A DNA stretch of 64,000 nucleotides from Bombella pluederhausensis. Its GTDB lineage: Bacteria; Pseudomonadota; Alphaproteobacteria; Acetobacterales; Acetobacteraceae. Both the position numbers and the translations under genes were made by a program. The stretch spans positions 186,001 to 250,000 of the forward strand of contig NZ_JANIDY010000001.1 in the NCBI RefSeq assembly GCF_026385525.1. Direction: 5' to 3'. The notes below the pieces were generated by a model. That model was not told where the DNA came from and made no database searches. It was given only the letters and a program-made list of their open reading frames with translations. Positions 1-64,000 of the stretch are shown one piece after another (position 1 is the first letter of the stretch; each line of letters begins with the position of its first letter).

Positions 1-1
1 T

Positions 2-1738
2 TCCAGCCCGAGGCTCAATCTTCTGTCCCGCCATCCCGTCAATCCTTCCGAAACCGGTGGTGATATGAAAGGGCTGTTGACCCTGAAGCTGCCGCTCAGA
101 AGTCATATCCGTATGGATGAAATGTCATTCGGGGCGGAGTTCGACTTTCGCAATGTATGGATGACCATGCCGTCATTAGGGCGCATTCAGGAGGGTTCAG
201 GGCACCTTTCCGTGACGGATACAGGTCTGACGGTGAAGGGTGGTGCATCATTCCGCGGTGTTGCGGTGAAGGGCAGCCTGTTTGACAGTTTTCAGACCAA
301 CATGCCGGGGCGCCTTTTGCTGAAGGCTGATCTGACAGCTCCGCTGGGGGCTTCAGAACTGCGTAGCCTCGGTGTCCCTTCTATGCTGGCGCAGGACTCT
401 GTCTTGCAGGGCAAAGGGCAGGGGCACATTGTTTACAGCCAGTACGGCGAGGGCTCTGGCCACAGGAATGGCAAGGCGGAAGTGGAAGCCAATCTCGAAG
501 GGTTAGGGGTTCGGGCACGTTTCTGGCAGAAGCCTGTCGGGGTTCCGGCGGGGCTCCGTGGTAGTGTCATGTGGCAGGATGGACGGCTGAACCGTCTGGA
601 AGATGTGCGTGCCTATGGGCCGCAGCTGTCTCTTGAGGCTTCTGGGCGTATGCGGCATGACCAGCTCGGTGGGATCAGTCTGACCCATTTTCAGGTGGGG
701 CGCACGACAGGTAGCGCCATACTGGACTGGCCCGTGAAGGGTACCAGTGTTGACGGGCGCTATCAGATTGATGTTCAGGCCCGTACATTGGACATCACGC
801 CATGGCTTGGCGGGAAGAAAGCAGCCCCAGCATCACCCCCCACGGCTGATGAAGTTGCTGCCGCTAAAAGTAAGACGAGCTCGAAGAAAAAGGGTAAAGA
901 GTCGCATTCTGCGGAAGACATTCACATCGCTACGCATATGGAGAAGCTCTTTCTGCCAGAAGGTATCTGGAGCATCGGCGTTCGTGCGGACAGGGTGATC
1001 TATGGAAATGAGCAGAATGCCAGTCATATGAAGATCGGGCTGCGCTGGGCGGCGCAGCGCCTTCAGGAAGCCTCTTTGCATGTGGCGCAGCCTTCCATCA
1101 GTTTTGATATCCTGCCCGCTGCCGGTCAGATAGGAACGCTGGATGTGAAGCTGGCCATTGCCGATTTCGGTGGGCTTCTGGCGTCAACCGGGGTGTATGA
1201 CCAGCTTTCTGGTGGTGCGTTCGACCTTCAGGGACAGTGCAAGCCGGTAGGGGCTGCTGTGTCCGATGCTGAGCACAGCATGGGGTTGGGTCTTGGTGTG
1301 CCGCCTTTTGTCGGGACGCTGCGGGTGGACCATATGACGTTGGAAAATCCACCGGCGCCTCTTGTTATTGCTACTCTGGCGGCACCGATGCATTGGGGGC
1401 AGATATCCCGCAAACGCTTTGAGGATGTGCGGCTTAGAGCCTCATTCGGTGTGGCGGGAGCACGGCTGAATCTGGATGATGCCAGAGCGAGCAATGCCAT
1501 TTTCGGTGGGACGATGACGGGGCAAATAGACCTCGATCAGTCCATGATGCAGATGAAAGGGACGCTCTCGCCATTCTTTGGGGTGAATCAGGCGGCGGGC
1601 AGCTTCTTCGGCGCTAAAAAGGGGCGGGGCATTATGGCGATGACCTATACGCTGGAAGGCCCTTTGGCCAAACCGGAGATGCATGTTAACCCCTTCTCGG
1701 CCTTTGTGCCCAGTGTGCTGCGGCGCCTGTTTGAGTGA
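2..1738 (+). CDS. AsmA-like envelope protein, C-terminal part (5' end outside window)
   Basis: The frame is open from the first full codon of the window to the TGA at 1736-1738, so the gene begins upstream and the ATG at 65 is probably internal; 578 residues are visible. The protein is rich in predicted beta-strand. It ends with the pattern typical of AsmA/DUF3971-type C-terminal regions: a G-x-hydrophobic repeat, then GTLSPFFGVN, and a final VNPFSAFVPSVLRRLFE. A low-complexity Ala/Pro/Lys stretch (roughly residues 270-300 of the visible part) looks like a linker. Family members such as AsmA, YhdP and TamB are inner-membrane-anchored periplasmic proteins linked to lipid transport and outer-membrane homeostasis; a role here is inferred from family only. 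The N-terminal membrane anchor cannot be checked. rarA follows 28 bases downstream on the same strand. Confidence 0.75.
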   Translation, partial: SSPRLNLLSRHPVNPSETGGDMKGLLTLKLPLRSHIRMDEMSFGAEFDFRNVWMTMPSLGRIQEGSGHLSVTDTGLTVKGGASFRGVAVKGSLFDSFQTNMPGRLLLKADLTAPLGASELRSLGVPSMLAQDSVLQGKGQGHIVYSQYGEGSGHRNGKAEVEANLEGLGVRARFWQKPVGVPAGLRGSVMWQDGRLNRLEDVRAYGPQLSLEASGRMRHDQLGGISLTHFQVGRTTGSAILDWPVKGTSVDGRYQIDVQARTLDITPWLGGKKAAPASPPTADEVAAAKSKTSSKKKGKESHSAEDIHIATHMEKLFLPEGIWSIGVRADRVIYGNEQNASHMKIGLRWAAQRLQEASLHVAQPSISFDILPAAGQIGTLDVKLAIADFGGLLASTGVYDQLSGGAFDLQGQCKPVGAAVSDAEHSMGLGLGVPPFVGTLRVDHMTLENPPAPLVIATLAAPMHWGQISRKRFEDVRLRASFGVAGARLNLDDARASNAIFGGTMTGQIDLDQSMMQMKGTLSPFFGVNQAAGSFFGAKKGRGIMAMTYTLEGPLAKPEMHVNPFSAFVPSVLRRLFE

Positions 1739-1766
1739 GAGGCCATAAGAGGGGGAGGCAGGAGAG

Positions 1767-3176
1767 ATGATGATGTCGGATATGGTGCCAGACCTCTTTG
1801 GTAGCCCTGCGCCTGACAGACCTTCCCGGCAGGACGAAAGGGGAGCATCAGAGCGTTTTCCGGCAGCGTCATCAGCGCATTCAGCATCCCGTCACCGGGC
1901 CGGGACCCAGCCACTGGCGGACCGGCTACGCCCGCAGTCATTGGATGATGTGCAGGGGCAGGCTCATCTACTGGGGTCAGAAGGGACGCTGACCCGTATG
2001 CTGGAGAGCGGTCATCTTTCAAGCCTGATTCTCTGGGGCGGGCCGGGTTGTGGCAAGACGACTATTGCTCAGCTTCTCGCTGCCCGGGCGGGATTGTTCT
2101 ATGCTAAAATTTCCGCTGTGTTCTCTGGTGTGGCGGATCTGAAAAAGGCGTTTGAGGAAGCGCGCCGCAAGGCTGAAGCAACAGGCAAGGGCACGCTCCT
2201 GTTTGTTGATGAGATTCACCGTTTCAACCGGGCCCAGCAGGATGGGTTCCTTCCCTATGTGGAACGGGGAACGGTCGTGCTGGTTGGCGCCACAACTGAA
2301 AATCCGTCTTTTGCTCTGAACTCCGCTCTGTTGTCCCGCTGTCAGGTGCTGGTCCTGCACCGGCTGGATGATGAGGCTCTGGAGAAGCTGCTTCTCCGTG
2401 CTGAAGGTGAGACGGGCCGTACACTGCCCCTGACCCCTGAGGGGCGTGCCTCCCTGCGGGCTATGGCGGACGGGGATGGGCGGTATCTTCTGAACATGGT
2501 CGAGCAGCTCCTGTCCCTGACAAAGGCGGATACCCGCCCGTTGGGACCGGCAGAGCTGGCTCGTTCCCTGTCCCGGCGGCCTGTCCTGTACGATAGGGAT
2601 CGGGACGAGCATTACAACCTGATTTCCGCCCTGCATAAATCCCTGCGGGGGAGTGACCCGGATGCGGGGCTCTACTGGTTTGCCCGGATGCTGGAAGGGG
2701 GAGAAGACCCCCGCTATATCGCCCGCCGTCTCGTCCGGTTTGCTAGTGAGGATATTGGTGAGGCTGACCCGACCTCCCTGCCTCTGGCACAGGCCGGGGC
2801 GGCCGCTTATGAACGGCTTGGCTCACCGGAAGGAGAGGTGGCACTGGCGCAGGTTGTGGTCCATCTGGCGGTCGCCTCCAAGTCCAACGCCGTTTACAAG
2901 GCGTATAATGAGGCTAGAGCCTTGGCGAAGCAGACAGGCAGCCTCATGCCTCCTGCCCATATCCGCAATGCACCGACAGCCCTGATGAAAGAGCTGGGTT
3001 ACAAGAAGGGTTATGAATATGACCATGATTGTGAAGATGGTGTTTCCGGCCAGAATTACTTCCCGGATGGTATGAAAAGAGTGACGCTTTACAGGCCAGT
3101 CGATCGTGGTTTTGAAGAAAGAATCAGGAAACGTCTGGACATGTTGGCGCAGAAACGGGCATCTCGCCAGTCATGA
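1767..3176 (+). CDS. rarA: Replication-associated recombination protein A (RarA/MgsA) AAA+ ATPase
   Basis: This 469-residue clamp-loader-like AAA+ ATPase acts at stalled replication forks. Visible motifs are Walker A GGPGCGKT (91-98), Walker B LLFVDEIHRF (about 144-153), the sensor region VGATTENPSF (about 173-182) and the MgsA C-terminal tetramerisation region (GYKKGYEYDHD near residue 415). The first 50 residues form a variable, probably disordered extension. The first ATG (1767) is chosen because GGAGGCAGGAG lies just upstream; two further Met codons follow directly, so the true start could shift by one or two residues. The stop overlaps the next gene's start (ATGA, 3173-3176), suggesting translational coupling. 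Confidence 0.95.
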   Translation: MMMSDMVPDLFGSPAPDRPSRQDERGASERFPAASSAHSASRHRAGTQPLADRLRPQSLDDVQGQAHLLGSEGTLTRMLESGHLSSLILWGGPGCGKTTIAQLLAARAGLFYAKISAVFSGVADLKKAFEEARRKAEATGKGTLLFVDEIHRFNRAQQDGFLPYVERGTVVLVGATTENPSFALNSALLSRCQVLVLHRLDDEALEKLLLRAEGETGRTLPLTPEGRASLRAMADGDGRYLLNMVEQLLSLTKADTRPLGPAELARSLSRRPVLYDRDRDEHYNLISALHKSLRGSDPDAGLYWFARMLEGGEDPRYIARRLVRFASEDIGEADPTSLPLAQAGAAAYERLGSPEGEVALAQVVVHLAVASKSNAVYKAYNEARALAKQTGSLMPPAHIRNAPTALMKELGYKKGYEYDHDCEDGVSGQNYFPDGMKRVTLYRPVDRGFEERIRKRLDMLAQKRASRQS

Positions 3177-4144
3177 GTGTTGAGAATCGTATCGTCAGCG
3201 AGGATGAGGCCGATCTGCGCCTTGATCGCTGGTTTCGCCGTCATTACCCCAACCTGACACAGGGGGGACTTCAGAAGCTGTGCCGCAAGGGGCAGGTGCG
3301 GGTTGATGGGAGCCGTGTGCAGCCTAACAAGCGGCTCTGTCCCGGCCAGAGCATCCGTATCCCGCCTTTGCCGGACCAGAGCCGCCCCGCCCCGCCACCT
3401 CCGCCTAATCCGGAGCTGGTCCAGCAGTTGCGGGACATGATTATCTATGAAGACGATCATCTCATCGTGCTGAACAAGCCGTCCGGGCTGGCAACGCAGG
3501 GCGGCCCCGGTATTACCGTGCATGTGGATATGATGCTGGAAGGTCTGCGGCCAGAAGGGGGCGACAAGCCCCGTCTCGTGCATCGTATCGATCGTGATAC
3601 ATCCGGAATTCTGCTTCTGGCCCGTACACCCGGCGTAGCCGCCAAGCTGGCGGCGGCTTTCCGGGGGCGTGATGTTGGTAAAACCTACTGGGCCGTGGTT
3701 GTCGGGCGTCCCAACCCGGCTGAAGGGGTGATTGACCAGCCTTTGGCCAAGGTGGGGGCTGGTGGTGCCTCACTCATCGTGCCGGTCTCCCGTGGGGAGG
3801 AGGATGCAATGAGCGCCAAGAGCTCCTATGAGACGTTGGATGCCACGGGCAAGCGTTTCAGCTGGCTGGCCTTGTCACCATGGACAGGACGAACCCATCA
3901 GCTGCGTGTTCATACGGAAAGTCTGGGGACGCCTATTCTGGGTGATCCCCGTTATGGGGGGGAAACGGCCCATGTGGAGGGCTTCCCGGACAGGCTGCAT
4001 CTTCATGCCCGGATGTTGGACTTCCCACATCCCGCAGGGGGACGGTTGCAGGTAGCAGCCCCTTTGCCGCCCCATATGCGTGAGACCTTTCAGATGTTGG
4101 GTTTCATCGCAGGTGACACGCCGGCACCACGCCGGACACGATAA
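3173..4144 (+). CDS. RluA-family 23S rRNA pseudouridine synthase
   Basis: This 323-residue protein has an N-terminal S4 RNA-binding domain (about residues 14-62, LRLDRWFRRHYPNL) and a RluA catalytic domain. The catalytic motif is HRIDRDTSG, with the presumed nucleophile Asp140 (HRLDxxTSG in the family). A second conserved block, GRTHQLRVH, is near residue 245. Such enzymes isomerise uridine to pseudouridine in large-subunit rRNA. The S4 domain plus catalytic architecture fits RluC or RluD, and I cannot assign the target position from sequence. A proline run (about residues 72-79) links the two domains. The start overlaps the rarA stop by four bases, so the two are probably co-translated. Confidence 0.9.
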   Translation: MSVENRIVSEDEADLRLDRWFRRHYPNLTQGGLQKLCRKGQVRVDGSRVQPNKRLCPGQSIRIPPLPDQSRPAPPPPPNPELVQQLRDMIIYEDDHLIVLNKPSGLATQGGPGITVHVDMMLEGLRPEGGDKPRLVHRIDRDTSGILLLARTPGVAAKLAAAFRGRDVGKTYWAVVVGRPNPAEGVIDQPLAKVGAGGASLIVPVSRGEEDAMSAKSSYETLDATGKRFSWLALSPWTGRTHQLRVHTESLGTPILGDPRYGGETAHVEGFPDRLHLHARMLDFPHPAGGRLQVAAPLPPHMRETFQMLGFIAGDTPAPRRTR

Positions 4145-4160
4145 CAGACTGACCGTGAAT

Positions 4161-4185
4161 GGCTGGCCTTGCAGAGAGGCCAGCC
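4161..4185 (+). other. Short perfect hairpin between the rluA-type and asmA-type genes
   Basis: Nine-base arms GGCTGGCCT / AGGCCAGCC with a 7-nt loop. No T tract follows, so it is not a clear intrinsic terminator. It may stabilise the upstream mRNA or attenuate transcription. Confidence 0.4.
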
Positions 4186-4214
4186 GCTGACGAGAGAACA
4201 AGGACAACAGGCAG

Positions 4215-6887
4215 ATGAAAAAGCTGGCAGTAATCCTGATCGGACTGGTGGTGGTGCTGACAGGCATCAGCCTTGCTCCACAATTCCTGATAGATCAGGA
4301 CCATCTGCGGCAGCGTATCATGGTGGCCTTCCAGCGTCAGACAGGGCTGGAGCTGAAGATGGGGGAGACCTCTTTCCAGCTTCTGCCATGGCCGTCCTTT
4401 CAGGCTACCAATGTTGTGTTGACCCGTCCGGGCTGCACGCCTTTCGTGGCGGCACGGTCTGTTCATGCTGATATGTCCCTTCTGGCTGTCCTGAACCGGG
4501 AAATTTCTTTTCAGGAGTTCACGGTGAAGGGGGCAGGCATCATGCTGCATCGGGCCAGCGAGAAACAATGCTCCACATGGCTGCCCGTGTTCTCGCAGGA
4601 GGACACAGCAACGTCTCCCGCTGCGGATGGAACAGTCAGCCCTCGCTGGAAGGTCAGCTTCGGCGGGTTGCATCTGACAGATGCAGAACTTTCATGGCAG
4701 GATGATCTGTCAGATGGTCACGTTCCGGCTGGTGGACATCTTCATATCAAGAGTCTGGAACTGGCAGGGATGCGGAGCGCCAGCCCGTGGGTTGATCTAC
4801 AGGGCACTCATGAGCATACACCATTCACCTTGCGGGGGCGGGTTGGACCGCTCAGTCAGCTCTTTTCTGCCAGAGCAGAACAGAAGGACCCGTGGGCCTT
4901 CAGTCTGGGCATGACGCTGGGAGCGGGCGATCATCAGGATCGTGTAACGCTGGACGGCCTCATGCGGGACGCACATCGTCTGAAGGGCGTGAATTTTACC
5001 CTCTCCGGGCGCTGGGCCTCCCTGAGGGGGATGAGGCATCTTTTCCCGCACGCTGTTCCGGCTGATCTGGGGCAGATTGAAGGAACGGTCCGTTTCCATA
5101 GTGATGATGCCACGCTTCCGGCAGCATCCAGCAACGGAGCGGATATGGCTCTGACGGATTCTCTGCTGCATCTTCCGGGACGGCTGGTGCCGGATCAGAT
5201 TCATGCTCATCTGGGGAGTGTGGACCTGCCAGCAGGTGCATGGCATGTAGCAGCTCCCCTTCAGCTGAGTGATATTCAGATTGATGCTGACAGCGCACAG
5301 GCGCCGCTTGTTCTTCAGGGGCAGGCCGCATGGGGGCGTTATGCGTGGCTCTTTCATGGTGAGCTGGCAAGCCTCCAGCAGGCCAGAATGGCGGCCTTTG
5401 GTCGGGACCCTTCATCTGTCGGTCTGAATCTGGACGTGCAGGGGCAGGACCGGACATTGAACAGCCTGTTCAATCGTAATGATGCAGGCAAGAATGACGT
5501 GGCACAGGAGCATGTGTCTTTTGCTCTACAAGGCAATGTAGGGCGGCAGAGCAGCACCCTTACGTTCTCCGGTCAGGCCAGCCTGTTGCAGTTGCCGGAC
5601 ATGAAAGGCATCTCTGGTCTTCTGGTGCATGATGGCCATGTGAAGGGCCAGCTCGTCATGAACGCACCGGGAACGGACGGGCCTGTGTCCGTTACGGTGC
5701 AGGATATGGCGTTCGATAGCCGGGAGTTTGGGGGCACATTGACGGCTGATTTCCCCGCTCCGTTGGGTTCTGGCATGAGCGGCAAACTGCATCTGACTCA
5801 TATGGATGGGGACCATTTCACTTATGCGCCGGTCATGGAGCTGGCGGCTGAAGGAGCGCATCCGGAGGAAAAACAGGCCTCTCCTGCCAGTAATGGGCAG
5901 AAAGAGGATCGTTCAGCGACAGATCGTTATATGGGCAGCCAGTATGCGGGGGCTCATGGGGCTGCAACGGATGAGCATATGGCACCGTCTGTGCCTGATG
6001 CGTCTGTTCAGAAATCCCTGCCTGTGCAGTGGTTCGGCGCTGTGGCCACCAGTGCATTTGACGTGGATGTGACGGCAGATCAGCTCCATGTGGCAGGCGT
6101 TGCTTATCAGGGGCTGCATCTTCATCTTCTGGGGCTGGAGGGGCGGCTGAGCCTGTCCGTTCTGGGGGGAAATGTGCAGGATGTGCCTCTGTCTGGCGAG
6201 GTCGTGCTGGATGGTTCAAGTGATCCAGTCCGTATGGGGATGAAGGCCAGTCCGCTCATTCTGCCTGCAGGCTGGGTGCAGATGGCTCTGAACCAGCCTG
6301 TGACATTTGAAGGCCCTGTGCAGCTCAATGGCGCTCTCGGTACAGAAGGGGCTCAGCAGGATGCTCTGTGGCAGGCGCTGGATGGCCAGATGGGTCTCTC
6401 CCTTGTGGATGGGCGTGTGCATAGGGAGGTTCTGGCGCCGCTGGCAGGGCCTGCGGCCAGCCTGCTCAAGATGGGGTCTGGCACGATGGGGCTGCGCTGC
6501 TTTGCGGGCACGGTGAAGTTCGATCACGGTCAGGCGCATTTCAATGATATGGCGCTGGAGGTGAAGCATTTCTCTGTTATCGGTCAGGGTACGATGAAGC
6601 TGGATGATATGAGCTACACGCTTCAGCTCATGCCGCATGTCTCCCTTGTGGGGGCCGATTTTTCCACGCCGCTGGTGCTCTCCGGGCAGAATGGAGCTTT
6701 CCATGTCGGTACGCAGGACAAGGACCAGCCTGCTCTTGATACAGCCAGTTTTGGCAGTGATGCCTGTGCCTACGCTGTCCAGCAGGCCCGTGGTGGCCAG
6801 AAGGGATTGGCTCTGCCTGCACGGGATGAAGGTCATTCTGGTGGGGCAGGCGGAATCCTTCGTGCCCTTGGCCTTGGTGGAAACTGA
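4215..6887 (+). CDS. AsmA family protein
   Basis: This 890-residue protein starts with one membrane anchor (MKKLAVILIGLVVVLTGISL) followed by the AsmA N-terminal domain (FQRQTGLELKMGETSFQLLPWPSFQATNV, quoted here only by its ends FQRQTG and WPSF). A long beta-rich periplasmic region follows, then an AsmA C-terminal module near residues 680-850 (DGQMGLSLVDGRVHREVL, then MKLDDMSYTLQLMPHVSL). The architecture matches inner-membrane-tethered AsmA proteins linked to phospholipid transport and outer-membrane biogenesis. A Gln/Ala/Ser-rich linker sits near residues 545-600. It is the second AsmA-like gene in seven kilobases, with rarA and the pseudouridine synthase between them. The ATP12 chaperone gene follows after 20 bases. 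Confidence 0.85.
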   Translation: MKKLAVILIGLVVVLTGISLAPQFLIDQDHLRQRIMVAFQRQTGLELKMGETSFQLLPWPSFQATNVVLTRPGCTPFVAARSVHADMSLLAVLNREISFQEFTVKGAGIMLHRASEKQCSTWLPVFSQEDTATSPAADGTVSPRWKVSFGGLHLTDAELSWQDDLSDGHVPAGGHLHIKSLELAGMRSASPWVDLQGTHEHTPFTLRGRVGPLSQLFSARAEQKDPWAFSLGMTLGAGDHQDRVTLDGLMRDAHRLKGVNFTLSGRWASLRGMRHLFPHAVPADLGQIEGTVRFHSDDATLPAASSNGADMALTDSLLHLPGRLVPDQIHAHLGSVDLPAGAWHVAAPLQLSDIQIDADSAQAPLVLQGQAAWGRYAWLFHGELASLQQARMAAFGRDPSSVGLNLDVQGQDRTLNSLFNRNDAGKNDVAQEHVSFALQGNVGRQSSTLTFSGQASLLQLPDMKGISGLLVHDGHVKGQLVMNAPGTDGPVSVTVQDMAFDSREFGGTLTADFPAPLGSGMSGKLHLTHMDGDHFTYAPVMELAAEGAHPEEKQASPASNGQKEDRSATDRYMGSQYAGAHGAATDEHMAPSVPDASVQKSLPVQWFGAVATSAFDVDVTADQLHVAGVAYQGLHLHLLGLEGRLSLSVLGGNVQDVPLSGEVVLDGSSDPVRMGMKASPLILPAGWVQMALNQPVTFEGPVQLNGALGTEGAQQDALWQALDGQMGLSLVDGRVHREVLAPLAGPAASLLKMGSGTMGLRCFAGTVKFDHGQAHFNDMALEVKHFSVIGQGTMKLDDMSYTLQLMPHVSLVGADFSTPLVLSGQNGAFHVGTQDKDQPALDTASFGSDACAYAVQQARGGQKGLALPARDEGHSGGAGGILRALGLGGN

Positions 6888-6907
6888 TAGAGGGGAAGAA
6901 CAGCGTC

Positions 6908-7621
6908 ATGGCACAGTTCCGTAAGCGTTTCTGGAAGCAGGTAACAGTTGGGCCGGTAGGGGAAAGCGGGCAGCAGGGACCTCTGCTGGATGGCCGCCCT
7001 GTGAAGCTCCCTGCCGGGGGGCTTTTGGCTGTGTCATCGCCTGTTCTGGCGCAGGCCCTTGCGGATGAGTGGCAGCAGATTGCCGAAGGCGCCCAGTTCA
7101 CTCCGGATGATCTGGTCCTGACCCGCATTACGGGGAGTTATATCGAACGCATCCTGCCAGACCGTGCCGCCATGGAAGACGTTCTTCATGCTTACGGCAT
7201 TGATGATAATCTCTGTTATCAGAGTGACGCACAGGATGAAGATGTGGTCTCCCGTATCCGGGCATGGGCCGCAGAACAGGGGCTGCATCCTGTCGTGACG
7301 GATGGCCTCATGCCTCTGGAGCAGCCAGCAGCCTACAGTGAGGCCCTGAAGCAGTATCTTTCAGGGCTGGAGCCGGTCATTCTGGGGGCATTGGGTGTCA
7401 TGGTGCCGATTACGGGGAGCCTGCTTCTGCCGCTGGCTCTGGTGCATGCTGTCATCAGTTTTGATGAGGCCGTGCATCTGGCCCATGCGGATGAATACCG
7501 CCAGCTTGAAAAATGGGGCCATGACAAGGAACTGGCCACGCTGCTTGAGAAACGGAACACGGATATTGCCGATGCACTCCGTTTTCTCCATCTGGCGCAG
7601 GGCAGGACGCTGAATAGCTGA
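6908..7621 (+). CDS. ATP12-family F1-ATPase assembly chaperone
   Basis: This 237-residue protein matches the ATP12 family: N-terminal RFWKQVTV followed by LLDGRPVKLP, the LADEWQQI block near residue 55, and a helical C-terminal region with the conserved ALAHAVISFDEA-like segment (ALVHAVISFDEAVHLAHADE region, residues about 177-195). In mitochondria ATP12 binds the F1 alpha subunit during ATP synthase assembly; alphaproteobacteria carry the ancestral form. Function is inferred from family. It follows the AsmA gene at 20 bases and ends at a strong bidirectional terminator shared with convergent ispDF. Confidence 0.9.
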   Translation: MAQFRKRFWKQVTVGPVGESGQQGPLLDGRPVKLPAGGLLAVSSPVLAQALADEWQQIAEGAQFTPDDLVLTRITGSYIERILPDRAAMEDVLHAYGIDDNLCYQSDAQDEDVVSRIRAWAAEQGLHPVVTDGLMPLEQPAAYSEALKQYLSGLEPVILGALGVMVPITGSLLLPLALVHAVISFDEAVHLAHADEYRQLEKWGHDKELATLLEKRNTDIADALRFLHLAQGRTLNS

Positions 7622-7624
7622 TAC

Positions 7625-7665
7625 AAAAAAGCCCCTCTGGTTGAAGACACCGGAGGGGCTTTTTT
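7625..7665. terminator. Bidirectional intrinsic terminator between atp12 and ispDF
   Basis: An AAAAAAGCCCCTC arm pairs with GAGGGGCTTTTTT, so both strands present a GC stem followed by a T tract. It lies between two convergent genes. Confidence 0.9.
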
Positions 7666-7691
7666 ATGAGGGTCTGTCGGGAGAGAGTGTT

Positions 7692-8906
7692 TTACTCTCC
7701 GTTATCAGGCACCATGATGCTGACGGCAGCAGTAGCAGCGATGCCTTCTTCCCGGCCTGTGAAACCCAGACGCTCGGAGGTCGTGGCCTTGACGGAAATG
7801 CGGCTGGGGTTGACCTTCAGCAGTTCGGCAAGGCGGGCACACATGGCCTTGGCATGAGGGCCGATCTTCGGGCGTTCGCAGATGATGGTCAGGTCGGCAT
7901 TGACCAGCATCCCGCCCTTGGAGCGAATAAGCTCCCCGGCATGGATGAGGAAGCGGGCGGAATCCATGTCACGCCATTTCTCATCAGTGGGGGGGAAGTG
8001 GCGGCCAATATCACCCTCATTCAGGGCGCCATAAATGGCATCGCAGAGCGTGTGAATGCCTACATCTGCATCGGAATGACCGGCCAGACCCTTTTCATGC
8101 GGGATTTCGATGCCGCAGAGGATGAGCTTGCGCCCTTCTGCAAAGGCGTGAACATCATAGCCCAGACCGACACGGGGCAGAAGGACAGGGGCCTGTTTCT
8201 GCTGGTCCTCAATTACACGTTCAAGCCGCATCATATCCTCCGTAACGGTCAGTTTGATATTGTCTTCCGAACCCATGACGATAGCCACTTTGTGGCCTTC
8301 TGCCTCCAGCAGGCCTGCATCATCAGTCAGGGCGGTGCGGTGGCGATCATGCAGGTCCCGCAGCAGGGGGAAGGAGAAGCCTTGCGGTGTCTGGGCACGC
8401 CAGAGGCCTTCCCGTGAGACGGTCCCGGTGATGACACCATCTTCCACTTTTTTCAGCGTATCGCTGACAGGCAGGGCCGGGATGACGCCTTCAAAATTCT
8501 CCAGAGCCTCCAGGGTACGGGTGATGACGGCAGCAGGCACGCAGGGGCGGGCACCATCATGCACAAGGACGACATCTGGCGGTTCAGGCAGTTTCGCCAG
8601 TGCTTCCAGACCAGCCCGCACGCTGTCATGCCGCTCGGCCCCACCTTCTACGGGGGGGAGGACATCCAGCCCTGCCAGAGCTTCGGGCAGGAGCGGGTCG
8701 CTTCCGACAGGCTGGAGAACATCCACATGCGGCAGCAGGGCCATGGCAGCGTGCCGGATAACGGGCTGCCCCGCCAGAAGATGGAACTGCTTGCTTATGC
8801 TGGCCTGCTCCTGCGTGGCACCGGCAGAGAAACGCCGCCCACGCCCTGCCGCCAGAAGAAGGGCGGCAATGCGTCTGCGTTTCGGATGGGCGTGAGGGGC
8901 GTTCAA
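7692..8906 (-). CDS. ispDF: Bifunctional IspD/IspF of the MEP isoprenoid pathway
   Basis: This 404-residue fusion has two enzymes. Residues about 10-230 are IspD (CTP:2-C-methyl-D-erythritol-4-phosphate cytidylyltransferase), with the nucleotide-binding ALLLAAGRGRRFS motif and VLVHDGARPCV. Residues about 245-404 are IspF (2-C-methyl-D-erythritol-2,4-cyclodiphosphate synthase), with the metal ligands in GYDVHAF and the GHSDADV motif. The two catalyse steps 3 and 5 of the non-mevalonate pathway to isopentenyl diphosphate. IspDF fusions are common in alphaproteobacteria, so the fusion is expected. It lies 26 bases downstream of apaG on the same strand and is probably co-transcribed with it. Confidence 0.95.
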   Translation of the reverse strand: MNAPHAHPKRRRIAALLLAAGRGRRFSAGATQEQASISKQFHLLAGQPVIRHAAMALLPHVDVLQPVGSDPLLPEALAGLDVLPPVEGGAERHDSVRAGLEALAKLPEPPDVVLVHDGARPCVPAAVITRTLEALENFEGVIPALPVSDTLKKVEDGVITGTVSREGLWRAQTPQGFSFPLLRDLHDRHRTALTDDAGLLEAEGHKVAIVMGSEDNIKLTVTEDMMRLERVIEDQQKQAPVLLPRVGLGYDVHAFAEGRKLILCGIEIPHEKGLAGHSDADVGIHTLCDAIYGALNEGDIGRHFPPTDEKWRDMDSARFLIHAGELIRSKGGMLVNADLTIICERPKIGPHAKAMCARLAELLKVNPSRISVKATTSERLGFTGREEGIAATAAVSIMVPDNGE

Positions 8907-8932
8907 AATAGTGGGTCCTTCTTCAGAGGGTG

Positions 8933-9409
8933 TCAGTGGGTCATGCCCATATGGTGGGGGCTGTCCAGACTGAAAACGGGCACGGTGACATCAAAACGGT
9001 AGCCGCTGGCAGGGGCGATCATGTGATAGATGCCCTCCATGAAGCCGCTGGGGGTCGTAAGTTCGGCACCGGATGTATATTGGTAGCTGCTTTCTGGCGC
9101 AATGACGGGCTGTTCACCCACCACGCCTTCACCATGAACCTTTTCCTGCCCGCCACGTTCATCCGTGATGGTCCAGCTGCGGGACAGAAGCTGGATGCTT
9201 TCCTGGCCCTTATTCTCGATCAGTACATGATAGAGCCAGACATAGCGATGTTCTTCGGGGTCAGAATGCTCATCCACCCAGAAAGGACGGACATTGACGG
9301 TCACCTGACCAGTATGGGCCGTGAAAGCGGGCAGGGCCGTGATGGGCTCCATCTCCAGCGTTGCCGTCTCGGCCATCGGGTCTTCTGAAGGGGGGGAATT
9401 ATCAGACAT
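8933..9409 (-). CDS. apaG: ApaG domain protein
   Basis: This 158-residue protein contains one ApaG domain (about residues 35-158), an immunoglobulin-like fold of unclear biochemical role, historically linked to Co2+/Mg2+ resistance and diadenosine tetraphosphate levels. Visible family features include VNVRPFWVDEHSDPEEHRY, ESIQLLSRSWTITDERG and the glycine-rich GEGVVGEQPVIAPESSYQY. It is about 30 residues longer than the usual 125, with an acidic N-terminal extension (SDNSPPSEDPMAE); a shorter start at the Met near residue 12 (MAETATLEMEP) is possible. It precedes ispDF by 26 bases and follows metZ by 164. Confidence 0.9.
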   Translation of the reverse strand: MSDNSPPSEDPMAETATLEMEPITALPAFTAHTGQVTVNVRPFWVDEHSDPEEHRYVWLYHVLIENKGQESIQLLSRSWTITDERGGQEKVHGEGVVGEQPVIAPESSYQYTSGAELTTPSGFMEGIYHMIAPASGYRFDVTVPVFSLDSPHHMGMTH

Positions 9410-9520
9410 GGGCTCTTACTAGAATCATTATGGAGATTTGTCAGGTCATTCCGTCAGAGCCGGGGGATTTTTCTCTTACTGGTATTCAGGAAATCTGTGA
9501 TCTGTCCGGCCTGTCGTGGC

Positions 9521-9560
9521 GCAGCCCGTCACGTCCCGCTGGGGGAGGCGTGAGGGCTGC
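9521..9560. other. Hairpin between metZ and apaG
   Basis: Arms GCAGCCC-g-TCACG and CGTGA-GGGCTGC pair with a single bulged base around a 15-nt GC-rich loop. No T tract follows on either strand, so it is a weak terminator candidate; it may be an mRNA processing or stabilising structure on the metZ-apaG transcript. Confidence 0.35.
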
Positions 9561-9573
9561 ATGGCCACGGAGA

Positions 9574-10788
9574 TTATTGACCGGCCTTCAGGGCTGCCTC
9601 GGCACCACGGCGGAGGTCTTCAATCAGGTCGTCCGCATCTTCCAGCCCGACTGAGAACCGGATGGATCCATCCGTAATCCCCAGAGCATCACGCTGTTCC
9701 TGCGTCAGTTTGCGGTGGGTGGTGGTAGCGGGGTGAGTGGCGAGGCTGCGGGCATCTCCCAGATTGTTGGAAATGGCAATGAGTCGGAGGGCATTGAGGC
9801 AGGCAAAGGCCCCCTTCTTGCCATTGGCCACACTGAAGGCCACCAGCGTGCCGCCATTGCTCATCTGTTTCCGGGCGAGCTCAGCATGGGGATGATCCTT
9901 GCGCCCCGGATAGCGGACGGCTGTAACACCGGGGAGTTCGCTTAGCACATCAGCGACACGGGCAGCGTTGCGGGCCATAGCGTCTACACGCAGGCGCAGC
10001 GTCTCCAGTCCCTTGGAGAGCACCCATGCATTGAAGGGGGAGAGCGTGTTGCCTGTATTGCGGACGAAGGGTTGGAGTGTTTCGGTAATCCACTGCTTGC
10101 TGCCCAGAATGGCCCCGCCCATCACACGGCCCTGACCATCAATATGCTTGGTACAGGAGTAGATGACGACATCCGCCCCAAGTTCCAGCGGCTTCTGGCC
10201 GACAGGCGTGGCGAAGACATTATCCACCATGAAGACAGCCCCTGCCTTATGGGCGAGATCGGCAATATGGCGGATATCCAGAACGTCCAGCATCGGGTTG
10301 GAGGGCGTTTCAATCAGCACGGCCTGCGTGGGCTTGGAGAGGGCATCTTCCCATGCCTTGAGGTCCGTACCATCCAGCATGACGGTCTCGATCCCGTAGC
10401 TGGGCAGCAGCGAGTCCAGCAGCCAGTGTGTGGAGCCGAACAGGGCACTGGAAGCGACAATGCGGTCACCAGCCTTCAGTTGGGCCAGCAGGGCGCAGGA
10501 GACAGCCCCCATGCCGGTGGATGTCGTCTGGCAGGCTTCAGCGCCTTCCAGCAGGGCAAGACGGTCCTGAAGGGAATCAACCGTCGGGTTGCCATAGCGG
10601 GAATACTGAAGATGCTGGACTGTTCCTTCAAACGTGGCTTCTGCCTGTTCCGCACTGTCATAGACAAAGCCGGATGTCGGGAAGATGGCGTCCGATGTTT
10701 CGCCATGTTCGGTACGGTTGCGGGCATCATGCAGCAGACGCGTGTCGGTGCGGCAGGAAGCGAGGAAGGACGGATCGGTAGAGGGCAT
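9574..10788 (-). CDS. metZ: O-succinylhomoserine sulfhydrylase (methionine synthesis)
   Basis: This 404-residue PLP enzyme of the Cys/Met metabolism family makes homocysteine from an O-acylated homoserine and sulfide. Motifs are the N-terminal RTEHGETSDAIFPTSGF, YSRYGNPTV, the GMGAVSCALLA region and the PLP-binding lysine in YSCTKHIDGQGRVMGG. MetZ is favoured over a gamma-synthase because of RTEHGETSDAIF and the family context in alphaproteobacteria; specificity for succinyl versus acetyl substrate cannot be read with certainty. A consensus RBS, CTGGAGGAACCC, directly precedes the ATG. The leader carries a SAM-II riboswitch and a good sigma-70 promoter, so expression should fall when S-adenosylmethionine is high. 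Confidence 0.93.
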   Translation of the reverse strand: MPSTDPSFLASCRTDTRLLHDARNRTEHGETSDAIFPTSGFVYDSAEQAEATFEGTVQHLQYSRYGNPTVDSLQDRLALLEGAEACQTTSTGMGAVSCALLAQLKAGDRIVASSALFGSTHWLLDSLLPSYGIETVMLDGTDLKAWEDALSKPTQAVLIETPSNPMLDVLDIRHIADLAHKAGAVFMVDNVFATPVGQKPLELGADVVIYSCTKHIDGQGRVMGGAILGSKQWITETLQPFVRNTGNTLSPFNAWVLSKGLETLRLRVDAMARNAARVADVLSELPGVTAVRYPGRKDHPHAELARKQMSNGGTLVAFSVANGKKGAFACLNALRLIAISNNLGDARSLATHPATTTHRKLTQEQRDALGITDGSIRFSVGLEDADDLIEDLRRGAEAALKAGQ

Positions 10789-10883
10789 GGGTTCCTCCAG
10801 CTGAAAGAGGCAGGATTGTTCGGCAAGCCTGCCCGATTAGGATGGAGGCCGTATGAAGTCCTGATTCTGCGGGGGAGAAACAG

Positions 10884-10942
10884 GGCCTCTTTAGCGCTTG
10901 TTCTTTTACCTCGCCGCAAGCCGGCCTATCAAATCACGAGGG
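10884..10942 (-). promoter_or_regulatory. SAM-II riboswitch in the metZ leader
   Basis: On the minus strand the leader reads CCTCGTGATTTGATAGG, then CCGGCTTGCGGCGAGGTAAA, then CAAGCGCTAAAGAGG. P1 pairs CCTCG (10941-10937) with CGAGG (10913-10909). The pseudoknot pairs GCTTG (10921-10917) with CAAGC (10900-10896). The conserved TGATTTG, GGTAAA and GCTAAA(G)AGG blocks of the SAM-II (metA) class are all present. The element ends about 95 bases before the metZ ATG, which leaves room for an expression platform. Confidence 0.92.
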
Positions 10943-10973
10943 CGGGCCACCCCTCGGCAGCACCACGGCCCTG

Positions 10974-11002
10974 ACTATGCGCCCCGTGAAAGGGAGCGTC
11001 AA
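10974..11002 (-). promoter_or_regulatory. Probable sigma-70 promoter of metZ
   Basis: TTGACG (11002-10997), a 17-base spacer and CATAGT (10979-10974) on the minus strand. Transcription would begin near 10967, about 25 bases before the SAM-II aptamer, which is where a riboswitch leader should start. Confidence 0.65.
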
Positions 11003-11045
11003 GGAGAACCGGCGGCATCGTTCTCAAAATATGATGAAAAGGGGA

Positions 11046-11074
11046 TTGCACGGCTTTCGGCCTGCCAGTATAAG
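11046..11074 (+). promoter_or_regulatory. Probable sigma-70 promoter of tRNA-Gly
   Basis: TTGCAC (11046-11051), a 17-base spacer and TATAAG (11069-11074). The predicted start near 11081 is a few bases before the mature tRNA 5' end. It is divergent from the metZ promoter. Confidence 0.7.
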
Positions 11075-11086
11075 GACCCCCACAAA

Positions 11087-11160
11087 GCGGATGTAGTTCA
11101 ATGGTAGAACGGCAGCTTCCCAAGCTGCATACGGGGGTTCGATTCCCCTCATCCGCTCCA
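11087..11160 (+). tRNA. tRNA-Gly (anticodon CCC), CCA encoded
   Basis: The acceptor stem GCGGATG pairs with CATCCGC. The D arm has GTTCAATGGTAGAAC. The anticodon stem GCAGC/GCTGC encloses loop TTCCCAA, giving anticodon CCC, which reads GGG. The T arm is GGGGGTTCGATTCCCC, followed by discriminator T and an encoded CCA (11158-11160). Total length is 74 nt with CCA. Confidence 0.97.
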
Positions 11161-11199
11161 GAAACTTCCCAAAAATCGAGATGCTTCTGTCCCCAGCCC

Positions 11200-12564
11200 C
11201 TAAAGGGCCGGAGATGTGCTTTTGCGCCGTGCCAGCAGCAGATAGCTGAGCGTGGAGACGAGCAGGGCCGTGAGCCATGAGATGTCCACGCCATGTAGCC
11301 GCTCCAGCAGCGGGCCGTGATAGAAGGACAGGTTGAGGAAGGGAAACTCGGCTAGAATCCCCAGCCCGTAGCTGAACAGGGCCGGGCCGTTCACAAGCCC
11401 ATAAATGCCGCCATCCCGCTCGAAGAAGGACGACACATGATAGTCTCCCTTACGGATGAGATAGAAGTCCGCAAGGTTGATGGCTGTCCATGGGATCATG
11501 ACGGCCATGAGCAGGTCCAGCAGGGCGCTATAGGCGGCATTGAAGGACTTGGCCATGAAAAGCGCCATCGCCGTGGCCGTCAGGATGATGAGCAGGGTGA
11601 TGACCAGCCGACTGATGCCCCGTGGCTGCCAGCTTGTGCGGCAGCTATGCAGCAGCGTGATGAGGGACAGCGTGCAGCAATAGAGGTCCATGGCATTGGC
11701 AAAGGCGATGGAGAGCCCCAGAACAAGAATGATGAGGCCAGCCCACGGCCCTGTCATATGCGTGATAGCCACGGCAGGGGATAATCCCGTGGCAGCACTG
11801 AGGAATGCCCCAGCCGTCATGGCCAGAAAGGTGCCGCCAACCGTGCCGCCATAGCAGGCAAGGAAAATGCGGGGATAGCTGGCCTTCTCATCCGGTAGGT
11901 AGCGTGAGGAATCCGAGACGTAAGGGGCCGTGGCGATCTGCCAGAGAACGGCGATGGAGAAAGCCTGTAGAAATCCGGCAAAAGAGCCGTGCATATCCGC
12001 CAGAAAGGCCTGCCCATGTGGCAGGCTTGCCAGCCCGACAAAGAAGCAGAGCAGGATGACGGCAGTCGTGATGAAGGATACGGCTGAGGAAAAGAGTTCA
12101 ATCGTTCTGTAGCCAATGATGCAGGGCAACAGGCTGAGAACGGCCATGATGAGAATGGCCGGATGTGCCCCCAGTGCAGGCACGACACTCCGCAGCGCAT
12201 CGCCGCCCACCACGCAGTTGGAGGCGACAAAGCTGACATACATGATAACGACCATCAGGATGACTGGTATGGCCCCCCAGGCCCCGAACTGCCCCCGGCT
12301 CTGGATCATCTGCGGGACACCCAGCCGTGGCCCCTGCACGGCATGGAGAGCCATGAAGACGGCTCCGATCAGGCTACCCAGCAGGAAGGCAAGGGCTGTC
12401 ATGGTGAAGGAGATATGGCATTGCAACGGTCCCAGCGCCCCCGTCACGACTGTCAGCAGTGTCATGTTGGTGCTGAACCAGATGGTGAACTGGTCCCGTG
12501 GGCGGCCCCGCCTGTCCGAGGCGGGGATGGGGTGGATGGTGTGCTGTTCAATCGCTGAGAACAT
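11200..12564 (-). CDS. NCS1-family permease (cytosine/purine permease-like)
   Basis: This 454-residue polytopic inner-membrane protein has about 12 hydrophobic segments. The N-terminus carries the nucleobase-cation-symport-1 (PF02133) pattern: DQFTIWFSTNMTLLTVVTGA, then a GSLIGAVFMALHAVQGPRLGVPQMIQSRGQFG region with the conserved G-P-x-x-G-x-P-Q-M motif. NCS1 proteins import cytosine, purines, allantoin, hydantoins, thiamine or pyridoxine-type compounds with H+ or Na+. The substrate here is not evident. The gene is the last of a three-gene minus-strand run, 39 bases after the TonB-dependent receptor, so both may move the same small molecule across outer and inner membranes. The RBS AAGGCAG precedes the ATG. 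Confidence 0.88.
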   Translation of the reverse strand: MFSAIEQHTIHPIPASDRRGRPRDQFTIWFSTNMTLLTVVTGALGPLQCHISFTMTALAFLLGSLIGAVFMALHAVQGPRLGVPQMIQSRGQFGAWGAIPVILMVVIMYVSFVASNCVVGGDALRSVVPALGAHPAILIMAVLSLLPCIIGYRTIELFSSAVSFITTAVILLCFFVGLASLPHGQAFLADMHGSFAGFLQAFSIAVLWQIATAPYVSDSSRYLPDEKASYPRIFLACYGGTVGGTFLAMTAGAFLSAATGLSPAVAITHMTGPWAGLIILVLGLSIAFANAMDLYCCTLSLITLLHSCRTSWQPRGISRLVITLLIILTATAMALFMAKSFNAAYSALLDLLMAVMIPWTAINLADFYLIRKGDYHVSSFFERDGGIYGLVNGPALFSYGLGILAEFPFLNLSFYHGPLLERLHGVDISWLTALLVSTLSYLLLARRKSTSPAL

Positions 12565-12603
12565 TGGTCGTCTGCCTTGCCGTGATCCGTGCCAGAAATG
12601 CCG

Positions 12604-15120
12604 TTACAGGCTGATATTGATGCGCCCATAATAATACCCGCCCGTCATAGGGATACCGGCGGAGTTGTTGTCATAGAACAGTGTGCCGAGATAGGAGTTG
12701 GCGGCAGGCATCCGGCGGGGACGGACATTGAAAAGATTATTCCCGCCAACAGCCAGATGAATGCGCTTCGTTGCCTGAAAACCGACCTCAAGGTCCGTCA
12801 GCCATGCGGGCGTGTTCACGAAGCGGTGGAACTGGCTCTGTGAATATTGCAGTGCAGCAGGTGCCTGATCCTGATAGGTCACATTATTGACTGTCTCGCC
12901 ATAGCGGGTCTGGCGCAGGTTCACGTTCCAGCGGTTCAGCTTCCAGTAGGCGTTGAGGACGATCTTGCTGCGGGGTGATGCGGTGGTGAGATAACCGATC
13001 TGCTGGGTATTGAGGATAGGCGACCCATCCGCATAAGTGTTGAGATGGTGAATGCGGGTGCGGTTCAGATTGAGGGCCATGCTGAGATTCAGCGAGCCAT
13101 AGCGATGCAGTTTCAGGTCATAATCAGCCATGATGTCCAGACCCTGCGTGCGGGTGCTGGCCCCGTTGGTGAAGTAGGTGGCCGTCACGTTGTCCGGGTC
13201 CAGCCCGGTGGGAGGCAGGGTTGCCCCCATGAGGGCAATGGCGTTTTCTGCCGCACTGCCCTGAAAGCTGCCCCCCGGAGCAATACGGTTACGGATGTTG
13301 ATCTGATACACATCCACGGAGACATGGAGGTTCGTGACCGGCTCCATCACGATGCCGCCAGTGGCATTGGTGGAGCGTTCCGCTTTCAGTCGCTGGGCAC
13401 CGAGGGAGCTGGCGGCCACAGAGCTGACGGGCAGGCTGGCCGAGGCCCCGTTGGGCAGAACGCTCAGCGCACTGTAATGTTGCTCCAGCAGGGTAGGGGC
13501 ACGGTAGCCATTGCTGATGGTAGCCCGCACGGCAAAGCGTTTTGTGAAGTCATAGCGGGCGGCAATCTTGCCTGTCTGGGCATTGCCGGAATCGGTATAA
13601 TGCTCATACCGCCCGCCGAAATCGACATCAAGATGACGGAGTGGGTGGAAATCGGCATCTATATAGCCTGCCCAGACATTACGGGTCCATGAACCGGCAT
13701 TTTCTGGCATAAGGCCAGAGAAGCCCTGAAGGCCACCCTTATAGTAGGAAACAGGTTCACCGGCCCCGATAGTGTATTTTTCCAGACGGTGCTGTGCCCC
13801 GAAGGAGAGGTCCAGAGAGCGACCCTGTGCAAAGGCGAATTTGCGGCTGATATTCAGTGTGTTGTTCCACTGTTCGTTTTTGAAGCGTTCTGTCCGGGCT
13901 TTGGTGGGGGATGTGCCGTAATCGGCATAATAGGCCGGGTTGCCGCTGTTCTTCAGCGTCATATGGTCATCATCGGCACCATAGGTCGTATTGGCATCCC
14001 AATGAAATCCAGCAGGCAGGCGGCCTTTCAGCCCCAGAGTGACGGCATAATCCTGTTCCTCCATGGCTTCGATGGGGGCAAAGCCGTTGGGGTAATATTG
14101 CGGGAAGACATCGGGCGTCCGGTAATCCTGAAAGCCCTCACCATGACGATGGGCGTAAGTGACAAAGCCATAGCCTTCCAGTGACTGGGTGAAATGCTTG
14201 CCGAAATTGAGGCTGAGGGTTTGACGTGTCTGTTCAGCAAGGCTGAGGGCCGGGTCGTCATAACGGCCCGTGCGGTCATCTATGCCTTTCTGGATGAAAT
14301 GATCCGTATGGAACATCTGCCCGGCCAGATTGACATAGCCATCTTCCCCAAGGGCAGCCCCCTTATCGAAGCCGAACTGATATTGCCAGCCATCGCCATT
14401 ATAGGCGTTTGCGCCTGTCTGTCCGTCAATGTCAGAACTTTTGACATCCTTCTTCAGCACGATGTTGATGACACCGGCCAGCCCGTCCGCCCCGTAGCGG
14501 GAGGCGGCCCCATCCCGCAGGATTTCGATATGATCGATGGCTTCCGGGGGAATCATGTTCAGATCGACCGGGCTGGAGCCTTCTTCTGGCCCGCTATCGG
14601 CGCTGATATTCGCTGTGGTGTGGCGGCGGATGCCGTTGACGAGCACCAGAGTATGATTGGGATTCAGCCCTCGCAGGCGGATGGAGGAGGTGAGGGCGGC
14701 TGTATCATAGCCTGCCGTGCTGATCGTAACGGACGGATTGATGCGGGCCAGAGCATCCGCCACATTGATCTGTCCCGTACGCTGGAGCTGCTGGGCCGTG
14801 ACGATATCAACCGGCGACGTGCTGGCACGGGCCCGTTTCAGCGGCGTGTTGGTCCGCTTGACGGTCAGATGCTCGATGGATTTGGCACTGATGTCATGAG
14901 GCTTGTGCCGAATTGTAGAGGTTGTTTTGCGAAGCTGTGTCTTTTTGACAGTAGAAGCGGGAGAAACGGCTTTTTTGTCCGTTACGGTAGCGGCACGGGC
15001 GGAGGACATAGAGCCTGACAGGGCGGTGGCAATACCGAGCCCAACGCTGCATGAGCCTATCAGACAGGACAGGGAAAGCAGGGAGGCAGGCAGACGATAG
15101 GGGCCATGCAGGCGGGGCAT
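12604..15120 (-). CDS. TonB-dependent outer-membrane receptor
   Basis: This receptor has 838 residues from the ATG at 15120, chosen because CCGGAG lies 6-8 bases upstream; an in-frame TTG eight codons earlier is less likely. A signal peptide ends near SSARAA. A plug domain (about 65-185) contains SIRLRGLNPNHTLVLVNGIR and the typical IEILRDGAASRYGADGLAGVINIV. The C-terminal 22-strand-type barrel ends in GGYYYGRINISL, close to the usual aromatic-rich last strand though ending in Leu. No TonB box was assigned with confidence. The plug resembles receptors of the large iTonB/sugar or siderophore groups, and the substrate is unknown. It lies between a homocysteine methyltransferase (42 bases) and an NCS1 permease (39 bases), which makes a siderophore role less obvious. 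Confidence 0.93.
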   Translation of the reverse strand: MPRLHGPYRLPASLLSLSCLIGSCSVGLGIATALSGSMSSARAATVTDKKAVSPASTVKKTQLRKTTSTIRHKPHDISAKSIEHLTVKRTNTPLKRARASTSPVDIVTAQQLQRTGQINVADALARINPSVTISTAGYDTAALTSSIRLRGLNPNHTLVLVNGIRRHTTANISADSGPEEGSSPVDLNMIPPEAIDHIEILRDGAASRYGADGLAGVINIVLKKDVKSSDIDGQTGANAYNGDGWQYQFGFDKGAALGEDGYVNLAGQMFHTDHFIQKGIDDRTGRYDDPALSLAEQTRQTLSLNFGKHFTQSLEGYGFVTYAHRHGEGFQDYRTPDVFPQYYPNGFAPIEAMEEQDYAVTLGLKGRLPAGFHWDANTTYGADDDHMTLKNSGNPAYYADYGTSPTKARTERFKNEQWNNTLNISRKFAFAQGRSLDLSFGAQHRLEKYTIGAGEPVSYYKGGLQGFSGLMPENAGSWTRNVWAGYIDADFHPLRHLDVDFGGRYEHYTDSGNAQTGKIAARYDFTKRFAVRATISNGYRAPTLLEQHYSALSVLPNGASASLPVSSVAASSLGAQRLKAERSTNATGGIVMEPVTNLHVSVDVYQINIRNRIAPGGSFQGSAAENAIALMGATLPPTGLDPDNVTATYFTNGASTRTQGLDIMADYDLKLHRYGSLNLSMALNLNRTRIHHLNTYADGSPILNTQQIGYLTTASPRSKIVLNAYWKLNRWNVNLRQTRYGETVNNVTYQDQAPAALQYSQSQFHRFVNTPAWLTDLEVGFQATKRIHLAVGGNNLFNVRPRRMPAANSYLGTLFYDNNSAGIPMTGGYYYGRINISL

Positions 15121-15162
15121 GTGGTTTCTCCGGGGGTTCAGCAAGAAGACGGCAGGATATGT

Positions 15163-16155
15163 TTAGTGGTGGGACGGGAAGCGGGCGGCGAGGGCAGCAA
15201 TATGTTCCGGCCCGATGCCGCAGCACCCGCCGATGATGTCTGCGCCTTCTTCATGCCAGTGTTGGGCGAAGTCGCTGTAGCGGTCTGGGGTCAGTGTGCC
15301 ATCCAGCGGGGTGATGCTCTCATTGGCACCATCGCCTTCGCCATCATGGTGATTATGGGCAAAGCCATTGGCGTAGATACCAAGTCGCAGGGGCGTATTT
15401 CCCTCGTGTGTTGTGATGGTCTGCCGGGCTGTATGAAGGGCCGCTGCCATGATGCGGGGGTCGCTACAGTTGAACAGCAGAGCATCCAGTTTCAGCTCCA
15501 GAGCGGCTTTTACGGCATCTTCCAGCAGATCGCCTGAACGCAGGCGGACCGGGGATTTTTGATGGACGAGCGCAACAGGGTCGGCATCATCCAGCGTGAA
15601 GGCGCCCCAGAAAGGTCGTGTATCACTCGTATGCTGGCGGACGAGCCTGTGGGCTGTCTGAAGTTCGGCAATGCTACTCTGCGTTTCGGCCAGCCAGAGA
15701 TCAACGGATGGGGCGAGACCACGAATAAGTGGGGTCAGAATGGCTTCTGCCTTCTCTGATGTGAACAAGTCGGGCCGGTAGGAGCCGCAGCTTGGTGGCA
15801 GTGAACCTGCCAGAAGGGGTTCTGTCTGCCCCGGCCGTGCGTGGGCTGCAATGGCCTGCCGCCCCAGAACACCGGAGAGGCGAGCGAGGTCTTCGCCTTT
15901 TTTTGCAAAACGCTCATCACCAATATGGAAAGGCACCACGGCGTAGCTGTTGGTCGTGATGATTTGCGCCCCGGTTTTGAGGAAGTTCTCATGGGCTTGC
16001 TGGACCAGATCAGGCCGTTCCATCAGGCTGAGGGCGGACCATTCCGGCTGGCGGAAGGGTGCCCCCATACGATGAAGCTCACGCCCCATGCCACCATCAA
16101 GGATGAGGGGACGGCGATCCGTAGCGGTAGAGGGGAGAGCAGGAGAAGAAGTCAT
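15163..16155 (-). CDS. Homocysteine S-methyltransferase family protein
   Basis: This 330-residue single-domain S-methyltransferase has LILDGGMGRELHRMG at the N-terminus and the three zinc-binding cysteines of the family: Cys230 in FNCSDP and Cys311/Cys312 in GGCCGIGPEH. Members such as MmuM transfer a methyl group from S-methylmethionine (or, with poor efficiency, SAM) to homocysteine to give methionine; others use betaine. The donor cannot be read from sequence. It heads a probable three-gene operon with a TonB-dependent receptor and an NCS1 permease. A 310-base AT-rich region upstream probably carries the promoter. Confidence 0.9.
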   Translation of the reverse strand: MTSSPALPSTATDRRPLILDGGMGRELHRMGAPFRQPEWSALSLMERPDLVQQAHENFLKTGAQIITTNSYAVVPFHIGDERFAKKGEDLARLSGVLGRQAIAAHARPGQTEPLLAGSLPPSCGSYRPDLFTSEKAEAILTPLIRGLAPSVDLWLAETQSSIAELQTAHRLVRQHTSDTRPFWGAFTLDDADPVALVHQKSPVRLRSGDLLEDAVKAALELKLDALLFNCSDPRIMAAALHTARQTITTHEGNTPLRLGIYANGFAHNHHDGEGDGANESITPLDGTLTPDRYSDFAQHWHEEGADIIGGCCGIGPEHIAALAARFPSHH

Positions 16156-16259
16156 GGCGTCTGGTTCGTGGGGGGTGGCGTCTGTCCCCGGTCTTTCTCT
16201 GTTTCAGTTGAAGGTTCGCCATGGGTATAAGGAGTTTATAGAAATATCAATCCCATGCA

Positions 16260-16281
16260 CATATAAGCATAATGTTATATG
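16260..16281. repeat. Inverted repeat, possible operator of the methyltransferase operon
   Basis: CATATAA, an 8-base spacer, then TTATATG: a perfect 7-base dyad about 105 bases upstream of the methyltransferase ATG. The AT-rich setting makes chance occurrence fairly likely. Confidence 0.35.
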
Positions 16282-16426
16282 ATAAGTATGAGGTAGGAGA
16301 AGATCGTATGATTATTGAGGGCACTAAATGAACATCTGTTAATAGAACGTATCTGTCAGATCAGGATAGGGCCATTCCTATATAAAAAACTGTAAAAAAT
16401 ATTTTTCGTTTTATGACATATGAGTG

Positions 16427-16455
16427 TTCCACCGCCCGATAGGCAGGCGGTGGAA
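16427..16455 (-). terminator. Terminator-like hairpin after the small exported protein gene
   Basis: TTCCACCGCC and GGCGGTGGAA form a perfect 10-bp stem with a 9-nt loop just after the stop of the minus-strand gene. The T tract is absent directly after the stem, so termination strength is uncertain. Confidence 0.5.
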
Positions 16456-16465
16456 GGGGAAAGGC

Positions 16466-16999
16466 TTACGGGCTGTTGAGCGTGTCCTGATATTTCTGGC
16501 CATCGAAGACCCAGCGATCATTTCCATCAACAACGATGTCAGCCATGCCATTACGGCGCTGACGGGCGATGCGGATGGTGCCGTTCACGCTATCCAGCAG
16601 TGTGTCCCATTTATCGCCATTCTTGCGATAAATGGAGGTCGTGCAGCCAGCTGATCCGCACAGACGGTAGGACTGAAGCTGGACGAACAGGATCATGTCC
16701 TTTTGTTTGGGGGCAAGCTGGGCTGTGCCTGTCAGCACGATGGGCTGTTCATGATGACGTGTTGCATCTTCCAGCAGGTCGGCATTCAGTTTGCGGGCCT
16801 GTTTGTCCAGCTCCGTACCGGGTTGGGACTTCAGCTCTACAGGAATCGTACCGGCTTGCTGGCCACCACGGTGGTGATGGGCAGCATGTCTCTGGGAGGC
16901 CGCCCCAGCGGGGGCGATGGTCAGGGCCATGCCAGACATGGTCATGATGATGGCGGAACGGAGCAGATGTCTGGTGAAGCGATGATGTGACAGAATCAT
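16466..16999 (-). CDS. Small exported protein of unknown function
   Basis: I do not recognise this family. From the ATG at 16999 (RBS GAGGAT) the protein has 177 residues with a plausible Sec signal peptide: basic start MILSHHRFTRHLLR, hydrophobic core, cleavage near APAGAA. A His-rich stretch RHAAHHHRGG follows. The mature part has two cysteines (LCGSAGCT) that could form a disulfide, and ends in a compact strand-rich segment (DIVVDGNDRWVFDGQKYQ). A longer in-frame start exists at 17095 but would place 32 residues before the signal peptide. It lies 70 bases downstream of a 2OG-Fe dioxygenase gene on the same strand and may be co-transcribed with it. Confidence 0.7.
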   Translation of the reverse strand: MILSHHRFTRHLLRSAIIMTMSGMALTIAPAGAASQRHAAHHHRGGQQAGTIPVELKSQPGTELDKQARKLNADLLEDATRHHEQPIVLTGTAQLAPKQKDMILFVQLQSYRLCGSAGCTTSIYRKNGDKWDTLLDSVNGTIRIARQRRNGMADIVVDGNDRWVFDGQKYQDTLNSP

Positions 17000-17069
17000 G
17001 GCGTATCCTCTATCAAGAGCTGGAAGAAGATGTGAAAAGCCCGCCATGCTGGCAGGGGGGTACGGGTCA

Positions 17070-17819
17070 TCATTCATAGCGCAACGTGACGACAAGAACG
17101 TCTCGATAAGCTGGAAGGGTAGGGTCTTCCGGCTCCACGGCAGTTACACCATGATAGACACGGTGATCGTCCACGATGGCCGTATCCAGCGGGTCCGTCA
17201 GGGTGAAGGAGCCTAACACGGTCTGCTGGTCCAGCGCATGGATGCTGGTGACACCCTCGCGTATGTTGGAGCGGTTGACCATGAAGACGAACACCCAGTC
17301 CACGCCATCACGATGCATGCCTTCCGGTGTGGGGAGGGCATCTGCATCGGTTGCGGCCTCAATGCGGAACTGGTGCACTTCCACATGCCACGGGGCAGGC
17401 TGGGGGCGTTCCGGTGAGAGGTGATCTGCCATGGTGGAGGCGGCCTGCAGAATGGCCGTAAGGGCAGGGTGTTGCCCCATCTCATCGGTAATGGGGCTGA
17501 ACCAGCGTTCCACACCTCCATTGAGCAGATTGTAATCCCGGCTCTGATAATGGGGCTGGTGCTCTTTACGAATCAGGCTGTCGCCGGTGATGGAGAAGGT
17601 CCCGTAGCGGCGGCGGCGGTAGCGCCCTCCATCTGCCATATAGAGGTCCATGCCCAGATCATTCCAGCTATCGGCGAATGTCTGCCAGTCTTTCAGGCCA
17701 TAGGGCTCCAGCCATGTTCTGGCGTCTCGTGCTGGGAGAAAGGCAAAACCGTTTTCCCAGATCTGTTCTTCTGTCGTGATGGACGCCGCAGCGGTGGAGT
17801 CTGTGCAGGATGATGTCAT
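17070..17819 (-). CDS. 2-oxoglutarate/Fe(II) dioxygenase, free amino acid hydroxylase-like family
   Basis: This 249-residue protein matches the 2OG-Fe_Oxy_2 family (PF10014), which includes BsmA and the Bacillus L-isoleucine 4-hydroxylase. The iron ligands appear as HRD in GMHRDGVDWVFVFMV (His169, Asp171) and His223 in VYHGVTAV; an Arg near the C-terminus (VVTLRYE) or Arg220 could bind 2-oxoglutarate. Characterised relatives hydroxylate or sulfoxidise free aliphatic amino acids (Ile, Leu, Met). The substrate here is inferred only at class level. It starts a minus-strand run with the small exported protein, upstream of the homocysteine methyltransferase operon. Confidence 0.82.
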   Translation of the reverse strand: MTSSCTDSTAAASITTEEQIWENGFAFLPARDARTWLEPYGLKDWQTFADSWNDLGMDLYMADGGRYRRRRYGTFSITGDSLIRKEHQPHYQSRDYNLLNGGVERWFSPITDEMGQHPALTAILQAASTMADHLSPERPQPAPWHVEVHQFRIEAATDADALPTPEGMHRDGVDWVFVFMVNRSNIREGVTSIHALDQQTVLGSFTLTDPLDTAIVDDHRVYHGVTAVEPEDPTLPAYRDVLVVTLRYE

Positions 17820-17952
17820 GGCGGGAAACTCCCAGTGGCCGTAATGCAGGTGGAACGGCTGTCATGCTGCCCAACCATACGGATCATGATGGCATTTCTG
17901 CACAGTATAGGGGGTCTGCTGGTTTCTGTCTTGCGATCCATGCAGCCTCCAT

Positions 17953-17994
17953 GAAAAAGCCCCCTTTTACCAGTGGGTATAAGGGGGCTTTTTC
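17953..17994. terminator. Bidirectional terminator downstream of ndh
   Basis: GAAAAAGCCCCCTT pairs with AAGGGGGCTTTTTC, a 14-bp stem with a 14-nt loop and T runs on both strands. It lies just after the ndh stop on the minus strand. Confidence 0.9.
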
Positions 17995-18016
17995 GTAAGA
18001 ATGACGGGAAAACGTC

Positions 18017-19273
18017 TTATTTCTTTTCGTTCTGTTCCTGTTTGCCGTTCAGGTCCGGGTTATTGGGGCGGAACCGTGCGGCAAGGGCGGCGCAGACTGT
18101 GCGGAAGATACCGCTCAGGCCCATCTGATGCTGGCGGAAAAGCCCTTCATGAATGAAGCGGGCCAGCTGAGCACTCAGCCCATGGCCACCAAAGCCTTTT
18201 TTGGAAGGCCACATGCCCCATGCATTATAGTCACCCAGAGCCACGACAGAGCCACGGTCGGTATAGACGAATGGCACGGGAGACTTGCCTGAGAGCTGGC
18301 GGGGAATGGCAACACGGCCCACATAGCGGCCTTCCTGCCGGGCAGCCTGTGCTGTGGGGGCTGTTGGGTTAACTTCCATACGGGCACAGTCACCGATGGC
18401 GTAGATGGAGGGGTCTTTGGTAGTCTGGAGCGTTTCATTAACCATGATCTGCCCGCTGCGGCTCAACTCAAGGTCCTTGAGGAGAGATGTTGCAGCGCAG
18501 GCCTTCACACCGGCAGCCCAGATGGGGAAGTCGGAATCAATGCGGCGGCCGTCCTTGAGGGCAATATAGCCGCAACCAACTTCGCTAACCATGCCATTTG
18601 TGATGACATCGAAACCAAGTTTCTCCAGCTCGGCTTTGGCTTCTGCAGAAACCTGTTCCGGGAAAGGCGGCAGGAGGCGGTCCTGCGCTTCGATCAATGT
18701 CGGTTTCAGCAGCTTGCTGCGGGCGCTCGGGCCAAGGCCGGGCGTATTGTCGATGGCCTGACAGAGCTCAGCGGCCAGCTGCACACCCGTTGCACCACCG
18801 CCCACGATGCTCATATTGACGGGCTTGTTGGTCAGCTGTGCCCGCTCGATGAGAGAGCGGAAGCGGCTGTGAATGGTGTTGGCATCGGCCAGAGTATTGA
18901 GGAAAAGGCAGTTTTCCTTTGCCCCCGGCGTACCGAAATCGTTAGCGCAGGCACCCAGCGCCACAATAAGCAGATCGTAATTCAGGACCTGCCCATTTTC
19001 CAGATTTAGGGTCTTGGTGACCGTGTCGATGGTGTCCATCGTGCTCTGGATGAAGGAGAAACCGAAGCGTTTGGCGAGTTCATTGAACGCAAACAGGTTG
19101 CCCTTCTGGCCGATCGTGCCGGATGCCAGCTCATGCAGCACCGGCTTCCAGATATGAACGGCGTTCTGGTCGATCAGAGTGATCTTGACGTGCGGGTTGT
19201 GGCTCAGTTGGGTTGCGGCTTCCAGTCCGCCAACACCACCTCCCAGAATGACGACATGTTTTTTTGCGGACAT
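18017..19273 (-). CDS. ndh: Type II NADH:quinone oxidoreductase (NDH-2)
   Basis: From the ATG at 19273 (RBS GAGGAA) the protein has 418 residues. A dinucleotide-binding motif VVILGGGVGGLEAA (about 8-21) binds FAD, and a second GxGxxG-type region (NMSIVGGGATGVQLAAEL) near 165-180 binds NADH. The redox-associated AIGDCARM motif and the hydrophobic or amphipathic C-terminus are typical of peripheral membrane attachment. NDH-2 oxidises NADH and reduces ubiquinone without pumping protons, which suits acetic acid bacteria with high respiratory flux. It is a single-gene unit followed by a strong terminator. Confidence 0.93.
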   Translation of the reverse strand: MSAKKHVVILGGGVGGLEAATQLSHNPHVKITLIDQNAVHIWKPVLHELASGTIGQKGNLFAFNELAKRFGFSFIQSTMDTIDTVTKTLNLENGQVLNYDLLIVALGACANDFGTPGAKENCLFLNTLADANTIHSRFRSLIERAQLTNKPVNMSIVGGGATGVQLAAELCQAIDNTPGLGPSARSKLLKPTLIEAQDRLLPPFPEQVSAEAKAELEKLGFDVITNGMVSEVGCGYIALKDGRRIDSDFPIWAAGVKACAATSLLKDLELSRSGQIMVNETLQTTKDPSIYAIGDCARMEVNPTAPTAQAARQEGRYVGRVAIPRQLSGKSPVPFVYTDRGSVVALGDYNAWGMWPSKKGFGGHGLSAQLARFIHEGLFRQHQMGLSGIFRTVCAALAARFRPNNPDLNGKQEQNEKK

Positions 19274-19446
19274 GAACCGTTCCTCGTTTTTCTGACATGA
19301 CAGGCGCAAGCAGGACGCGCAGCAGAGTCGTGCTGTAGCTGCCCATATCGGTATATACAAGCCCCGTCATGGTAATCGGTATGGTTTTCTGCTGTATGGC
19401 GGGGCGCTGTCGGTAAAGTGAAGGTTGGTTTTTGGATAACCATATG

Positions 19447-19490
19447 AAAACAGGCCCTTCCAGCTCCCTTTCAGGGCAGGAAGGGCCTGT
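19447..19490 (-). terminator. Intrinsic terminator of argJ
   Basis: ACAGGCCCTTCC and GGAAGGGCCTGT form a 12-bp stem, and on the minus strand the stem is followed by TTTTC. It lies about 35 bases after the argJ stop. Confidence 0.85.
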
Positions 19491-19523
19491 ACCCGGTGTG
19501 GCAGGAAAACGCCTTATCCGGGG

Positions 19524-20759
19524 TTAGCTCCGATAAGAGCCGTTTATGTCGATGTAACCATGGGTCAGGTCGCAGGTCCAAACACTGGCACAACCATGGT
19601 TGAGACCAAGATCAGCCGTGATCGTGATTTCCTGCTGGCGCATGTAGGCATCCAGAGCTTCGACATCATGCTCCTTCACACCGCCCTTGCTGGCAACCCA
19701 ATGGTCCCCAATGGCGATGGAAAGGCGGTCTCTATCGGCAGGTTCACCACTTTTGCCAACAGCCATGACGATGCGTCCCCAGTTGGCGTCTTCCCCAGCG
19801 ATGGCGGTTTTCACCAGCGGGGAGTTGGCGATGGCCATGGCGATCCGGCGGGCCGATTCATCGCTCTGGGCACCCTGCACATCCACGCGGATCAGCTTGG
19901 TAGCACCTTCGCCATCACGCACGACCAGCAGGGCCAGCTCATGGAGCAGGTCCTTCAGCGCTGCCCGGAACTCTGCCAGAGCAGAATCCTCGTGGCTGCT
20001 GATTTCATCATGCTTGGCCTGCCCTGTTGCAAAGAGCATCAGCATGTCAGACGTGGATGTGTCAGAATCAACCGTGATGGAGTTGAAGCTCGGTCCGACA
20101 CCTTCTTCCAGCAGGGCCTGAAGCACAGGCTGGGGCAGGGTGGCATCGGTGGCGACATAGGCCAGCATCGTGGCCATGTCCGGCGCAACCATGCCTGACC
20201 CTTTGGCGATACCCTGAATGCAGACGGTTGTATTGCCAATCGTCACTTCACGGCGGGCGGCCTTGGGGAAGGTATCCGTGGTCATGATGGCACGAGCGGC
20301 ATCTTCCCACTTGTCGTCATGTAGCCCCTCAATGGCGGCTGGCAGAGCGGCAAGAATCTTCTTGTAGGGAAGTGTCTCGCCAATCACACCTGTGGAGGCA
20401 AGGAAGACATCCTCAACCGGGCAGCCGAGCTGATGGGCGACTTCACCGGCGCAGGCCACTACGGCTTCTTCCCCGGCACGACCCGTGAAGACATTCGCAT
20501 TGCCTGAATTGACCAGCAGCGCCCGTGCATTGGGTGTGCTGGCAAGCGCACGGCGACACCAGGGGATAGGAGCGCCGGGGCAGAGATTGCGGGTGAACAC
20601 ACCCGCAGCTGTCGTACCGGGAGCGAACTCGACCAGCATGAGGTCGGTCCGTCCCTGATAGCGGATGTTGGCTTCCACACCACTGAGCCGCACCCCGGCA
20701 ATCGAGGTCAGCTTAGGCAGAGAGAGTGCCAGCGGGGAGCGGGGATATGGCTTGGCCAT
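19524..20759 (-). CDS. argJ: Bifunctional ArgJ ornithine/glutamate N-acetyltransferase
   Basis: This 411-residue protein catalyses acetyl transfer between N-acetylornithine and glutamate in the cyclic arginine pathway, and in bifunctional members also acetyl-CoA-dependent N-acetylglutamate synthesis. The autocleavage site is in KGSGMVAPDMATMLA, with Thr197 as the nucleophile that becomes the N-terminus of the beta chain. Whether it is mono- or bifunctional cannot be decided from sequence here. Length is normal. The ATG is 3 bases after the stop of the upstream parvulin gene, so they form one transcription unit with a terminator downstream. Confidence 0.95.
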   Translation of the reverse strand: MAKPYPRSPLALSLPKLTSIAGVRLSGVEANIRYQGRTDLMLVEFAPGTTAAGVFTRNLCPGAPIPWCRRALASTPNARALLVNSGNANVFTGRAGEEAVVACAGEVAHQLGCPVEDVFLASTGVIGETLPYKKILAALPAAIEGLHDDKWEDAARAIMTTDTFPKAARREVTIGNTTVCIQGIAKGSGMVAPDMATMLAYVATDATLPQPVLQALLEEGVGPSFNSITVDSDTSTSDMLMLFATGQAKHDEISSHEDSALAEFRAALKDLLHELALLVVRDGEGATKLIRVDVQGAQSDESARRIAMAIANSPLVKTAIAGEDANWGRIVMAVGKSGEPADRDRLSIAIGDHWVASKGGVKEHDVEALDAYMRQQEITITADLGLNHGCASVWTCDLTHGYIDINGSYRS

Positions 20760-20762
20760 GGC

Positions 20763-21716
20763 TCAGTGTGCTGCCTCTGCTGGTGCGGCGGCAGGAGCCG
20801 GAGCGCTGGTGATGGGCTGACCCTTGGCATCGTAATGAACGATGTGAGCCTGCTTCTCGGCAGCTTCCACAACCTTGCGGACTTCCTGACGGATCAGATC
20901 ACGGCGGATCTGGTCACGCACCTGCTCAAAGCTCGGCACCGGAGCTGTGCGGGTGCCCAGAACCTGAATCACATGCCAGCCATACTGGGTATGGACGGGC
21001 TTCTGGGTGATGCTACCGGACTTCATGGCGAAAGCAGCATTGGAGAAGTCGGGGATCATGTCACCACGCTTGAACCAGCCCAGATCACCGCCGTTTGTTC
21101 CACCAGAAGCCTTATCTGTGGAGAGACGGCTGGCCAGCTTGGCGAAGTCTGCACCCTTGTTCAGCTGGCGGATGATGCTCTGTGCCTTGGCTTCGCTGTC
21201 CACGAGGATGTGGCGGGCGTGCACTTCTTCCTCAGGTTTCTTGGACGCATAATGCTCCTGATAATAGGCCTTCAGGGCATCATCCGTCAGCTTCGGAGCA
21301 ACCTGTTCCTCCAGATAGGCGTTCTGGAGCACATTGTTGGCAGCGGCTTCCATGGCGGCCTTGACGGCAGGCTTGTTGGCAAGACCTTCCTTGTCGGCCT
21401 GAATCTGGATGGCCTTCTGGTCAATGAGCTGATTGATCAGCAGCGGAATGATGACGGAAGGCTGAAGCTGGCGGGCTTCTGGCGGCAGAGTGGCAGCAGC
21501 ATGCTGTACATCGCCCAGAGTGATCTTCTGGTCATTCACGGTGGCCAGCAGCATGTTCGGGTCTGCGGCGGGTTTTGCCTGCGGCTGCGCTGCGGGCTGT
21601 GCAGAAGCTGGAGCATCGGCAGCCACGGCCTTTGCGGTCAGCGAGGAGGAGAAACCCCCGATAAGGGCTGTGCACAGTAGAAGGGAGCGGGAGAGCCGCA
21701 TGAAAGACCTCGTCAT
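20763..21716 (-). CDS. Periplasmic peptidyl-prolyl cis-trans isomerase (parvulin, SurA/PrsA-like)
   Basis: This 317-residue exported chaperone has a signal peptide (basic SFMRLSR then SLLLCTALIGGFSSSL, cleavage near AKAVAA), an Ala/Pro/Gln-rich linker (about 35-50), a SurA-type helical N domain (about 55-160), one PPIC domain (about 165-260, with VHARHILVDSEA and QYGWHVIQVLG) and an Ala/Pro-rich tail. It probably assists folding of outer-membrane proteins. It is divergent from secA across 367 bases, so two secretion-related genes may share a regulatory region. Its stop is 3 bases before argJ. Confidence 0.9.
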   Translation of the reverse strand: MTRSFMRLSRSLLLCTALIGGFSSSLTAKAVAADAPASAQPAAQPQAKPAADPNMLLATVNDQKITLGDVQHAAATLPPEARQLQPSVIIPLLINQLIDQKAIQIQADKEGLANKPAVKAAMEAAANNVLQNAYLEEQVAPKLTDDALKAYYQEHYASKKPEEEVHARHILVDSEAKAQSIIRQLNKGADFAKLASRLSTDKASGGTNGGDLGWFKRGDMIPDFSNAAFAMKSGSITQKPVHTQYGWHVIQVLGTRTAPVPSFEQVRDQIRRDLIRQEVRKVVEAAEKQAHIVHYDAKGQPITSAPAPAAAPAEAAH

Positions 21717-22083
21717 TGTTGCGATCTGTTAAAACTCAGCCCATTTACCATGACAAAGCCTGCTTTTTACCGCAAGGGTATTACTGTAGGAAAGGCGAAG
21801 TATTTCCTATCTTTTATGTCATTTTCCCTGTGGGAGTAGCGCTGTGTGCTTCCATTACAGTTTCAGGGATGGTCCCGGCGAGGCTGGCGGGGTGTAAAAA
21901 AGCGGAGAATGGCGCTGCATGAGGGAGGTGAAAGGGGCTTTTTCATTGACCATGATGGCGCAGCCCCTTATGTCGTGCATATATGAAAAGCGTTGTGACC
22001 ATCCGTAGCAGGTGTCTTCTGGCCTTTCCTGAGGAGAGAAGAAGGCATGTTGGCCGCTGATGGCAAAATTTTCAGGGTAACCC
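21717..22083. other. 367-base divergent region between the parvulin gene and secA
   Basis: No supported gene. The 8-base dyad AAGGGGCT (21932-21939) and AGCCCCTT (21962-21969) could form a hairpin in the secA leader. I see no SecM-like arrest peptide. Both flanking promoters should lie here, but I could not fix -35/-10 boxes with confidence. Confidence 0.5.
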
Positions 22084-24738
22084 ATGCTTTCACGCCTTGC
22101 TCGCGCCCTTTTTGGCCACTCTAACGACCGCTCACTCAAGAAGTATCAGCGGCGTGTGCCGGAGATCAATGCTCTGGAGCCGCAGGTGCAGGCTCTCACG
22201 GATGATGAACTGAAAGGCAAGACGGCAGAGTTTCGGCAGCGTCTGGCTGACGGGGCTTCTCTGGATGACCTGCTGAATGAGGCTTTTGCCGTCTGTCGTG
22301 AGGCGTCACGCCGTGTGCTGGGTATGCGTCACTTTGACGTGCAGCTCATCGGCGGCATGGTGCTGCATGATGGTCGCATCGCCGAGATGCGGACGGGTGA
22401 AGGGAAAACCCTTGTCGGTACGCTGGCTGTCTACCTGAATGCGTTGACAGGCAAGGGCGTGCATGTTGTTACCGTCAACGATTATCTGGCCAAGCGTGAC
22501 GCTGAGGAGATGTCACGCCTCTATGGCTTTCTTGGTCTGACCACGGGTGTCATCATTCCGAACCTGACAGATGACCAGCGCCGTGCTGCCTATGGTGCGG
22601 ATATCACCTACGGAACCAACAATGAGTTCGGTTTCGATTATCTGCGGGACAACATGAAATATTCGCTGGAGGAAATGGTCCAGCGTGCTTTCAGCTTTGC
22701 CATCGTGGATGAGGTGGACAGCATCCTGATTGATGAGGCCCGCACACCGCTCATCATTTCCGGTCCTGCGGATGACAGTTCTGACCTTTACCGTCATGTG
22801 GATGCCGTCATCCTTGATCTCATCAAGGAGCCGGATGTCTTCGAGAAGGACGAGAAGCTGCGCACCGTCACGCTGACGGAAAAGGGATCAGACCGTGTCG
22901 AGGAGCTCCTCCAGCAGGCTGGTTTGCTGCATGAGGGGGGGCTGTACGACCTGCATAATGTGTCTGTTGTTCATCATGTTCAGCAGTCTCTGCGGGCGCA
23001 GGTCCTGTTCACGAAGGACGTGGACTATATCGTCCGTGACGGCAAGGTCATGCTGATTGACGAGTTCACGGGGCGTATGATGGACGGCCGCCGTTATTCG
23101 GACGGTCTTCATCAGGCGCTGGAAGCCAAGGAAGGCGTGGAAATCCAGCAGGAAAACCAGACGCTGGCTTCCATTACCTTCCAGAATTATTTCCGTCTTT
23201 ACCCCAAGCTGGCTGGTATGACCGGCACAGCCATGACTGAAGCGGATGAGTTCGCCGAGATTTACAATCTTCAGGTCGTGGAGATTCCGACAAATCTGCC
23301 CGTGCGCCGTAAGGATGCGGATGATGAGGTCTATCTCACGGCGGAAGAAAAATATGAGGCCGTGGCAGAGCTTGTCCGCAAGGTACATGAGACGGGTCAG
23401 CCCATCCTTGTCGGTACGGCCTCCATTGAGCAGAGTGAAGTGCTGTCTCATCTGCTGCGGCAGAAGCGCATTCCGCATAATGTGCTGAATGCCCGTCATC
23501 ACGAGCGTGAGGCGAGCATCATTGCACAGGCTGGTGCACCGGGGGCTATCACCATCGCCACGAACATGGCGGGCCGTGGAACGGACATCAAGCTCGGTGG
23601 TAATGTCGAGATGCTTGTGGCCGAGAAGACTGCCGGTATCGTTGATGAAGCCGAACGGGCCGCTGTTGAGGAAAAAGTCCGTGCACAGGTGGCCGCTGAT
23701 CACAAGAAGGTGCATGAGCTTGGCGGGCTGTATGTTATCGGGACCGAGCGGCATGAGAGCCGCCGGGTGGATAACCAGCTTCGTGGCCGTTCTGGCCGTC
23801 AGGGTGACCCGGGTAATTCCCGTTTCTTCCTCTCCCTTCAGGATGATCTGATTCGCATCTTCGGGTCGGACCGTATGGGGGCGATGATGCAGAAGATGGG
23901 CCTGAAGCGTGGCGAGGCTATCGTGCATCCGTGGCTGAACCGGGCGCTGGAAAAGGCTCAGAAGAAGGTCGAAGCCCGTAACTTCGACATGCGCAAGAAT
24001 ACGCTGAAATATGACGATGTCATGAATGCTCAGCGTAAGGAAGTTTATGCGCAGCGCCGTGAGTATATGGCTTCTACCGATCTTTCAGGCGTCATCGCTG
24101 AGATGCGGGGGAAGGTGATCGAGGAGCTGGTTCACGCCCATATTCCTGAGAATTCCTTTGTTGAGGCATGGGATGTGGATGGTCTGGCCAAGGAGCTGTA
24201 CCGTGTTCTGAATCTGGACATGCCGATCTCTGACTGGGCGCAGGAAGACGGTATGGATGAGGAACATCTGATCGACCGTATTGAGGACACAGCTACGAAG
24301 GCCCATGCGGCCCGCTCTGCTGGTGTTGGCCCGGACATGATGCGGCTGATCGAAAAGCACATCCTGCTGACATCGTTTGATGCTGCTTGGAAAGAGCATC
24401 TGCATGGGCTGGACCAGATGCGTCAGGGGATCGGCCTGCGGGCTTATGCTCAGCGTGACCCGCTGAATGAGTACAAGCAGGAAGCCTTCCAGATGTTCAC
24501 CTATATGCTGGAAGACCTGCGGATGCGTGTCGTGCAGTCCATTGCTCACGTTCAGCCTGTCAGCGAGGCCCCTACTATGCCGCAGACCCCTACGGGCCTG
24601 ATGGAGGAGGGGCCATCTGACGAGGAGGCTCTGGATACTGCCACGCTGGCCCGCTGGCTGAATGAGGTGCCTCGTAACGCACCGTGCCCTTGCGGGTCCG
24701 GGCAGAAGTTCAAGCACTGTCACGGCAGGATGATTTAA
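22084..24738 (+). CDS. secA: Preprotein translocase ATPase SecA
   Basis: This 884-residue motor drives proteins through SecYEG. Visible parts are the Walker A region [12 protein letters not shown] (about 101-112), the DEAD-type motif [31 protein letters not shown] in NBD2, and a C-terminal zinc-binding tail [16 protein letters not shown] with three Cys and one His that contacts SecB and lipids. Length is typical for alphaproteobacteria. It is transcribed away from a periplasmic parvulin and is followed by yebC after 92 bases. Confidence 0.98.
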
Positions 24739-24830
24739 GAAGGAGGCCGCCTTTTCCGGGCGGCTTTCTGGCGCACGCTGCTGGTGCATGGGATATAGAC
24801 GTTCAACGTTTTGTAGGAGAAGTAAGGTCC

Positions 24831-25580
24831 ATGGCAGGACATTCACAATTTAAGAACATCATGCACCGCAAAGGGGCGCAGGATGCCAAGCGTGCCAAGC
24901 AGTTTGCCAAGGTCATCCGTGAGATCACGGTGGCAACACGGTCCGGTATGCCAGACCCGGCCATGAACCCCCGCCTGCGTGCCGCTATCACGGCAGCCCG
25001 TGAAGTCAACATGCCTAAGGATACGGTCGAGCGTGCCATCAAGAAGGCCAGCGGCGCCGGTGGTGGTGAAGATTATGTGGCCGTCCGTTATGAGGGCTAC
25101 GGCCCGGCTGGCGTGGCCATCATCATCGAAGGTCTGACGGATAATCGTAACCGTACGGCTTCCGAAGTCCGGGCGGCATTCTCCAAGCATGGCGGGTCCA
25201 TGGGGGAAACCAATTCCGTGTCTTTCGGCTTCGACCATATCGGTGTCATCACCTATCCGCTGGATGCGGCATCCGAGGATGACATGCTGGAAGCTGCCAT
25301 CGAGGCCGGTGCCGACAATGTGGAAACCACAGAAGACGGTCATGAGATCACCACGGCCATGGAAGCTCTGATGAGCGTGCGTGATGCGCTTGAAGGCCGC
25401 TTCGGTGAGCCCCGTTCTGCCAAGCTGGACTGGCGTCCGCAGACGACCGTAACACTGGATGAAGATCAGGCCCGTTCTGTCCTCAAGCTGATTGATGTGT
25501 TTGAGGAAAATGATGACGTGCAGTCTGTCTACGCCAATTTCGACATCCCTGACGATGTGGCCGAGGCGCTGGCAGCTTGA
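24831..25580 (+). CDS. yebC: YebC/PmpR-family regulator or translation factor
   Basis: This 249-residue protein begins at the ATG 24831, preceded by TAGGAGAAG. The N-terminus [14 protein letters not shown] and the downstream [23 protein letters not shown] and [21 protein letters not shown] blocks are diagnostic. Members were described as DNA-binding transcriptional regulators; more recent work links the family to relief of ribosome stalling at proline-rich stretches. I keep both possibilities. The gene runs into ruvC with overlapping stop and start, the classical yebC-ruvCAB arrangement. Confidence 0.96.
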
Positions 25581-26083
25581 TCCGTCTTATGGGGATCGAC
25601 CCCGGCCTGCGTTTCATGGGCTGGGGTATCGTGGATGTGGAGGGGAACCGCCTGCGCCATGTTGCTGATGGCGTTCTGGCGACCCAGAGCGGTGATGATG
25701 TTCCCCGCCGCCTCTGCGATCTTCATGAAGGGCTGATGAAGCTCATTCGTCAGTATGGTCCCACAGAGGCCGCCGTTGAGGAAACTTATGTGAACCGCAA
25801 CGGCTCCTCCACGCTCAAGCTGGGTTATGCCCGTGGTGTGGCCCTTCTTGTGCCGGCCCTCGCTGGGCTGAGCGTGCATGAATATGGAGCCATGGCGGTG
25901 AAACGCTCGGTGGTGGGCACGGGTGCAGCCACCAAGGAGCAGGTCACGATGATGGTTCGCCGTCTTTTGCCGGGGGCGGAAGTCAAAAGGGCGGATGCGT
26001 CCGATGCGCTGGCGATTGCCATCTGCCATGCCCATCATCGGGCAAGTGCGCAGCATGTGGCGACAGGAGTACGCATGGCATGA
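25577..26083 (+). CDS. ruvC: Holliday junction endonuclease RuvC
   Basis: This 168-residue resolvase cuts Holliday junctions with RuvAB. Catalytic acids are seen in [10 protein letters not shown] (Asp8), AAVEETYVN and [18 protein letters not shown]. The start is taken as TTG at 25577, overlapping the yebC TGA by three bases (TTGA); an ATG four codons later (25589) would remove the strand that carries the first residues. The stop overlaps the ruvA ATG. The gene is close to the family's usual 170 residues. Confidence 0.95.
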
Positions 26084-26715
26084 TTGGACAGCTGACCGGC
26101 CTTGTCTCCCATATTGAAGGGGATCACTGCCTCATTGATGTGAATGGGGTAGGGTATGTCGTGTCAGCCTCCAGCCATACGCTGGGGCTTCTGCCACGCC
26201 CGCCAGAACTAGCCCGTGTGCTGGTGGAAACCATCGTGCGGGAAGATGCCATCCAGCTCTTTGGCTTTGCCGAGGCCGATGAACAGGCATGGTTTCGCCT
26301 TCTCACAACTGTTCAGGGTGTTGGTAACCGTGTGGCTCTGGCCATTCTTTCTGCCAGCCGTCCCAGCCTGCTCTGGCAGGCCGTGCATGCCGAGGATAAG
26401 ACGGCCTTCACGCAGGCTGCCGGGGTTGGTCCCAAGCTGGCGACCCGCCTTCTGACAGAACTGAAGGGCAAGGTCGCTAAAATGCCTGCCCCAGCCAGTA
26501 TGAGCGGGCAGAATCTCACTGCTGTGAGTGGTGCTGCCAGCAAAGGCAGCACCCACAGCACGGAAGGGTTGGAGCAGGATGCGCTCATGGCGCTGGAAGG
26601 GTTGGGCTTCCGCCGTGCTGAAAGCTGGCCCATTGTTAACCGGATCATCGGAGAAAATGCAGGTGAGGGGCTGGATGTCATCATCCGGCTTGCCCTGAAG
26701 GAACTGGCCCGGTAG
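26080..26715 (+). CDS. ruvA: Holliday junction branch-migration protein RuvA
   Basis: This 211-residue protein binds four-way junctions as a tetramer and loads RuvB. It has the N-terminal OB-fold ([23 protein letters not shown], named by ends only), tandem helix-hairpin-helix motifs (TTVQGVGNRVALAIL and AAGVGPKLATRLLTELKGK) and a C-terminal RuvB-binding domain (DALMALEGLGFRRAES). A Ser/Gly/Ala linker near 140-165 separates domains II and III. The start overlaps the ruvC stop by four bases. Confidence 0.97.
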   Translation: MIGQLTGLVSHIEGDHCLIDVNGVGYVVSASSHTLGLLPRPPELARVLVETIVREDAIQLFGFAEADEQAWFRLLTTVQGVGNRVALAILSASRPSLLWQAVHAEDKTAFTQAAGVGPKLATRLLTELKGKVAKMPAPASMSGQNLTAVSGAASKGSTHSTEGLEQDALMALEGLGFRRAESWPIVNRIIGENAGEGLDVIIRLALKELAR

Positions 26716-26744
26716 GCAAAGGGTAGAGGGAAAGAGCAGGGCCG

Positions 26745-27794
26745 ATGAACCAGTTTGTACCAGAGACACCTCTTGGCCGTGCGCCGGAGACGGACGCTAC
26801 ACGTCAGCCTGAGGATGTGGCGGATGTCAGCCTGCGCCCGCAGACACTGGCCGATTTTACGGGTCAGAAAGCCAGCCGTGAAAATCTGTCCATCTTCATC
26901 GAGGCAGCCCGTAAGCGGGGTGATGCTCTTGATCATGTCCTGCTGCACGGCCCGCCGGGGCTGGGCAAGACGACTCTCGCTCAGATTGTCGCCCGTGAGC
27001 TTGGTGTGGGTTTTCGGGCTACATCAGGGCCGGTGATTCAGAGAGCGGGCGATTTGGCCGCTATTCTGACGAATCTTCAGCCTCGTGACGTGCTGTTCAT
27101 TGATGAAATTCATCGTCTCCAGCCAGCGATTGAAGAAATTCTTTATCCGGCTATGGAAGATTTCCAGCTCGATCTCGTTATTGGTGAAGGACCGGCGGCT
27201 CGCTCGGTGCGGATCGATCTGGCTCCCTTCACGCTTGTGGCGGCAACGACACGCTCCGGCCTGCTGGCAACACCGTTGCGGGACAGGTTTGGTATTCCGT
27301 TGCGTCTGGTATTTTACACACCGGAAGAATTGCGCCGGATCGTCAGCCGTGGGGCGGAGAAGCTTGGCATGGCTCTGACGGATGAAGGTGCCGAGGAGAT
27401 CGCCCGCCGCTCCCGTGGGACACCCCGTATTGCGGGACGTCTGCTGCGCCGTGTGCGGGATTTTGCTCTCGTGGCAAAGAAGCATGTGGTGGATCGGACG
27501 CTGGCCGATGCCGCCCTTTCCCGACTGGAGGTGGATAGTCACGGCCTTGATGCGATGGACAGGCGCTATCTGCGCCGCATTGCCGAACATCACCGTGGTG
27601 GCCCCGTAGGGGTGGAGACTCTGGCGGCAGCTCTGGCAGAGGCCCGTGATACATTGGAAGATGTCGTGGAGCCGTATCTGATTCAGGAAGGGCTGATTCT
27701 GAGGACATCACGGGGGCGGATGCTGGGCGAACCGGGCTGGCGTTACCTCGGCCTCACGCCACCCTCGGACGATCTGGCGCCGCGATTTCTGTAA
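26745..27794 (+). CDS. ruvB: Holliday junction helicase RuvB
   Basis: This 349-residue AAA+ motor pumps DNA through the RuvA-bound junction. Motifs are Walker [10 protein letters not shown] (69-77), Walker [15 protein letters not shown], the sensor [18 protein letters not shown], arginine finger region [20 protein letters not shown], and a C-terminal winged helix ending [14 protein letters not shown]. It lies 29 bases after ruvA, with ybgC following after 30 bases, so repair and tol-pal genes form a continuous plus-strand run. Confidence 0.98.
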
Positions 27795-27824
27795 GGCCAG
27801 CCCCGGTAAGCGAAGGAGAGCGAC

Positions 27825-28259
27825 ATGGCGGCACATCATTGCCAGTTTCGTATCTATTATGAGGATACGGATGCTGGAGGCATTGTCTATCATGCCCGCT
27901 ATCTGGGATTTGCCGAACGGGCAAGGGCTGAGGCTCTGCGCTCTCAGGGGCTTAATGTCGGGGAGTTGTCTGAGCGGGACGGGATCGTTTTTGTCGTCCG
28001 TCAGTTGGGCATCCGCTATCATGCGCCCCTGCGGCTGGATGAGATGATGGATGTGGAGACGGTGCTTCTTCAGGCGGCTGGAGCCCGGCTGAAGCTGCGA
28101 CAGGTCATCACCAATATCTCCCGTGGCGGGCAGAAAGCCGTAGTGATAGAGGTGGAACTGGCCTGCCTGAAACTGGAAGGCATGGTTCCGATGCGTTTGC
28201 CATCTTTCTGTCAGGAAAGGCTGGCAGGACTGGCGATTGAGGACCCTTCGCCCGTCTGA
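27825..28259 (+). CDS. ybgC: Tol-Pal-associated acyl-CoA thioesterase YbgC
   Basis: This 144-residue hot-dog-fold thioesterase shows the 4-hydroxybenzoyl-CoA thioesterase signature YYEDTDAGGIVYHARYLGF, with Asp as the likely catalytic residue, and PLRLDEMMDVET. YbgC hydrolyses short- or medium-chain acyl-CoA or acyl-ACP and is commonly the first gene of tol-pal clusters, as here. A 124-base gap separates it from tolQ. Confidence 0.95.
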   Translation: MAAHHCQFRIYYEDTDAGGIVYHARYLGFAERARAEALRSQGLNVGELSERDGIVFVVRQLGIRYHAPLRLDEMMDVETVLLQAAGARLKLRQVITNISRGGQKAVVIEVELACLKLEGMVPMRLPSFCQERLAGLAIEDPSPV

Positions 28260-28383
28260 CAGAAGATTAAACATTAAGATGTTTGCTGTTTCTGCTTCCT
28301 GTGCCATTGAAAAAGAAGCATCCTGCTGCAACATGGGCAGTAGTCCTTTAGTGAACCGACTATAGAAAACAGGAGAAAGCGGA

Positions 28384-29115
28384 GTGGATCAGGCTGTGAA
28401 TTCGAGTGCCCTGGGTGCTGCTGGGGCGGCGGGGCTGTCGCCTCTCCATCTGTTCCTGAACGCTTCGCTTGTCGTGCAGCTGGTCATGATCGGGCTGGTG
28501 CTGTGCAGTATTTTCGTCTGGGCCATCATTCTGGAGAAAGTGCTCCTCCTGCGCCGTGTGAACAGGGAAGCTACCGCTTTTGAGGATCGTTTCTGGTCCG
28601 GTGGTTCTCTTGATGATCTTTACGATAGTGAGGGCGCCCGTCCTGTTCATCCTATGGCGGCCGTTTTTGGTGCGGCAATGGGGGAATGGCGGCGTTCATC
28701 CCGTATTGCGGGAATCGATGTGATCCATGGCGGGACATCCGCCCGCATCGACCGTGCCATTGGTATTACGGTGGCCCGTGAGACGGATCGGCTGAGCCGT
28801 TACATCGTTCTGCTGGCGACTATCGGGCCTGTGGCTCCGTTTGTCGGGCTGTTCGGTACGGTCTGGGGGATCATGCATGCCTTCAGCTCTATTGCCTCCA
28901 TGCATAATACGAATCTTTCTGTTGTGGCTCCCGGTATTTCTGAGGCCCTTTTTGCAACGGCTATCGGTCTGATTACAGCTATCCCTGCCTATGTGGCCTA
29001 TAACCTCATCAGCCGCAGTGTGGATCATTTCGCCGAGCGGATGGAAGGTTTTGGTACCGAGTTCGCTGCCATTCTGTCCCGTCAGTCTGAAGAACGTGGC
29101 AGCGGGAGAGGCTGA
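28384..29115 (+). CDS. tolQ: Tol-Pal inner-membrane motor subunit TolQ
   Basis: This 243-residue MotA/ExbB/TolQ-family protein has three membrane segments: about 22-45, and 140-160 plus 175-195 around the motifs TIGPVAPFVGLFGTVWGI and GISEALFATAIGLITAIPA. With TolR it uses the proton-motive force to energise TolA. The start is GTG at 28384, with AGGAGA eight bases upstream; no in-frame ATG offers a full N-terminal segment. tolR starts 5 bases after the stop. Confidence 0.96.
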   Translation: MDQAVNSSALGAAGAAGLSPLHLFLNASLVVQLVMIGLVLCSIFVWAIILEKVLLLRRVNREATAFEDRFWSGGSLDDLYDSEGARPVHPMAAVFGAAMGEWRRSSRIAGIDVIHGGTSARIDRAIGITVARETDRLSRYIVLLATIGPVAPFVGLFGTVWGIMHAFSSIASMHNTNLSVVAPGISEALFATAIGLITAIPAYVAYNLISRSVDHFAERMEGFGTEFAAILSRQSEERGSGRG

Positions 29116-29120
29116 GCATC

Positions 29121-29555
29121 ATGGAGGTTTCATCACGCAGAGGGCGGGGCAGAGGCAGACGCACCAGCCCGGAAGCGAACATCAACGTGACCCCGCTGGT
29201 GGATGTGATGCTGGTGCTGCTCATCATCTTCATGGTGACAGCCCCCATGCTGACCAGCGGCGTGAATGTTGACCTGCCACAGACAAGCGCCAAGCCGGTC
29301 AATTCAGATGACAAGCCCATCACGGTCTCCATCAAGAGCGATGGCAGCCTGTATCTGGGGGATGATCCTGTCAGTGCGGATGAACTCGTGACGCATCTGC
29401 GGCAGCTGGCAAGTGATGATTCCGGTCGCCGTATTTTCGTGCGGGCGGATGCCCATATTGATTATGGCAAGGTGATGAGCACGATGGGGCAGATCACGGC
29501 TGGCGGCTTTACGCATGTTGCCCTGCTGGCGCAGCAGCCACAGGGCGGTCAGTAA
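29121..29555 (+). CDS. tolR: Tol-Pal inner-membrane protein TolR
   Basis: This 144-residue ExbD/TolR protein has a basic N-terminus, one membrane helix carrying the proton-sensitive Asp28 (INVTPLVDVMLVLLIIF) and a small periplasmic domain ending FTHVALLAQQ. It forms the ion-conducting complex with TolQ. It is tightly spaced between tolQ (5 bases) and tolA (10 bases). Confidence 0.96.
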   Translation: MEVSSRRGRGRGRRTSPEANINVTPLVDVMLVLLIIFMVTAPMLTSGVNVDLPQTSAKPVNSDDKPITVSIKSDGSLYLGDDPVSADELVTHLRQLASDDSGRRIFVRADAHIDYGKVMSTMGQITAGGFTHVALLAQQPQGGQ

Positions 29556-29565
29556 GGAGACCTGT

Positions 29566-30588
29566 GTGAGTTTCTCCGCATCATCGCCTTTTGATGAGAT
29601 TCCGCCGCCTTACCGGCGGCGGGAGCAGAGCCAGTCCGGGCTGGTTACGGGGGGTATTGCACTCTCCCTGCTGCTGCATGGCGGTGTGCTGGGATTTCTT
29701 CTCTGGCACCCGCAGCCCCCTTTGCCAGAACCAAAACCGGAGGAAACGGTTGCCGTGGTGTATGAAGCCACAGGTGGGGCGCATCCAGCGGCAAAGTCGG
29801 CTCATAAGGCAGATGTTCCTGCGCCCCATGCTCCGGTAGAGGCCAAAGCACCACCTGCTCCCAAACCACCAAAGCCTCAGCCCGTTGAGCCGCCTCCACC
29901 GGCTCCGCCGCCGCCTCGCCCTGTGCAGGCTGCTCCGCAGCCTTCGCATGTCGCTGTGAAGACGCCTGTGCAGCAGCGTGCTCCTGTGCAGGAAAAGGGT
30001 GAGGTGAGTGAGCAGGCCAAGCCGAAACCGGAGCCTGTGCATAAACAGGCGCAGGTGAAAGCGCCAGATCGCAAGGTGGAGAAGCCGCCCGTCAAGCCGC
30101 AGGTTTCTCACACCGAGCAGCAGCATGATGCTAAGAAGACTCAGGAAGACAGTCACTCCCTTCTGGCGACATTGGATGAATATCGCAGTCAGGAGAAACA
30201 GGAGCATCCACCCAAGGCCACGCCTAATCAGGCGCAGGGTGGGGCCCCTCGTGGTGGTGGTCGCCCGGACGGTGATACGGGGGCCCTGACAAGTGGCGAG
30301 CAGAACGCCATCGGGTCTTCCGTTCAGCGTTGTTATCAGGAAGATACTCTGGCACGAAATTATCAGAGTTTCTCCGCCCGCATGATGGTGACGGTGGATG
30401 CGTCCGGTGAGGCTCGTATGGTCACATTTTTGCCTGAAACTCGTGCCCGTATGGCGGCGGACCCGGCTTATCGGGTACAGGCCGAGCGGGCGAGGGATGC
30501 CGTGTTGAGTCCGACCTGTTCCCGTTTGCCTGTGCCGAAGCGCATGTTGGGGCAGGTGCGGCAGTTCCGTTTTCTGTTCAAGCCCTGA
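29566..30588 (+). CDS. tolA: TolA, energy-transducing protein of the Tol system
   Basis: From GTG at 29566 (RBS AAGGAGA five bases away) the protein has 340 residues. It has one N-terminal membrane segment (GIALSLLLHGGVLGFLLW) containing the S-x3-H motif that contacts TolQ. A long Pro/Ala/Lys/Gln-rich rod (about 55-230) would span the periplasm. The C-terminal domain (about 240-340) has two cysteines (RCYQ and TCSRLP) that could pair. Position between tolR and tolB supports TolA over TonB. An upstream in-frame ATG (29515) lies within tolR and is rejected. Confidence 0.9.
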   Translation: MSFSASSPFDEIPPPYRRREQSQSGLVTGGIALSLLLHGGVLGFLLWHPQPPLPEPKPEETVAVVYEATGGAHPAAKSAHKADVPAPHAPVEAKAPPAPKPPKPQPVEPPPPAPPPPRPVQAAPQPSHVAVKTPVQQRAPVQEKGEVSEQAKPKPEPVHKQAQVKAPDRKVEKPPVKPQVSHTEQQHDAKKTQEDSHSLLATLDEYRSQEKQEHPPKATPNQAQGGAPRGGGRPDGDTGALTSGEQNAIGSSVQRCYQEDTLARNYQSFSARMMVTVDASGEARMVTFLPETRARMAADPAYRVQAERARDAVLSPTCSRLPVPKRMLGQVRQFRFLFKP

Positions 30589-30613
30589 GGCTGGATTTAT
30601 CTGAGGTTATTGC

Positions 30614-31978
30614 ATGTCGTTTTTTTCTGATACCGAAGCCGGGTTCCTCCAGAAGCATCTGTCACGCCGTTCCCTGCTTGGTGGGGCTGCGGCGGGTGGC
30701 GTGCTTGTCACGCCATTGGGTCTTCTTGGGAGCAGCAGGGCGTGGGCGGAGAGTGCTCCAGCGGAGATTACAGTGGCTGGTGCCCATCAGGCCCCGATTC
30801 CTATCGTGATTCCAGATTTCGGGCCGGGTCTGGGGAATCAGATTTCTGGTGTGATTTCTGCCGACCTTTCCAGTACAGGGCTGTTTCAGGTAATGAGCGG
30901 GACGGTTCCAGCCTCCGCTCAACCGGATTTCTCAGCTCTGAAAAGCCGTGGGGCTCGTGTGGCCGTGGCAGGCAGTGCAGCCGGTTCCGACAAGGTGCGG
31001 GTGGAAATGCGCCTGTGGGATGTCGTGGCTGGCCAGCAGATGGAAGGTCGGGCTTATACGGCCTCTCAGAGCAACTGGCGCCGTATTGCTCATATTATTG
31101 CCGATTCCATCTATAAGCGCCTGCTGGGTGAAGAAGGGTATTTTGATACCCGTATTGCCTATATTTCCCGGACAGGCCCACGGCGGCATCAGTCCACCCG
31201 TTTGGCCATCATGGATCAGGATGGGGCGAATGCGCACATGCTGACCAATGGCAACTGGCTGACGCTGGAGCCCCGCTTCAGCCCGATCAGTGAGAAGCTG
31301 GCTTTCCTGTCCTACGCCAACAACCGCCCCCGTGTGTATGTGTATGATCTCAATTCGGGGCAGCAGACTATTCTGGGGACGTTCGAGGGTATTTCTTTTG
31401 CGCCTCGTTTCTCTCCGGATGGGCGGAGCATTATTCTCTCTGCCACAACCAAGGATGGCGGGGCAGACCTGTATCTGATTGATCTGGCAACACAGCAGCG
31501 CCGCCGTCTGACATCAGCTCCGGGCGTGATTGATACCAGCCCGTGCTTCAGCCCGGATGGCCAGAGCATTGTTTTCAACTCCGATCGTGGCGGTTCTCCG
31601 CAGCTTTATGTGATGAGCGCCAATGGCGGTAATGCGCACCGTATTTCTTACGGCAGCGGTCATTATGGTTCGCCAGTATGGTCACCACGGGGCGATCAGA
31701 TTGCCTTCGTCCGCATTGGTTCTGGTGGGTTCACTCTTGGCGTGATGGGGCCGGATGGTGTTGGTGAGCGTTCTCTGACACAGGGCTTCACGGTGGAGAG
31801 CCCAAGCTTTGCACCGAATGGTCGTGCTCTGGCCTTCTGCCGTCAGAACGCTGCCGGAGCTGGTGGGGCTGGTTTCTCCTCCAATGTGGCTGTGATTGAT
31901 GTGGCGGGCTTTAATGAGCACATCATCCCGACTTCGACCGGAGCCTCTGACCCTGCATGGTCGCCACTGCGGCGCTAA
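30614..31978 (+). CDS. tolB: TolB, periplasmic beta-propeller of Tol-Pal, with a twin-arginine-like signal
   Basis: This 454-residue protein has an N-terminal TolB domain (about 50-175) and a six-bladed WD40-like propeller (about 185-454) with repeated FSPDG, FAPNG and SPRGDQIAF motifs. It links Pal and the outer membrane to TolA. The signal region has SRRSLLGG followed by a mildly hydrophobic Gly/Ala-rich segment and SRAWA cleavage site, which resembles a Tat rather than a Sec signal. The ATG follows tolA by 25 bases. Confidence 0.95.
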   Translation: MSFFSDTEAGFLQKHLSRRSLLGGAAAGGVLVTPLGLLGSSRAWAESAPAEITVAGAHQAPIPIVIPDFGPGLGNQISGVISADLSSTGLFQVMSGTVPASAQPDFSALKSRGARVAVAGSAAGSDKVRVEMRLWDVVAGQQMEGRAYTASQSNWRRIAHIIADSIYKRLLGEEGYFDTRIAYISRTGPRRHQSTRLAIMDQDGANAHMLTNGNWLTLEPRFSPISEKLAFLSYANNRPRVYVYDLNSGQQTILGTFEGISFAPRFSPDGRSIILSATTKDGGADLYLIDLATQQRRRLTSAPGVIDTSPCFSPDGQSIVFNSDRGGSPQLYVMSANGGNAHRISYGSGHYGSPVWSPRGDQIAFVRIGSGGFTLGVMGPDGVGERSLTQGFTVESPSFAPNGRALAFCRQNAAGAGGAGFSSNVAVIDVAGFNEHIIPTSTGASDPAWSPLRR

Positions 31979-31995
31979 GCACAGGAAACCATTTT

Positions 31996-32029
31996 GAAAC
32001 CATGGAAGTGTATGTGCTTCCATGGTTTT
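31996..32029 (+). terminator. Terminator-like hairpin between tolB and pal
   Basis: AAACCATGGAAG and CTTCCATGGTTT form a 12-bp stem with an 8-nt loop, followed by a short TTTTA. It may cause partial termination, separating tolQRAB from pal expression. Confidence 0.6.
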
Positions 32030-32129
32030 AGTGGTCTGTATGGCCACTATCTGTCTTTCCTCGTCTGCGTCTTGCAGGTGGGTGAAAATATCCCCATTTA
32101 TGGGGTGCATCTTTTTGCAGGAGATTGTC

Positions 32130-32609
32130 ATGAAGTTGAAGATGTTCGCTGTGCTGGGCATGTGCGCCCTGGCCGCCTGTAGTGGTAACCACAAGAACCA
32201 CGATAATAATGGCGATGGCCAGAACATGCAGCAGGTCAATCAGGGCCCTGTTCCGGGGAGTGAGGCTGACCTGGTCGCTACAGCCGGGGACCGTGTTTAC
32301 TTTGAGCTGAACAAGAACCAGCTCAACAGTGAAGGCCGTGCTACGCTGGACAAGCAGGCCGAGTGGCTGGCTCGTTACCCGCAGGTCAATATTCTCGTGG
32401 CTGGTAACTGTGACGACCGTGGCACGGAAGAATACAACATTGCTCTGGGCCAGCGCCGCGCCAACGCTGCCCGTGAATATCTGGAAGCTAAAGGCGTTGC
32501 TCCGTCCCGTATCATGACGATCTCCTACGGTAAGGACCGGCCGACAGCTGATGGTGACACACCGGAGGCATGGGCACAGAACCGTAACGCTATTACGTCT
32601 GTCCGCTGA
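32130..32609 (+). CDS. pal: Peptidoglycan-associated lipoprotein Pal
   Basis: From the ATG at 32130 (RBS CAGGAG) the protein has 159 residues. The signal peptide ends in a lipobox LAAC with Cys17 as lipidated residue. A polar Asn/His/Gly linker is followed by an OmpA-like peptidoglycan-binding domain (about 48-159), with VYFELNKNQL, LVAGNCDDRGTEEYNIALG and RRANAAREYL. Pal anchors the outer membrane to peptidoglycan and is moved by TolB. A longer in-frame start upstream (32022) would run through the tolB-pal hairpin and is rejected. Confidence 0.96.
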   Translation: MKLKMFAVLGMCALAACSGNHKNHDNNGDGQNMQQVNQGPVPGSEADLVATAGDRVYFELNKNQLNSEGRATLDKQAEWLARYPQVNILVAGNCDDRGTEEYNIALGQRRANAAREYLEAKGVAPSRIMTISYGKDRPTADGDTPEAWAQNRNAITSVR

Positions 32610-32666
32610 GGCAGACCCGGTTCCGGGAAGCCTGTAGAAGGGGTGGATGAGCCCCTTCGGGAGAAG

Positions 32667-32701
32667 TCGGGCCGGTTGATAAAACCGGCCTGATTTTTTT
32701 T
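32667..32701 (+). terminator. Intrinsic terminator after pal
   Basis: GGCCGGTT and AACCGGCC with loop GATAA, followed by TGATTTTTTTT. A second small hairpin, GAAGGGG/CCCCTTC, lies just upstream (about 32636-32660). Confidence 0.9.
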
Positions 32702-32730
32702 ATGTGCGAGTATAGCCTGTCCATTGGGAG

Positions 32731-33678
32731 ATGAAGATCATGCGTCATTATGCTTGGCCTGTTCCGGGGCCTGTTTCAGCGATTCTGAAAGGGGCTCTGG
32801 GGGTTGTCCTGCTTTCCTGCACGGCCATCGTGGCTTCAGGCCCCGCATGGGCGGATGATGGCCTGTCCCGTGAAGCCATTATGAAGCAGCATCAGGCACT
32901 GGCCCGGCAGCATGATGGCGGTGACGAGGTGTTCAGTGATTCTGATGGGCAGGGCGATAGCGTATCCAGCTCCTCATCATTGGCACCGCCTGTTGCTTCA
33001 TCTTCATCAGATGGAAGCCGGTCCGTGTCTTCTTCTGGCCGGAGTGGGGGCGATCTGGTGGCCAATCTTCTGGAGCGTGTTAATGCTCTGGAAGGGCAGG
33101 TGCGGGAAATGCACGGCCAGATGGAGCAGATGAGCAATCAGCTACGTCAGGATGAGGCCAATACCAGCAAGCAGCTCGGAGACATGCAGTTTGCCCTTGA
33201 GAATGGCCATCATACGGCAGCTCGTGCCGTCGAGGCAGCGCCAGCACCAGCTGCTGCGGCAACATCTTCTGCCGAACCAGCAGCGGCACCCCATACGGCC
33301 GCCGATGCTTTGCAGGCTGGTCGTGCTGCGTTGAAGTCTCATCAGTATGAAACGGCGGAGTCAGAAGCCCGTCAGGCTCTGAAACAGAGTAAGACAGGCT
33401 GGAGCCGGACAGAAGCCCAGTATCTTTTGGCGCAGTCTCTGGCGGGCCAGAAAGCCTATAAGAATGCGGCTCTGGCCTATTATGATGTGTATAGCCATTC
33501 TCCGGATTCCCCCCGTGCGCCAGAGGCTCTGGTCGGCGTGTCGGCATCCATGCTGGCACTGGGCAACAAGACGGCGGCCTGTGAGGCTTTGCAGCGGCTG
33601 CATAAGGAGTTCCCCAATGCATCTGCACGTGTGAAATCGTCTGAGCAGATTTTCCGTGAGCGAGCCAGCTGTCATTAA
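32731..33678 (+). CDS. cpoB: Tol-Pal system protein CpoB (YbgF)
   Basis: This 315-residue periplasmic protein has a long signal peptide (about 1-41, cleavage near GPAWA), a Ser-rich low-complexity stretch (about 65-108), a coiled coil (about 110-150, LLERVNALEGQVREMHGQM) that would trimerise, and TPR-like repeats at the C-terminus (about 185-315). CpoB coordinates peptidoglycan synthesis and outer-membrane constriction with Tol in enterics. It is separated from pal by a strong terminator, so it probably has its own promoter. The 3' end overlaps the proposed tilS start by 23 bases. Confidence 0.92.
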   Translation: MKIMRHYAWPVPGPVSAILKGALGVVLLSCTAIVASGPAWADDGLSREAIMKQHQALARQHDGGDEVFSDSDGQGDSVSSSSSLAPPVASSSSDGSRSVSSSGRSGGDLVANLLERVNALEGQVREMHGQMEQMSNQLRQDEANTSKQLGDMQFALENGHHTAARAVEAAPAPAAAATSSAEPAAAPHTAADALQAGRAALKSHQYETAESEARQALKQSKTGWSRTEAQYLLAQSLAGQKAYKNAALAYYDVYSHSPDSPRAPEALVGVSASMLALGNKTAACEALQRLHKEFPNASARVKSSEQIFRERASCH

Positions 33679-34933
33679 GGAGCAGAGTTTAGAAGCCGCA
33701 CCCGTCACGGATGGCGAGTTTGCGGCCTTCATGGCACGGCTGGAGCCTGTGGGGCCAGATGATGCGACTCATCCGGTCTGCGTGGCGGTATCGGGTGGTG
33801 GTGATTCCATGGCGCTGGCCGTGCTGGCGAGGCGCTGGCGGCGGAACATTCTGGCGCTTGTGGTGGATCACGCACTGCGCTCTGAATCAGCCGAAGAAGC
33901 AGCACTGACCTGTCGCCGACTGGCCGCTCTGGATATTCCAGCCCGTCAGTTGACGTTGGGTACGATGAAGCCCGGTGGCCTTCAGGAACGGGCACGGGAT
34001 GCACGGTTTGAGGCACTGGAGGCGGCCTGTGTAGCGGCGGGATCATCCAGTCTTCTGGTAGCCCATCATGAGGCTGATCAGGAAGAAACGCTCTGGATGC
34101 GGCAGGAGCGGGGCAGTGGGCCTCGTGGGTTATGTGGCATGGCAGGGCGGGCCATAAGAGGGCGTATTGTGCTCCTGCGTCCCTTGTTGACTGTGCGCCC
34201 GGAGCGTCTGCGGGCCACGCTGCGTCAGGCCGGTGTGGCGTGGTGTGAGGATCCTTCCAACCAGAATCGCCGTTTTCGCCGTGTCGCTGTTCGGCAGGAC
34301 CTGACGGCTGATGAGCGGCAGCAGATGCATGTTCTCAGAAAGGCTGCCTGTACGGCCCAACAGTCTGATGAGCAGCATTTGGCGGCCCTGCTGGCACGCT
34401 GGAGTGAATGGCAACCGGAAGGCTGGGTGAAGCTGTCTTCCGGAATCAGGCAGGAAGCCTTGCGAGATGAGTTACTGGGGCGTCTGATTCGTCTTGTAGG
34501 GGGGCAGGATTATATGCCGAACCGGCAGGCCGTTGCGGCCTTGTGGCAGGCTGAGCATGGTGCTCTTGGGCGGGCCTGTCTGGCGCCGCTGCGGGGGCGG
34601 GAAACAGGCTGGATGCTCTATCGTGAGGCCCGGAATCTGGATGACAGAGCACCGGCGCAGAAAGGGCAGCGCTGGGATGGTCGCTGGCGGTATCTGGGGC
34701 CTGAGCGTCCCGAATGTGTGATTGCGGCTCTGGGGCAGAAGAAGGCCCGTCTTTTACGGGCGGGGCGTGATGTGTCTGCGTGTGTTCTGCCTGCTCTGCC
34801 TGCCCTTTGGAGAGGGGATGATGTCGTGGCCGTGCCAGAGGATAGCCGGGGGCTTTGTGATGATCTCCCCCGTGTGCCGTTTGTCTGGGATAGCGGCGCG
34901 CCCTTGACAGGCGAACGGAGCTGGAAAGGATGA
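33656..34933 (+). CDS. tilS: tRNA(Ile)-lysidine synthetase TilS
   Basis: This PP-loop ATPase converts C34 of tRNA-Ile(CAU) to lysidine so that it reads AUA. The PP-loop is VAVSGGGDSMAL (about 43-54), and later blocks include DHALRSES, GLQERARDARF and VAHHEADQEETL. The start is uncertain: GTG at 33656 gives 425 residues but overlaps cpoB by 23 bases and has no clear RBS, while ATG at 33731 would leave 400 residues and still include the PP-loop. The C-terminal part (about 230-425) is divergent and lacks an obvious TilS C-terminal domain. Confidence 0.92.
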   Translation: MSEPAVIKEQSLEAAPVTDGEFAAFMARLEPVGPDDATHPVCVAVSGGGDSMALAVLARRWRRNILALVVDHALRSESAEEAALTCRRLAALDIPARQLTLGTMKPGGLQERARDARFEALEAACVAAGSSSLLVAHHEADQEETLWMRQERGSGPRGLCGMAGRAIRGRIVLLRPLLTVRPERLRATLRQAGVAWCEDPSNQNRRFRRVAVRQDLTADERQQMHVLRKAACTAQQSDEQHLAALLARWSEWQPEGWVKLSSGIRQEALRDELLGRLIRLVGGQDYMPNRQAVAALWQAEHGALGRACLAPLRGRETGWMLYREARNLDDRAPAQKGQRWDGRWRYLGPERPECVIAALGQKKARLLRAGRDVSACVLPALPALWRGDDVVAVPEDSRGLCDDLPRVPFVWDSGAPLTGERSWKG

Positions 34934-35079
34934 AATCGGCTTAATAAATGGGACAAAATGAGGGTTTTTCTCTCATTCCCGCCTGCCGGGGGTAGGAACG
35001 CCGCCAGAAATACTTATCTTGAAGATACGATATGGCACAGGCTGTGCTTGTGCGCTCCGTTTTGTGAGGTTTTTTTGAG

Positions 35080-36969
35080 ATGAACAACATTGGCCGTAAT
35101 GTTGCGATCTGGGTGATTATCGTCCTGGCGGCCATTGGGGTGCTGGCAGCATTCCAGCCGGGGGGCAGCCATCAGGCTGTTCAAAAGATCGCCTATTCCG
35201 ACTTTGTGCATGATGTCGAACGCCATGAGGTCCGTTCTGTTGCCATTCGGGAACAGAATATCTCTGGTGTGTTGACCAATGGCACATCGTTCGAGACTTA
35301 TGCCCCGTCTGATCCGACAATGGTGTCCCGTCTGACAGAGGCTGGCGTGGAGGTCACAGCCCATCCGCCGCAGAATGATGACAACCCCATTCTTCGTTAC
35401 ATCGCTGCTTACCTGCCGATCATTTTGATGGTCGGTCTGGGCTTCATGCTGTTCCGTCAGATGCAGAATGGCGGTGCGGGTCGAGGTGCCATGAGCTTCG
35501 GCAAGTCCCGTGCCAAGATGATGGTGGAGAAGAAAGGCCGTGTCACTTTTGCGGACGTGGCCGGTGTGGAGGAATCCAAGGAAGAACTCGTGGAGATTGT
35601 GGACTTCCTCAAGGACCCGCAGAAATATACCCGCTTGGGCGGTAAGATTCCCAAGGGTGTGCTGCTGGTCGGCCCTCCCGGTACAGGTAAGACCCTGCTG
35701 GCCCGTGCTGTAGCGGGTGAAGCTAATGTGCCGTTCTTCAGCGTGTCCGGTTCCGACTTCGTGGAAATGTTCGTGGGTGTCGGTGCATCCCGTGTCCGTG
35801 ACATGTTTGAGCAGGGCAAGAAGAATGCCCCCTGCATCATCTTCATTGATGAGATTGACGCCGTAGGCCGTCAGCGTGGCGCTGGCATGGGCGGCGGCAA
35901 TGATGAGCGCGAGCAGACACTGAACCAGATGCTCGTGGAGATGGATGGTTTTGACAGTAATGAGGGTGTCATCCTCATTGCCGCAACCAACCGTCCTGAT
36001 GTGTTGGACCGTGCTTTGCTGCGTCCCGGCCGTTTTGACCGTCAGGTTGTCGTGCCCAATCCTGACGTGAAGGGGCGGGAGAAGATTCTTCAGGTTCACA
36101 TGAAGAAGCTGCCCCTGTCTTCTGACGTCAATCCGAAGGTGATCGCTCGTGGAACGGTCGGTTTCTCCGGGGCGGAGCTGGCCAATCTGGTTAATGAGGC
36201 TGCCCTGTTTGCTGCCCGTCTGGGCCTGAAGACGGTCAGCATGGCGCAGTTTGATGAGGCTCGTGACAAGGTGATGATGGGGGCAGAACGCCGGTCGGCC
36301 GTCATTGATGATGCCGAGAAGAAGATGACGGCCTATCACGAGGCCGCTCACGCTCTGGCGACCTATTTCAGCCCTAGTTCCGATCCTATCCATAAGGCAA
36401 CGATTGTTCCACGTGGTCAGGCTCTGGGGATGGTGCAGCCTTTGCCAGAGAAGGATAATCTTGCTTACAGGCGTCAGTGGTGCTTCTCCAAGATCGTGAC
36501 CTATATGGGCGGTCGCATTGGGGAAGAAGTCATCTTCGGTCATGATGAGGTCAGTGCCGGGGCATCTGGCGACATTCAGGGGGCAACCAGCATTGCCCGC
36601 CATATGGTCACGAAATGGGGCATGAGCGACAAGCTCGGCATGATGGATTATGCGGATGCGGAGAACATCTCTGGCATGACGGCCCGTGAGGTCGATCAGG
36701 AAGTCCGCAAGATTCTGGATGAGGCTTACGCCACCTGCCGTCACATCATCCTGACCCATATGGATGCCCTGCATCGTGTGGCTCAGGCCCTGCTGGAATA
36801 TGAGACGCTGACGGGCGAGGAAATCGGACGTCTCATCCGTGACGAGCCTCTTGGCCGGACGGATGATGACGATCAGTCCTTCAGTGGCCGCAGGCCGTCC
36901 GTGCCATCTTCTGGTGGGGCTGTGGCTCCTGCGGGAAGTGGCATGACACCAACAGCTGGAACAGTCTGA
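35080..36969 (+). CDS. ftsH: ATP-dependent zinc metalloprotease FtsH
   Basis: This 629-residue membrane-bound AAA+ protease degrades misfolded membrane proteins and regulators such as heat-shock sigma factor and LpxC in relatives. Two membrane helices (about 6-25 and 104-122) flank the periplasmic part. Walker A GPPGTGKT is near residue 200, Walker [12 protein letters not shown] near 255, and the zinc site HEAAH near 422. The C-terminus is Gly/Ser/Pro-rich. It follows tilS by 146 bases and ends at a strong terminator. Confidence 0.98.
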
Positions 36970-36995
36970 AGTTACAGATTGATGGTCTTGTGAGA

Positions 36996-37034
36996 GAACG
37001 GGCGCATGGTAACAGGCCATGCGCCCGTTCTTGT
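36996..37034 (+). terminator. Intrinsic terminator after ftsH
   Basis: AGAACGGGCGCATGG pairs with CCATGCGCCCGTTCT over 15 bp with an 7-nt loop, followed by TTGTT. The stem is very stable, though the T tract is short. Confidence 0.8.
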
Positions 37035-37158
37035 TATGAACTGCTTGCGTATCCGGGGGATGGCTGGCATTTCAGGGAGCATCCATAGTGTAACGGACAG
37101 GGCTGTTCTGTCGGATATTAATAAAACAGACAGATTTAAGGTAAGATGGAGGGACTAT

Positions 37159-38529
37159 ATGGCACATAAACGGATGTTTTTCGGAACTGATGGAATCCGT
37201 GGCACGGCCAATACAGTTCCCATGACCGTTGAAATTGCTCAGAAGCTGGGGCAGGCAGCGGGGCTTTATTTCTGTCGGCAGGATGAGGCCGGGCGTAAGC
37301 ACCGGCACACAGTCGTGCTTGGCAAGGACACACGTTTGTCTGGTTACATGATTGAGTGTGCCTTGGTATCCGGCTTTCTCTCTGCTGGGGTGGATGTTGT
37401 CCTGCTGGGGCCGCTACCGACCCCTGCCGTAGCGTTTCTGACACGGTCCCTTCGGGCTGATCTGGGTGTCATGATTTCTGCTTCCCACAATCCCTTTACG
37501 GATAACGGGATCAAGCTGTTCGGTCCTGATGGCTTTAAGCTGTCCGATGCTGTGGAAGAAGAAATTGAGGCCCTCATGGCGGAAGACCTCAGCGGGCAGT
37601 TGGCCCCGCCTGCCGCTATAGGGCGGGCCTCCCGCCTGAATGATGCGGCAGGCCGGTATATCGAGAGTGTCAAATCGTCTTTCCCTCGTGGGTTGCGGCT
37701 GGATGGGCTGAAGATCGTTCTCGACTGTGCTCATGGCTCTGCCTACCGTGTGGCACCGGCGGCCTTGTGGGAGCTGGGGGCAGAGGTCATTACCATAGGA
37801 GCCTCGCCGGATGGGCTGAATATCAATGATGGTGTTGGTTCCACTCACCCGCAGGCTCTGTGTGAGGCTGTGCGCACTCATGGGGCAGATTGTGGCATTG
37901 CTCTTGATGGGGATGCAGACCGTGTTCTGATTGCCAATGAGCGGGGCGAACTGGTTGATGGAGACCAGATATTGGCCCTTATTGCCACGCTGTGGAAACG
38001 GATGGACTGGCTGAACGGTACGGAAGTTGTCGCCACGGTCATGTCCAATATCGGGTTGGAGAAATATCTGGAGACACAGGGGCTGAGCCTGTATCGTACG
38101 GCGGTGGGTGACCGCTATGTGGTGGAGCGTATGCGTCAAACGGGCGGTAATCTGGGTGGGGAGCAGTCGGGCCATATGGTGCTGTCCGACTACGCCACGA
38201 CCGGGGACGGTCTTCTGGCTGCTCTGCAGGTTCTGGCCGTCATGGTGGAAACGAGGAAACCGGCCAGCGAGTTGTGTCATCTTTTCGATCCCTACCCGCA
38301 GACACTGAAGAATGTCCCCTATAAAGGGGCAAACCCTATGAAGCACCCGGCCCTTGCAGAGATTGTGCAGTGGGCAGAGGAACGGCTGGCCGGGCGGGGG
38401 CGTCTTGTACTGCGTGCCAGCGGCACGGAACCGCTGATTCGTGTGATGGTGGAAGCACAGGATGACGCTCTGGTGGTGGAAGTTGTGGACCGGGTGAGCG
38501 CCCATATTCAGACGCTGGCTGCGGAATAA
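37159..38529 (+). CDS. glmM: Phosphoglucosamine mutase GlmM
   Basis: From ATG 37159 (RBS GGAGGG) the protein has 456 residues. GlmM interconverts glucosamine-6-phosphate and glucosamine-1-phosphate for UDP-GlcNAc, peptidoglycan and LPS. Features are [12 protein letters not shown] at the start, the phosphoserine loop [15 protein letters not shown] (Ser109), the Mg-binding [10 protein letters not shown] and the C-terminal phosphate-binding [13 protein letters not shown]. An in-frame ATG at 37006 would add 51 residues running through the ftsH terminator and is rejected. Confidence 0.97.
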
Positions 38530-38554
38530 GAGCGTTTTACGGTTATGAAAGTAG

Positions 38555-38588
38555 AAAGACCGGACAGCATCTGCTGCCCGGTCTTTTT
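38555..38588 (+). terminator. Intrinsic terminator after glmM
   Basis: AAAGACCGG and CCGGTCTTT form the stem, followed by a T run on the plus strand. It lies between convergent glmM and ctrA and may also act, more weakly, on the ctrA transcript. Confidence 0.85.
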
Positions 38589-38613
38589 TCTGTGCCTTGG
38601 GGAAGGCGGTGTT

Positions 38614-39366
38614 TCAGCCAGCCTGACGCATGGGGACGGATGCGCCTTCAGGGAAGGGCTGTGCCACGGAGTGGCTGTTGGGAATGGACGCCGCTGCCGG
38701 GTCCTGAAGGATATAGCCACGACCCCAGACGGTTGTGATCATATGTTCAGCCCCGAAGCGCTGTAGCTTGCGGCGCAGCTTGCAGATGAACACATCAATG
38801 ATCTTCATCTCCGGCTCATCAATGCCACCATAGAGGTGGTTCAGGAACATGTCCTTGGTCAGCACGGCACCCTTGCGGAGCAGCAGGAGCTCCAGAATGG
38901 AGTATTCTTTGCTGGTCAGGTGCAGGAAGTGACCATTAACGCTGACCATCCGGCTTTCAAGGTCCAGCTCTAGTGGGCCAACCCGCAGGCGTGGCTCGGA
39001 GATGCCATAGGCACGGCGGGTCAGGGCCTGGATGCGGGCCTGTGCTTCGCTCATGTCGAACGGCTTGGTGACATAGTCATCGGCACCGGCGGAGAAGGCA
39101 GCAACTTTCACCTGAGACTCTGTCCGGGCAGAAAGCACCATGACGGGGGTGGAAATCCGGGACCGCCGCAGCTGACGGATGAGCTCCTCACCGGGCAGGT
39201 CAGACAGGTTCAGCTCGGTGATAAAGAGATCATAGTCGTAATGCTTGAACATGTTGAGGGCTTCATCAGCTGTCTTCACATGGTCGACCGCATAAGAGGA
39301 CTTCCCCAGTACTTTTACCAGGTGGCCTACAGTGACACTATCGCTGTCAGCGATGAGGATGCGCAT
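38614..39366 (-). CDS. ctrA: CtrA-family cell-cycle response regulator with Glu in place of the phosphoacceptor Asp
   Basis: This 250-residue OmpR-type regulator is CtrA by its DNA-binding domain: LTSKEYSILELLLLRKGA, then MFLNHLYGGIDEPEMKIIDV, FICKLRRKL and VWGRGYILQDP. CtrA controls cell cycle, motility and replication in alphaproteobacteria. The receiver domain is unusual. The phosphoacceptor site, DLILLDLNLPD in Caulobacter, reads DLFITELNLSD here, so residue 51 is Glu. The acidic pocket IEDD is IADSD, losing Asp8. The switch Ser and the conserved Lys (DDYVTKPF) remain. The C-terminus ends in PMRQAG, without the Ala-Ala signal needed for ClpXP turnover in Caulobacter. The promoter region upstream is 500 bases of AT-rich DNA. 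Confidence 0.93.
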   Translation of the reverse strand: MRILIADSDSVTVGHLVKVLGKSSYAVDHVKTADEALNMFKHYDYDLFITELNLSDLPGEELIRQLRRSRISTPVMVLSARTESQVKVAAFSAGADDYVTKPFDMSEAQARIQALTRRAYGISEPRLRVGPLELDLESRMVSVNGHFLHLTSKEYSILELLLLRKGAVLTKDMFLNHLYGGIDEPEMKIIDVFICKLRRKLQRFGAEHMITTVWGRGYILQDPAAASIPNSHSVAQPFPEGASVPMRQAG

Positions 39367-39609
39367 AATTCCAACTCCCTTGAACTGGTTGTATTATGGG
39401 ATGCTATTTCAAGAAAATGCAACCATTGATTGTTGTCTGATTGTTTTCACAACTAAAGCCTTGGTTATTCCTGCGGTTCGTCTGAGGCATTTTTATGGTG
39501 AGCGGGTGATTTTTTGGTGTCAGACTTTGATTTATATAGAGTTGATAGTGAGATATATTCGTGAATTATCTGGATATTAATCTTCTACTTTTAAGAAATA
39601 ATTTTGTAT

Positions 39610-39631
39610 TTAAAGTTATTAAGATAATTAA
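39610..39631. repeat. Three TTAA boxes at 9-base spacing
   Basis: TTAA at 39610, 39619 and 39628, separated by 5 bases each (AGTTA and GATAA). This resembles a half-site array, but the CtrA consensus is TTAA-N7-TTAA (11-base spacing), so it is not a standard CtrA box. Confidence 0.45.
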
Positions 39632-39656
39632 AATTGATTTCTGTAATCAATTTTAA
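39628..39656. repeat. 12-base perfect inverted repeat upstream of ctrA
   Basis: TTAAAATTGATT, spacer TCTGT, AATCAATTTTAA. It could be an operator or a weak hairpin. It is about 265 bases upstream of the ctrA ATG and overlaps the last TTAA box of the phased set. Confidence 0.6.
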
Positions 39657-39803
39657 GAATAATGCTAAATTAAAGGGTGATCGCTACAGAATTAACCTAT
39701 CCTGTTTCTGGGATATTTCATTTCACTATTGGAAATCTATATAACGATTATTGCTTGGAAAAATTTCCCATATATTAATGGGAGCGTTTTTATCCTGTTT
39801 TCA

Positions 39804-39844
39804 GGAAAAAGAAGGCCACGATTCAGTATTTCGAATCGTGGCCT
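39804..39844 (-). terminator. Intrinsic terminator of the ankyrin-hisC-aminopeptidase operon
   Basis: AGGCCACGATTC and GAATCGTGGCCT form a 12-bp stem with an 8-nt loop. On the minus strand it is followed by TCTTTTTCC. It lies about 27 bases after the stop of the last gene. Confidence 0.88.
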
Positions 39845-39870
39845 GTCTGATTTTGTCTATGCGGGTAGGG

Positions 39871-40335
39871 TCAGGCCAGCCCGCTCTCGGTTCCGCTGGA
39901 GGCCAGAAGCTGCGTGATCTGCTCTGGCGTGCCGATCAGGGCGCAGGCGACAGGATGAGTCTTATCTGCCACAAGAACGATGTGTGTTTCCGGTGAGCTG
40001 GGGAACAGATCCGTCTCGACCGTGAAAACAGAAGCATCCTGCTTCTTCTGTGTCTCTGCCTCACGGGCGGCTTCGCTGAGAAGGCGGGTGCTGATGCGCT
40101 CCAATGCGGGGAGCAGGCGGCTGGCGGTCTGTTCCTCCGTCTCGGCCGGACCGCCCTCGCTACCATCGGCAGGGCGGCGGTGATAGGTGATCAGCTCATT
40201 CCAGCCCGCACGGGTCAGAAAGCTGGGAATGCCCGTTTCCGGCGTGTCTCTCTCGGCCCGCAGGATGAGGCCATTCTGGGCCAGAGAGAGAATATCCAGC
40301 TTCGGCAGGCGGGTTGGATCAAGCGTGATGGCCAT
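39871..40335 (-). CDS. Protein of unknown function coupled to the M29 aminopeptidase
   Basis: I do not recognise this protein. From the ATG at 40335 it has 154 residues, no signal peptide and no membrane segment. The middle (about 60-105) is rich in Glu, Ala, Lys and Arg and probably helical; the C-terminal third has a strand-rich pattern (ETHIVLVADKTHPVACALIG). Its ATG overlaps the TGA of the aminopeptidase gene by one base (TGATG), so the two are translationally coupled; a start at 40344 (three residues longer) is also possible. It is the last gene of the operon before a terminator. A role linked to the peptidase is inference from position only. Confidence 0.75.
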   Translation of the reverse strand: MAITLDPTRLPKLDILSLAQNGLILRAERDTPETGIPSFLTRAGWNELITYHRRPADGSEGGPAETEEQTASRLLPALERISTRLLSEAAREAETQKKQDASVFTVETDLFPSSPETHIVLVADKTHPVACALIGTPEQITQLLASSGTESGLA

Positions 40336-41573
40336 CAGACCCATTCACCAGAACGCATGAGCGGCGTGCGCTGGCCATCTTTCAGCCCGTCAATATCGAT
40401 TTTATCGGAGCCGATCATCCAGTCGATATGAATGATGGAATGGTTAGCGCCACGGGCGATCAGTTCGTCTTCACTCAGCCCGTCAGGGTCGGCCATGCAT
40501 TTCGTATAGGCCTGACCCAGAGCGATGTGGCAGGCGGCGTTCTCATCAAACAGGGTGTTCTGATATAGGATGCCACTCTGGGAGATGGGGGAGGAATGCG
40601 GCACGAGGGCAACCTCACCAATGCGGCGGGCACCTTCGTCACTGTCCAGAATCCGGTTCAGTACATCTTCGCTCTTGCTGGCATGGGCTTCCACAATGCG
40701 GCCCTTCTCAAAGCGGACCTGAATCCCGTCAATGAGTGAGCCCTGATGGAAAAGGGGCTTTGTGCTGGAGACGGTCCCTTCCACACGGGCACAGTGCGGT
40801 GTGGTGAAGACTTCTTCCGTTGGAATGTTCGGGTTGCAGACCACGCCATTTCTGGCTTCCTCAGAGCCACCGGCCCAGAGATGTCCGTCAGCCAGCCCGA
40901 CCGTTAGGTCTGTTCCCGGCCCGGTGAAGTGCAGGGCATCAAAGCGGCGGTCATTCAGCATGGCGGCACGGGCATGGAGGGTCTTGTTATGCTCAGCCCA
41001 TGCAGCAACCGGATCAGCCGTAGTGACACGGGAGGCATGGAAGATGCCGTTCCACAGAGCCTTCAGGGCTTCATCTTCTGGCAGGTCAGGGAAAACCTGC
41101 TGCGCCCATGCCGGAGTGGCGCAGGCGATGATGTTCCAGTTGATGTCAAAATTGGTGATGCGCTCCATGGCGGGGCGATAGGCCGCAGAATTGGCCCGGC
41201 TGACACGGGAGATATGATCCGGATTCTGATCTTTCAGCAGGGTCGGGTTGCCGCCTGTGATGGCCATGCGGGCAGCACCTTTACCGAAGGCCTCGGCCAT
41301 GCCTCTGGCCATCCAGTCCGCCGCCGTGTCGAAACCGTCTTCATGACCATGAATGAATCGGGCCAGCGTGGTTTCATCATCCTGATACAGGGTCGTGACC
41401 AGAGAGGCTCCAGCCCTGTAGGCATGGGCCGTGATGTGCCGGATGAGGGGTACAGCCTCCAGCCCCGCCGTGATGATGAGCTGCTGGCCGGGTCTGATGT
41501 TCAGCCCTGTGCGGACGGAGACTTCGGCCAGACGGTCCAGAAGCTGCTCATGTGTGAAAGATGATGTGGGCAT
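40335..41573 (-). CDS. M29-family metalloaminopeptidase
   Basis: This 412-residue protein matches the thermophilic aminopeptidase family (AmpS/AmpT/PepS type, peptidase M29). Conserved parts include the N-terminal RTGLNIRPGQQLIITAG, the TDLTVGLADGHLWAGG block, a glutamate-rich NIPTEEVFTTP region, and the metal-ligand-rich C-terminus HIALGQAYTKC with NHSIIHIDWMIGS. These enzymes release N-terminal residues with a two-metal centre in the cytoplasm. Length is normal. It follows hisC by 35 bases and is overlapped by the unknown gene downstream. Confidence 0.92.
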   Translation of the reverse strand: MPTSSFTHEQLLDRLAEVSVRTGLNIRPGQQLIITAGLEAVPLIRHITAHAYRAGASLVTTLYQDDETTLARFIHGHEDGFDTAADWMARGMAEAFGKGAARMAITGGNPTLLKDQNPDHISRVSRANSAAYRPAMERITNFDINWNIIACATPAWAQQVFPDLPEDEALKALWNGIFHASRVTTADPVAAWAEHNKTLHARAAMLNDRRFDALHFTGPGTDLTVGLADGHLWAGGSEEARNGVVCNPNIPTEEVFTTPHCARVEGTVSSTKPLFHQGSLIDGIQVRFEKGRIVEAHASKSEDVLNRILDSDEGARRIGEVALVPHSSPISQSGILYQNTLFDENAACHIALGQAYTKCMADPDGLSEDELIARGANHSIIHIDWMIGSDKIDIDGLKDGQRTPLMRSGEWV

Positions 41574-41608
41574 GGTTTATCCTGTAAAATGATGATGTCT
41601 GGATGATT

Positions 41609-42673
41609 TTAGCGGGGCAGGAGCTCATCCAGTGCGGCCAGAAGGGCATCCATTTCTGCATCCGTACCGATGGTGATGCGGAGCCAGTCGCTGATACGGG
41701 GGCTGCTGCCCTGATGGCGCACGATGATGGCTCGTTCCCGCAGCCCTGTAAAAAGCGTATCTGCCGAACAGGAAGGATGATGGGCCAGAATGAAGTTGGC
41801 TGTGGAGGGGAGAACCTCCATGCCCCGTTTCCGCAGGGCGGCCACGGTACGCTCCCGTGTGGCGATGATGCGGGTCGTGGTCTGCTTCAGCCAGTCATCA
41901 TCCCGGATGGAGGCCTCAGCTCCGGCCTGTGCCGGGCGGGAGAGTGGGTAGGAGTTGAAGCTGTCCTTCACTCGTGTCAGCCCTTCAATCAGCTCTGCCG
42001 AGCCAATGGCGTAGCCGACCCGCAGCCCTGCCAGACCGGAAGATTTGGAGAAGGTACGGACAATGAGCAGATTAGGATAATGCTGCGTCAGGGCTACGGC
42101 GCTTTCCCCACCGAAATCGACATAGGCCTCGTCAATGATGACCGTCTGTGACGTGAAGCGTTTCAGCAGCCCTTCGATGGCGGGTACGGGTAAGCTGATG
42201 CCGGTATTGGCGTTGGGGTTGGCGATGATGACGCCACCAGCCGGTCCGTCATAATCTTCCGGTGCGATGGTGAAATCATCCCGCAGGGGAATGGTGCGGT
42301 ATTCCAGCCCGAACATCTGGCAGTAGATCGGGTAGAAGCCATAGGTTACATCGCTGAACAGCACCGGCGCATCATCATGAAAGAGCGCACGGAAGGCATG
42401 AGCGAGGACCTCATCAGAGCCATTTCCGGCAAAGACGCATTCAACCGGAACCTTTTCCTGTTCGGCAATGGCCGTGCGCAGGGCAAGGGCGGTCGGGTCG
42501 GGATAGAGGCGCAGATCGTCATTTACGCTGGCGATCATGGCTTCCAGAGCACGGGGGGACGGGCCATAGGGGGATTCATTGGTGTTCAGCTTGACCAGAT
42601 TGGTCATGCGGGGCTGCTCACCGGGGATATAGGGGCTGAGGTCGTGGACCTGCTTGTTCCAGAAGCGGCTCAT
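41609..42673 (-). CDS. hisC: Histidinol-phosphate aminotransferase HisC
   Basis: This 354-residue fold-type I PLP enzyme converts imidazole acetol phosphate to histidinol phosphate and may also act on aromatic amino acids. Motifs are LVKLNTNESPYGPSPRALEA at the start, GNGSDEVLAHAFRAL, the NPNANTGI block, IIDEAYVDFGG and the PLP lysine in VRTFSKSSGLAGLRVGY. Its ATG overlaps the stop of the ankyrin gene by four bases. No other his genes are in the window. Confidence 0.93.
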   Translation of the reverse strand: MSRFWNKQVHDLSPYIPGEQPRMTNLVKLNTNESPYGPSPRALEAMIASVNDDLRLYPDPTALALRTAIAEQEKVPVECVFAGNGSDEVLAHAFRALFHDDAPVLFSDVTYGFYPIYCQMFGLEYRTIPLRDDFTIAPEDYDGPAGGVIIANPNANTGISLPVPAIEGLLKRFTSQTVIIDEAYVDFGGESAVALTQHYPNLLIVRTFSKSSGLAGLRVGYAIGSAELIEGLTRVKDSFNSYPLSRPAQAGAEASIRDDDWLKQTTTRIIATRERTVAALRKRGMEVLPSTANFILAHHPSCSADTLFTGLRERAIIVRHQGSSPRISDWLRITIGTDAEMDALLAALDELLPR

Positions 42674-43173
42674 GGTGCTGGTGTCTCCGCAAAGAGGCTG
42701 CCAAGGCCCTGACGGTGGGCGAGGTCTCGCGCTGAAAGACCCTCAGCATCACGGAGATCAGGGTCAGCGCCACGGTCCAGCAAAAGGCGGGCCATGCTCT
42801 GACGCCCGAACATGATGGCGAACATGAGAGGGGTACGCCCGGCATGGTTGGGCCGGTCAATCTCAGCGCCACGGTCCAGTAGCAGGCGGGCGATGGGCTC
42901 ATACCCCTTGAAGGCCACACCAGAGAGTGCCGTGGCGCCTTTGGCGTCCGTGCCGTTCGGGTCAGCGCCTTTATCCAGCAGCAGGCAGGCCGTATCGAGC
43001 TGGTCGTTATAGGTGGCGACAATCAGCGGCGTGTAGCCACGGCTATCGGCACAGTCAGCGGGCATTCCGGCTTCAAGGAACTGCTTGACCAGATCATTCT
43101 CTCCGTTGCGGGCCGCATCAATAAAGAGAGCGGTGATCTGCTCCGGGGTGAAAGACATTTCGGGCTGCGTCAT
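42670..43173 (-). CDS. Ankyrin repeat protein
   Basis: From the ATG at 43173 (RBS AAGGCAG) the protein has 167 residues: a short N-terminal helix pair followed by four ankyrin repeats (about 35-155). Repeat units show the A-N-x-x-G-x-T-P-L consensus in SRGYTPLIVATYNDQLDTA, KGATALSGVAFKGYEPIA and AGRTPLMFAIMFGRQSMA, each followed by LLLDKGAD-like loops. There is no signal peptide, so it is probably cytoplasmic. Small bacterial ankyrin proteins act as protein-binding partners; some lie with catalase genes, which is not so here. It heads the operon with hisC. A longer frame to 43401 has no RBS and unlike composition. Confidence 0.88.
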   Translation of the reverse strand: MTQPEMSFTPEQITALFIDAARNGENDLVKQFLEAGMPADCADSRGYTPLIVATYNDQLDTACLLLDKGADPNGTDAKGATALSGVAFKGYEPIARLLLDRGAEIDRPNHAGRTPLMFAIMFGRQSMARLLLDRGADPDLRDAEGLSARDLAHRQGLGSLFAETPAP

Positions 43174-43520
43174 GGATGGGCTGCCTTTACGGTAAAGAAA
43201 TGGTGTCAGACGTGGTTTCCGAATGTCCTGCCTGTAGGCGGTCAGGTCAAGGGGGAAGCGCCTGTCTGTTCTGCTGGATATGTGATGGCGGGCCTGTGGA
43301 TGGAAGGGGGTGGATCGACTGGAATCTATGCGGGGCTCTGACAGGAATGACTTATCTGTGAGTGTAAGGGAGAAATTTAACCTTATTTTTCTGTTGGGCA
43401 TTGCGTTCTTTCGCAGGATAAGGCCAGTTGTGAAATATCTGGACCATGGTGGGTCGTGTTAAGGGGCACGGGCCTGCGATGGGAGATCAGATGAGTGTTT
43501 GAATTGAGGACGTTAGATCA
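43174..43520. other. 347-base divergent region between the ankyrin gene and tkt
   Basis: It should contain the promoters of the ankyrin-hisC operon and of the pentose-phosphate cluster. I see no clear -35/-10 pair, no RNA gene and only a tiny ATG-GTG-frame remnant (ATGAGTGTTTGA) just before tkt. Confidence 0.5.
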
Positions 43521-45593
43521 GTGAACAGTATGCTGTCGAAACTTGGCATAGACACGATCCGCACATTGGTGATGGATAGTGTAGAGCGCGCAAAATCCGG
43601 TCATCCGGGTACCGCAATGGCTCTGGCTCCGGCCATGTATGCTTATTGGCAGTTTACAATGTATTATAACCCGGCCGATCCCTTTTGGCCGGGGCGTGAC
43701 CGATTTATTCTCTCGGGTGGGCATGCGTCCATCCTTCTCTATGCCACGGTGTTCCTTGCCAGGGTGAAGGATATAGAGAACGGGCAGGTCGTTGACCGCC
43801 CGGCTCTGACGCTGGAAGACCTGAAAAATTTCCGCCGCTTTGAATCCCGCACGCCGGGCCATCCCGAATATGGGCTGACGGCAGGTGTGGAGATTACGAC
43901 CGGCCCGCTGGGGCAGGGATGCAGCAGTGCCGTGGGCATGGCCATGGCCGAGAAATGGCTGGCTACTCATTATGGCCGCCCGGGCTTTAACCTGTTCGGC
44001 TATCACATCACGTCTTTCTGCGGTGATGGGGACATCATGGAAGGTGTCTCTGCCGAGGCAGCGTCTCTGGCGGGCCATCTGAAGCTGGGTAACCTCACAT
44101 GGGTGTATGACAGCAACGCCATTTCTATTGAGGGCTCCACGGATGTGACCTTCACGGAAGATGTGGCCATGCGCTTCCGGTCCTATGGCTGGCATGTGCT
44201 GGAAGTGGAAGACGGCAATGACGTTCCCGCCATCTGTGAGGCGCTGAAGCAGGGGCGTGAAGAAACATCCCGCCCGACCCTCATCATTCTCAGGACGGTC
44301 ATCGGCTATGGCGCACCGGGCAAGGCCGGAACAGCCTCTGCTCATGGTGAGCCGCTTGGTATGGAGGAGCTGATCGGGGCCAAGAAGGCCTATGGCTGGC
44401 CCGATGATGCGCCGCACTTCACGGTGCCAGATGGTGTCCGGGAGCGCTTCGAGGAGCTGGCCGGTCGCCGTGGTGCCAAAGCGCAGGCAGAATGGGAAGC
44501 ACAGTTTGCTGCCTATTGTGCCCAGTATCCGAAAGAAGGGGATGAGCTGAAGCATATCTTCGCTGGTACCTTGCCAGAAGGCTGGGAAAAGGACCTGCCC
44601 GTCTATCCTGCTGATGAGAAAGGTCTGGCCTCCCGCCAGAGTTCCGGTGAGGTACTGAATGCCGTGGCGGCTCAGTTCCCGTGGCTGGTGGGTGGGGCGG
44701 CAGACCTTGCTCCCTCTACCAAAACGCTCATTAAAGGGGCACGGTCTGTCCAGTCACCATCCAACATGGTGCAGGAAGGGGCGCATTATGATGGCCGCAA
44801 CATTCATTTCGGTGTGCGAGAACACGGTATGGCGGCCATCTGTAATGGTCTGGCTCTAAGCGGTCTGCGGCCCTTCTGTGCCGGGTTTCTGATCTTCTCG
44901 GATTACATGAAGCCCGCCATCCGTTTGGCAGCTCTGATGCATCTGCCGGTGATCTATGTCTTCACACATGATTCCATCGGGGTGGGGGAAGATGGGCCGA
45001 CCCATCAGCCTATCGAGCAACTTGCTCAGTTCCGGGCCATGCCGGGCCTGACCATGCTGCGTCCGGCGGATGCCAATGAGGTGGTGGAAAGCTGGCGTGT
45101 CGCCATGCAGCATCGTGCTGGTCCTGTGGCTCTGGCCTTGACACGGCAGAATCTGCCTACTCTGGACCGTACCCGCTATGCGTCCGCCGCAGGTGTAGCC
45201 CGTGGTGGCTATGTTCTGGCCGATTGTGATGGCGAACCGGAGATTCTGCTGATGGCCTCCGGTTCCGAGGTCTCTCTCGTGGTTGGTGCCTATGAGAAGC
45301 TGACAGCCGAGGGTGTTCGTGCCCGTGTGGTATCCATGCCGAGCTTTGACCTCTTTGATAGTCAGGATAAGGCCTATCGTGACTCTGTCCTGCCACCTTC
45401 TGTCCGTAAAAGGGTTGGTGTAGAGATGGCTTCCGGTTTTGGCTGGGACCGTTATGTGGGGCTGGATGGCACCGTCATGGCCATGAACAGCTTTGGCGAG
45501 TCTGGTGCTGCGGCGGAGCTGATGGCGAAGTTTGGCTTTACGGTGGAAGCCGTCTATGAGCAGGCCCGCCAGCTCTTACAGAGGGCGGACTGA
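43521..45593 (+). CDS. tkt: Transketolase
   Basis: This 690-residue thiamine-diphosphate enzyme moves two-carbon units between sugar phosphates (xylulose-5-P to ribose-5-P or erythrose-4-P). Motifs are SGHPGTAMALAPAMYAYW near residue 20, the TPP-binding GDGDIMEGVSAEAAS, and the transketolase signature region near GVREHGMAAICNGLALSG and IYVFTHDSIGVGEDGPTHQP. The start is GTG at 43521; an ATG three codons later is an alternative. It begins the pentose-phosphate cluster, with tal-pgi 20 bases downstream. Confidence 0.97.
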   Translation: MNSMLSKLGIDTIRTLVMDSVERAKSGHPGTAMALAPAMYAYWQFTMYYNPADPFWPGRDRFILSGGHASILLYATVFLARVKDIENGQVVDRPALTLEDLKNFRRFESRTPGHPEYGLTAGVEITTGPLGQGCSSAVGMAMAEKWLATHYGRPGFNLFGYHITSFCGDGDIMEGVSAEAASLAGHLKLGNLTWVYDSNAISIEGSTDVTFTEDVAMRFRSYGWHVLEVEDGNDVPAICEALKQGREETSRPTLIILRTVIGYGAPGKAGTASAHGEPLGMEELIGAKKAYGWPDDAPHFTVPDGVRERFEELAGRRGAKAQAEWEAQFAAYCAQYPKEGDELKHIFAGTLPEGWEKDLPVYPADEKGLASRQSSGEVLNAVAAQFPWLVGGAADLAPSTKTLIKGARSVQSPSNMVQEGAHYDGRNIHFGVREHGMAAICNGLALSGLRPFCAGFLIFSDYMKPAIRLAALMHLPVIYVFTHDSIGVGEDGPTHQPIEQLAQFRAMPGLTMLRPADANEVVESWRVAMQHRAGPVALALTRQNLPTLDRTRYASAAGVARGGYVLADCDGEPEILLMASGSEVSLVVGAYEKLTAEGVRARVVSMPSFDLFDSQDKAYRDSVLPPSVRKRVGVEMASGFGWDRYVGLDGTVMAMNSFGESGAAAELMAKFGFTVEAVYEQARQLLQRAD

Positions 45594-45613
45594 CTGGATA
45601 AGGAGTGAGAATC

Positions 45614-48463
45614 ATGGAGAGCACCCTGCCGGATACCCCGCTGACCCGTCTGGCCGATCATGGGCAGTCCATCTGGCTTGATTTCATCAGGCGGGATTTC
45701 ATCGAGGAGGGCCATCTGGCCGCCATGGTGAAGGAGGATGCCCTGAAAGGGGTGACCTCCAATCCGGCCATATTCGAGCAGGCCATCGGTCATGGCGCTG
45801 AATATGATGAGGCGGTGCAGGCCCTTCTGAGCAAAGGGAGCCTGACGGCGGGTGAACTCTATGAGGCTCTGGCAGTGGAGGACATTCGCAGGGCCTGTCA
45901 GGTTCTACGGCCTGTGTTTGATGAAACGGCAGGGCGGGACGGCTATGTCAGCCTCGAAGTCTCTCCCTATCTGGCCTATGACGCCGAGGGCACGCTGGTC
46001 GAAGTCCGCAGGCTCTGGAAGCAGGTGGGCCACCCTAATGTGATGATCAAGATTCCGGCAACGGAAGTGGCCATTCCAGTCATTGAGCAGGCCATTGCTG
46101 AAGGGATCAATGTCAATATCACGCTGCTTTTTGCGCTGGGCCTGTATGAGAAGGTGCTGGAAGCCTATCTGCGGGGGCTGGAAACCCGTGTGAAGGCGGG
46201 TCAGCCTGTGGGACATATAGGCAGCGTGGCCTCTTTCTTTGTCAGCCGGATTGATGGGCGGATTGATGGTCAGATCGATCGCCGTGTGGCCGCTGGTGAT
46301 CCGGAAGCCGATGCGCTGAAGGCGCTGCGGGGCAAGGTGGCTATTGCCAATGCCCGTATGGCCTATCAGCATTATCTGAGTGTCATGAACAGCCCCCGTT
46401 GGCAGGCGCTGGCCGCCAAGGGGGCGCAGACGCAGCGTCTTCTCTGGGCCAGCACGAGTACGAAAGATAAAGCCTATCGTGACGTGCTGTATGTGGAAGA
46501 ACTGATCGGGGACGATACCGTCAATACTCTACCACCCCGCACGCTGGAGGCCTTTCGGGACCATGGGATTCCCCAGGCCCGTCTTGGGCAGAATGTGGAA
46601 GCTGCTCGTAGGATTCTGGCAGAAACGGGGCGATTGGGGCTTGATCTGGACAGCGTGACCACCACCTTGTTGGAAGAAGGGGTGGCTGCTTTCGAAGTCG
46701 CTTTTGATGGATTGCTCGGTGCGGTTGCAGCCCGCCGGGAAGCTGTTTTGGGGGAACGTCTTATGCGAGTATCCTTGGCATTATCGGATGAGCTGGAAAA
46801 TGCTGTTGTCGCTGCCGGCAAGAGCTGGAGCCGGGACGGCAAGGTGCGGCGCCTCTGGGATCGTGATGCCTCCGTCTGGACCAATGGGCCGGAAAGCAAA
46901 TGGCTCGGCTGGCTGGATGTCGTCAAGAATGGCCGTGCCAGCCTTGAGGCTTACGAGGCTTTTGCCCGTGAGGTGAAAGAACGTGGCTATAGCGATGTGC
47001 TGCTTCTGGCTATGGGTGGGTCTAGCCTTGGCCCGGAAGTACTGGAAGAAACATTCGGTCAGGTCTCTGGTGGGCCAAAGCTGCATGTTCTGGATAGTAC
47101 GGACCCGCAGCAGGTTGCCAGCTTTGGCAAGGCTATTGACCCGGCCAAGACGCTGTTCATCATCTCCAGCAAGTCCGGTAGCACGCTGGAGCCGAACATT
47201 CTGTTCGCCTATTTCTGGGAGCAGGCTGGAAAAGCTCTGGGCCGCAAGCCCGGTGAGCATTTCGTTGCTGTGACAGACCCCGGTTCGTCTCTGGAGACGG
47301 TGGCTAAGGAACATGGCTTTGCCCATATCTTCCACGGCAACCCGGAGATTGGCGGGCGGTATTCCGTTCTGTCGGCCTTTGGTCTCGTACCGGCAGCCGC
47401 AGCGGGTTATGATGTCCGTGCCCTTCTGGATAGCACGCAGCTGATGATTGAAGCCTGCGATGCCTCCGTCCCGCCCGTGACGAATCCCGGTGTGAATCTG
47501 GGCCTTGCCCTTGGTGTGGCCGCAACGAGTTTCCGGCGGGATAAGGTCACGTTTGTGGCCTCTCCGAAGATTGCGTCCCTTGGGGCGTGGCTGGAGCAGC
47601 TTCTGGCTGAAAGTACGGGCAAGAGCGGCACAGGCCTGATCCCCATTGATGGAGAAACACTGGGCAAGCCGGACGTCTATGGTGATGACCGTGTGTTTGT
47701 GGAGCTGCGTCTGGGGCATGAGCCTGTCAGCCCGGGGCTGAAGGCTCTGAGGGATGCTGGCCATCCTGTCATTACCCTGCATCTCGATGATGTTGGGCAG
47801 ATTGTTCAGGCTTTCTTTGTGTTCGAGTTTGCTACGGCTGTGGCTGGGTCCGTGCTGGGAATCGATCCGTTCGACCAGCCGGATGTGGAGTTCAGCAAAG
47901 TGGAAACACGCAAGCTGACAAAAGCCTACGCCGAGACAGGCCATCTGCCGGAGGAAACGCCGTTCGCCAAGGATGGTAACCTGTCTTTCTACGCTGATGA
48001 ACGGAACCGTGAGGCTCTGGGAGCAGGGGATGCAGAAACCATTCTGAAAGCTCATTTTGACCGGGTGGGCAAGAATGACTATATTGGCCTCCTGGCTTAT
48101 ATTGAGCGGAACAAAGCTCATATCGCCTGGGAGCAGACGGTGAGAACAGAGTTGAGGGACCGGCTTCATGTCGCCACGGCGGCACAGTTTGGCCCGCGTT
48201 TCCTTCACTCTACAGGCCAGGCTTATAAGGGAGGCCCGAACAGTGGCGTCTTCTTGCAGGTGACGGCAGATGATGCAGCCGACCTGCCCGTACCTGGCCA
48301 CGCTTATAGCTTTGGTGTTGTTAAAGCCGCTCAGGCACGAGGGGACTTTGACGTTCTGGCCTCTCGTGGGCGTCGTGCATTGCGTGTGCACATTACCGGG
48401 CCCCTACAGGCCGGGTTGGACCGTCTCGCTCAGCTGGTGACAGATAGTGTAAAAGGAGCTTGA
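45614..48463 (+). CDS. tal-pgi: Fused transaldolase / glucose-6-phosphate isomerase
   Basis: This 949-residue bifunctional enzyme has a transaldolase (about 1-365) with [14 protein letters not shown] and the Schiff-base lysine K146 in [10 protein letters not shown], and a glucose-6-phosphate isomerase (about 380-949) with [30 protein letters not shown] and the helical C-terminus. The fusion is characteristic of acetic acid bacteria. ATG 45614 is chosen for its RBS AAGGAG at good spacing; the upstream GTG at 45605 overlaps that RBS. Together with tkt, gnd, pgl and rpiA it returns pentose phosphates to hexose phosphate. gnd starts two bases after the stop. Confidence 0.97.
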
Positions 48464-48465
48464 GG

Positions 48466-49470
48466 ATGCGTATCGGAATTATCGGACTTGGCCGCATGGG
48501 TGGCAACATTGCCGTCCGCTTGACCCGCAAGGGGCATGATGTTGTCGCGTTCGACCGGACACCTGCTGTCACTGAGAAAATTGTTGAGCGGTGTGAAAAA
48601 GGCCGTGCCCACGGGGCACCGACCTTCGAGAAAATGGTGGAGCTTCTTTCTGATGAAGAACGCCGTGTGATCTGGGTCATGCTTCCGGCTGGTAAAGTGA
48701 CGGAAGACTGCATCCAGAAGCTCGCTCCCCTGCTGGGTAAGGGTGACATCATCATCGATGGTGGCAACACCTACTACAAGGAAGATATCCGCCGTGCGAA
48801 GGAGCTCGGTGAACGGGGGATCGACTATATCGATGTCGGGACATCCGGTGGTGTCTGGGGTCTGGAGCGTGGCTACTGCATGATGTACGGCGGTGAGAAG
48901 CACGCTGCGGAGTATGTAGACCCTATTTTGGACGCTCTGGCCCCGGGTATGGGGGATGTGCCTCGTACGCCAGATCGTGAAGATGATGGGCGCCATGACC
49001 CACGGGCTGAAAAGGGCTATCTCTATTGTGGTCCGGCCGGTGCTGGTCATTTCGTGAAGATGATCCATAACGGTATCGAATACGGCATGATGCAGGCCAT
49101 TGCTGAAGGCTTTGATGTTCTTGCCAGCAAGAACTCCGAGAAGCTGCCGGAAAATGAGCGCTATGATCTGCACCTGGCCGATATTGCTGAAGTCTGGCGC
49201 CGCGGCAGCGTTGTCTCCTCATGGCTACTGGACCTGACAGCCGAAGCTCTGGCTCGTTCCGGTGATCTCAATGAGTTCAGCGGGGAAGTGCAGGATTCCG
49301 GTGAAGGTCGTTGGACGATCGAGGCTGCGATTGAGGAAGCCGTTCCGGCTCCTGTGATGACGGCGGCTCTCTATACCCGTTTCCGGTCCCGCACAGGCAA
49401 CAACTTTGCCGAGAAGGCTCTGTCCGCCATGCGGTACGGCTTTGGTGGTCATACCGAACGTAAGAAATAA
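48466..49470 (+). CDS. gnd: 6-phosphogluconate dehydrogenase, short form
   Basis: This 334-residue protein decarboxylates 6-phosphogluconate to ribulose-5-phosphate. It has the Rossmann motif [19 protein letters not shown], the substrate-binding [21 protein letters not shown], and [24 protein letters not shown]. The protein is much shorter than the 470-residue enteric enzyme and belongs to the short, often NAD-preferring group seen in Gluconobacter. Its ATG has the RBS AAAAGGAG just upstream, within the tal-pgi 3' end. Coenzyme preference is inferred. Confidence 0.96.
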
Positions 49471-49548
49471 ACTGTCCTGAAAAGGCTGGGGGATGCGGTA
49501 GGGGGAGCCGCACCCCGCTTCTTCTCCCGGAGAGGGAGGAAGAACACC

Positions 49549-50385
49549 ATGACAGAAAAGTCCTCACATATAAGGCTGGTGCTGTCCGACATGGACGGCA
49601 CCATTCTTGATTCAGACCATACCTTGTCCCCCAGAACATGCGCTGCTGTGCAGAGACTTGCCGAAAGAGGAATTGCTCTGGCGCTCGTCAGTGCCCGTAT
49701 GCCGGCTGCTGTGCTGCCCTATGTTCGACAGCTTGGGCTGAAGGGCCCCTGTGCTGGCTTTAATGGTGGAGTCTTCTTCACCCCAGACGGTATTATTCTA
49801 AAAAGCCATCAATTTTCAGAGGCAGATCTTTCTGCTCTTATGGAGGCCCTGTCTCACTTTCCCGTGGAAATCTGGTGCCAGACAGAACAGGAATGGCTCC
49901 TTTGCGATAGCCAGACGAAACTGGCGTTACGGGAGCATAATCTGACAGGGATCACCCCACGGGAAGTTGAAGCTCTGCCCATTCAGTCAGGAACCGTGAA
50001 TCGGCTGATGGTCTGCTCAGAGGACACGGCTCTGATTGCCCGATTGGAAACGGAACTGGCTGTGCCATTTGCTGGGCAGGCCAGCATGTTGCGGTCTGCT
50101 CCCCATAAATTGAACATCACCCCGGCGCAGGCCAATAAAGGCGCTGCTGTAGAGGAGCTGGGTAAGCTCTATGGTGTGACACCGCAGGAAGTGGCCACTC
50201 TTGGTGATGCGCAGAATGATATTCCGATGCTGAAAGCAGCTGGTATGGGCATTGCCATGGGGCAGGCTTCAGAATCTGTTAAAGAACAGGCCGCTTATGT
50301 TACTGGAAAACCTGATGAAGGTGGCTGGGCATACGCAGCCGAGACGTTCATTATACCTGCGGCTCCCCCGCATAAGGGAGCCTGA
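49549..50385 (+). CDS. HAD-family (Cof-type) phosphatase
   Basis: This 278-residue protein is a Cof-type HAD hydrolase. Motif I is LSDMDGTILDSDH (nucleophile Asp), motif II SARMPAAVLPYV, and the C-terminal block ATLGDAQNDIPMLKAAG binds magnesium. The long cap domain (about 85-190) sets substrate choice. Its place between gnd and pgl suggests a sugar phosphate substrate, but the family is promiscuous and no substrate is certain. A GC-rich hairpin with a one-base bulge lies in its leader (about 49489-49516). Confidence 0.87.
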   Translation: MTEKSSHIRLVLSDMDGTILDSDHTLSPRTCAAVQRLAERGIALALVSARMPAAVLPYVRQLGLKGPCAGFNGGVFFTPDGIILKSHQFSEADLSALMEALSHFPVEIWCQTEQEWLLCDSQTKLALREHNLTGITPREVEALPIQSGTVNRLMVCSEDTALIARLETELAVPFAGQASMLRSAPHKLNITPAQANKGAAVEELGKLYGVTPQEVATLGDAQNDIPMLKAAGMGIAMGQASESVKEQAAYVTGKPDEGGWAYAAETFIIPAAPPHKGA

Positions 50386-50406
50386 TGTGATTCGGAGGGT
50401 ACGGGT

Positions 50407-51147
50407 ATGACGACAGACATGCGCCATGCGGTCGTGGATGTTTTGGAGGATGCAGATGCAGTCGCCATGAAGATGGCTGAACTGTTCATCAAGGTGGTGA
50501 AGGAAAAGCCCGCAGGGAAGGTGCGGATTGCTCTTTCGGGTGGGTCCACACCCAAGAAGCTGTTCACGATTCTTGCCCGTCCGGAAATAGCCGGGCAGGT
50601 GGATTGGTCCCGTGTCGAGCTGTTCTATGGCGATGAGCGTTATGTGCCGGATGGCCATGCGGACAGCAACCATGCCAGCGCACGGGAGCTTCTGCTCTCC
50701 AAGGTGTCCATTCCGGCCGGTCAGGTCCATCCGATGCCAACAGAGACAACCGCTGTGGAAGACGCCGCTCGCTATCAGACCAGCCTTCAGAAGGCTTATG
50801 GCGCTGATACGCTGGAAGCAGGCCGTCCGCTGTTTGATATTGTCATGCTGGGGCTGGGTACGGATGGCCATACGGCTTCCCTGTTCCCCGGTGAGGCTGT
50901 TCTGGATGAAAAGAAAGCTTGGGTGGGTGTTTCTGCCCCCAAAACAGCCCCGCATGAGCGCCTGACATTGACATACCCAGCCATTGCTTCCAGCGCTCTG
51001 GTTGTTTTCCTCGTTACGGGGGAAAATAAAGTACCAATGCTGGCCCGTTTGCGTCAGGGTGATGGCAGCATCCCATCAGGGCGTATTGTTTCCGAAGGGA
51101 AAATACTGATACTGGCAGACAGAGCTGCTGCTGGAGAGCTTTCATGA
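50407..51147 (+). CDS. pgl: 6-phosphogluconolactonase
   Basis: This 246-residue enzyme hydrolyses 6-phosphogluconolactone to 6-phosphogluconate. Family motifs are RIALSGGSTPKKLF, ELFYGDERYVPDGHADSN and GLGTDGHTASLFPGE. The ATG has GGAGGGTACG upstream. It follows the HAD gene by 21 bases and overlaps rpiA by four bases (ATGA, 51144-51147), so it is part of the cluster transcript. Confidence 0.95.
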   Translation: MTTDMRHAVVDVLEDADAVAMKMAELFIKVVKEKPAGKVRIALSGGSTPKKLFTILARPEIAGQVDWSRVELFYGDERYVPDGHADSNHASARELLLSKVSIPAGQVHPMPTETTAVEDAARYQTSLQKAYGADTLEAGRPLFDIVMLGLGTDGHTASLFPGEAVLDEKKAWVGVSAPKTAPHERLTLTYPAIASSALVVFLVTGENKVPMLARLRQGDGSIPSGRIVSEGKILILADRAAAGELS

Positions 51148-51833
51148 ATGTAGATGACTGTAAACGTGCTGCTGCCCATCTCGCTGCCAGTTTTGTCAGC
51201 TCGGGAATGGTTGTCGGGCTGGGAACGGGTAGCACTGCGGCATTCATGATTGAAAGGCTCGGTGAGCGTGTTGCGGAGGAAGGGCTGGACATTCAGGCCA
51301 TTCCGACTTCCGAGGAATCAACAAAGCTTGCTCGTGCAGCGGGTATTCCAATCACAACGTTTGCAGATCATTCCACGGTCGACATCACTATTGATGGCGC
51401 AGACGAGGTGGAGCGTGGTACGCTGAACCTCATCAAGGGGCTGGGGGCTGCGCTACTGCGTGAGAAGATTGTTGCTCAAGCGTCACGGCGTTTTGTCGTG
51501 ATTGTGGATGTGACGAAACCGGTTGACCAGCTTGGCCAGCGGGTGCCCGTGCCTGTGGAAGTTGTTCCATTCGGGTACGAGGCAACGGCAGCACGCCTGG
51601 AGGCTATGGGGGCAAAGGTTATTCGCCCTCGCAGGCTCCTGACGGGCGAGCTGCTTACTACCGATAACGGGAACAGGATACTTGATTGCGCTTTTGGGCC
51701 GATCAGTGACGTGCAGGCTCTGGCCGCACGGCTTGACGGCACTGTGGGCGTGGTGGAGCATGGGTTGTTCCCCAATATGGCAACCGATGTGCTGGTTGCC
51801 ACCGAACGGGAGGTTGAACAATGGACGCCATGA
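51144..51833 (+). CDS. rpiA: Ribose-5-phosphate isomerase A
   Basis: This 229-residue enzyme interconverts ribose-5-phosphate and ribulose-5-phosphate. Conserved segments are GMVVGLGTGSTAAFMIERL, IDGADEVERGTLNLIKGLGAALLREK and the C-terminal GVVEHGLFPNMATDVLVAT. The start overlaps the pgl stop and the end overlaps gntK by 13 bases, indicating coupled translation. Confidence 0.97.
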   Translation: MNVDDCKRAAAHLAASFVSSGMVVGLGTGSTAAFMIERLGERVAEEGLDIQAIPTSEESTKLARAAGIPITTFADHSTVDITIDGADEVERGTLNLIKGLGAALLREKIVAQASRRFVVIVDVTKPVDQLGQRVPVPVEVVPFGYEATAARLEAMGAKVIRPRRLLTGELLTTDNGNRILDCAFGPISDVQALAARLDGTVGVVEHGLFPNMATDVLVATEREVEQWTP

Positions 51834-52390
51834 CAGAGAAAGAAGCTGCTAAGGCAGCATCTGGTATTGCTCCGCATTACATTGTGGTGATGGGTGTTTC
51901 CGGTAACGGTAAGACCACTGTGGCCGAGCTTCTGGCTAAGAGCCTTGGCTGGCCGTTTCAGGAAGGTGACGACCTGCATCCGAAAGCCAACGTGGAAAAG
52001 ATGCGGAACGGCCACCCGTTGACGGATGAAGACCGTGCCCCATGGCTGGAGCTGTGCCACAATTGGCTGGCCAAATGTGCCGAGCAGGGGACTGGTGCCG
52101 TGCTGACATGCTCCGCACTGAAGAAGAAATATCGTGATGTGCTGGCCAAGCATATTCCCGTTCAGTTCGTTTATCTGAAGGTGGACCCGAAGATTATAGA
52201 GGAACGGCTGAAGCACCGTGTCGGCCATTACATGCCGCCGTCTCTGCTGCCGAGCCAGCTGGCTACTCTGGAGGAGCCGACCGATGATGAGCCGGTGATC
52301 CGTGTTCCCGGTGATGCTACTCCGGAAGAACTGCGTGACCGTGTGATTGCACGTCTGCGTGTTGTTCCGCCGCCGAAGGTGGTGGACTGA
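51821..52390 (+). CDS. gntK: Gluconokinase
   Basis: This 189-residue kinase phosphorylates gluconate to 6-phosphogluconate. It has the P-loop MGVSGNGKTTVAELLAK, FQEGDDLHPKANVEKMRNGHPLTD and TCSALKKKYRDVL, as in GntK/IdnK. The ATG at 51821 is preferred because GGGAGG lies six bases upstream inside rpiA. Placing it with pgl and gnd lets exogenous or oxidised gluconate enter the pentose-phosphate pathway. The cluster ends at a strong terminator. Confidence 0.95.
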   Translation: MDAMTEKEAAKAASGIAPHYIVVMGVSGNGKTTVAELLAKSLGWPFQEGDDLHPKANVEKMRNGHPLTDEDRAPWLELCHNWLAKCAEQGTGAVLTCSALKKKYRDVLAKHIPVQFVYLKVDPKIIEERLKHRVGHYMPPSLLPSQLATLEEPTDDEPVIRVPGDATPEELRDRVIARLRVVPPPKVVD

Positions 52391-52418
52391 GCCGCATCAC
52401 CCTTCCGGGTATTGCGAC

Positions 52419-52449
52419 AATGGCGGGGCTCTGACCCCGCCATTTTTTT
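52419..52449 (+). terminator. Intrinsic terminator of the pentose-phosphate cluster
   Basis: TGGCGGGG and CCCCGCCA with a 6-nt loop, followed by TTTTTTT, about 30 bases after gntK. Confidence 0.93.
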
Positions 52450-52502
52450 ATGAGGCTGTTTTCGATCACGTTGGGGAAATGGTTGGGTGCTGTCTATCGC
52501 CG

Positions 52503-53972
52503 TTACAACGTATCGGCTGTCTGCCAGCCCGGCCCGATGATGGCCACACGGCGGTGGCGCCCTGTTCCCTGCACGATGATGGCCTCACACTTTTCGAGAT
52601 AGGTGAGCTGGCGGCGGGCCCGGCCGAGGGAATGGGTCCCATAGGCACGGGCTAGAGCGGCATCATCCGGGCAAGGATGGCCTTCCATGGCGGCATGGGC
52701 AAGCAGAAAATAGACGGGCTGTATGTCGTCCGGCAGCTGGCTGGCCCGTTGCTGGATGTCCTGCCATGCTTCACTTTCCGCTTCTTCCCGGCTGATGCCG
52801 CAGCGGATGGTGCTTAAGATGGTCTGAAACTGCGCTATGGGGAGCACGTTACGGGAGAAACCCGCCAGACGGGCCTTCATCTGGAAGTCCTGATAAAGGG
52901 TGGCCAGTGGGCGATAGGCGACTTCTTCATCCTGCCCGATGTCGGCAATCAGGTCCCAGAGCATGTTGGGGTCTGGTGTGGGCATCTGTTCTGCCTGTTT
53001 CTGCTCCTCGGCATCCCGGGTGGCGCTGTAGGCATCCAGTTGGGCCAGAAGGTCAGGTTTGGGAGCGGCCGGTTCTTTCCGGGGGCGGGGGATAGGCTCG
53101 GCCACGGGTTCAAGAATCAGGTCACGGAGCTCCTCCACGGGCATGGTAGGCTGCTCCAGTGGCATGAGGGCCGGACCACCGGCATGGCTGGCCGTTTCCA
53201 CCGGACCGATGGTGACCTTCTGGGGGCGGCGGGCAAGGGCAGGGCCAAGGGCCATGAACTGCCCACGGGCAAGGTCTCGGAACCCTTCGGCAGCCCGCCG
53301 TTCCATACCGAGCAGGTCGGCAGCACGGGCCATATCAATATCCAGAAAGGTCCGTCCCATCAGGAAGTTGGAGGCTTCGGCTGCCACATTCTTGGCCAGC
53401 TTGGCCAGACGCTGGGTAGCGATGATACCCGCCATGCCACGCTTGCGCCCACGGCACATGAGATTAGTCATGGCGTTGAGGGAAAGACGGCGGGCTTCAT
53501 CAGAAGTATCCCCGCCAGCGATGGGCGCAAAAAGCTGCGCTTCATCCACCACGATCAGCACCGGGTACCAGTAGGAGCGTGGTGCCTCGAACATGCCCGT
53601 CAGAAAGGCGCCAACGGAGCGGAGCTGCCCTTCCGGTTCGCTCTGTTCCAGATTCAGGACAACAGATGCCCGGTGCATCCGCACCCGTTCCCCGGCAGCC
53701 CGCAGACTGGCCTCAGACTGTGTGTCCGTCTCGATGACCAGATGATCGTATTTCTCAGCCAGTGTGACGAAATCGCCTTCAGGATCAATGATGACTTGCT
53801 GGACAAGGGTGGCACTCTGTTCCAGCAGGCGGCGGAGAAGGTGCGATTTACCGGAGCCTGAATTGCCCTGAACAAGCAGACGTGTCGCCAGCAGTTCGGG
53901 CAGGTCGATATGGGCGTCCTCGCCACGCTGTGTTGTGCCGAGGAGAAGGGGACCGAAATGTGATGAACTCAT
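52503..53972 (-). CDS. HerA-like/DUF87 P-loop ATPase
   Basis: This 489-residue ATPase has a Walker A LVQGNSGSGKSHLLRRLL (P-loop 36-43), the DPEGDFVTLAEKYDHLVI strand typical of HerA/FtsK-like ATPases, a Walker B LIVVDEAQLF near 140, and the RGRKRGMAGIIATQRLAKL sensor helix. The C-terminal 120 residues look like a winged-helix region (SLGRARRQLTYLEKCEAIIV). HerA relatives act on DNA with the NurA nuclease or in other complexes; no NurA is present here. It is overlapped by four bases at the start by the flavoprotein gene upstream. The role is unknown. Confidence 0.85.
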   Translation of the reverse strand: MSSSHFGPLLLGTTQRGEDAHIDLPELLATRLLVQGNSGSGKSHLLRRLLEQSATLVQQVIIDPEGDFVTLAEKYDHLVIETDTQSEASLRAAGERVRMHRASVVLNLEQSEPEGQLRSVGAFLTGMFEAPRSYWYPVLIVVDEAQLFAPIAGGDTSDEARRLSLNAMTNLMCRGRKRGMAGIIATQRLAKLAKNVAAEASNFLMGRTFLDIDMARAADLLGMERRAAEGFRDLARGQFMALGPALARRPQKVTIGPVETASHAGGPALMPLEQPTMPVEELRDLILEPVAEPIPRPRKEPAAPKPDLLAQLDAYSATRDAEEQKQAEQMPTPDPNMLWDLIADIGQDEEVAYRPLATLYQDFQMKARLAGFSRNVLPIAQFQTILSTIRCGISREEAESEAWQDIQQRASQLPDDIQPVYFLLAHAAMEGHPCPDDAALARAYGTHSLGRARRQLTYLEKCEAIIVQGTGRHRRVAIIGPGWQTADTL

Positions 53973-55216
53973 GAAGGCAGTTTACCGGGCAATGGCTGTG
54001 AGAGCCAGCGATGAACACCTTCAGCACATTGGTATGCGGTGGAAAAACAGCCCTGAAGCAGATACCCGCCTGTAGGGGCTTCCCAGTCCAGCATTTCACC
54101 GCAGGCGAACAGGCCGGGCTGATGGCGGAGCATGAAATGCTCATCCAGTGCATCCTGTTTCAGGCCGCCCGCAGTCGAGATGGCACGGTCCAGCTCCGCC
54201 GTGGCTGTGAAGCGAAGCGGGATCAACGTGATAGCATCGGCCAACTCTCCGGGTGTGCGGGCATCCGGGCAGAGTTGGGTGAGCAGCTCCCGCATGGTGC
54301 GGTCCAGATTCAGCGCTTTGCGGAGCTTGTTGCTGCGGCTTTCACGCAGGCGCTGACGGGCGAGGCGTTCCATTATCTGAGCGTGGCTCAGGGTAGGGCG
54401 GAGATTGAGCGTGACGGTCACGGGGTTGGACCGGGCCAGAGCCTGCCGCAGAGCGGCGGAGAGTGCATAGAGTGGTGCGCCTTCCAGCCCCCGTTTCGTG
54501 ATGATGAGATCGCCACGATGGGTTTGCCCGTCAAAACTGAGCGTGATGCCCCGCAGGGTTGCTCCTTCATGGCGCAGCAGGAAATCATCCGGCCAGTCTG
54601 GCATGAAGCCGCAGTTGGACGGAGCAAAAGGCGTGCAGTGACCTTCCAGCAGGGAGGTCCAGCGCCCGTCACTGCCCAGCCGTGACCAGCTGCCACCGCC
54701 TAGAGCCAGAATGATGGCAGAAGCCTCTCGCTGGATGAGCCTTTCGGGGGTCTGGAAGGCGAGGGAGAGCCCTTGCATATCCACCAGCCTGTGGTGGGGA
54801 AAGAATTGCACGCCTTGGTCCTGAAGGCGTGTCAGCCAGCGCCGCAGCAGAGGAGAGGCCTTCAGGGATTTCAGGAACACACGGCCTGAACTGCCGGTGA
54901 AGCAGGGCTCACCAAGGTCTTCAGCCCAGTGGCGAAGGGCTTCGGGCGGAAAGTTGTGAATGCACGGTGCCAGCCACTCTCGTGCAGTGCCGTAGCGCTG
55001 AAGAAAAGGTTCCAGTGGCTCGGCGTGGGTGAGATTCAGCCCGCTCCGCCCTGCCATGAGGAACTTCCGCCCCGGGCGGGCCATATGGTCGAATAGATGG
55101 ACCTCATGGCCTTTCTGGCTCAGCCTTTCGGCGGCGAACAGTCCTGCCGGACCGGCGCCAATGATGGCGATGGGGGCCGTCTGGGCTGTGGAAGAAACGG
55201 GCATGAGGTCATCCAT
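53969..55216 (-). CDS. HI0933-type FAD-binding oxidoreductase (TIGR03862-like)
   Basis: This 415-residue flavoprotein has the FAD-binding motif APIAIIGAGPAGLFAAERLS (about 15-34), the GRKFLMAGRSGLNLTHAEP block of HI0933/BaiN-like proteins, and the C-terminal FACGEMLDWEAPTGGYLLQGCFSTA signature (named here only by FACGEMLDWEAP). Substrates of this family are poorly known. The start may be 55216 or 55204, and the second has a better RBS (GGATGA). The stop overlaps the HerA-like ATPase start (ATGA), so both are made from one message. Confidence 0.88.
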   Translation of the reverse strand: MDDLMPVSSTAQTAPIAIIGAGPAGLFAAERLSQKGHEVHLFDHMARPGRKFLMAGRSGLNLTHAEPLEPFLQRYGTAREWLAPCIHNFPPEALRHWAEDLGEPCFTGSSGRVFLKSLKASPLLRRWLTRLQDQGVQFFPHHRLVDMQGLSLAFQTPERLIQREASAIILALGGGSWSRLGSDGRWTSLLEGHCTPFAPSNCGFMPDWPDDFLLRHEGATLRGITLSFDGQTHRGDLIITKRGLEGAPLYALSAALRQALARSNPVTVTLNLRPTLSHAQIMERLARQRLRESRSNKLRKALNLDRTMRELLTQLCPDARTPGELADAITLIPLRFTATAELDRAISTAGGLKQDALDEHFMLRHQPGLFACGEMLDWEAPTGGYLLQGCFSTAYQCAEGVHRWLSQPLPGKLPS

Positions 55217-55396
55217 CAGGAATATAGAATTGTTCAGGGTAGGGTGTTGTTAGCCTGTTCTTCTGTTCCGGGGAAGGTGGAGGGTGACAGGCTTTGTCTC
55301 CTTTATGGCATCCTGATGGTGGACACGGTATGGAAGGGGCACCTCCCGTCATCAGCAGACAGGGCGGGGTGAATCTATGTCCAGATGGGAAGTAAT

Positions 55397-56236
55397 ATGA
55401 AACTCTGTACGACAATTCAGGAGATGCGGCAGGAGCGGGCACGGCTTGGGGCTGTAGGCTTTGTCCCGACAATGGGTTTCCTGCATGAGGGACATCTGTC
55501 GCTTGTTCGTCGTGCCAGAGCGGAGAATGAGGCAGTCATCGTGAGCCTTTTCGTGAATCCCATTCAGTTTGGCTCTGCGGATGACCTCGCCAATTATCCT
55601 CGTGCTCTGGAAAGGGATGTGGCCCTGCTGCGTGAGGAAGGTGTGGCCTGTGTTTTCGCCCCGGAGGCGGCCGCGTTTTATCCTGAGGGTTTTGCTACGC
55701 AGGTGAATCCCGAAGGTGTGGCACTGGAACTTGAGGGGCCATCCCGTCCCGGTCATTTCGCTGGTGTGGCGACTGTGTTGACCAAATTTTTCAACATTAT
55801 CCAACCGCAGCGGGCTTATTTTGGGCAGAAGGATGCCCAGCAATGCGCCGTTGTCCGCCGGTTCGTGAAGGATTTGAATATTCCGGTGGAGATCATCACC
55901 CTGCCGACATGGCGAGAGAAGGATGGTGTGGCGGGGTCCAGCCGGAATAGCCGTCTGACAGAAGCTGAGCGTCTTCAGGCGCCTGTTCTGTATCAGGCTC
56001 TGTGTCGTGCTCGTGATCTGGTGCAGGCTGGTGAACGCAGACGGGCCGTGCTGGAAACAGCCATGCGGGACGTGCTGGTGCAGGCGGGTCTTACGGAGAT
56101 TGATTACGCCACGGTTGTGGACCCGGAGACGTTTCAGGCGAAAGAGACTTTCACGGAGGGTGCTCTGGCCCTTCTGGCTGTTCGGCTGGGTGCCGTGCGG
56201 CTGATTGATAACATGCCACTTCTTCCGGTGCCTTGA
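55397..56236 (+). CDS. panC: Pantothenate synthetase
   Basis: This 279-residue enzyme joins pantoate and beta-alanine with ATP. Motifs are VGFVPTMGFLHEGHLSLVRRA (HxGH nucleotide site, named by PTMGFLHEGH), NPIQFGSADD, FFGQKD-like YFGQKDAQQ and the flexible REKDGVAGSSRNSRL loop with the KMSKS-like segment. The ATG at 55397 is preferred over 55385 because it matches the family's usual start; the leader is GGGAAG. It stands alone between a divergent flavoprotein gene and gldA. Confidence 0.96.
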   Translation: MKLCTTIQEMRQERARLGAVGFVPTMGFLHEGHLSLVRRARAENEAVIVSLFVNPIQFGSADDLANYPRALERDVALLREEGVACVFAPEAAAFYPEGFATQVNPEGVALELEGPSRPGHFAGVATVLTKFFNIIQPQRAYFGQKDAQQCAVVRRFVKDLNIPVEIITLPTWREKDGVAGSSRNSRLTEAERLQAPVLYQALCRARDLVQAGERRRAVLETAMRDVLVQAGLTEIDYATVVDPETFQAKETFTEGALALLAVRLGAVRLIDNMPLLPVP

Positions 56237-56506
56237 GACTATTGCTTCAGTAACCGGGCGGATATGGTGTGGAAGCCCTGCAATATTCCCCGGTTCAGTC
56301 TGATTAATCTCGGAATGGGGAAGATGATATAAAGAGGGCTGTATTTGTCCTGTTATTCATTGGGGACTGTCTGGTCAGGAAACCTATGCATGACAATACA
56401 TGCTGTCATGTCTGGAAAATTGTGCAGCCCTCTGGTCAAGTCATGGGGAAGGGCGTAGCGTGGCGGGGTATCAGGCATTTTCAGATGCTTCAAGGAGATA
56501 TCGAGC

Positions 56507-57625
56507 ATGGTTGAGAAAACCCCGCGCACCGTTTCAGCCCCCAAAAAATTCATCATCGGCACGGGCCTGTTGGCCCAGCTGCATGACTTTGTGAAGGACT
56601 TTGGTGACAATGCCCTCATCATTAGTGATGAGTTCTTTGTTGAGCGTGTCCAGAAGGAATCCGTTGCCGGTCTGGAGAAGGCGGGCCTGAAGGGTAAAGC
56701 CGAGAAGTTCAACCGTGAATGTACGGATGCCGAAATCAAGCGTCTGGGTGAGCTGGCCAAGAAGCAGGGTGCCAATGTCATCGTAGGTATTGGTGGCGGT
56801 AAGACGCTGGATACCAGCAAGGCCGTGGCGCATTACTATAAGCTGCCGCTTATCCTGTACCCGACCATTGCCTCAACCGATGCTCCCTGCATTGCTCTGG
56901 CCGTGATCTATACGGAGAAGGGTGAGTTCGACCGTTATCTGTTCCTGCCGCAGAATCCGGATGTTGTGGTTGCTGATACGAGCGTGATTGCCGGCGCTCC
57001 GGTCCGCTTCTTTGCGGCTGGTATTGGTGATGCTCTGTCCACCTATTTCGAGGCTCGTGCCTGCTATCGCTCTGACGGGGTGAACCTGTCCTGCAAACGT
57101 CCGTCCCGTACGGGGCTTGGTCTGGCTCGTATGTGCTATGATCTGGTCTGCCAGAATGTTGAGCTGGCTATGGATGCCGTGCGTAACAAGGTGCCGACCC
57201 GTGCGCTGGAAGAAATGGTGGAGGCCACCATCTATCTCAGCGGAACAGGCGCCGAGACAGGCGGTCTTGCTGCCGCCCATGCTGTGCATAACGGCATGAC
57301 AGTCATCGAGGAGCTCCATCACGCTCAGCATGGTGAGAAGGTCGTCTTCGGTCTGATGACCCAGCTGGTGCTTGAGAATGCACCGAAGGAAGAAATTGAG
57401 GAAGTCCTGCGTGTGGTCCGGGTTGCCGGCCTGCCGATGACCCTCAAGGAGCTGGGCGTCAAGGAATTCGTGGAAGCTGACTGGCGCAAGGTGGCTGAGA
57501 TTGCCTGCGACAAGAACGACACGATGGGCAACCTGCCCTTCAAGGTCACGCCGGATGATGTGTATCATGCCATGGTGGCCGCCAATGCTCTTGGTGAGCG
57601 TTACCGTGCTGCCCATCAGGGCTGA
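56507..57625 (+). CDS. gldA: Glycerol dehydrogenase
   Basis: This 372-residue iron/zinc-type dehydrogenase oxidises glycerol to dihydroxyacetone with NAD. The NAD-binding VGIGGGKTLDTSKAVAH and YPTIASTDAPC motifs and metal ligands in AAGIGDALSTYFEARAC (Asp), AHAVHNGMT (His) and HHAQHGEKVVFG (His) are present. Acetic acid bacteria often use glycerol; the cytoplasmic enzyme complements the periplasmic PQQ-type dehydrogenase, which is not in this window. It has its own upstream region of 270 bases and a terminator after it. Confidence 0.95.
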   Translation: MVEKTPRTVSAPKKFIIGTGLLAQLHDFVKDFGDNALIISDEFFVERVQKESVAGLEKAGLKGKAEKFNRECTDAEIKRLGELAKKQGANVIVGIGGGKTLDTSKAVAHYYKLPLILYPTIASTDAPCIALAVIYTEKGEFDRYLFLPQNPDVVVADTSVIAGAPVRFFAAGIGDALSTYFEARACYRSDGVNLSCKRPSRTGLGLARMCYDLVCQNVELAMDAVRNKVPTRALEEMVEATIYLSGTGAETGGLAAAHAVHNGMTVIEELHHAQHGEKVVFGLMTQLVLENAPKEEIEEVLRVVRVAGLPMTLKELGVKEFVEADWRKVAEIACDKNDTMGNLPFKVTPDDVYHAMVAANALGERYRAAHQG

Positions 57626-57674
57626 AACGACAGGGAGTGAGGGATGGCTGACAGGCCGCCCCGTCATCCGTGAG

Positions 57675-57709
57675 AAAAGTCCGGGGCTTCAGGCTCCGGA
57701 CTTTTTTTT
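57675..57709 (+). terminator. Intrinsic terminator after gldA
   Basis: AAAAGTCCGG and CCGGACTTTT form the stem, followed by a long T run. Confidence 0.93.
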
Positions 57710-57761
57710 GTGATCCGTTAACTGATACAGTCTGTTCATCAATGCCATTTTGTAAGAGTTG

Positions 57762-58730
57762 ATGACCGTGCCCTACAAGGTTGCCATTATCCTGCGTACG
57801 AAGAACCGCCCTCTCTTTCTGGCTCGTGCTTTGGAGAGCATGAGACGGCAGAGCTTTCAGGATTTTCGTATCTATATCATCAATGATGGTGGTGATGCGG
57901 ATGAGGTTGCCAGAATAGCGGCCCAGTTCGGCCCGTATGAGGAAGACCGGGTCGTGCATGTGGACCTGCCGGTCTCCGGTGGGCGAGGACAGGCCATGAG
58001 CATTGGTCTGGGGCTGGTGAAAGAGGCGTATGTTCACATCCATGACGATGACGACACTCTGGAACCTGAGTTCTATGCCCGTACCGTTGCTTATCTGGAC
58101 GATGATGTGGCTGGAACCTTCGTAGGTGTCACGACAAGCAGCTACGATATTGTCGAGCATATGGAAGATGGGCGGATCGTCTTTGATAATCGATTTGACG
58201 TATATGGCAGGAAAGAAGGTACGATCGTAGATTACAGCCTGTTCCTGTCGCATGTCAGTCTGCTGAGCACGATCACGACTCTGTTTCGCCGGTCGGCTGT
58301 TGCGGGCTCTCATGGTGTGGATACGACCCTGCCTTATGTGGAGGATCAGGATTTCTTCCAGCGTCTCATGATGGCTGGTGAGGTCGGGATCATTCCTGAT
58401 TTTCTGGCGAATTATCATCAGCGGCCTTTTGTGACGGGCGGGCCGGAAGATAAAAGCGAGACGGATTTCAAATACGATGCCGTCATGGCATATACCAACA
58501 ATGTCGTGCGGGACGCCATTCGGGGCAGGGGAAAGATGAGGGAACTTCAGGCAGCCTTCATCCAGAATAGCCGACAGGGGCACCGTTATGCGGCACCCCT
58601 GTCTCATCAGGTATCACAGCTTCAGCAGCAATGCGGTCAGCTCTCGCAGGAGGTGAGCAGCTTGAAGGACGATATTGGCCGGCTGGCCCGTCTCGTGTCC
58701 CGTCTGGCGGATCGACTGGAGAAGAACTGA
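57762..58730 (+). CDS. Family 2 glycosyltransferase with a C-terminal coiled coil
   Basis: This 322-residue protein has a GT-A fold: YKVAIILRTKNRPLFLARAL, then INDGGDADE, the metal/nucleotide-binding HIHDDDDTLEPEFY near residue 93 and VEDQDFFQRLM near 200. The last 60 residues form a heptad-rich coiled coil (QVSQLQQQCGQLSQEVSS), which could mediate oligomer or membrane partner binding. It is unusual for GT2 enzymes to end this way. There is no membrane segment. The sugar donor and acceptor are unknown. It is a single gene after gldA, convergent with the chemoreceptor. Confidence 0.85.
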   Translation: MTVPYKVAIILRTKNRPLFLARALESMRRQSFQDFRIYIINDGGDADEVARIAAQFGPYEEDRVVHVDLPVSGGRGQAMSIGLGLVKEAYVHIHDDDDTLEPEFYARTVAYLDDDVAGTFVGVTTSSYDIVEHMEDGRIVFDNRFDVYGRKEGTIVDYSLFLSHVSLLSTITTLFRRSAVAGSHGVDTTLPYVEDQDFFQRLMMAGEVGIIPDFLANYHQRPFVTGGPEDKSETDFKYDAVMAYTNNVVRDAIRGRGKMRELQAAFIQNSRQGHRYAAPLSHQVSQLQQQCGQLSQEVSSLKDDIGRLARLVSRLADRLEKN

Positions 58731-58744
58731 CGGCCTTCTTAGCC

Positions 58745-60250
58745 TTATCCCCGGAGGGTGAACTCCCCAAGAAGCTGCTTCAGCTGGCGTGTCCGCTGGG
58801 CCATGTTGGAGGTTGCGGCAGATGTCTCCTCCACCATGGCGGCGTTTTCCCGTGTTCCCTGATCGATGGTGACGACAGCGCCATTGACATCCCGGAGAGC
58901 TGAAGCCTGCTCCGATGTTGCTTTGGAAATTGCTTTGAGGTGCGTCCCGATATTGGCCACGCTGGAGATGATGGTGTCGATGGCGCCGCTGGCATCCTTC
59001 ATGATGGCAGAGCCGGAATTGACATGCGTCTGGGAGGTGGTGATGAGGTCTTTGACCTCCTCGGAGGCATCACCTACCTGATTGGCCAGTTTACGGATTT
59101 CCTGAGCCAGAACCCGGAAGCCACTGCCTGCTTCGCCAGCATGGGCGGCTTCCACACCCGTATTGAGGGCCAGAAGGTTGGTCTGTGTGGCAATGTTGGA
59201 GATGACGTTGGTGATCTTATTCACGGCCTCGGCAGAGCGTTCGATCTCCTCCATGGCTTTACTGGCACGGCGGATCATGGTGCCAAACCGTTCCGTTATG
59301 GTCTGGCATTCCTCCACGAACTGGGTTGCTTCTCCGACACGGGATTCTGTGGAAGATACTGTAGCTGTGATCTGCTCCACCGCAGCCGCGGTTTTTTCGA
59401 CAGAGGCTGCCTGTTTTTCCGTACGCTGGGCAAGGTCCTGTGCGGCGCTGTTGATTTCGTCTGCCGTATTATCGATGCTTTCCGTGGCCTCGCTGATGGC
59501 ATTCAGTGTCTGGCAGAGGGATGATATGGCGTGGTTAAGGTTATTCCGCATGGGAATATAGGTGGTCGGAAACTCGCCTTCGACCGTATGGGAGAGGTTC
59601 TTGTTGGCGAGAGCATCAATGATGCGGCCAAAGCGTTCGGTAACAAATTTCCGTTCCTGCTCGATGGCCTCATCGAGTTTGTTCATTTCCTCTTTGTTGA
59701 GCTTCTTGGCTTCATCAATATAGATGGAAATGGTGAGGTCCATGTCCAGAAAGACGGCTTTGCAGAGGCTGGCCAGTGAGTCCGTGATCTTGGAAAATGG
59801 CATCTTGGGCGGCATGAGCGGCATGGGCGGTGCCAGCTGGTTCGTGACATCATTGATGATGGATGCCAGCAGCAGGGCATAGCCGCTGATATACCAGCGT
59901 GGTTCCAGCCCGATTTTGGCATGGGTACGACCGATGCGGCGGACAGTGTTGGCATATTGCAGGCCAAAATTGGCCGCTGATATGCTTTTCCAGTAACCAA
60001 GCTGGGCCTGTTTTGCTTTCTGTATATGTGCTTCAGAGGCAAAAAAGCTCCGTGTGTTGGGCTCGTTGCGGACAGTATCGTAGAAGGCATCCAGCGCTTT
60101 GGGCAGGGCTTTGTTGACATACTGTTCGATACGGCGGATGGACAGGCAGTCATGTTCTTCCAGCTGGAGGAAGTGTAGCCGTGATTTCAGATCGTTAATA
60201 TCCTCAAGGTCTTCGCTTGGGTCTTTCATGATTGCTGAAAATTTCGACAT
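58745..60250 (-). CDS. Soluble globin-coupled chemoreceptor (HemAT-like)
   Basis: This 501-residue protein starts at ATG 60250 (RBS GAGGAA). Residues about 20-180 form a globin-coupled sensor domain, with the proximal heme ligand His110 in RRIGRTHAKIGLEPRWYISG. A HAMP-like linker (about 210-260) and a methyl-accepting signalling domain (about 270-501) follow, with the tip QTNLLALNTGVEAAHAGEAG. There is no membrane helix, so it is cytoplasmic. HemAT proteins sense oxygen for aerotaxis. No che genes are in the window. Confidence 0.93.
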   Translation of the reverse strand: MSKFSAIMKDPSEDLEDINDLKSRLHFLQLEEHDCLSIRRIEQYVNKALPKALDAFYDTVRNEPNTRSFFASEAHIQKAKQAQLGYWKSISAANFGLQYANTVRRIGRTHAKIGLEPRWYISGYALLLASIINDVTNQLAPPMPLMPPKMPFSKITDSLASLCKAVFLDMDLTISIYIDEAKKLNKEEMNKLDEAIEQERKFVTERFGRIIDALANKNLSHTVEGEFPTTYIPMRNNLNHAISSLCQTLNAISEATESIDNTADEINSAAQDLAQRTEKQAASVEKTAAAVEQITATVSSTESRVGEATQFVEECQTITERFGTMIRRASKAMEEIERSAEAVNKITNVISNIATQTNLLALNTGVEAAHAGEAGSGFRVLAQEIRKLANQVGDASEEVKDLITTSQTHVNSGSAIMKDASGAIDTIISSVANIGTHLKAISKATSEQASALRDVNGAVVTIDQGTRENAAMVEETSAATSNMAQRTRQLKQLLGEFTLRG

Positions 60251-60369
60251 GGGTTCCTCGTGAAAGTCTTTGCCTCTCATGAAGAAATACGCCTACAAAA
60301 AGGCCATTAAAAGAATTATCTTCAATTTAAGTTTACAGGTCATTACATAAAACCCGATGTTAAGTTTTT

Positions 60370-60398
60370 TGGCCATAATGTAATTTGTTTTTAAAATA
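60370..60398 (+). promoter_or_regulatory. Candidate promoter of the urease operon
   Basis: TTGGCC (60370-60375), a 17-base spacer and TAAAAT (60393-60398). The predicted start near 60405 gives a leader of about 60 bases before ureD. Confidence 0.45.
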
Positions 60399-60461
60399 GT
60401 TATCATGATGCGTTAGCCGAAGATCATTGCATCTGCGTACAGACTGTTTATTCAGGGAGGT

Positions 60462-61343
60462 ATGTTGACTCAGGCCAGTGGAGAAAGTGCAGAGATGGAT
60501 ACCGGCACCGCACGGGCAGCTCTGCCCCTGCAACGGGCTGAAGGCATGTTTGCGATTAGCGCCCGTCTGCGGGATGGCCAGACGAGGCGGGGTGTTTTAC
60601 GGCAGGGCGGGTGCAGCCGGCTGCTTTTTCCACGCCGTGACGAAACCCAGCTTGAGGCTGTGATGGTCAATATTTCTGGCGGGTTGGCAGCGGGGGATCA
60701 CCTGCGGAATGAGGTGCGTTGTGAGGAGGGTGCCGAACTGCTCATGAGCAGTCAGGGGCATGAACGTGTCTATCGTGCCCGCCCGGAAGACCCACCCGCT
60801 GTGATACACACAGACTGCCATCTGGCCCCTCAGTCCCGATTGGAATGGCTGCCTCACGGGACCATCTTCTTCAATGGTGCCCGGCTGGAACGTTCCATGA
60901 CGGTGGAGATGGCAGGAACGGCCAGCTTTCTTTTTTACGAGAGCCGTATTCTGGGCCGTCGTGGCTCCGGGGAACAGCTGCAACAGCTGCATCTGCGGGA
61001 CAGGCTGAGCATCAGGCGGGATGGTCGTCCTGTTCTGGAGGACAGCACGATCATGATGGGGGATGGCCTGCATGAGTTCCTCCAGCAGTCCCCGGTTGCG
61101 GATGAGGCCTGTATGGATACCACGCTTGTTCTGGTGGACAGGGACGCAGAGAGTTATCTGCCCCGGCTGCGCCCTCTGCTGGAGGATATGGGGCCGGAGG
61201 CTTCTTTTGCGGTATCATGCTGGGATGGCAAACTCGTCATCAGGGGGCTGGCCCGCAATAACTGGGTGGCTGAATCCCTCATGCACCGGCTTCTACCTTG
61301 CCTTCGGGCAGGCCGGAGGCTTCCCACAGGCTGGCGTATTTAG
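60462..61343 (+). CDS. ureD: Urease accessory protein UreD
   Basis: This 293-residue protein helps load nickel into urease with UreF and UreG. Conserved blocks are RLLFPRRDETQLEAVMVNISGGLAAGDHL (named by SGGLAAGDHL), LLMSSQGHERVYRA, RLEWLPHGTIFFNGARLER and FYESRILGRRGSGE. The start is uncertain: GGGAGG is only one base before the ATG at 60462, which is too close, so TTG at 60465 or ATG at 60495 may be used. It heads the operon, with ureA 52 bases downstream. Confidence 0.93.
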   Translation: MLTQASGESAEMDTGTARAALPLQRAEGMFAISARLRDGQTRRGVLRQGGCSRLLFPRRDETQLEAVMVNISGGLAAGDHLRNEVRCEEGAELLMSSQGHERVYRARPEDPPAVIHTDCHLAPQSRLEWLPHGTIFFNGARLERSMTVEMAGTASFLFYESRILGRRGSGEQLQQLHLRDRLSIRRDGRPVLEDSTIMMGDGLHEFLQQSPVADEACMDTTLVLVDRDAESYLPRLRPLLEDMGPEASFAVSCWDGKLVIRGLARNNWVAESLMHRLLPCLRAGRRLPTGWRI

Positions 61344-61395
61344 GGAGAGGCGTTATTGTGGCTAAAGGTGGGTACAGGCAGGGAACAGACAGAGT

Positions 61396-61698
61396 ATGAA
61401 ACTGACTCCACGGGAAAAGGATAAGCTTCTGGTGGCTATGGCTGCCATTGTGGCCCGCAAAAGGCTGGAGCGGGGTGTGAAGCTGAACTACCCCGAAGCC
61501 GTGGCCCTGATTACCGATCATGTCGTGGAAGGGGCCCGTGACGGCCGCAGCGTGGCGGAGCTCATGGCCAGTGGTGGCGAGGTGCTGGTGCGGGAACAGG
61601 TCATGCCCGGTGTGGCGGAGATGATTGCCGATGTGCAGGTGGAAGCCACCTTTCCCGATGGAACGAAACTGGTGACCGTTCATGACCCGATCCGCTGA
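61396..61698 (+). CDS. ureA: Urease gamma subunit
   Basis: This 100-residue protein is the usual length for Ure[39 protein letters not shown] and the [16 protein letters not shown] end. It forms the (UreABC)3 structure. The stop lies within the ureB start region (overlap of 17 bases), so translation is coupled. Confidence 0.97.
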
Positions 61699-62044
61699 CA
61701 GGAGGCAGGACTGCCTGCCAGAAGGTGCTATCCCCGGCGAGATTTTACCCGCAGAAGGGGAGATTATCCTCAATGAGGGACGCCCGACCCGGCGGCTGAT
61801 GGTCGTCAATACGGGTGACCGTCCCGTGCAGGTGGGTAGTCATTATCATTTCGCCGAGGTGAATCCGGCCCTGCATCTCGACCGGGAGCAGGCCTGGGGC
61901 TGGCGGCTGGATATTCCTTCCGGTGGGGCTGTCCGCTTCGAGCCGGGGCAGGAGCGTGAGGTGACGCTCGTTCCCTATGGTGGGGCAAAGCGGATCAGAG
62001 GATTCCATGGTGGCGACCGGAACAGGGAGAAGGAAACATCATGA
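61682..62044 (+). CDS. ureB: Urease beta subunit
   Basis: This 120-residue subunit shows [37 protein letters not shown] and [17 protein letters not shown]. The N-terminus has about 12 extra residues ([12 protein letters not shown]), so a start further in is possible. The stop overlaps the ureC ATG by four bases. Confidence 0.96.
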
Positions 62045-63750
62045 GTCGTCTGTCCCGTCATGATTACGCCCATCAGTACGGCCCCACGACTGGGGACCGC
62101 CTGCGGCTTGCCGATACGGCCCTGATTGCTGAAATCGAAGAAGACCGGACTCTTTATGGAGAAGAAGTCTGCTTCGGTGGTGGCAAGACCATCCGGGACG
62201 GCATGGGCCAGTCCCAGCACAGTCAGGCTGAAGGGGCGATGGATACGGTCATCACCAATGCGGTGATTTTCGACCATTGGGGAATCATCAAGGCTGATAT
62301 TGGCATCCGTGCGGGTCGTATCGCTGCCATCGGCAAGGCCGGGAATCCGGACATTCAGCCGGGTGTGGACATCATCATCGGGCCGGGAACGGAGATCATC
62401 GCTGCGGAAGGGCGCATCGTTACGCCGGGCGGAATCGACAGCCACATCCATTACATCTGCCCCCAGCAGGTCGAGGAGGCGCTTTCTGCCGGAATTACGA
62501 CTTTCGTGGGTGGGGGAACGGGCCCTGCTACCGGGACTGCCGCCACAACCTGCACGCCGGGGCCGTGGCACATGGCCCGGATGCTTCAGGCGGCGGAGGG
62601 CCTGCCCATCAATCTCGCTTTTGCAGGTAAGGGCAATGCCTCCCGTCCTGCGGCTCTGGAGGAGATGGTGCGCTCCGGGGCCTCCTGCCTGAAGCTGCAT
62701 GAAGACTGGGGCAGCACGCCTTCTGCCATTGACTGCTGCCTGTCCGTTGCAGACCGGATGGATGTGCAGGTGATGATTCACACTGATACGCTCAATGAGA
62801 GCGGCTTCGTGGAGGATACCATCGCGGCCTTCAAAGGGCGGACGATCCATGCGTTCCATACGGAAGGGGCCGGGGGCGGCCATGCACCGGACATCATCCG
62901 GGTGGCAGGCCTGCCGAACGTGCTGCCATCCTCCACCAATCCGACCCGGCCTTACACGGTCAACACGCTGGATGAGCATCTGGACATGCTGATGGTCTGC
63001 CATCATCTCAATCCCCGTGTGCCGGAAGATATCGCTTTTGCCGAAAGCCGCATCCGTAAGGAGACCATCGCCGCAGAGGATATCCTTCATGACATGGGGG
63101 TGCTGGCCATGATGTCCTCGGACAGTCAGGCGATGGGCCGTGTGGGGGAAGTCCCTCTGCGGACATGGCAGACAGCTCACAAGATGAAATGCCAGCGAGG
63201 CCCTCTGGCCGGGGATGACGGGCGGGCGGATAATGCCCGCATTAAACGGTATCTGGCAAAATATACCATCAACCCTGCCATTGCTCATGGACTGTCGCAT
63301 GAGGTCGGTTCCATTGCCGTAGGGAAGCTGGCTGATCTGGTCGTGTGGGACCCGGCCTTCTTTGCTGTCAAGCCGGACCTTGTGGTGAAGGGCGGGATGA
63401 TCGTTTACGCCATGATGGGTGACCCCAACGCCTCCATTCCCACACCGCAGCCCGTGCATGGCCGGATGATGTTCGGAGCCTATGGCGAGGCTCTGGCGGC
63501 AATCTGCACGACCTTCGTGTCACAGGCCGCTCTGGAAGATGAGGTCGGCCGGAAACTGGGGCTGAAACGCCCCCTCTCTGCGGTACGGAATACACGGGGT
63601 GGCATTGGCAAGGCGGATATGGTCCATAACAGTGCCATGCCGCATATTGAAGTGGACCCGGAAACCTACGAAGTCCGGGTTGATGGTGAGCCGCTGACCT
63701 GTGAGCCTGCGGCTGTTCTCCCTATGGCGCAGAGGTATTTTCTGTTCTGA
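62041..63750 (+). CDS. ureC: Urease alpha (catalytic) subunit
   Basis: This 569-residue enzyme hydrolyses urea to ammonia and carbamate at a di-nickel centre. Active-site parts are all visible: [13 protein letters not shown] (two His ligands), the carbamylated lysine Lys218 in [25 protein letters not shown] (His), the mobile flap [13 protein letters not shown] and the Asp ligand in [14 protein letters not shown]. Residue count is typical. It overlaps both ureB and ureE. Confidence 0.98.
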
Positions 63751-64000
63751 TGAAACATGTTGTCGATATCCTGCCAGCAGGTCGCTGGAACAAGGCAGAG
63801 GCTGCTGATGTTTTCGTGGCGGATTATGAAGGGCGGCACAGGCGGCGCATCGTCCTGTCCCTGAAAAGCGGGGAGCGTGTCCTGCTGGAGCTGAAAGAGA
63901 CCCGGCTGCTCAATGAAGGGGAAGGGCTGGTGCTGGATGATGGCCGCATCATCCGGGTGGAGGCTCTGCCGGAAGCCCTCATGGAAGTCACGGCTCATTC
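63750..64000 (+). CDS. ureE: Urease accessory protein UreE (cut by window end)
   Basis: The ATG at 63750 overlaps the ureC TGA by one base. The visible 83 residues show the UreE N-terminal domain: WNKAEAADVFVADYEGRHRRR and LKETRLLNEGEGLVLDDGR. UreE is a nickel metallochaperone; the usual His-rich C-terminus lies outside the window. Confidence 0.9.
   Translation, partial: MKHVVDILPAGRWNKAEAADVFVADYEGRHRRRIVLSLKSGERVLLELKETRLLNEGEGLVLDDGRIIRVEALPEALMEVTAH

Follow-up and report, generated by a model that had tools for sequence, protein, structure and literature searches.

CtrA is the textbook case of phosphorelay control, exerted in Caulobacter and other Alphaproteobacteria by the CckA-ChpT-CtrA pathway. 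Laboratory CtrA D51E alleles sit in an otherwise canonical receiver. Such alleles, which occur in the parts of the sources available to us on Caulobacter (PMC5189948) and Rhodobacter capsulatus (PMC6363796), carry the same residue change as the natural protein described here. A second set of close counterparts is formed by the aspartate-less or atypical regulators ChxR, RitR and HP1043, in which the receiver fold is likewise kept and the acceptor Asp replaced. Among aspartate-less receivers, Glu is the commonest replacement (26%), and retention of the first acidic residue with loss of the second is usual (65% and 29% acidic, respectively), according to the part of PMC4395418 that we could consult. 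Within the Rhodospirillales, the accessible part of Brilli 2010 (PMC2877005) describes a cluster D in which chpT orthologues are missing, ctrA is present and GcrA and CcrM are kept; cckA is said to be present in this cluster, Granulibacter to have no ctrA, and another phosphotransferase is suggested as a possible substitute for ChpT. Similarly, the excerpt of PMC8116508 seen by us gives chpT, cckA and divL in only 27-36% of Rhodospirillales genomes and ctrA, gcrA and ccrM in 72-82%. Neither of these two sources mentions the acceptor residue in the portions available. In the portions of two further sources, PMC12733265 mentions Caulobacter CtrA only and PMC9756655 contains nothing on CtrA acceptor loss; CtrA is not named in the main text of PMC13214618. 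Our literature search, for which most subscription journals lay outside the scope, returned no report of a missing CtrA acceptor in acetic acid bacteria. Absence of ChpT has been known since 2010, and we found no published report of CtrA phosphoacceptor loss.

The window analysed here is a 64,000-nucleotide stretch of the Bombella pluederhausensis genome and carries, on the minus strand (as are all window features below), a ctrA gene with an ATG start (38614..39366). Its product, a 250-aa response regulator, combines an aspartate-less receiver with a DNA-binding domain of the OmpR type. Judged by its sequence, this protein is a CtrA orthologue, as indicated by its DNA-binding domain, its alignments and its top NCBIfam family, CtrA (NF045991), for which it scored 288 bits against a curated cut-off of 350 in what is, judging by its name, a Rhodobacterales model. 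Pfam matches covered the receiver (PF00072, 80 bits) and the DNA-binding domain (PF00486, 72 bits), in the same order as in Caulobacter-type CtrA. The pseudo-receiver, delimited by PF00072 and by the receiver fold of an AlphaFold model, comprises residues 1-118 (39013..39366), and the winged-helix DNA-binding domain residues 127-222 (38701..38988); most of residues 171-201 were invariant or nearly so across 28 rows including Caulobacter and Brevundimonas. Unlike Caulobacter-type CtrA, the window protein has no Asp51, no Asp8 and no C-terminal Ala-Ala. Translation and the family alignment place Glu, encoded by GAG (39214..39216), at phosphoacceptor position 51, and Ser at codon 8 (39343..39345), where Asp was found in 36/36 rows from ChpT-containing genomes. 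By analogy with PhoB and CheY, Asp8 is the second of two Mg-binding acids. Ser79 and Lys101 are retained. Asp8 to Ser is a point not raised by the original prediction, made from the window sequence alone, whose reading of a native Glu at the acceptor site was borne out by the codon (39216-39214) and by the fit of the numbering to strand 3 of the AlphaFold model.

This model, computed from a 28-row alignment, had a mean pLDDT of 84.7 (86-96 in the receiver blocks), and its receiver superposed on the CtrA receiver of 4qpj chain C with an rmsd of 1.2 Å over 118 columns. The window CtrA is thereby predicted to keep the receiver fold while the acceptor Asp is replaced. The top fold match, PmrA bound to DNA (4s04, TM 0.82), was given little weight. 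Strand 3 stops at residue 50, so residue 51 lies at the acceptor place. This contradicts a shift in numbering through a misread start codon, which, together with a sequencing error, we regard as an extremely improbable source of Glu51. In the window's genus group (g1, 11 genomes, of which G032 was left unscored owing to its broken ctrA frame), codon 51 encoded Glu in 7/10 genomes including the window's, with both GAG and GAA in use, and Ala (GCG/GCT) in 3/10. Six of the nine other scorable congeners therefore share Glu51, against the original prediction's own caveat of a base error. Its second caveat, an additional CtrA with Asp51, likewise failed: only one of the 12 receiver domains found in the genome belongs to a CtrA. 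The other eleven were assigned elsewhere, several by context and reading only. Six are regulators (PhoB-like, NtrX-like, ChvI-like, two CzcR-like and one more of OmpR type), three belong to a chemotaxis cluster (CheB and two CheY-like proteins), and two are kinases whose receivers are N-terminal; the names PhoB, NtrX, ChvI and Che rest on context and on reading of the sequences. All five other OmpR-type regulators have the acceptor Asp, and the three of them scored with the CtrA model reached 90-181 bits, versus 288 for the window protein. Base error and a second CtrA copy were rejected on the congener codons and this inventory.

The comparison with the Caulobacter relay extends to its other components, as no ChpT, hybrid CckA, DivK or CpdR was found in the window's genome. 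For ChpT, PF10090 had no match in this genome and none over the cut-off in ten genus relatives, one of which (G350) gave a single sub-threshold match in a 507-aa frame. As PF10090 matches were weak (5e-17 to 5e-6) even in those Acetobacteraceae counted as ChpT-containing, a status defined by a match of about 5e-6 or better, we built a family-specific profile from 12 Acetobacteraceae ChpT sequences. It was searched in 80 genomes, covering all 12 candidates in the window's genome and the best 37 candidates in larger genomes. This profile recovered 7/7 held-out ChpT-containing genomes (E <= 5.8e-40) and nothing better than 1.2e-9 in the other 73, the window's included; among the weak matches listed, all were kinase-sized frames (at least 482 aa) except a 39-position piece in G077. 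In G001, G017 and G219, PF10090 gave weak matches above its cut-off (1.4e-4 to 3.7e-4), again in kinase-sized frames; these three genomes were counted as ChpT-less, in agreement with the profile. In the receiver and ATPase inventories of the window's genome, no receiver apart from those of the chemotaxis cluster resembled DivK or CpdR, and no frame had a kinase followed by a receiver, the arrangement of a hybrid CckA; the latter result differs from cluster D, for which the part of Brilli 2010 available to us has cckA present (PMC2877005). The CckA model was not discriminating, since many hybrid kinases matched it and none reached its cut-off in any of 74 genomes, ChpT-containing ones among them. 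GcrA was retained in 38/38 genomes tested. SciP (PF06627) had no match in the same number (0/38), an uninformative search because ChpT-containing genomes gave no match either. Gene content and the residues at positions 8 and 51 together make it well supported that CtrA of this bacterium is uncoupled from a CckA-ChpT phosphorelay, as had been proposed from the window alone.

On contig C11 of the same genome, two kinases with N-terminal receivers lie next to each other (L111:1583-5003). In the one of 500 aa the kinase core resembles that of CckA (NF046020, 202 bits versus a cut-off of 1000) and the receiver is N-terminal; this protein may be a remnant or relative of the cell-cycle kinase. Separately, in 8/9 of the g31 genomes searched, a kinase in a frame of 745-800 aa weakly matched the ChpT profile (1.2e-9 to 2.6e-7; for example G316:C18:19980-20420), and G386 gave a match at 1.5e-5. 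In three of these genomes the Asp51 receiver is intact and ChpT is missing.

We further investigated position 51 across the Acetobacteraceae. All 397 genomes searched had some match to the window protein, paralogues counted, and 139 CtrA sequences were fetched, the best scorers first and then those from acetic-acid-bacteria-like genera, which makes the set non-random. We dropped four whose frames are broken or start late (G032, G281, G062, G247), leaving 135 aligned rows, of which G366 ends after 168 aa, G344 is incomplete in sequence and 12 more are incomplete near the C-terminus. Asp (54 rows) and Glu (57) dominated position 51, followed by Arg (12), Ala (5), His (3), Asn (2), Thr (1) and Ser (1). 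The distribution followed that of ChpT. All 36 rows from ChpT-containing genomes had Asp51 within the full quintet Glu7/Asp8/Asp51/Ser79/Lys101, and 80/98 rows from ChpT-less genomes had no Asp51, 92/98 missing at least one of the quintet (69 of these 98 rows were also covered by the ChpT profile; G353 fell outside the split). A full quintet without ChpT occurred in six rows (G013, G030, G316, G333 and the fragmented G039 and G041). In 75 of the 80 ChpT-less rows without Asp51, the window's among them, the acid pair was broken too. Fisher's test for ChpT versus Asp51 gave 1.7e-19, on rows that are related to one another. Besides the three congeners, Ala51 was found in G066 and G001, and Asp, His, Thr and Asn were found at this site in other acetic-acid-bacteria-type genomes. 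On this alignment, Glu51 is not peculiar to the window bacterium and is the commonest state of one whole clade.

The ctrA frames that were interrupted, late-starting or early-ending are L119 and L023 (G032), L239 (G281), L247 (G062), L269 (G247) and L271 (G366), for which real loss and assembly error are both possible. At 1e-38, no CtrA match was obtained in 12 of 80 genomes (G029, G116, G117, G210, G309, G357, G077, G144, G100, G157, G137 and G223), two of them less than 90% complete. In G137 and G223 ChpT is present with CtrA unmatched, and ChpT may thus persist after CtrA is lost.

A quick CtrA tree from which columns 7, 8, 51, 79 and 101 were left out required one change for ChpT and seven for Asp51 versus not-Asp51, against at least 35 in 200 label shuffles. 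SH-aLRT support was 78.8 for a 65-row, mostly-Glu51 clade and 60.5 for the ChpT-containing clade, with weak deep nodes (20.5 and 39.7). Rows from g18 and g56 have kept Asp51 and have lost ChpT and part of the pocket, which suggests that ChpT loss and pocket erosion can precede the change of Asp51 to Glu. In G009 and G386, by contrast, the acid pair is intact and residue 51 is Glu; the order of loss thus differs between lineages. Among the best 80 named CtrA loci listed, 74 had Asp51 and six had Glu51, the latter from Novacetimonas maltaceti, Acetobacter musti, Acetobacter cibinongensis, Saccharibacter floricola, Gluconacetobacter tumulicola and Komagataeibacter xylinus. From these six named loci we infer that the mostly-Glu51 clade represents the acetic acid bacteria. 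A metagenome-assembled genome labelled Asaia bogorensis (L187) has an Asp51 CtrA that shares only 49% identity with the window protein. This sets it apart from the six acetic acid bacteria named above, and its label or bin is probably wrong. A separate clade of 14 rows has mostly Arg, otherwise His or Ser, at position 51, no acidic pair and Ala or Thr at position 79, the whole pocket being lost (L251, L252, L255-L257, L259-L261 and L263 in g68; L258, L264, L267 and L270 in g96; L253 in g24). No ChpT over the Pfam cut-off was found in this clade.

Loss of the pocket was accompanied by uneven loss of constraint. The ratio of receiver to DNA-binding-domain divergence was 1.33 in the ChpT-containing rows, 1.70 in the mostly-Glu51 clade (64 of its 65 rows here and below, leaving out the truncated G366) and 2.12 in the Arg/His/Ser clade. 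Within the mostly-Glu51 clade, entropy rose most in helix 1 (+1.03 bits; residues 10-22, 39301..39339), helix 3 (+0.88), the beta3 loop (+0.80) and the acid strand (+0.76), by intermediate amounts in beta4 (+0.53) and helix 2 (+0.51), and least in helix 5 (+0.37), helix 4 (+0.32), beta5 (+0.22) and the DNA-binding domain (+0.13). Constraint fell most on helix 1 and the side of the active site, and least on the dimer face and the DNA-binding domain. Phosphotransfer partners dock on helix 1, and OmpR-type regulators dimerise through alpha4-beta5-alpha5. In the window protein this dimer face spans residues 84-119 (39010..39117) and is well conserved, on the AlphaFold model and the alignment. Lys87, Asp96, Asp97, Arg111, Arg117 and Arg118 were retained in 62-64 of 64 rows and Ser79 in 61. 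Residue 98 was Tyr in 62 of the 64; in the ChpT-containing rows it was Tyr in 13 and Phe in 23. Site 8, once an invariant Asp, holds seven different residues in the mostly-Glu51 clade, and site 51 five. Within the window's genus, median dN/dS was 0.076 for the receiver (35/45 pairs usable) and 0.010 for the DNA-binding domain (26/45), many dS values exceeding 1. In the Glu51 genera g54 and g85, mean dN differed more weakly between receiver and DNA-binding domain (0.127 versus 0.097 and 0.063 versus 0.049, respectively), a contrast within the range of ChpT-containing genera.

These rates and conservation patterns indicate purifying selection on the receiver fold, on the alpha4-beta5-alpha5 face and on the DNA-binding domain. 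If CtrA no longer mattered and its receiver were drifting neutrally towards loss, the broken or late-starting frames of G032, G281, G247 and G062, the early end of G366 and the 12/80 genomes unmatched at 1e-38 would be readily accommodated; the low dN/dS of both domains and the near-invariant dimer-face residues would not, and we consider such decay very unlikely. The C-terminal Ala-Ala is a ClpXP signal in Caulobacter. It was present in 16/28 ChpT-containing rows and 4/61 rows of the mostly-Glu51 clade, counting only rows with a visible stop codon (omission of the truncated G366 reduced the latter set from 62 to 61). The rarity of Ala-Ala in this clade hints that regulated proteolysis of CtrA may have been uncoupled as well.

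Taken together, we consider it probable that the window protein is a CtrA orthologue that has become a pseudo-receiver regulator acting as a phosphorylation-independent dimer, with a Glu51 that is shared across relatives and not indispensable. With ChpT missing, the acceptor Asp51 replaced by Glu and Asp8 by Ser, CtrA would bind DNA as a phosphorylation-independent dimer formed through the alpha4-beta5-alpha5 face. Its activity would then follow its abundance, governed by synthesis and removal of the protein rather than by the CckA-ChpT relay. Counting against this reading are the six ChpT-less rows with a full quintet, the weak dN contrast in g54 and g85, the Phe at K+2, the lack of clear TTAA-N7-TTAAC enrichment, and the cckA reported by Brilli 2010 for this kind of organism. 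A precedent comes from R. capsulatus, where the author's model has gafA activated by unphosphorylated CtrA, in the portion of PMC6363796 at our disposal. Glu51 may have favoured the active form at first; that Ala and other residues have replaced it in several lineages argues that it is not indispensable.

The original prediction went further, holding that CtrA may be permanently active through Glu51. Its native Glu51 stands, but a strict lock, in which Glu51 mimics aspartyl phosphate and is needed for function, appears rather unlikely. It would account for Glu as the commonest state of the clade (49/64 rows, and 17/19 genera by one arbitrary row each) and for the Ser79 kept and the Tyr98 present there almost throughout, and the Caulobacter ctrA(D51E)delta3omega allele is described as stable and active in the part of PMC5189948 available. 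The three of ten scored congeners with Ala51, G066 and G001 with the same residue, and the His, Thr, Asn and Asp found elsewhere are difficult to reconcile with a required mimic, as is the loss of Asp8. Moreover, in the accessible text of PMC4395418, DNA binding by ChxR, which has a Glu receiver, survives a Glu-to-Asp or Glu-to-Ala change alone, and Asp-to-Glu alone is often insufficient. The K+2 residue of the window CtrA is Phe, in CheY said to favour the inactive form, and this also counts against a bias to the active form. Unlike the laboratory D51E alleles, the lineage studied here has lost Asp8 too and in places has Ala instead of Glu. Constitutive phosphomimicry by Glu51 is accordingly unproven and probably not the whole story. 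A broader scenario, which we hold only tentatively, is that the acetic acid bacteria dropped the phosphorelay and made CtrA a one-component, constitutive dimer, for which Glu51 would have been a phosphomimetic stepping stone since passed by several lineages.

Alternatively, CtrA might be phosphorylated by another route, with acetyl phosphate or a different kinase as donor, or with a different residue or Glu51 itself as acceptor. The retained receiver-kinase with a CckA-like core on contig C11 (NF046020, 202 bits versus 1000) and the three g31 genomes with an intact Asp51 receiver and no ChpT are compatible with this, and Glu is phosphorylatable in principle according to the section of PMC4395418 consulted. 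Nevertheless, the acid pair is broken alongside Asp51 in nearly all ChpT-less rows concerned (75/80) and constraint has been lost on helix 1, and we judge this route most unlikely. The same data bear on the question, raised in 2010, of whether another phosphotransferase replaces ChpT: a substitute is unlikely where the CtrA acceptor is gone, and 80/98 ChpT-less CtrA would need none.

Compared with ChxR, RitR and HP1043, the change described here has taken place in a master regulator of wide use; its orthologues elsewhere are targets of a phosphorelay that has here been lost as well. The interest of the case lies in the span of the change across a clade and in its intermediate states. The Acetobacteraceae offer a natural series, with the intact switch (ChpT and Asp51) at one end, pockets that are eroded but retain Asp51 in the middle, and position 51 occupied by Glu, Ala or Arg at the other end. 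Such a series makes it possible to study how a master regulator persists once its input is gone.

Upstream of ctrA, within an otherwise poorly conserved intergenic stretch, a block at 39415..39459 is kept in ten genomes of the genus and is a possible promoter or operator. GANTC was absent within 320 bp upstream of ctrA in 9/10 genomes of the genus. No TTAA-N7-TTAA site occurred in the window, where 0.09 were expected, too few to tell. TTAA-N7-TTAAC occurred three times in the genome versus once for the control, an enrichment that is not clear; one site, at C7:193010, lies approximately 30 bp upstream of a WYL-type regulator (read from its sequence) and not of flagellar genes. The window contains 130 GANTC sites counted on one strand, and the expectation of 264 seems to count both strands.
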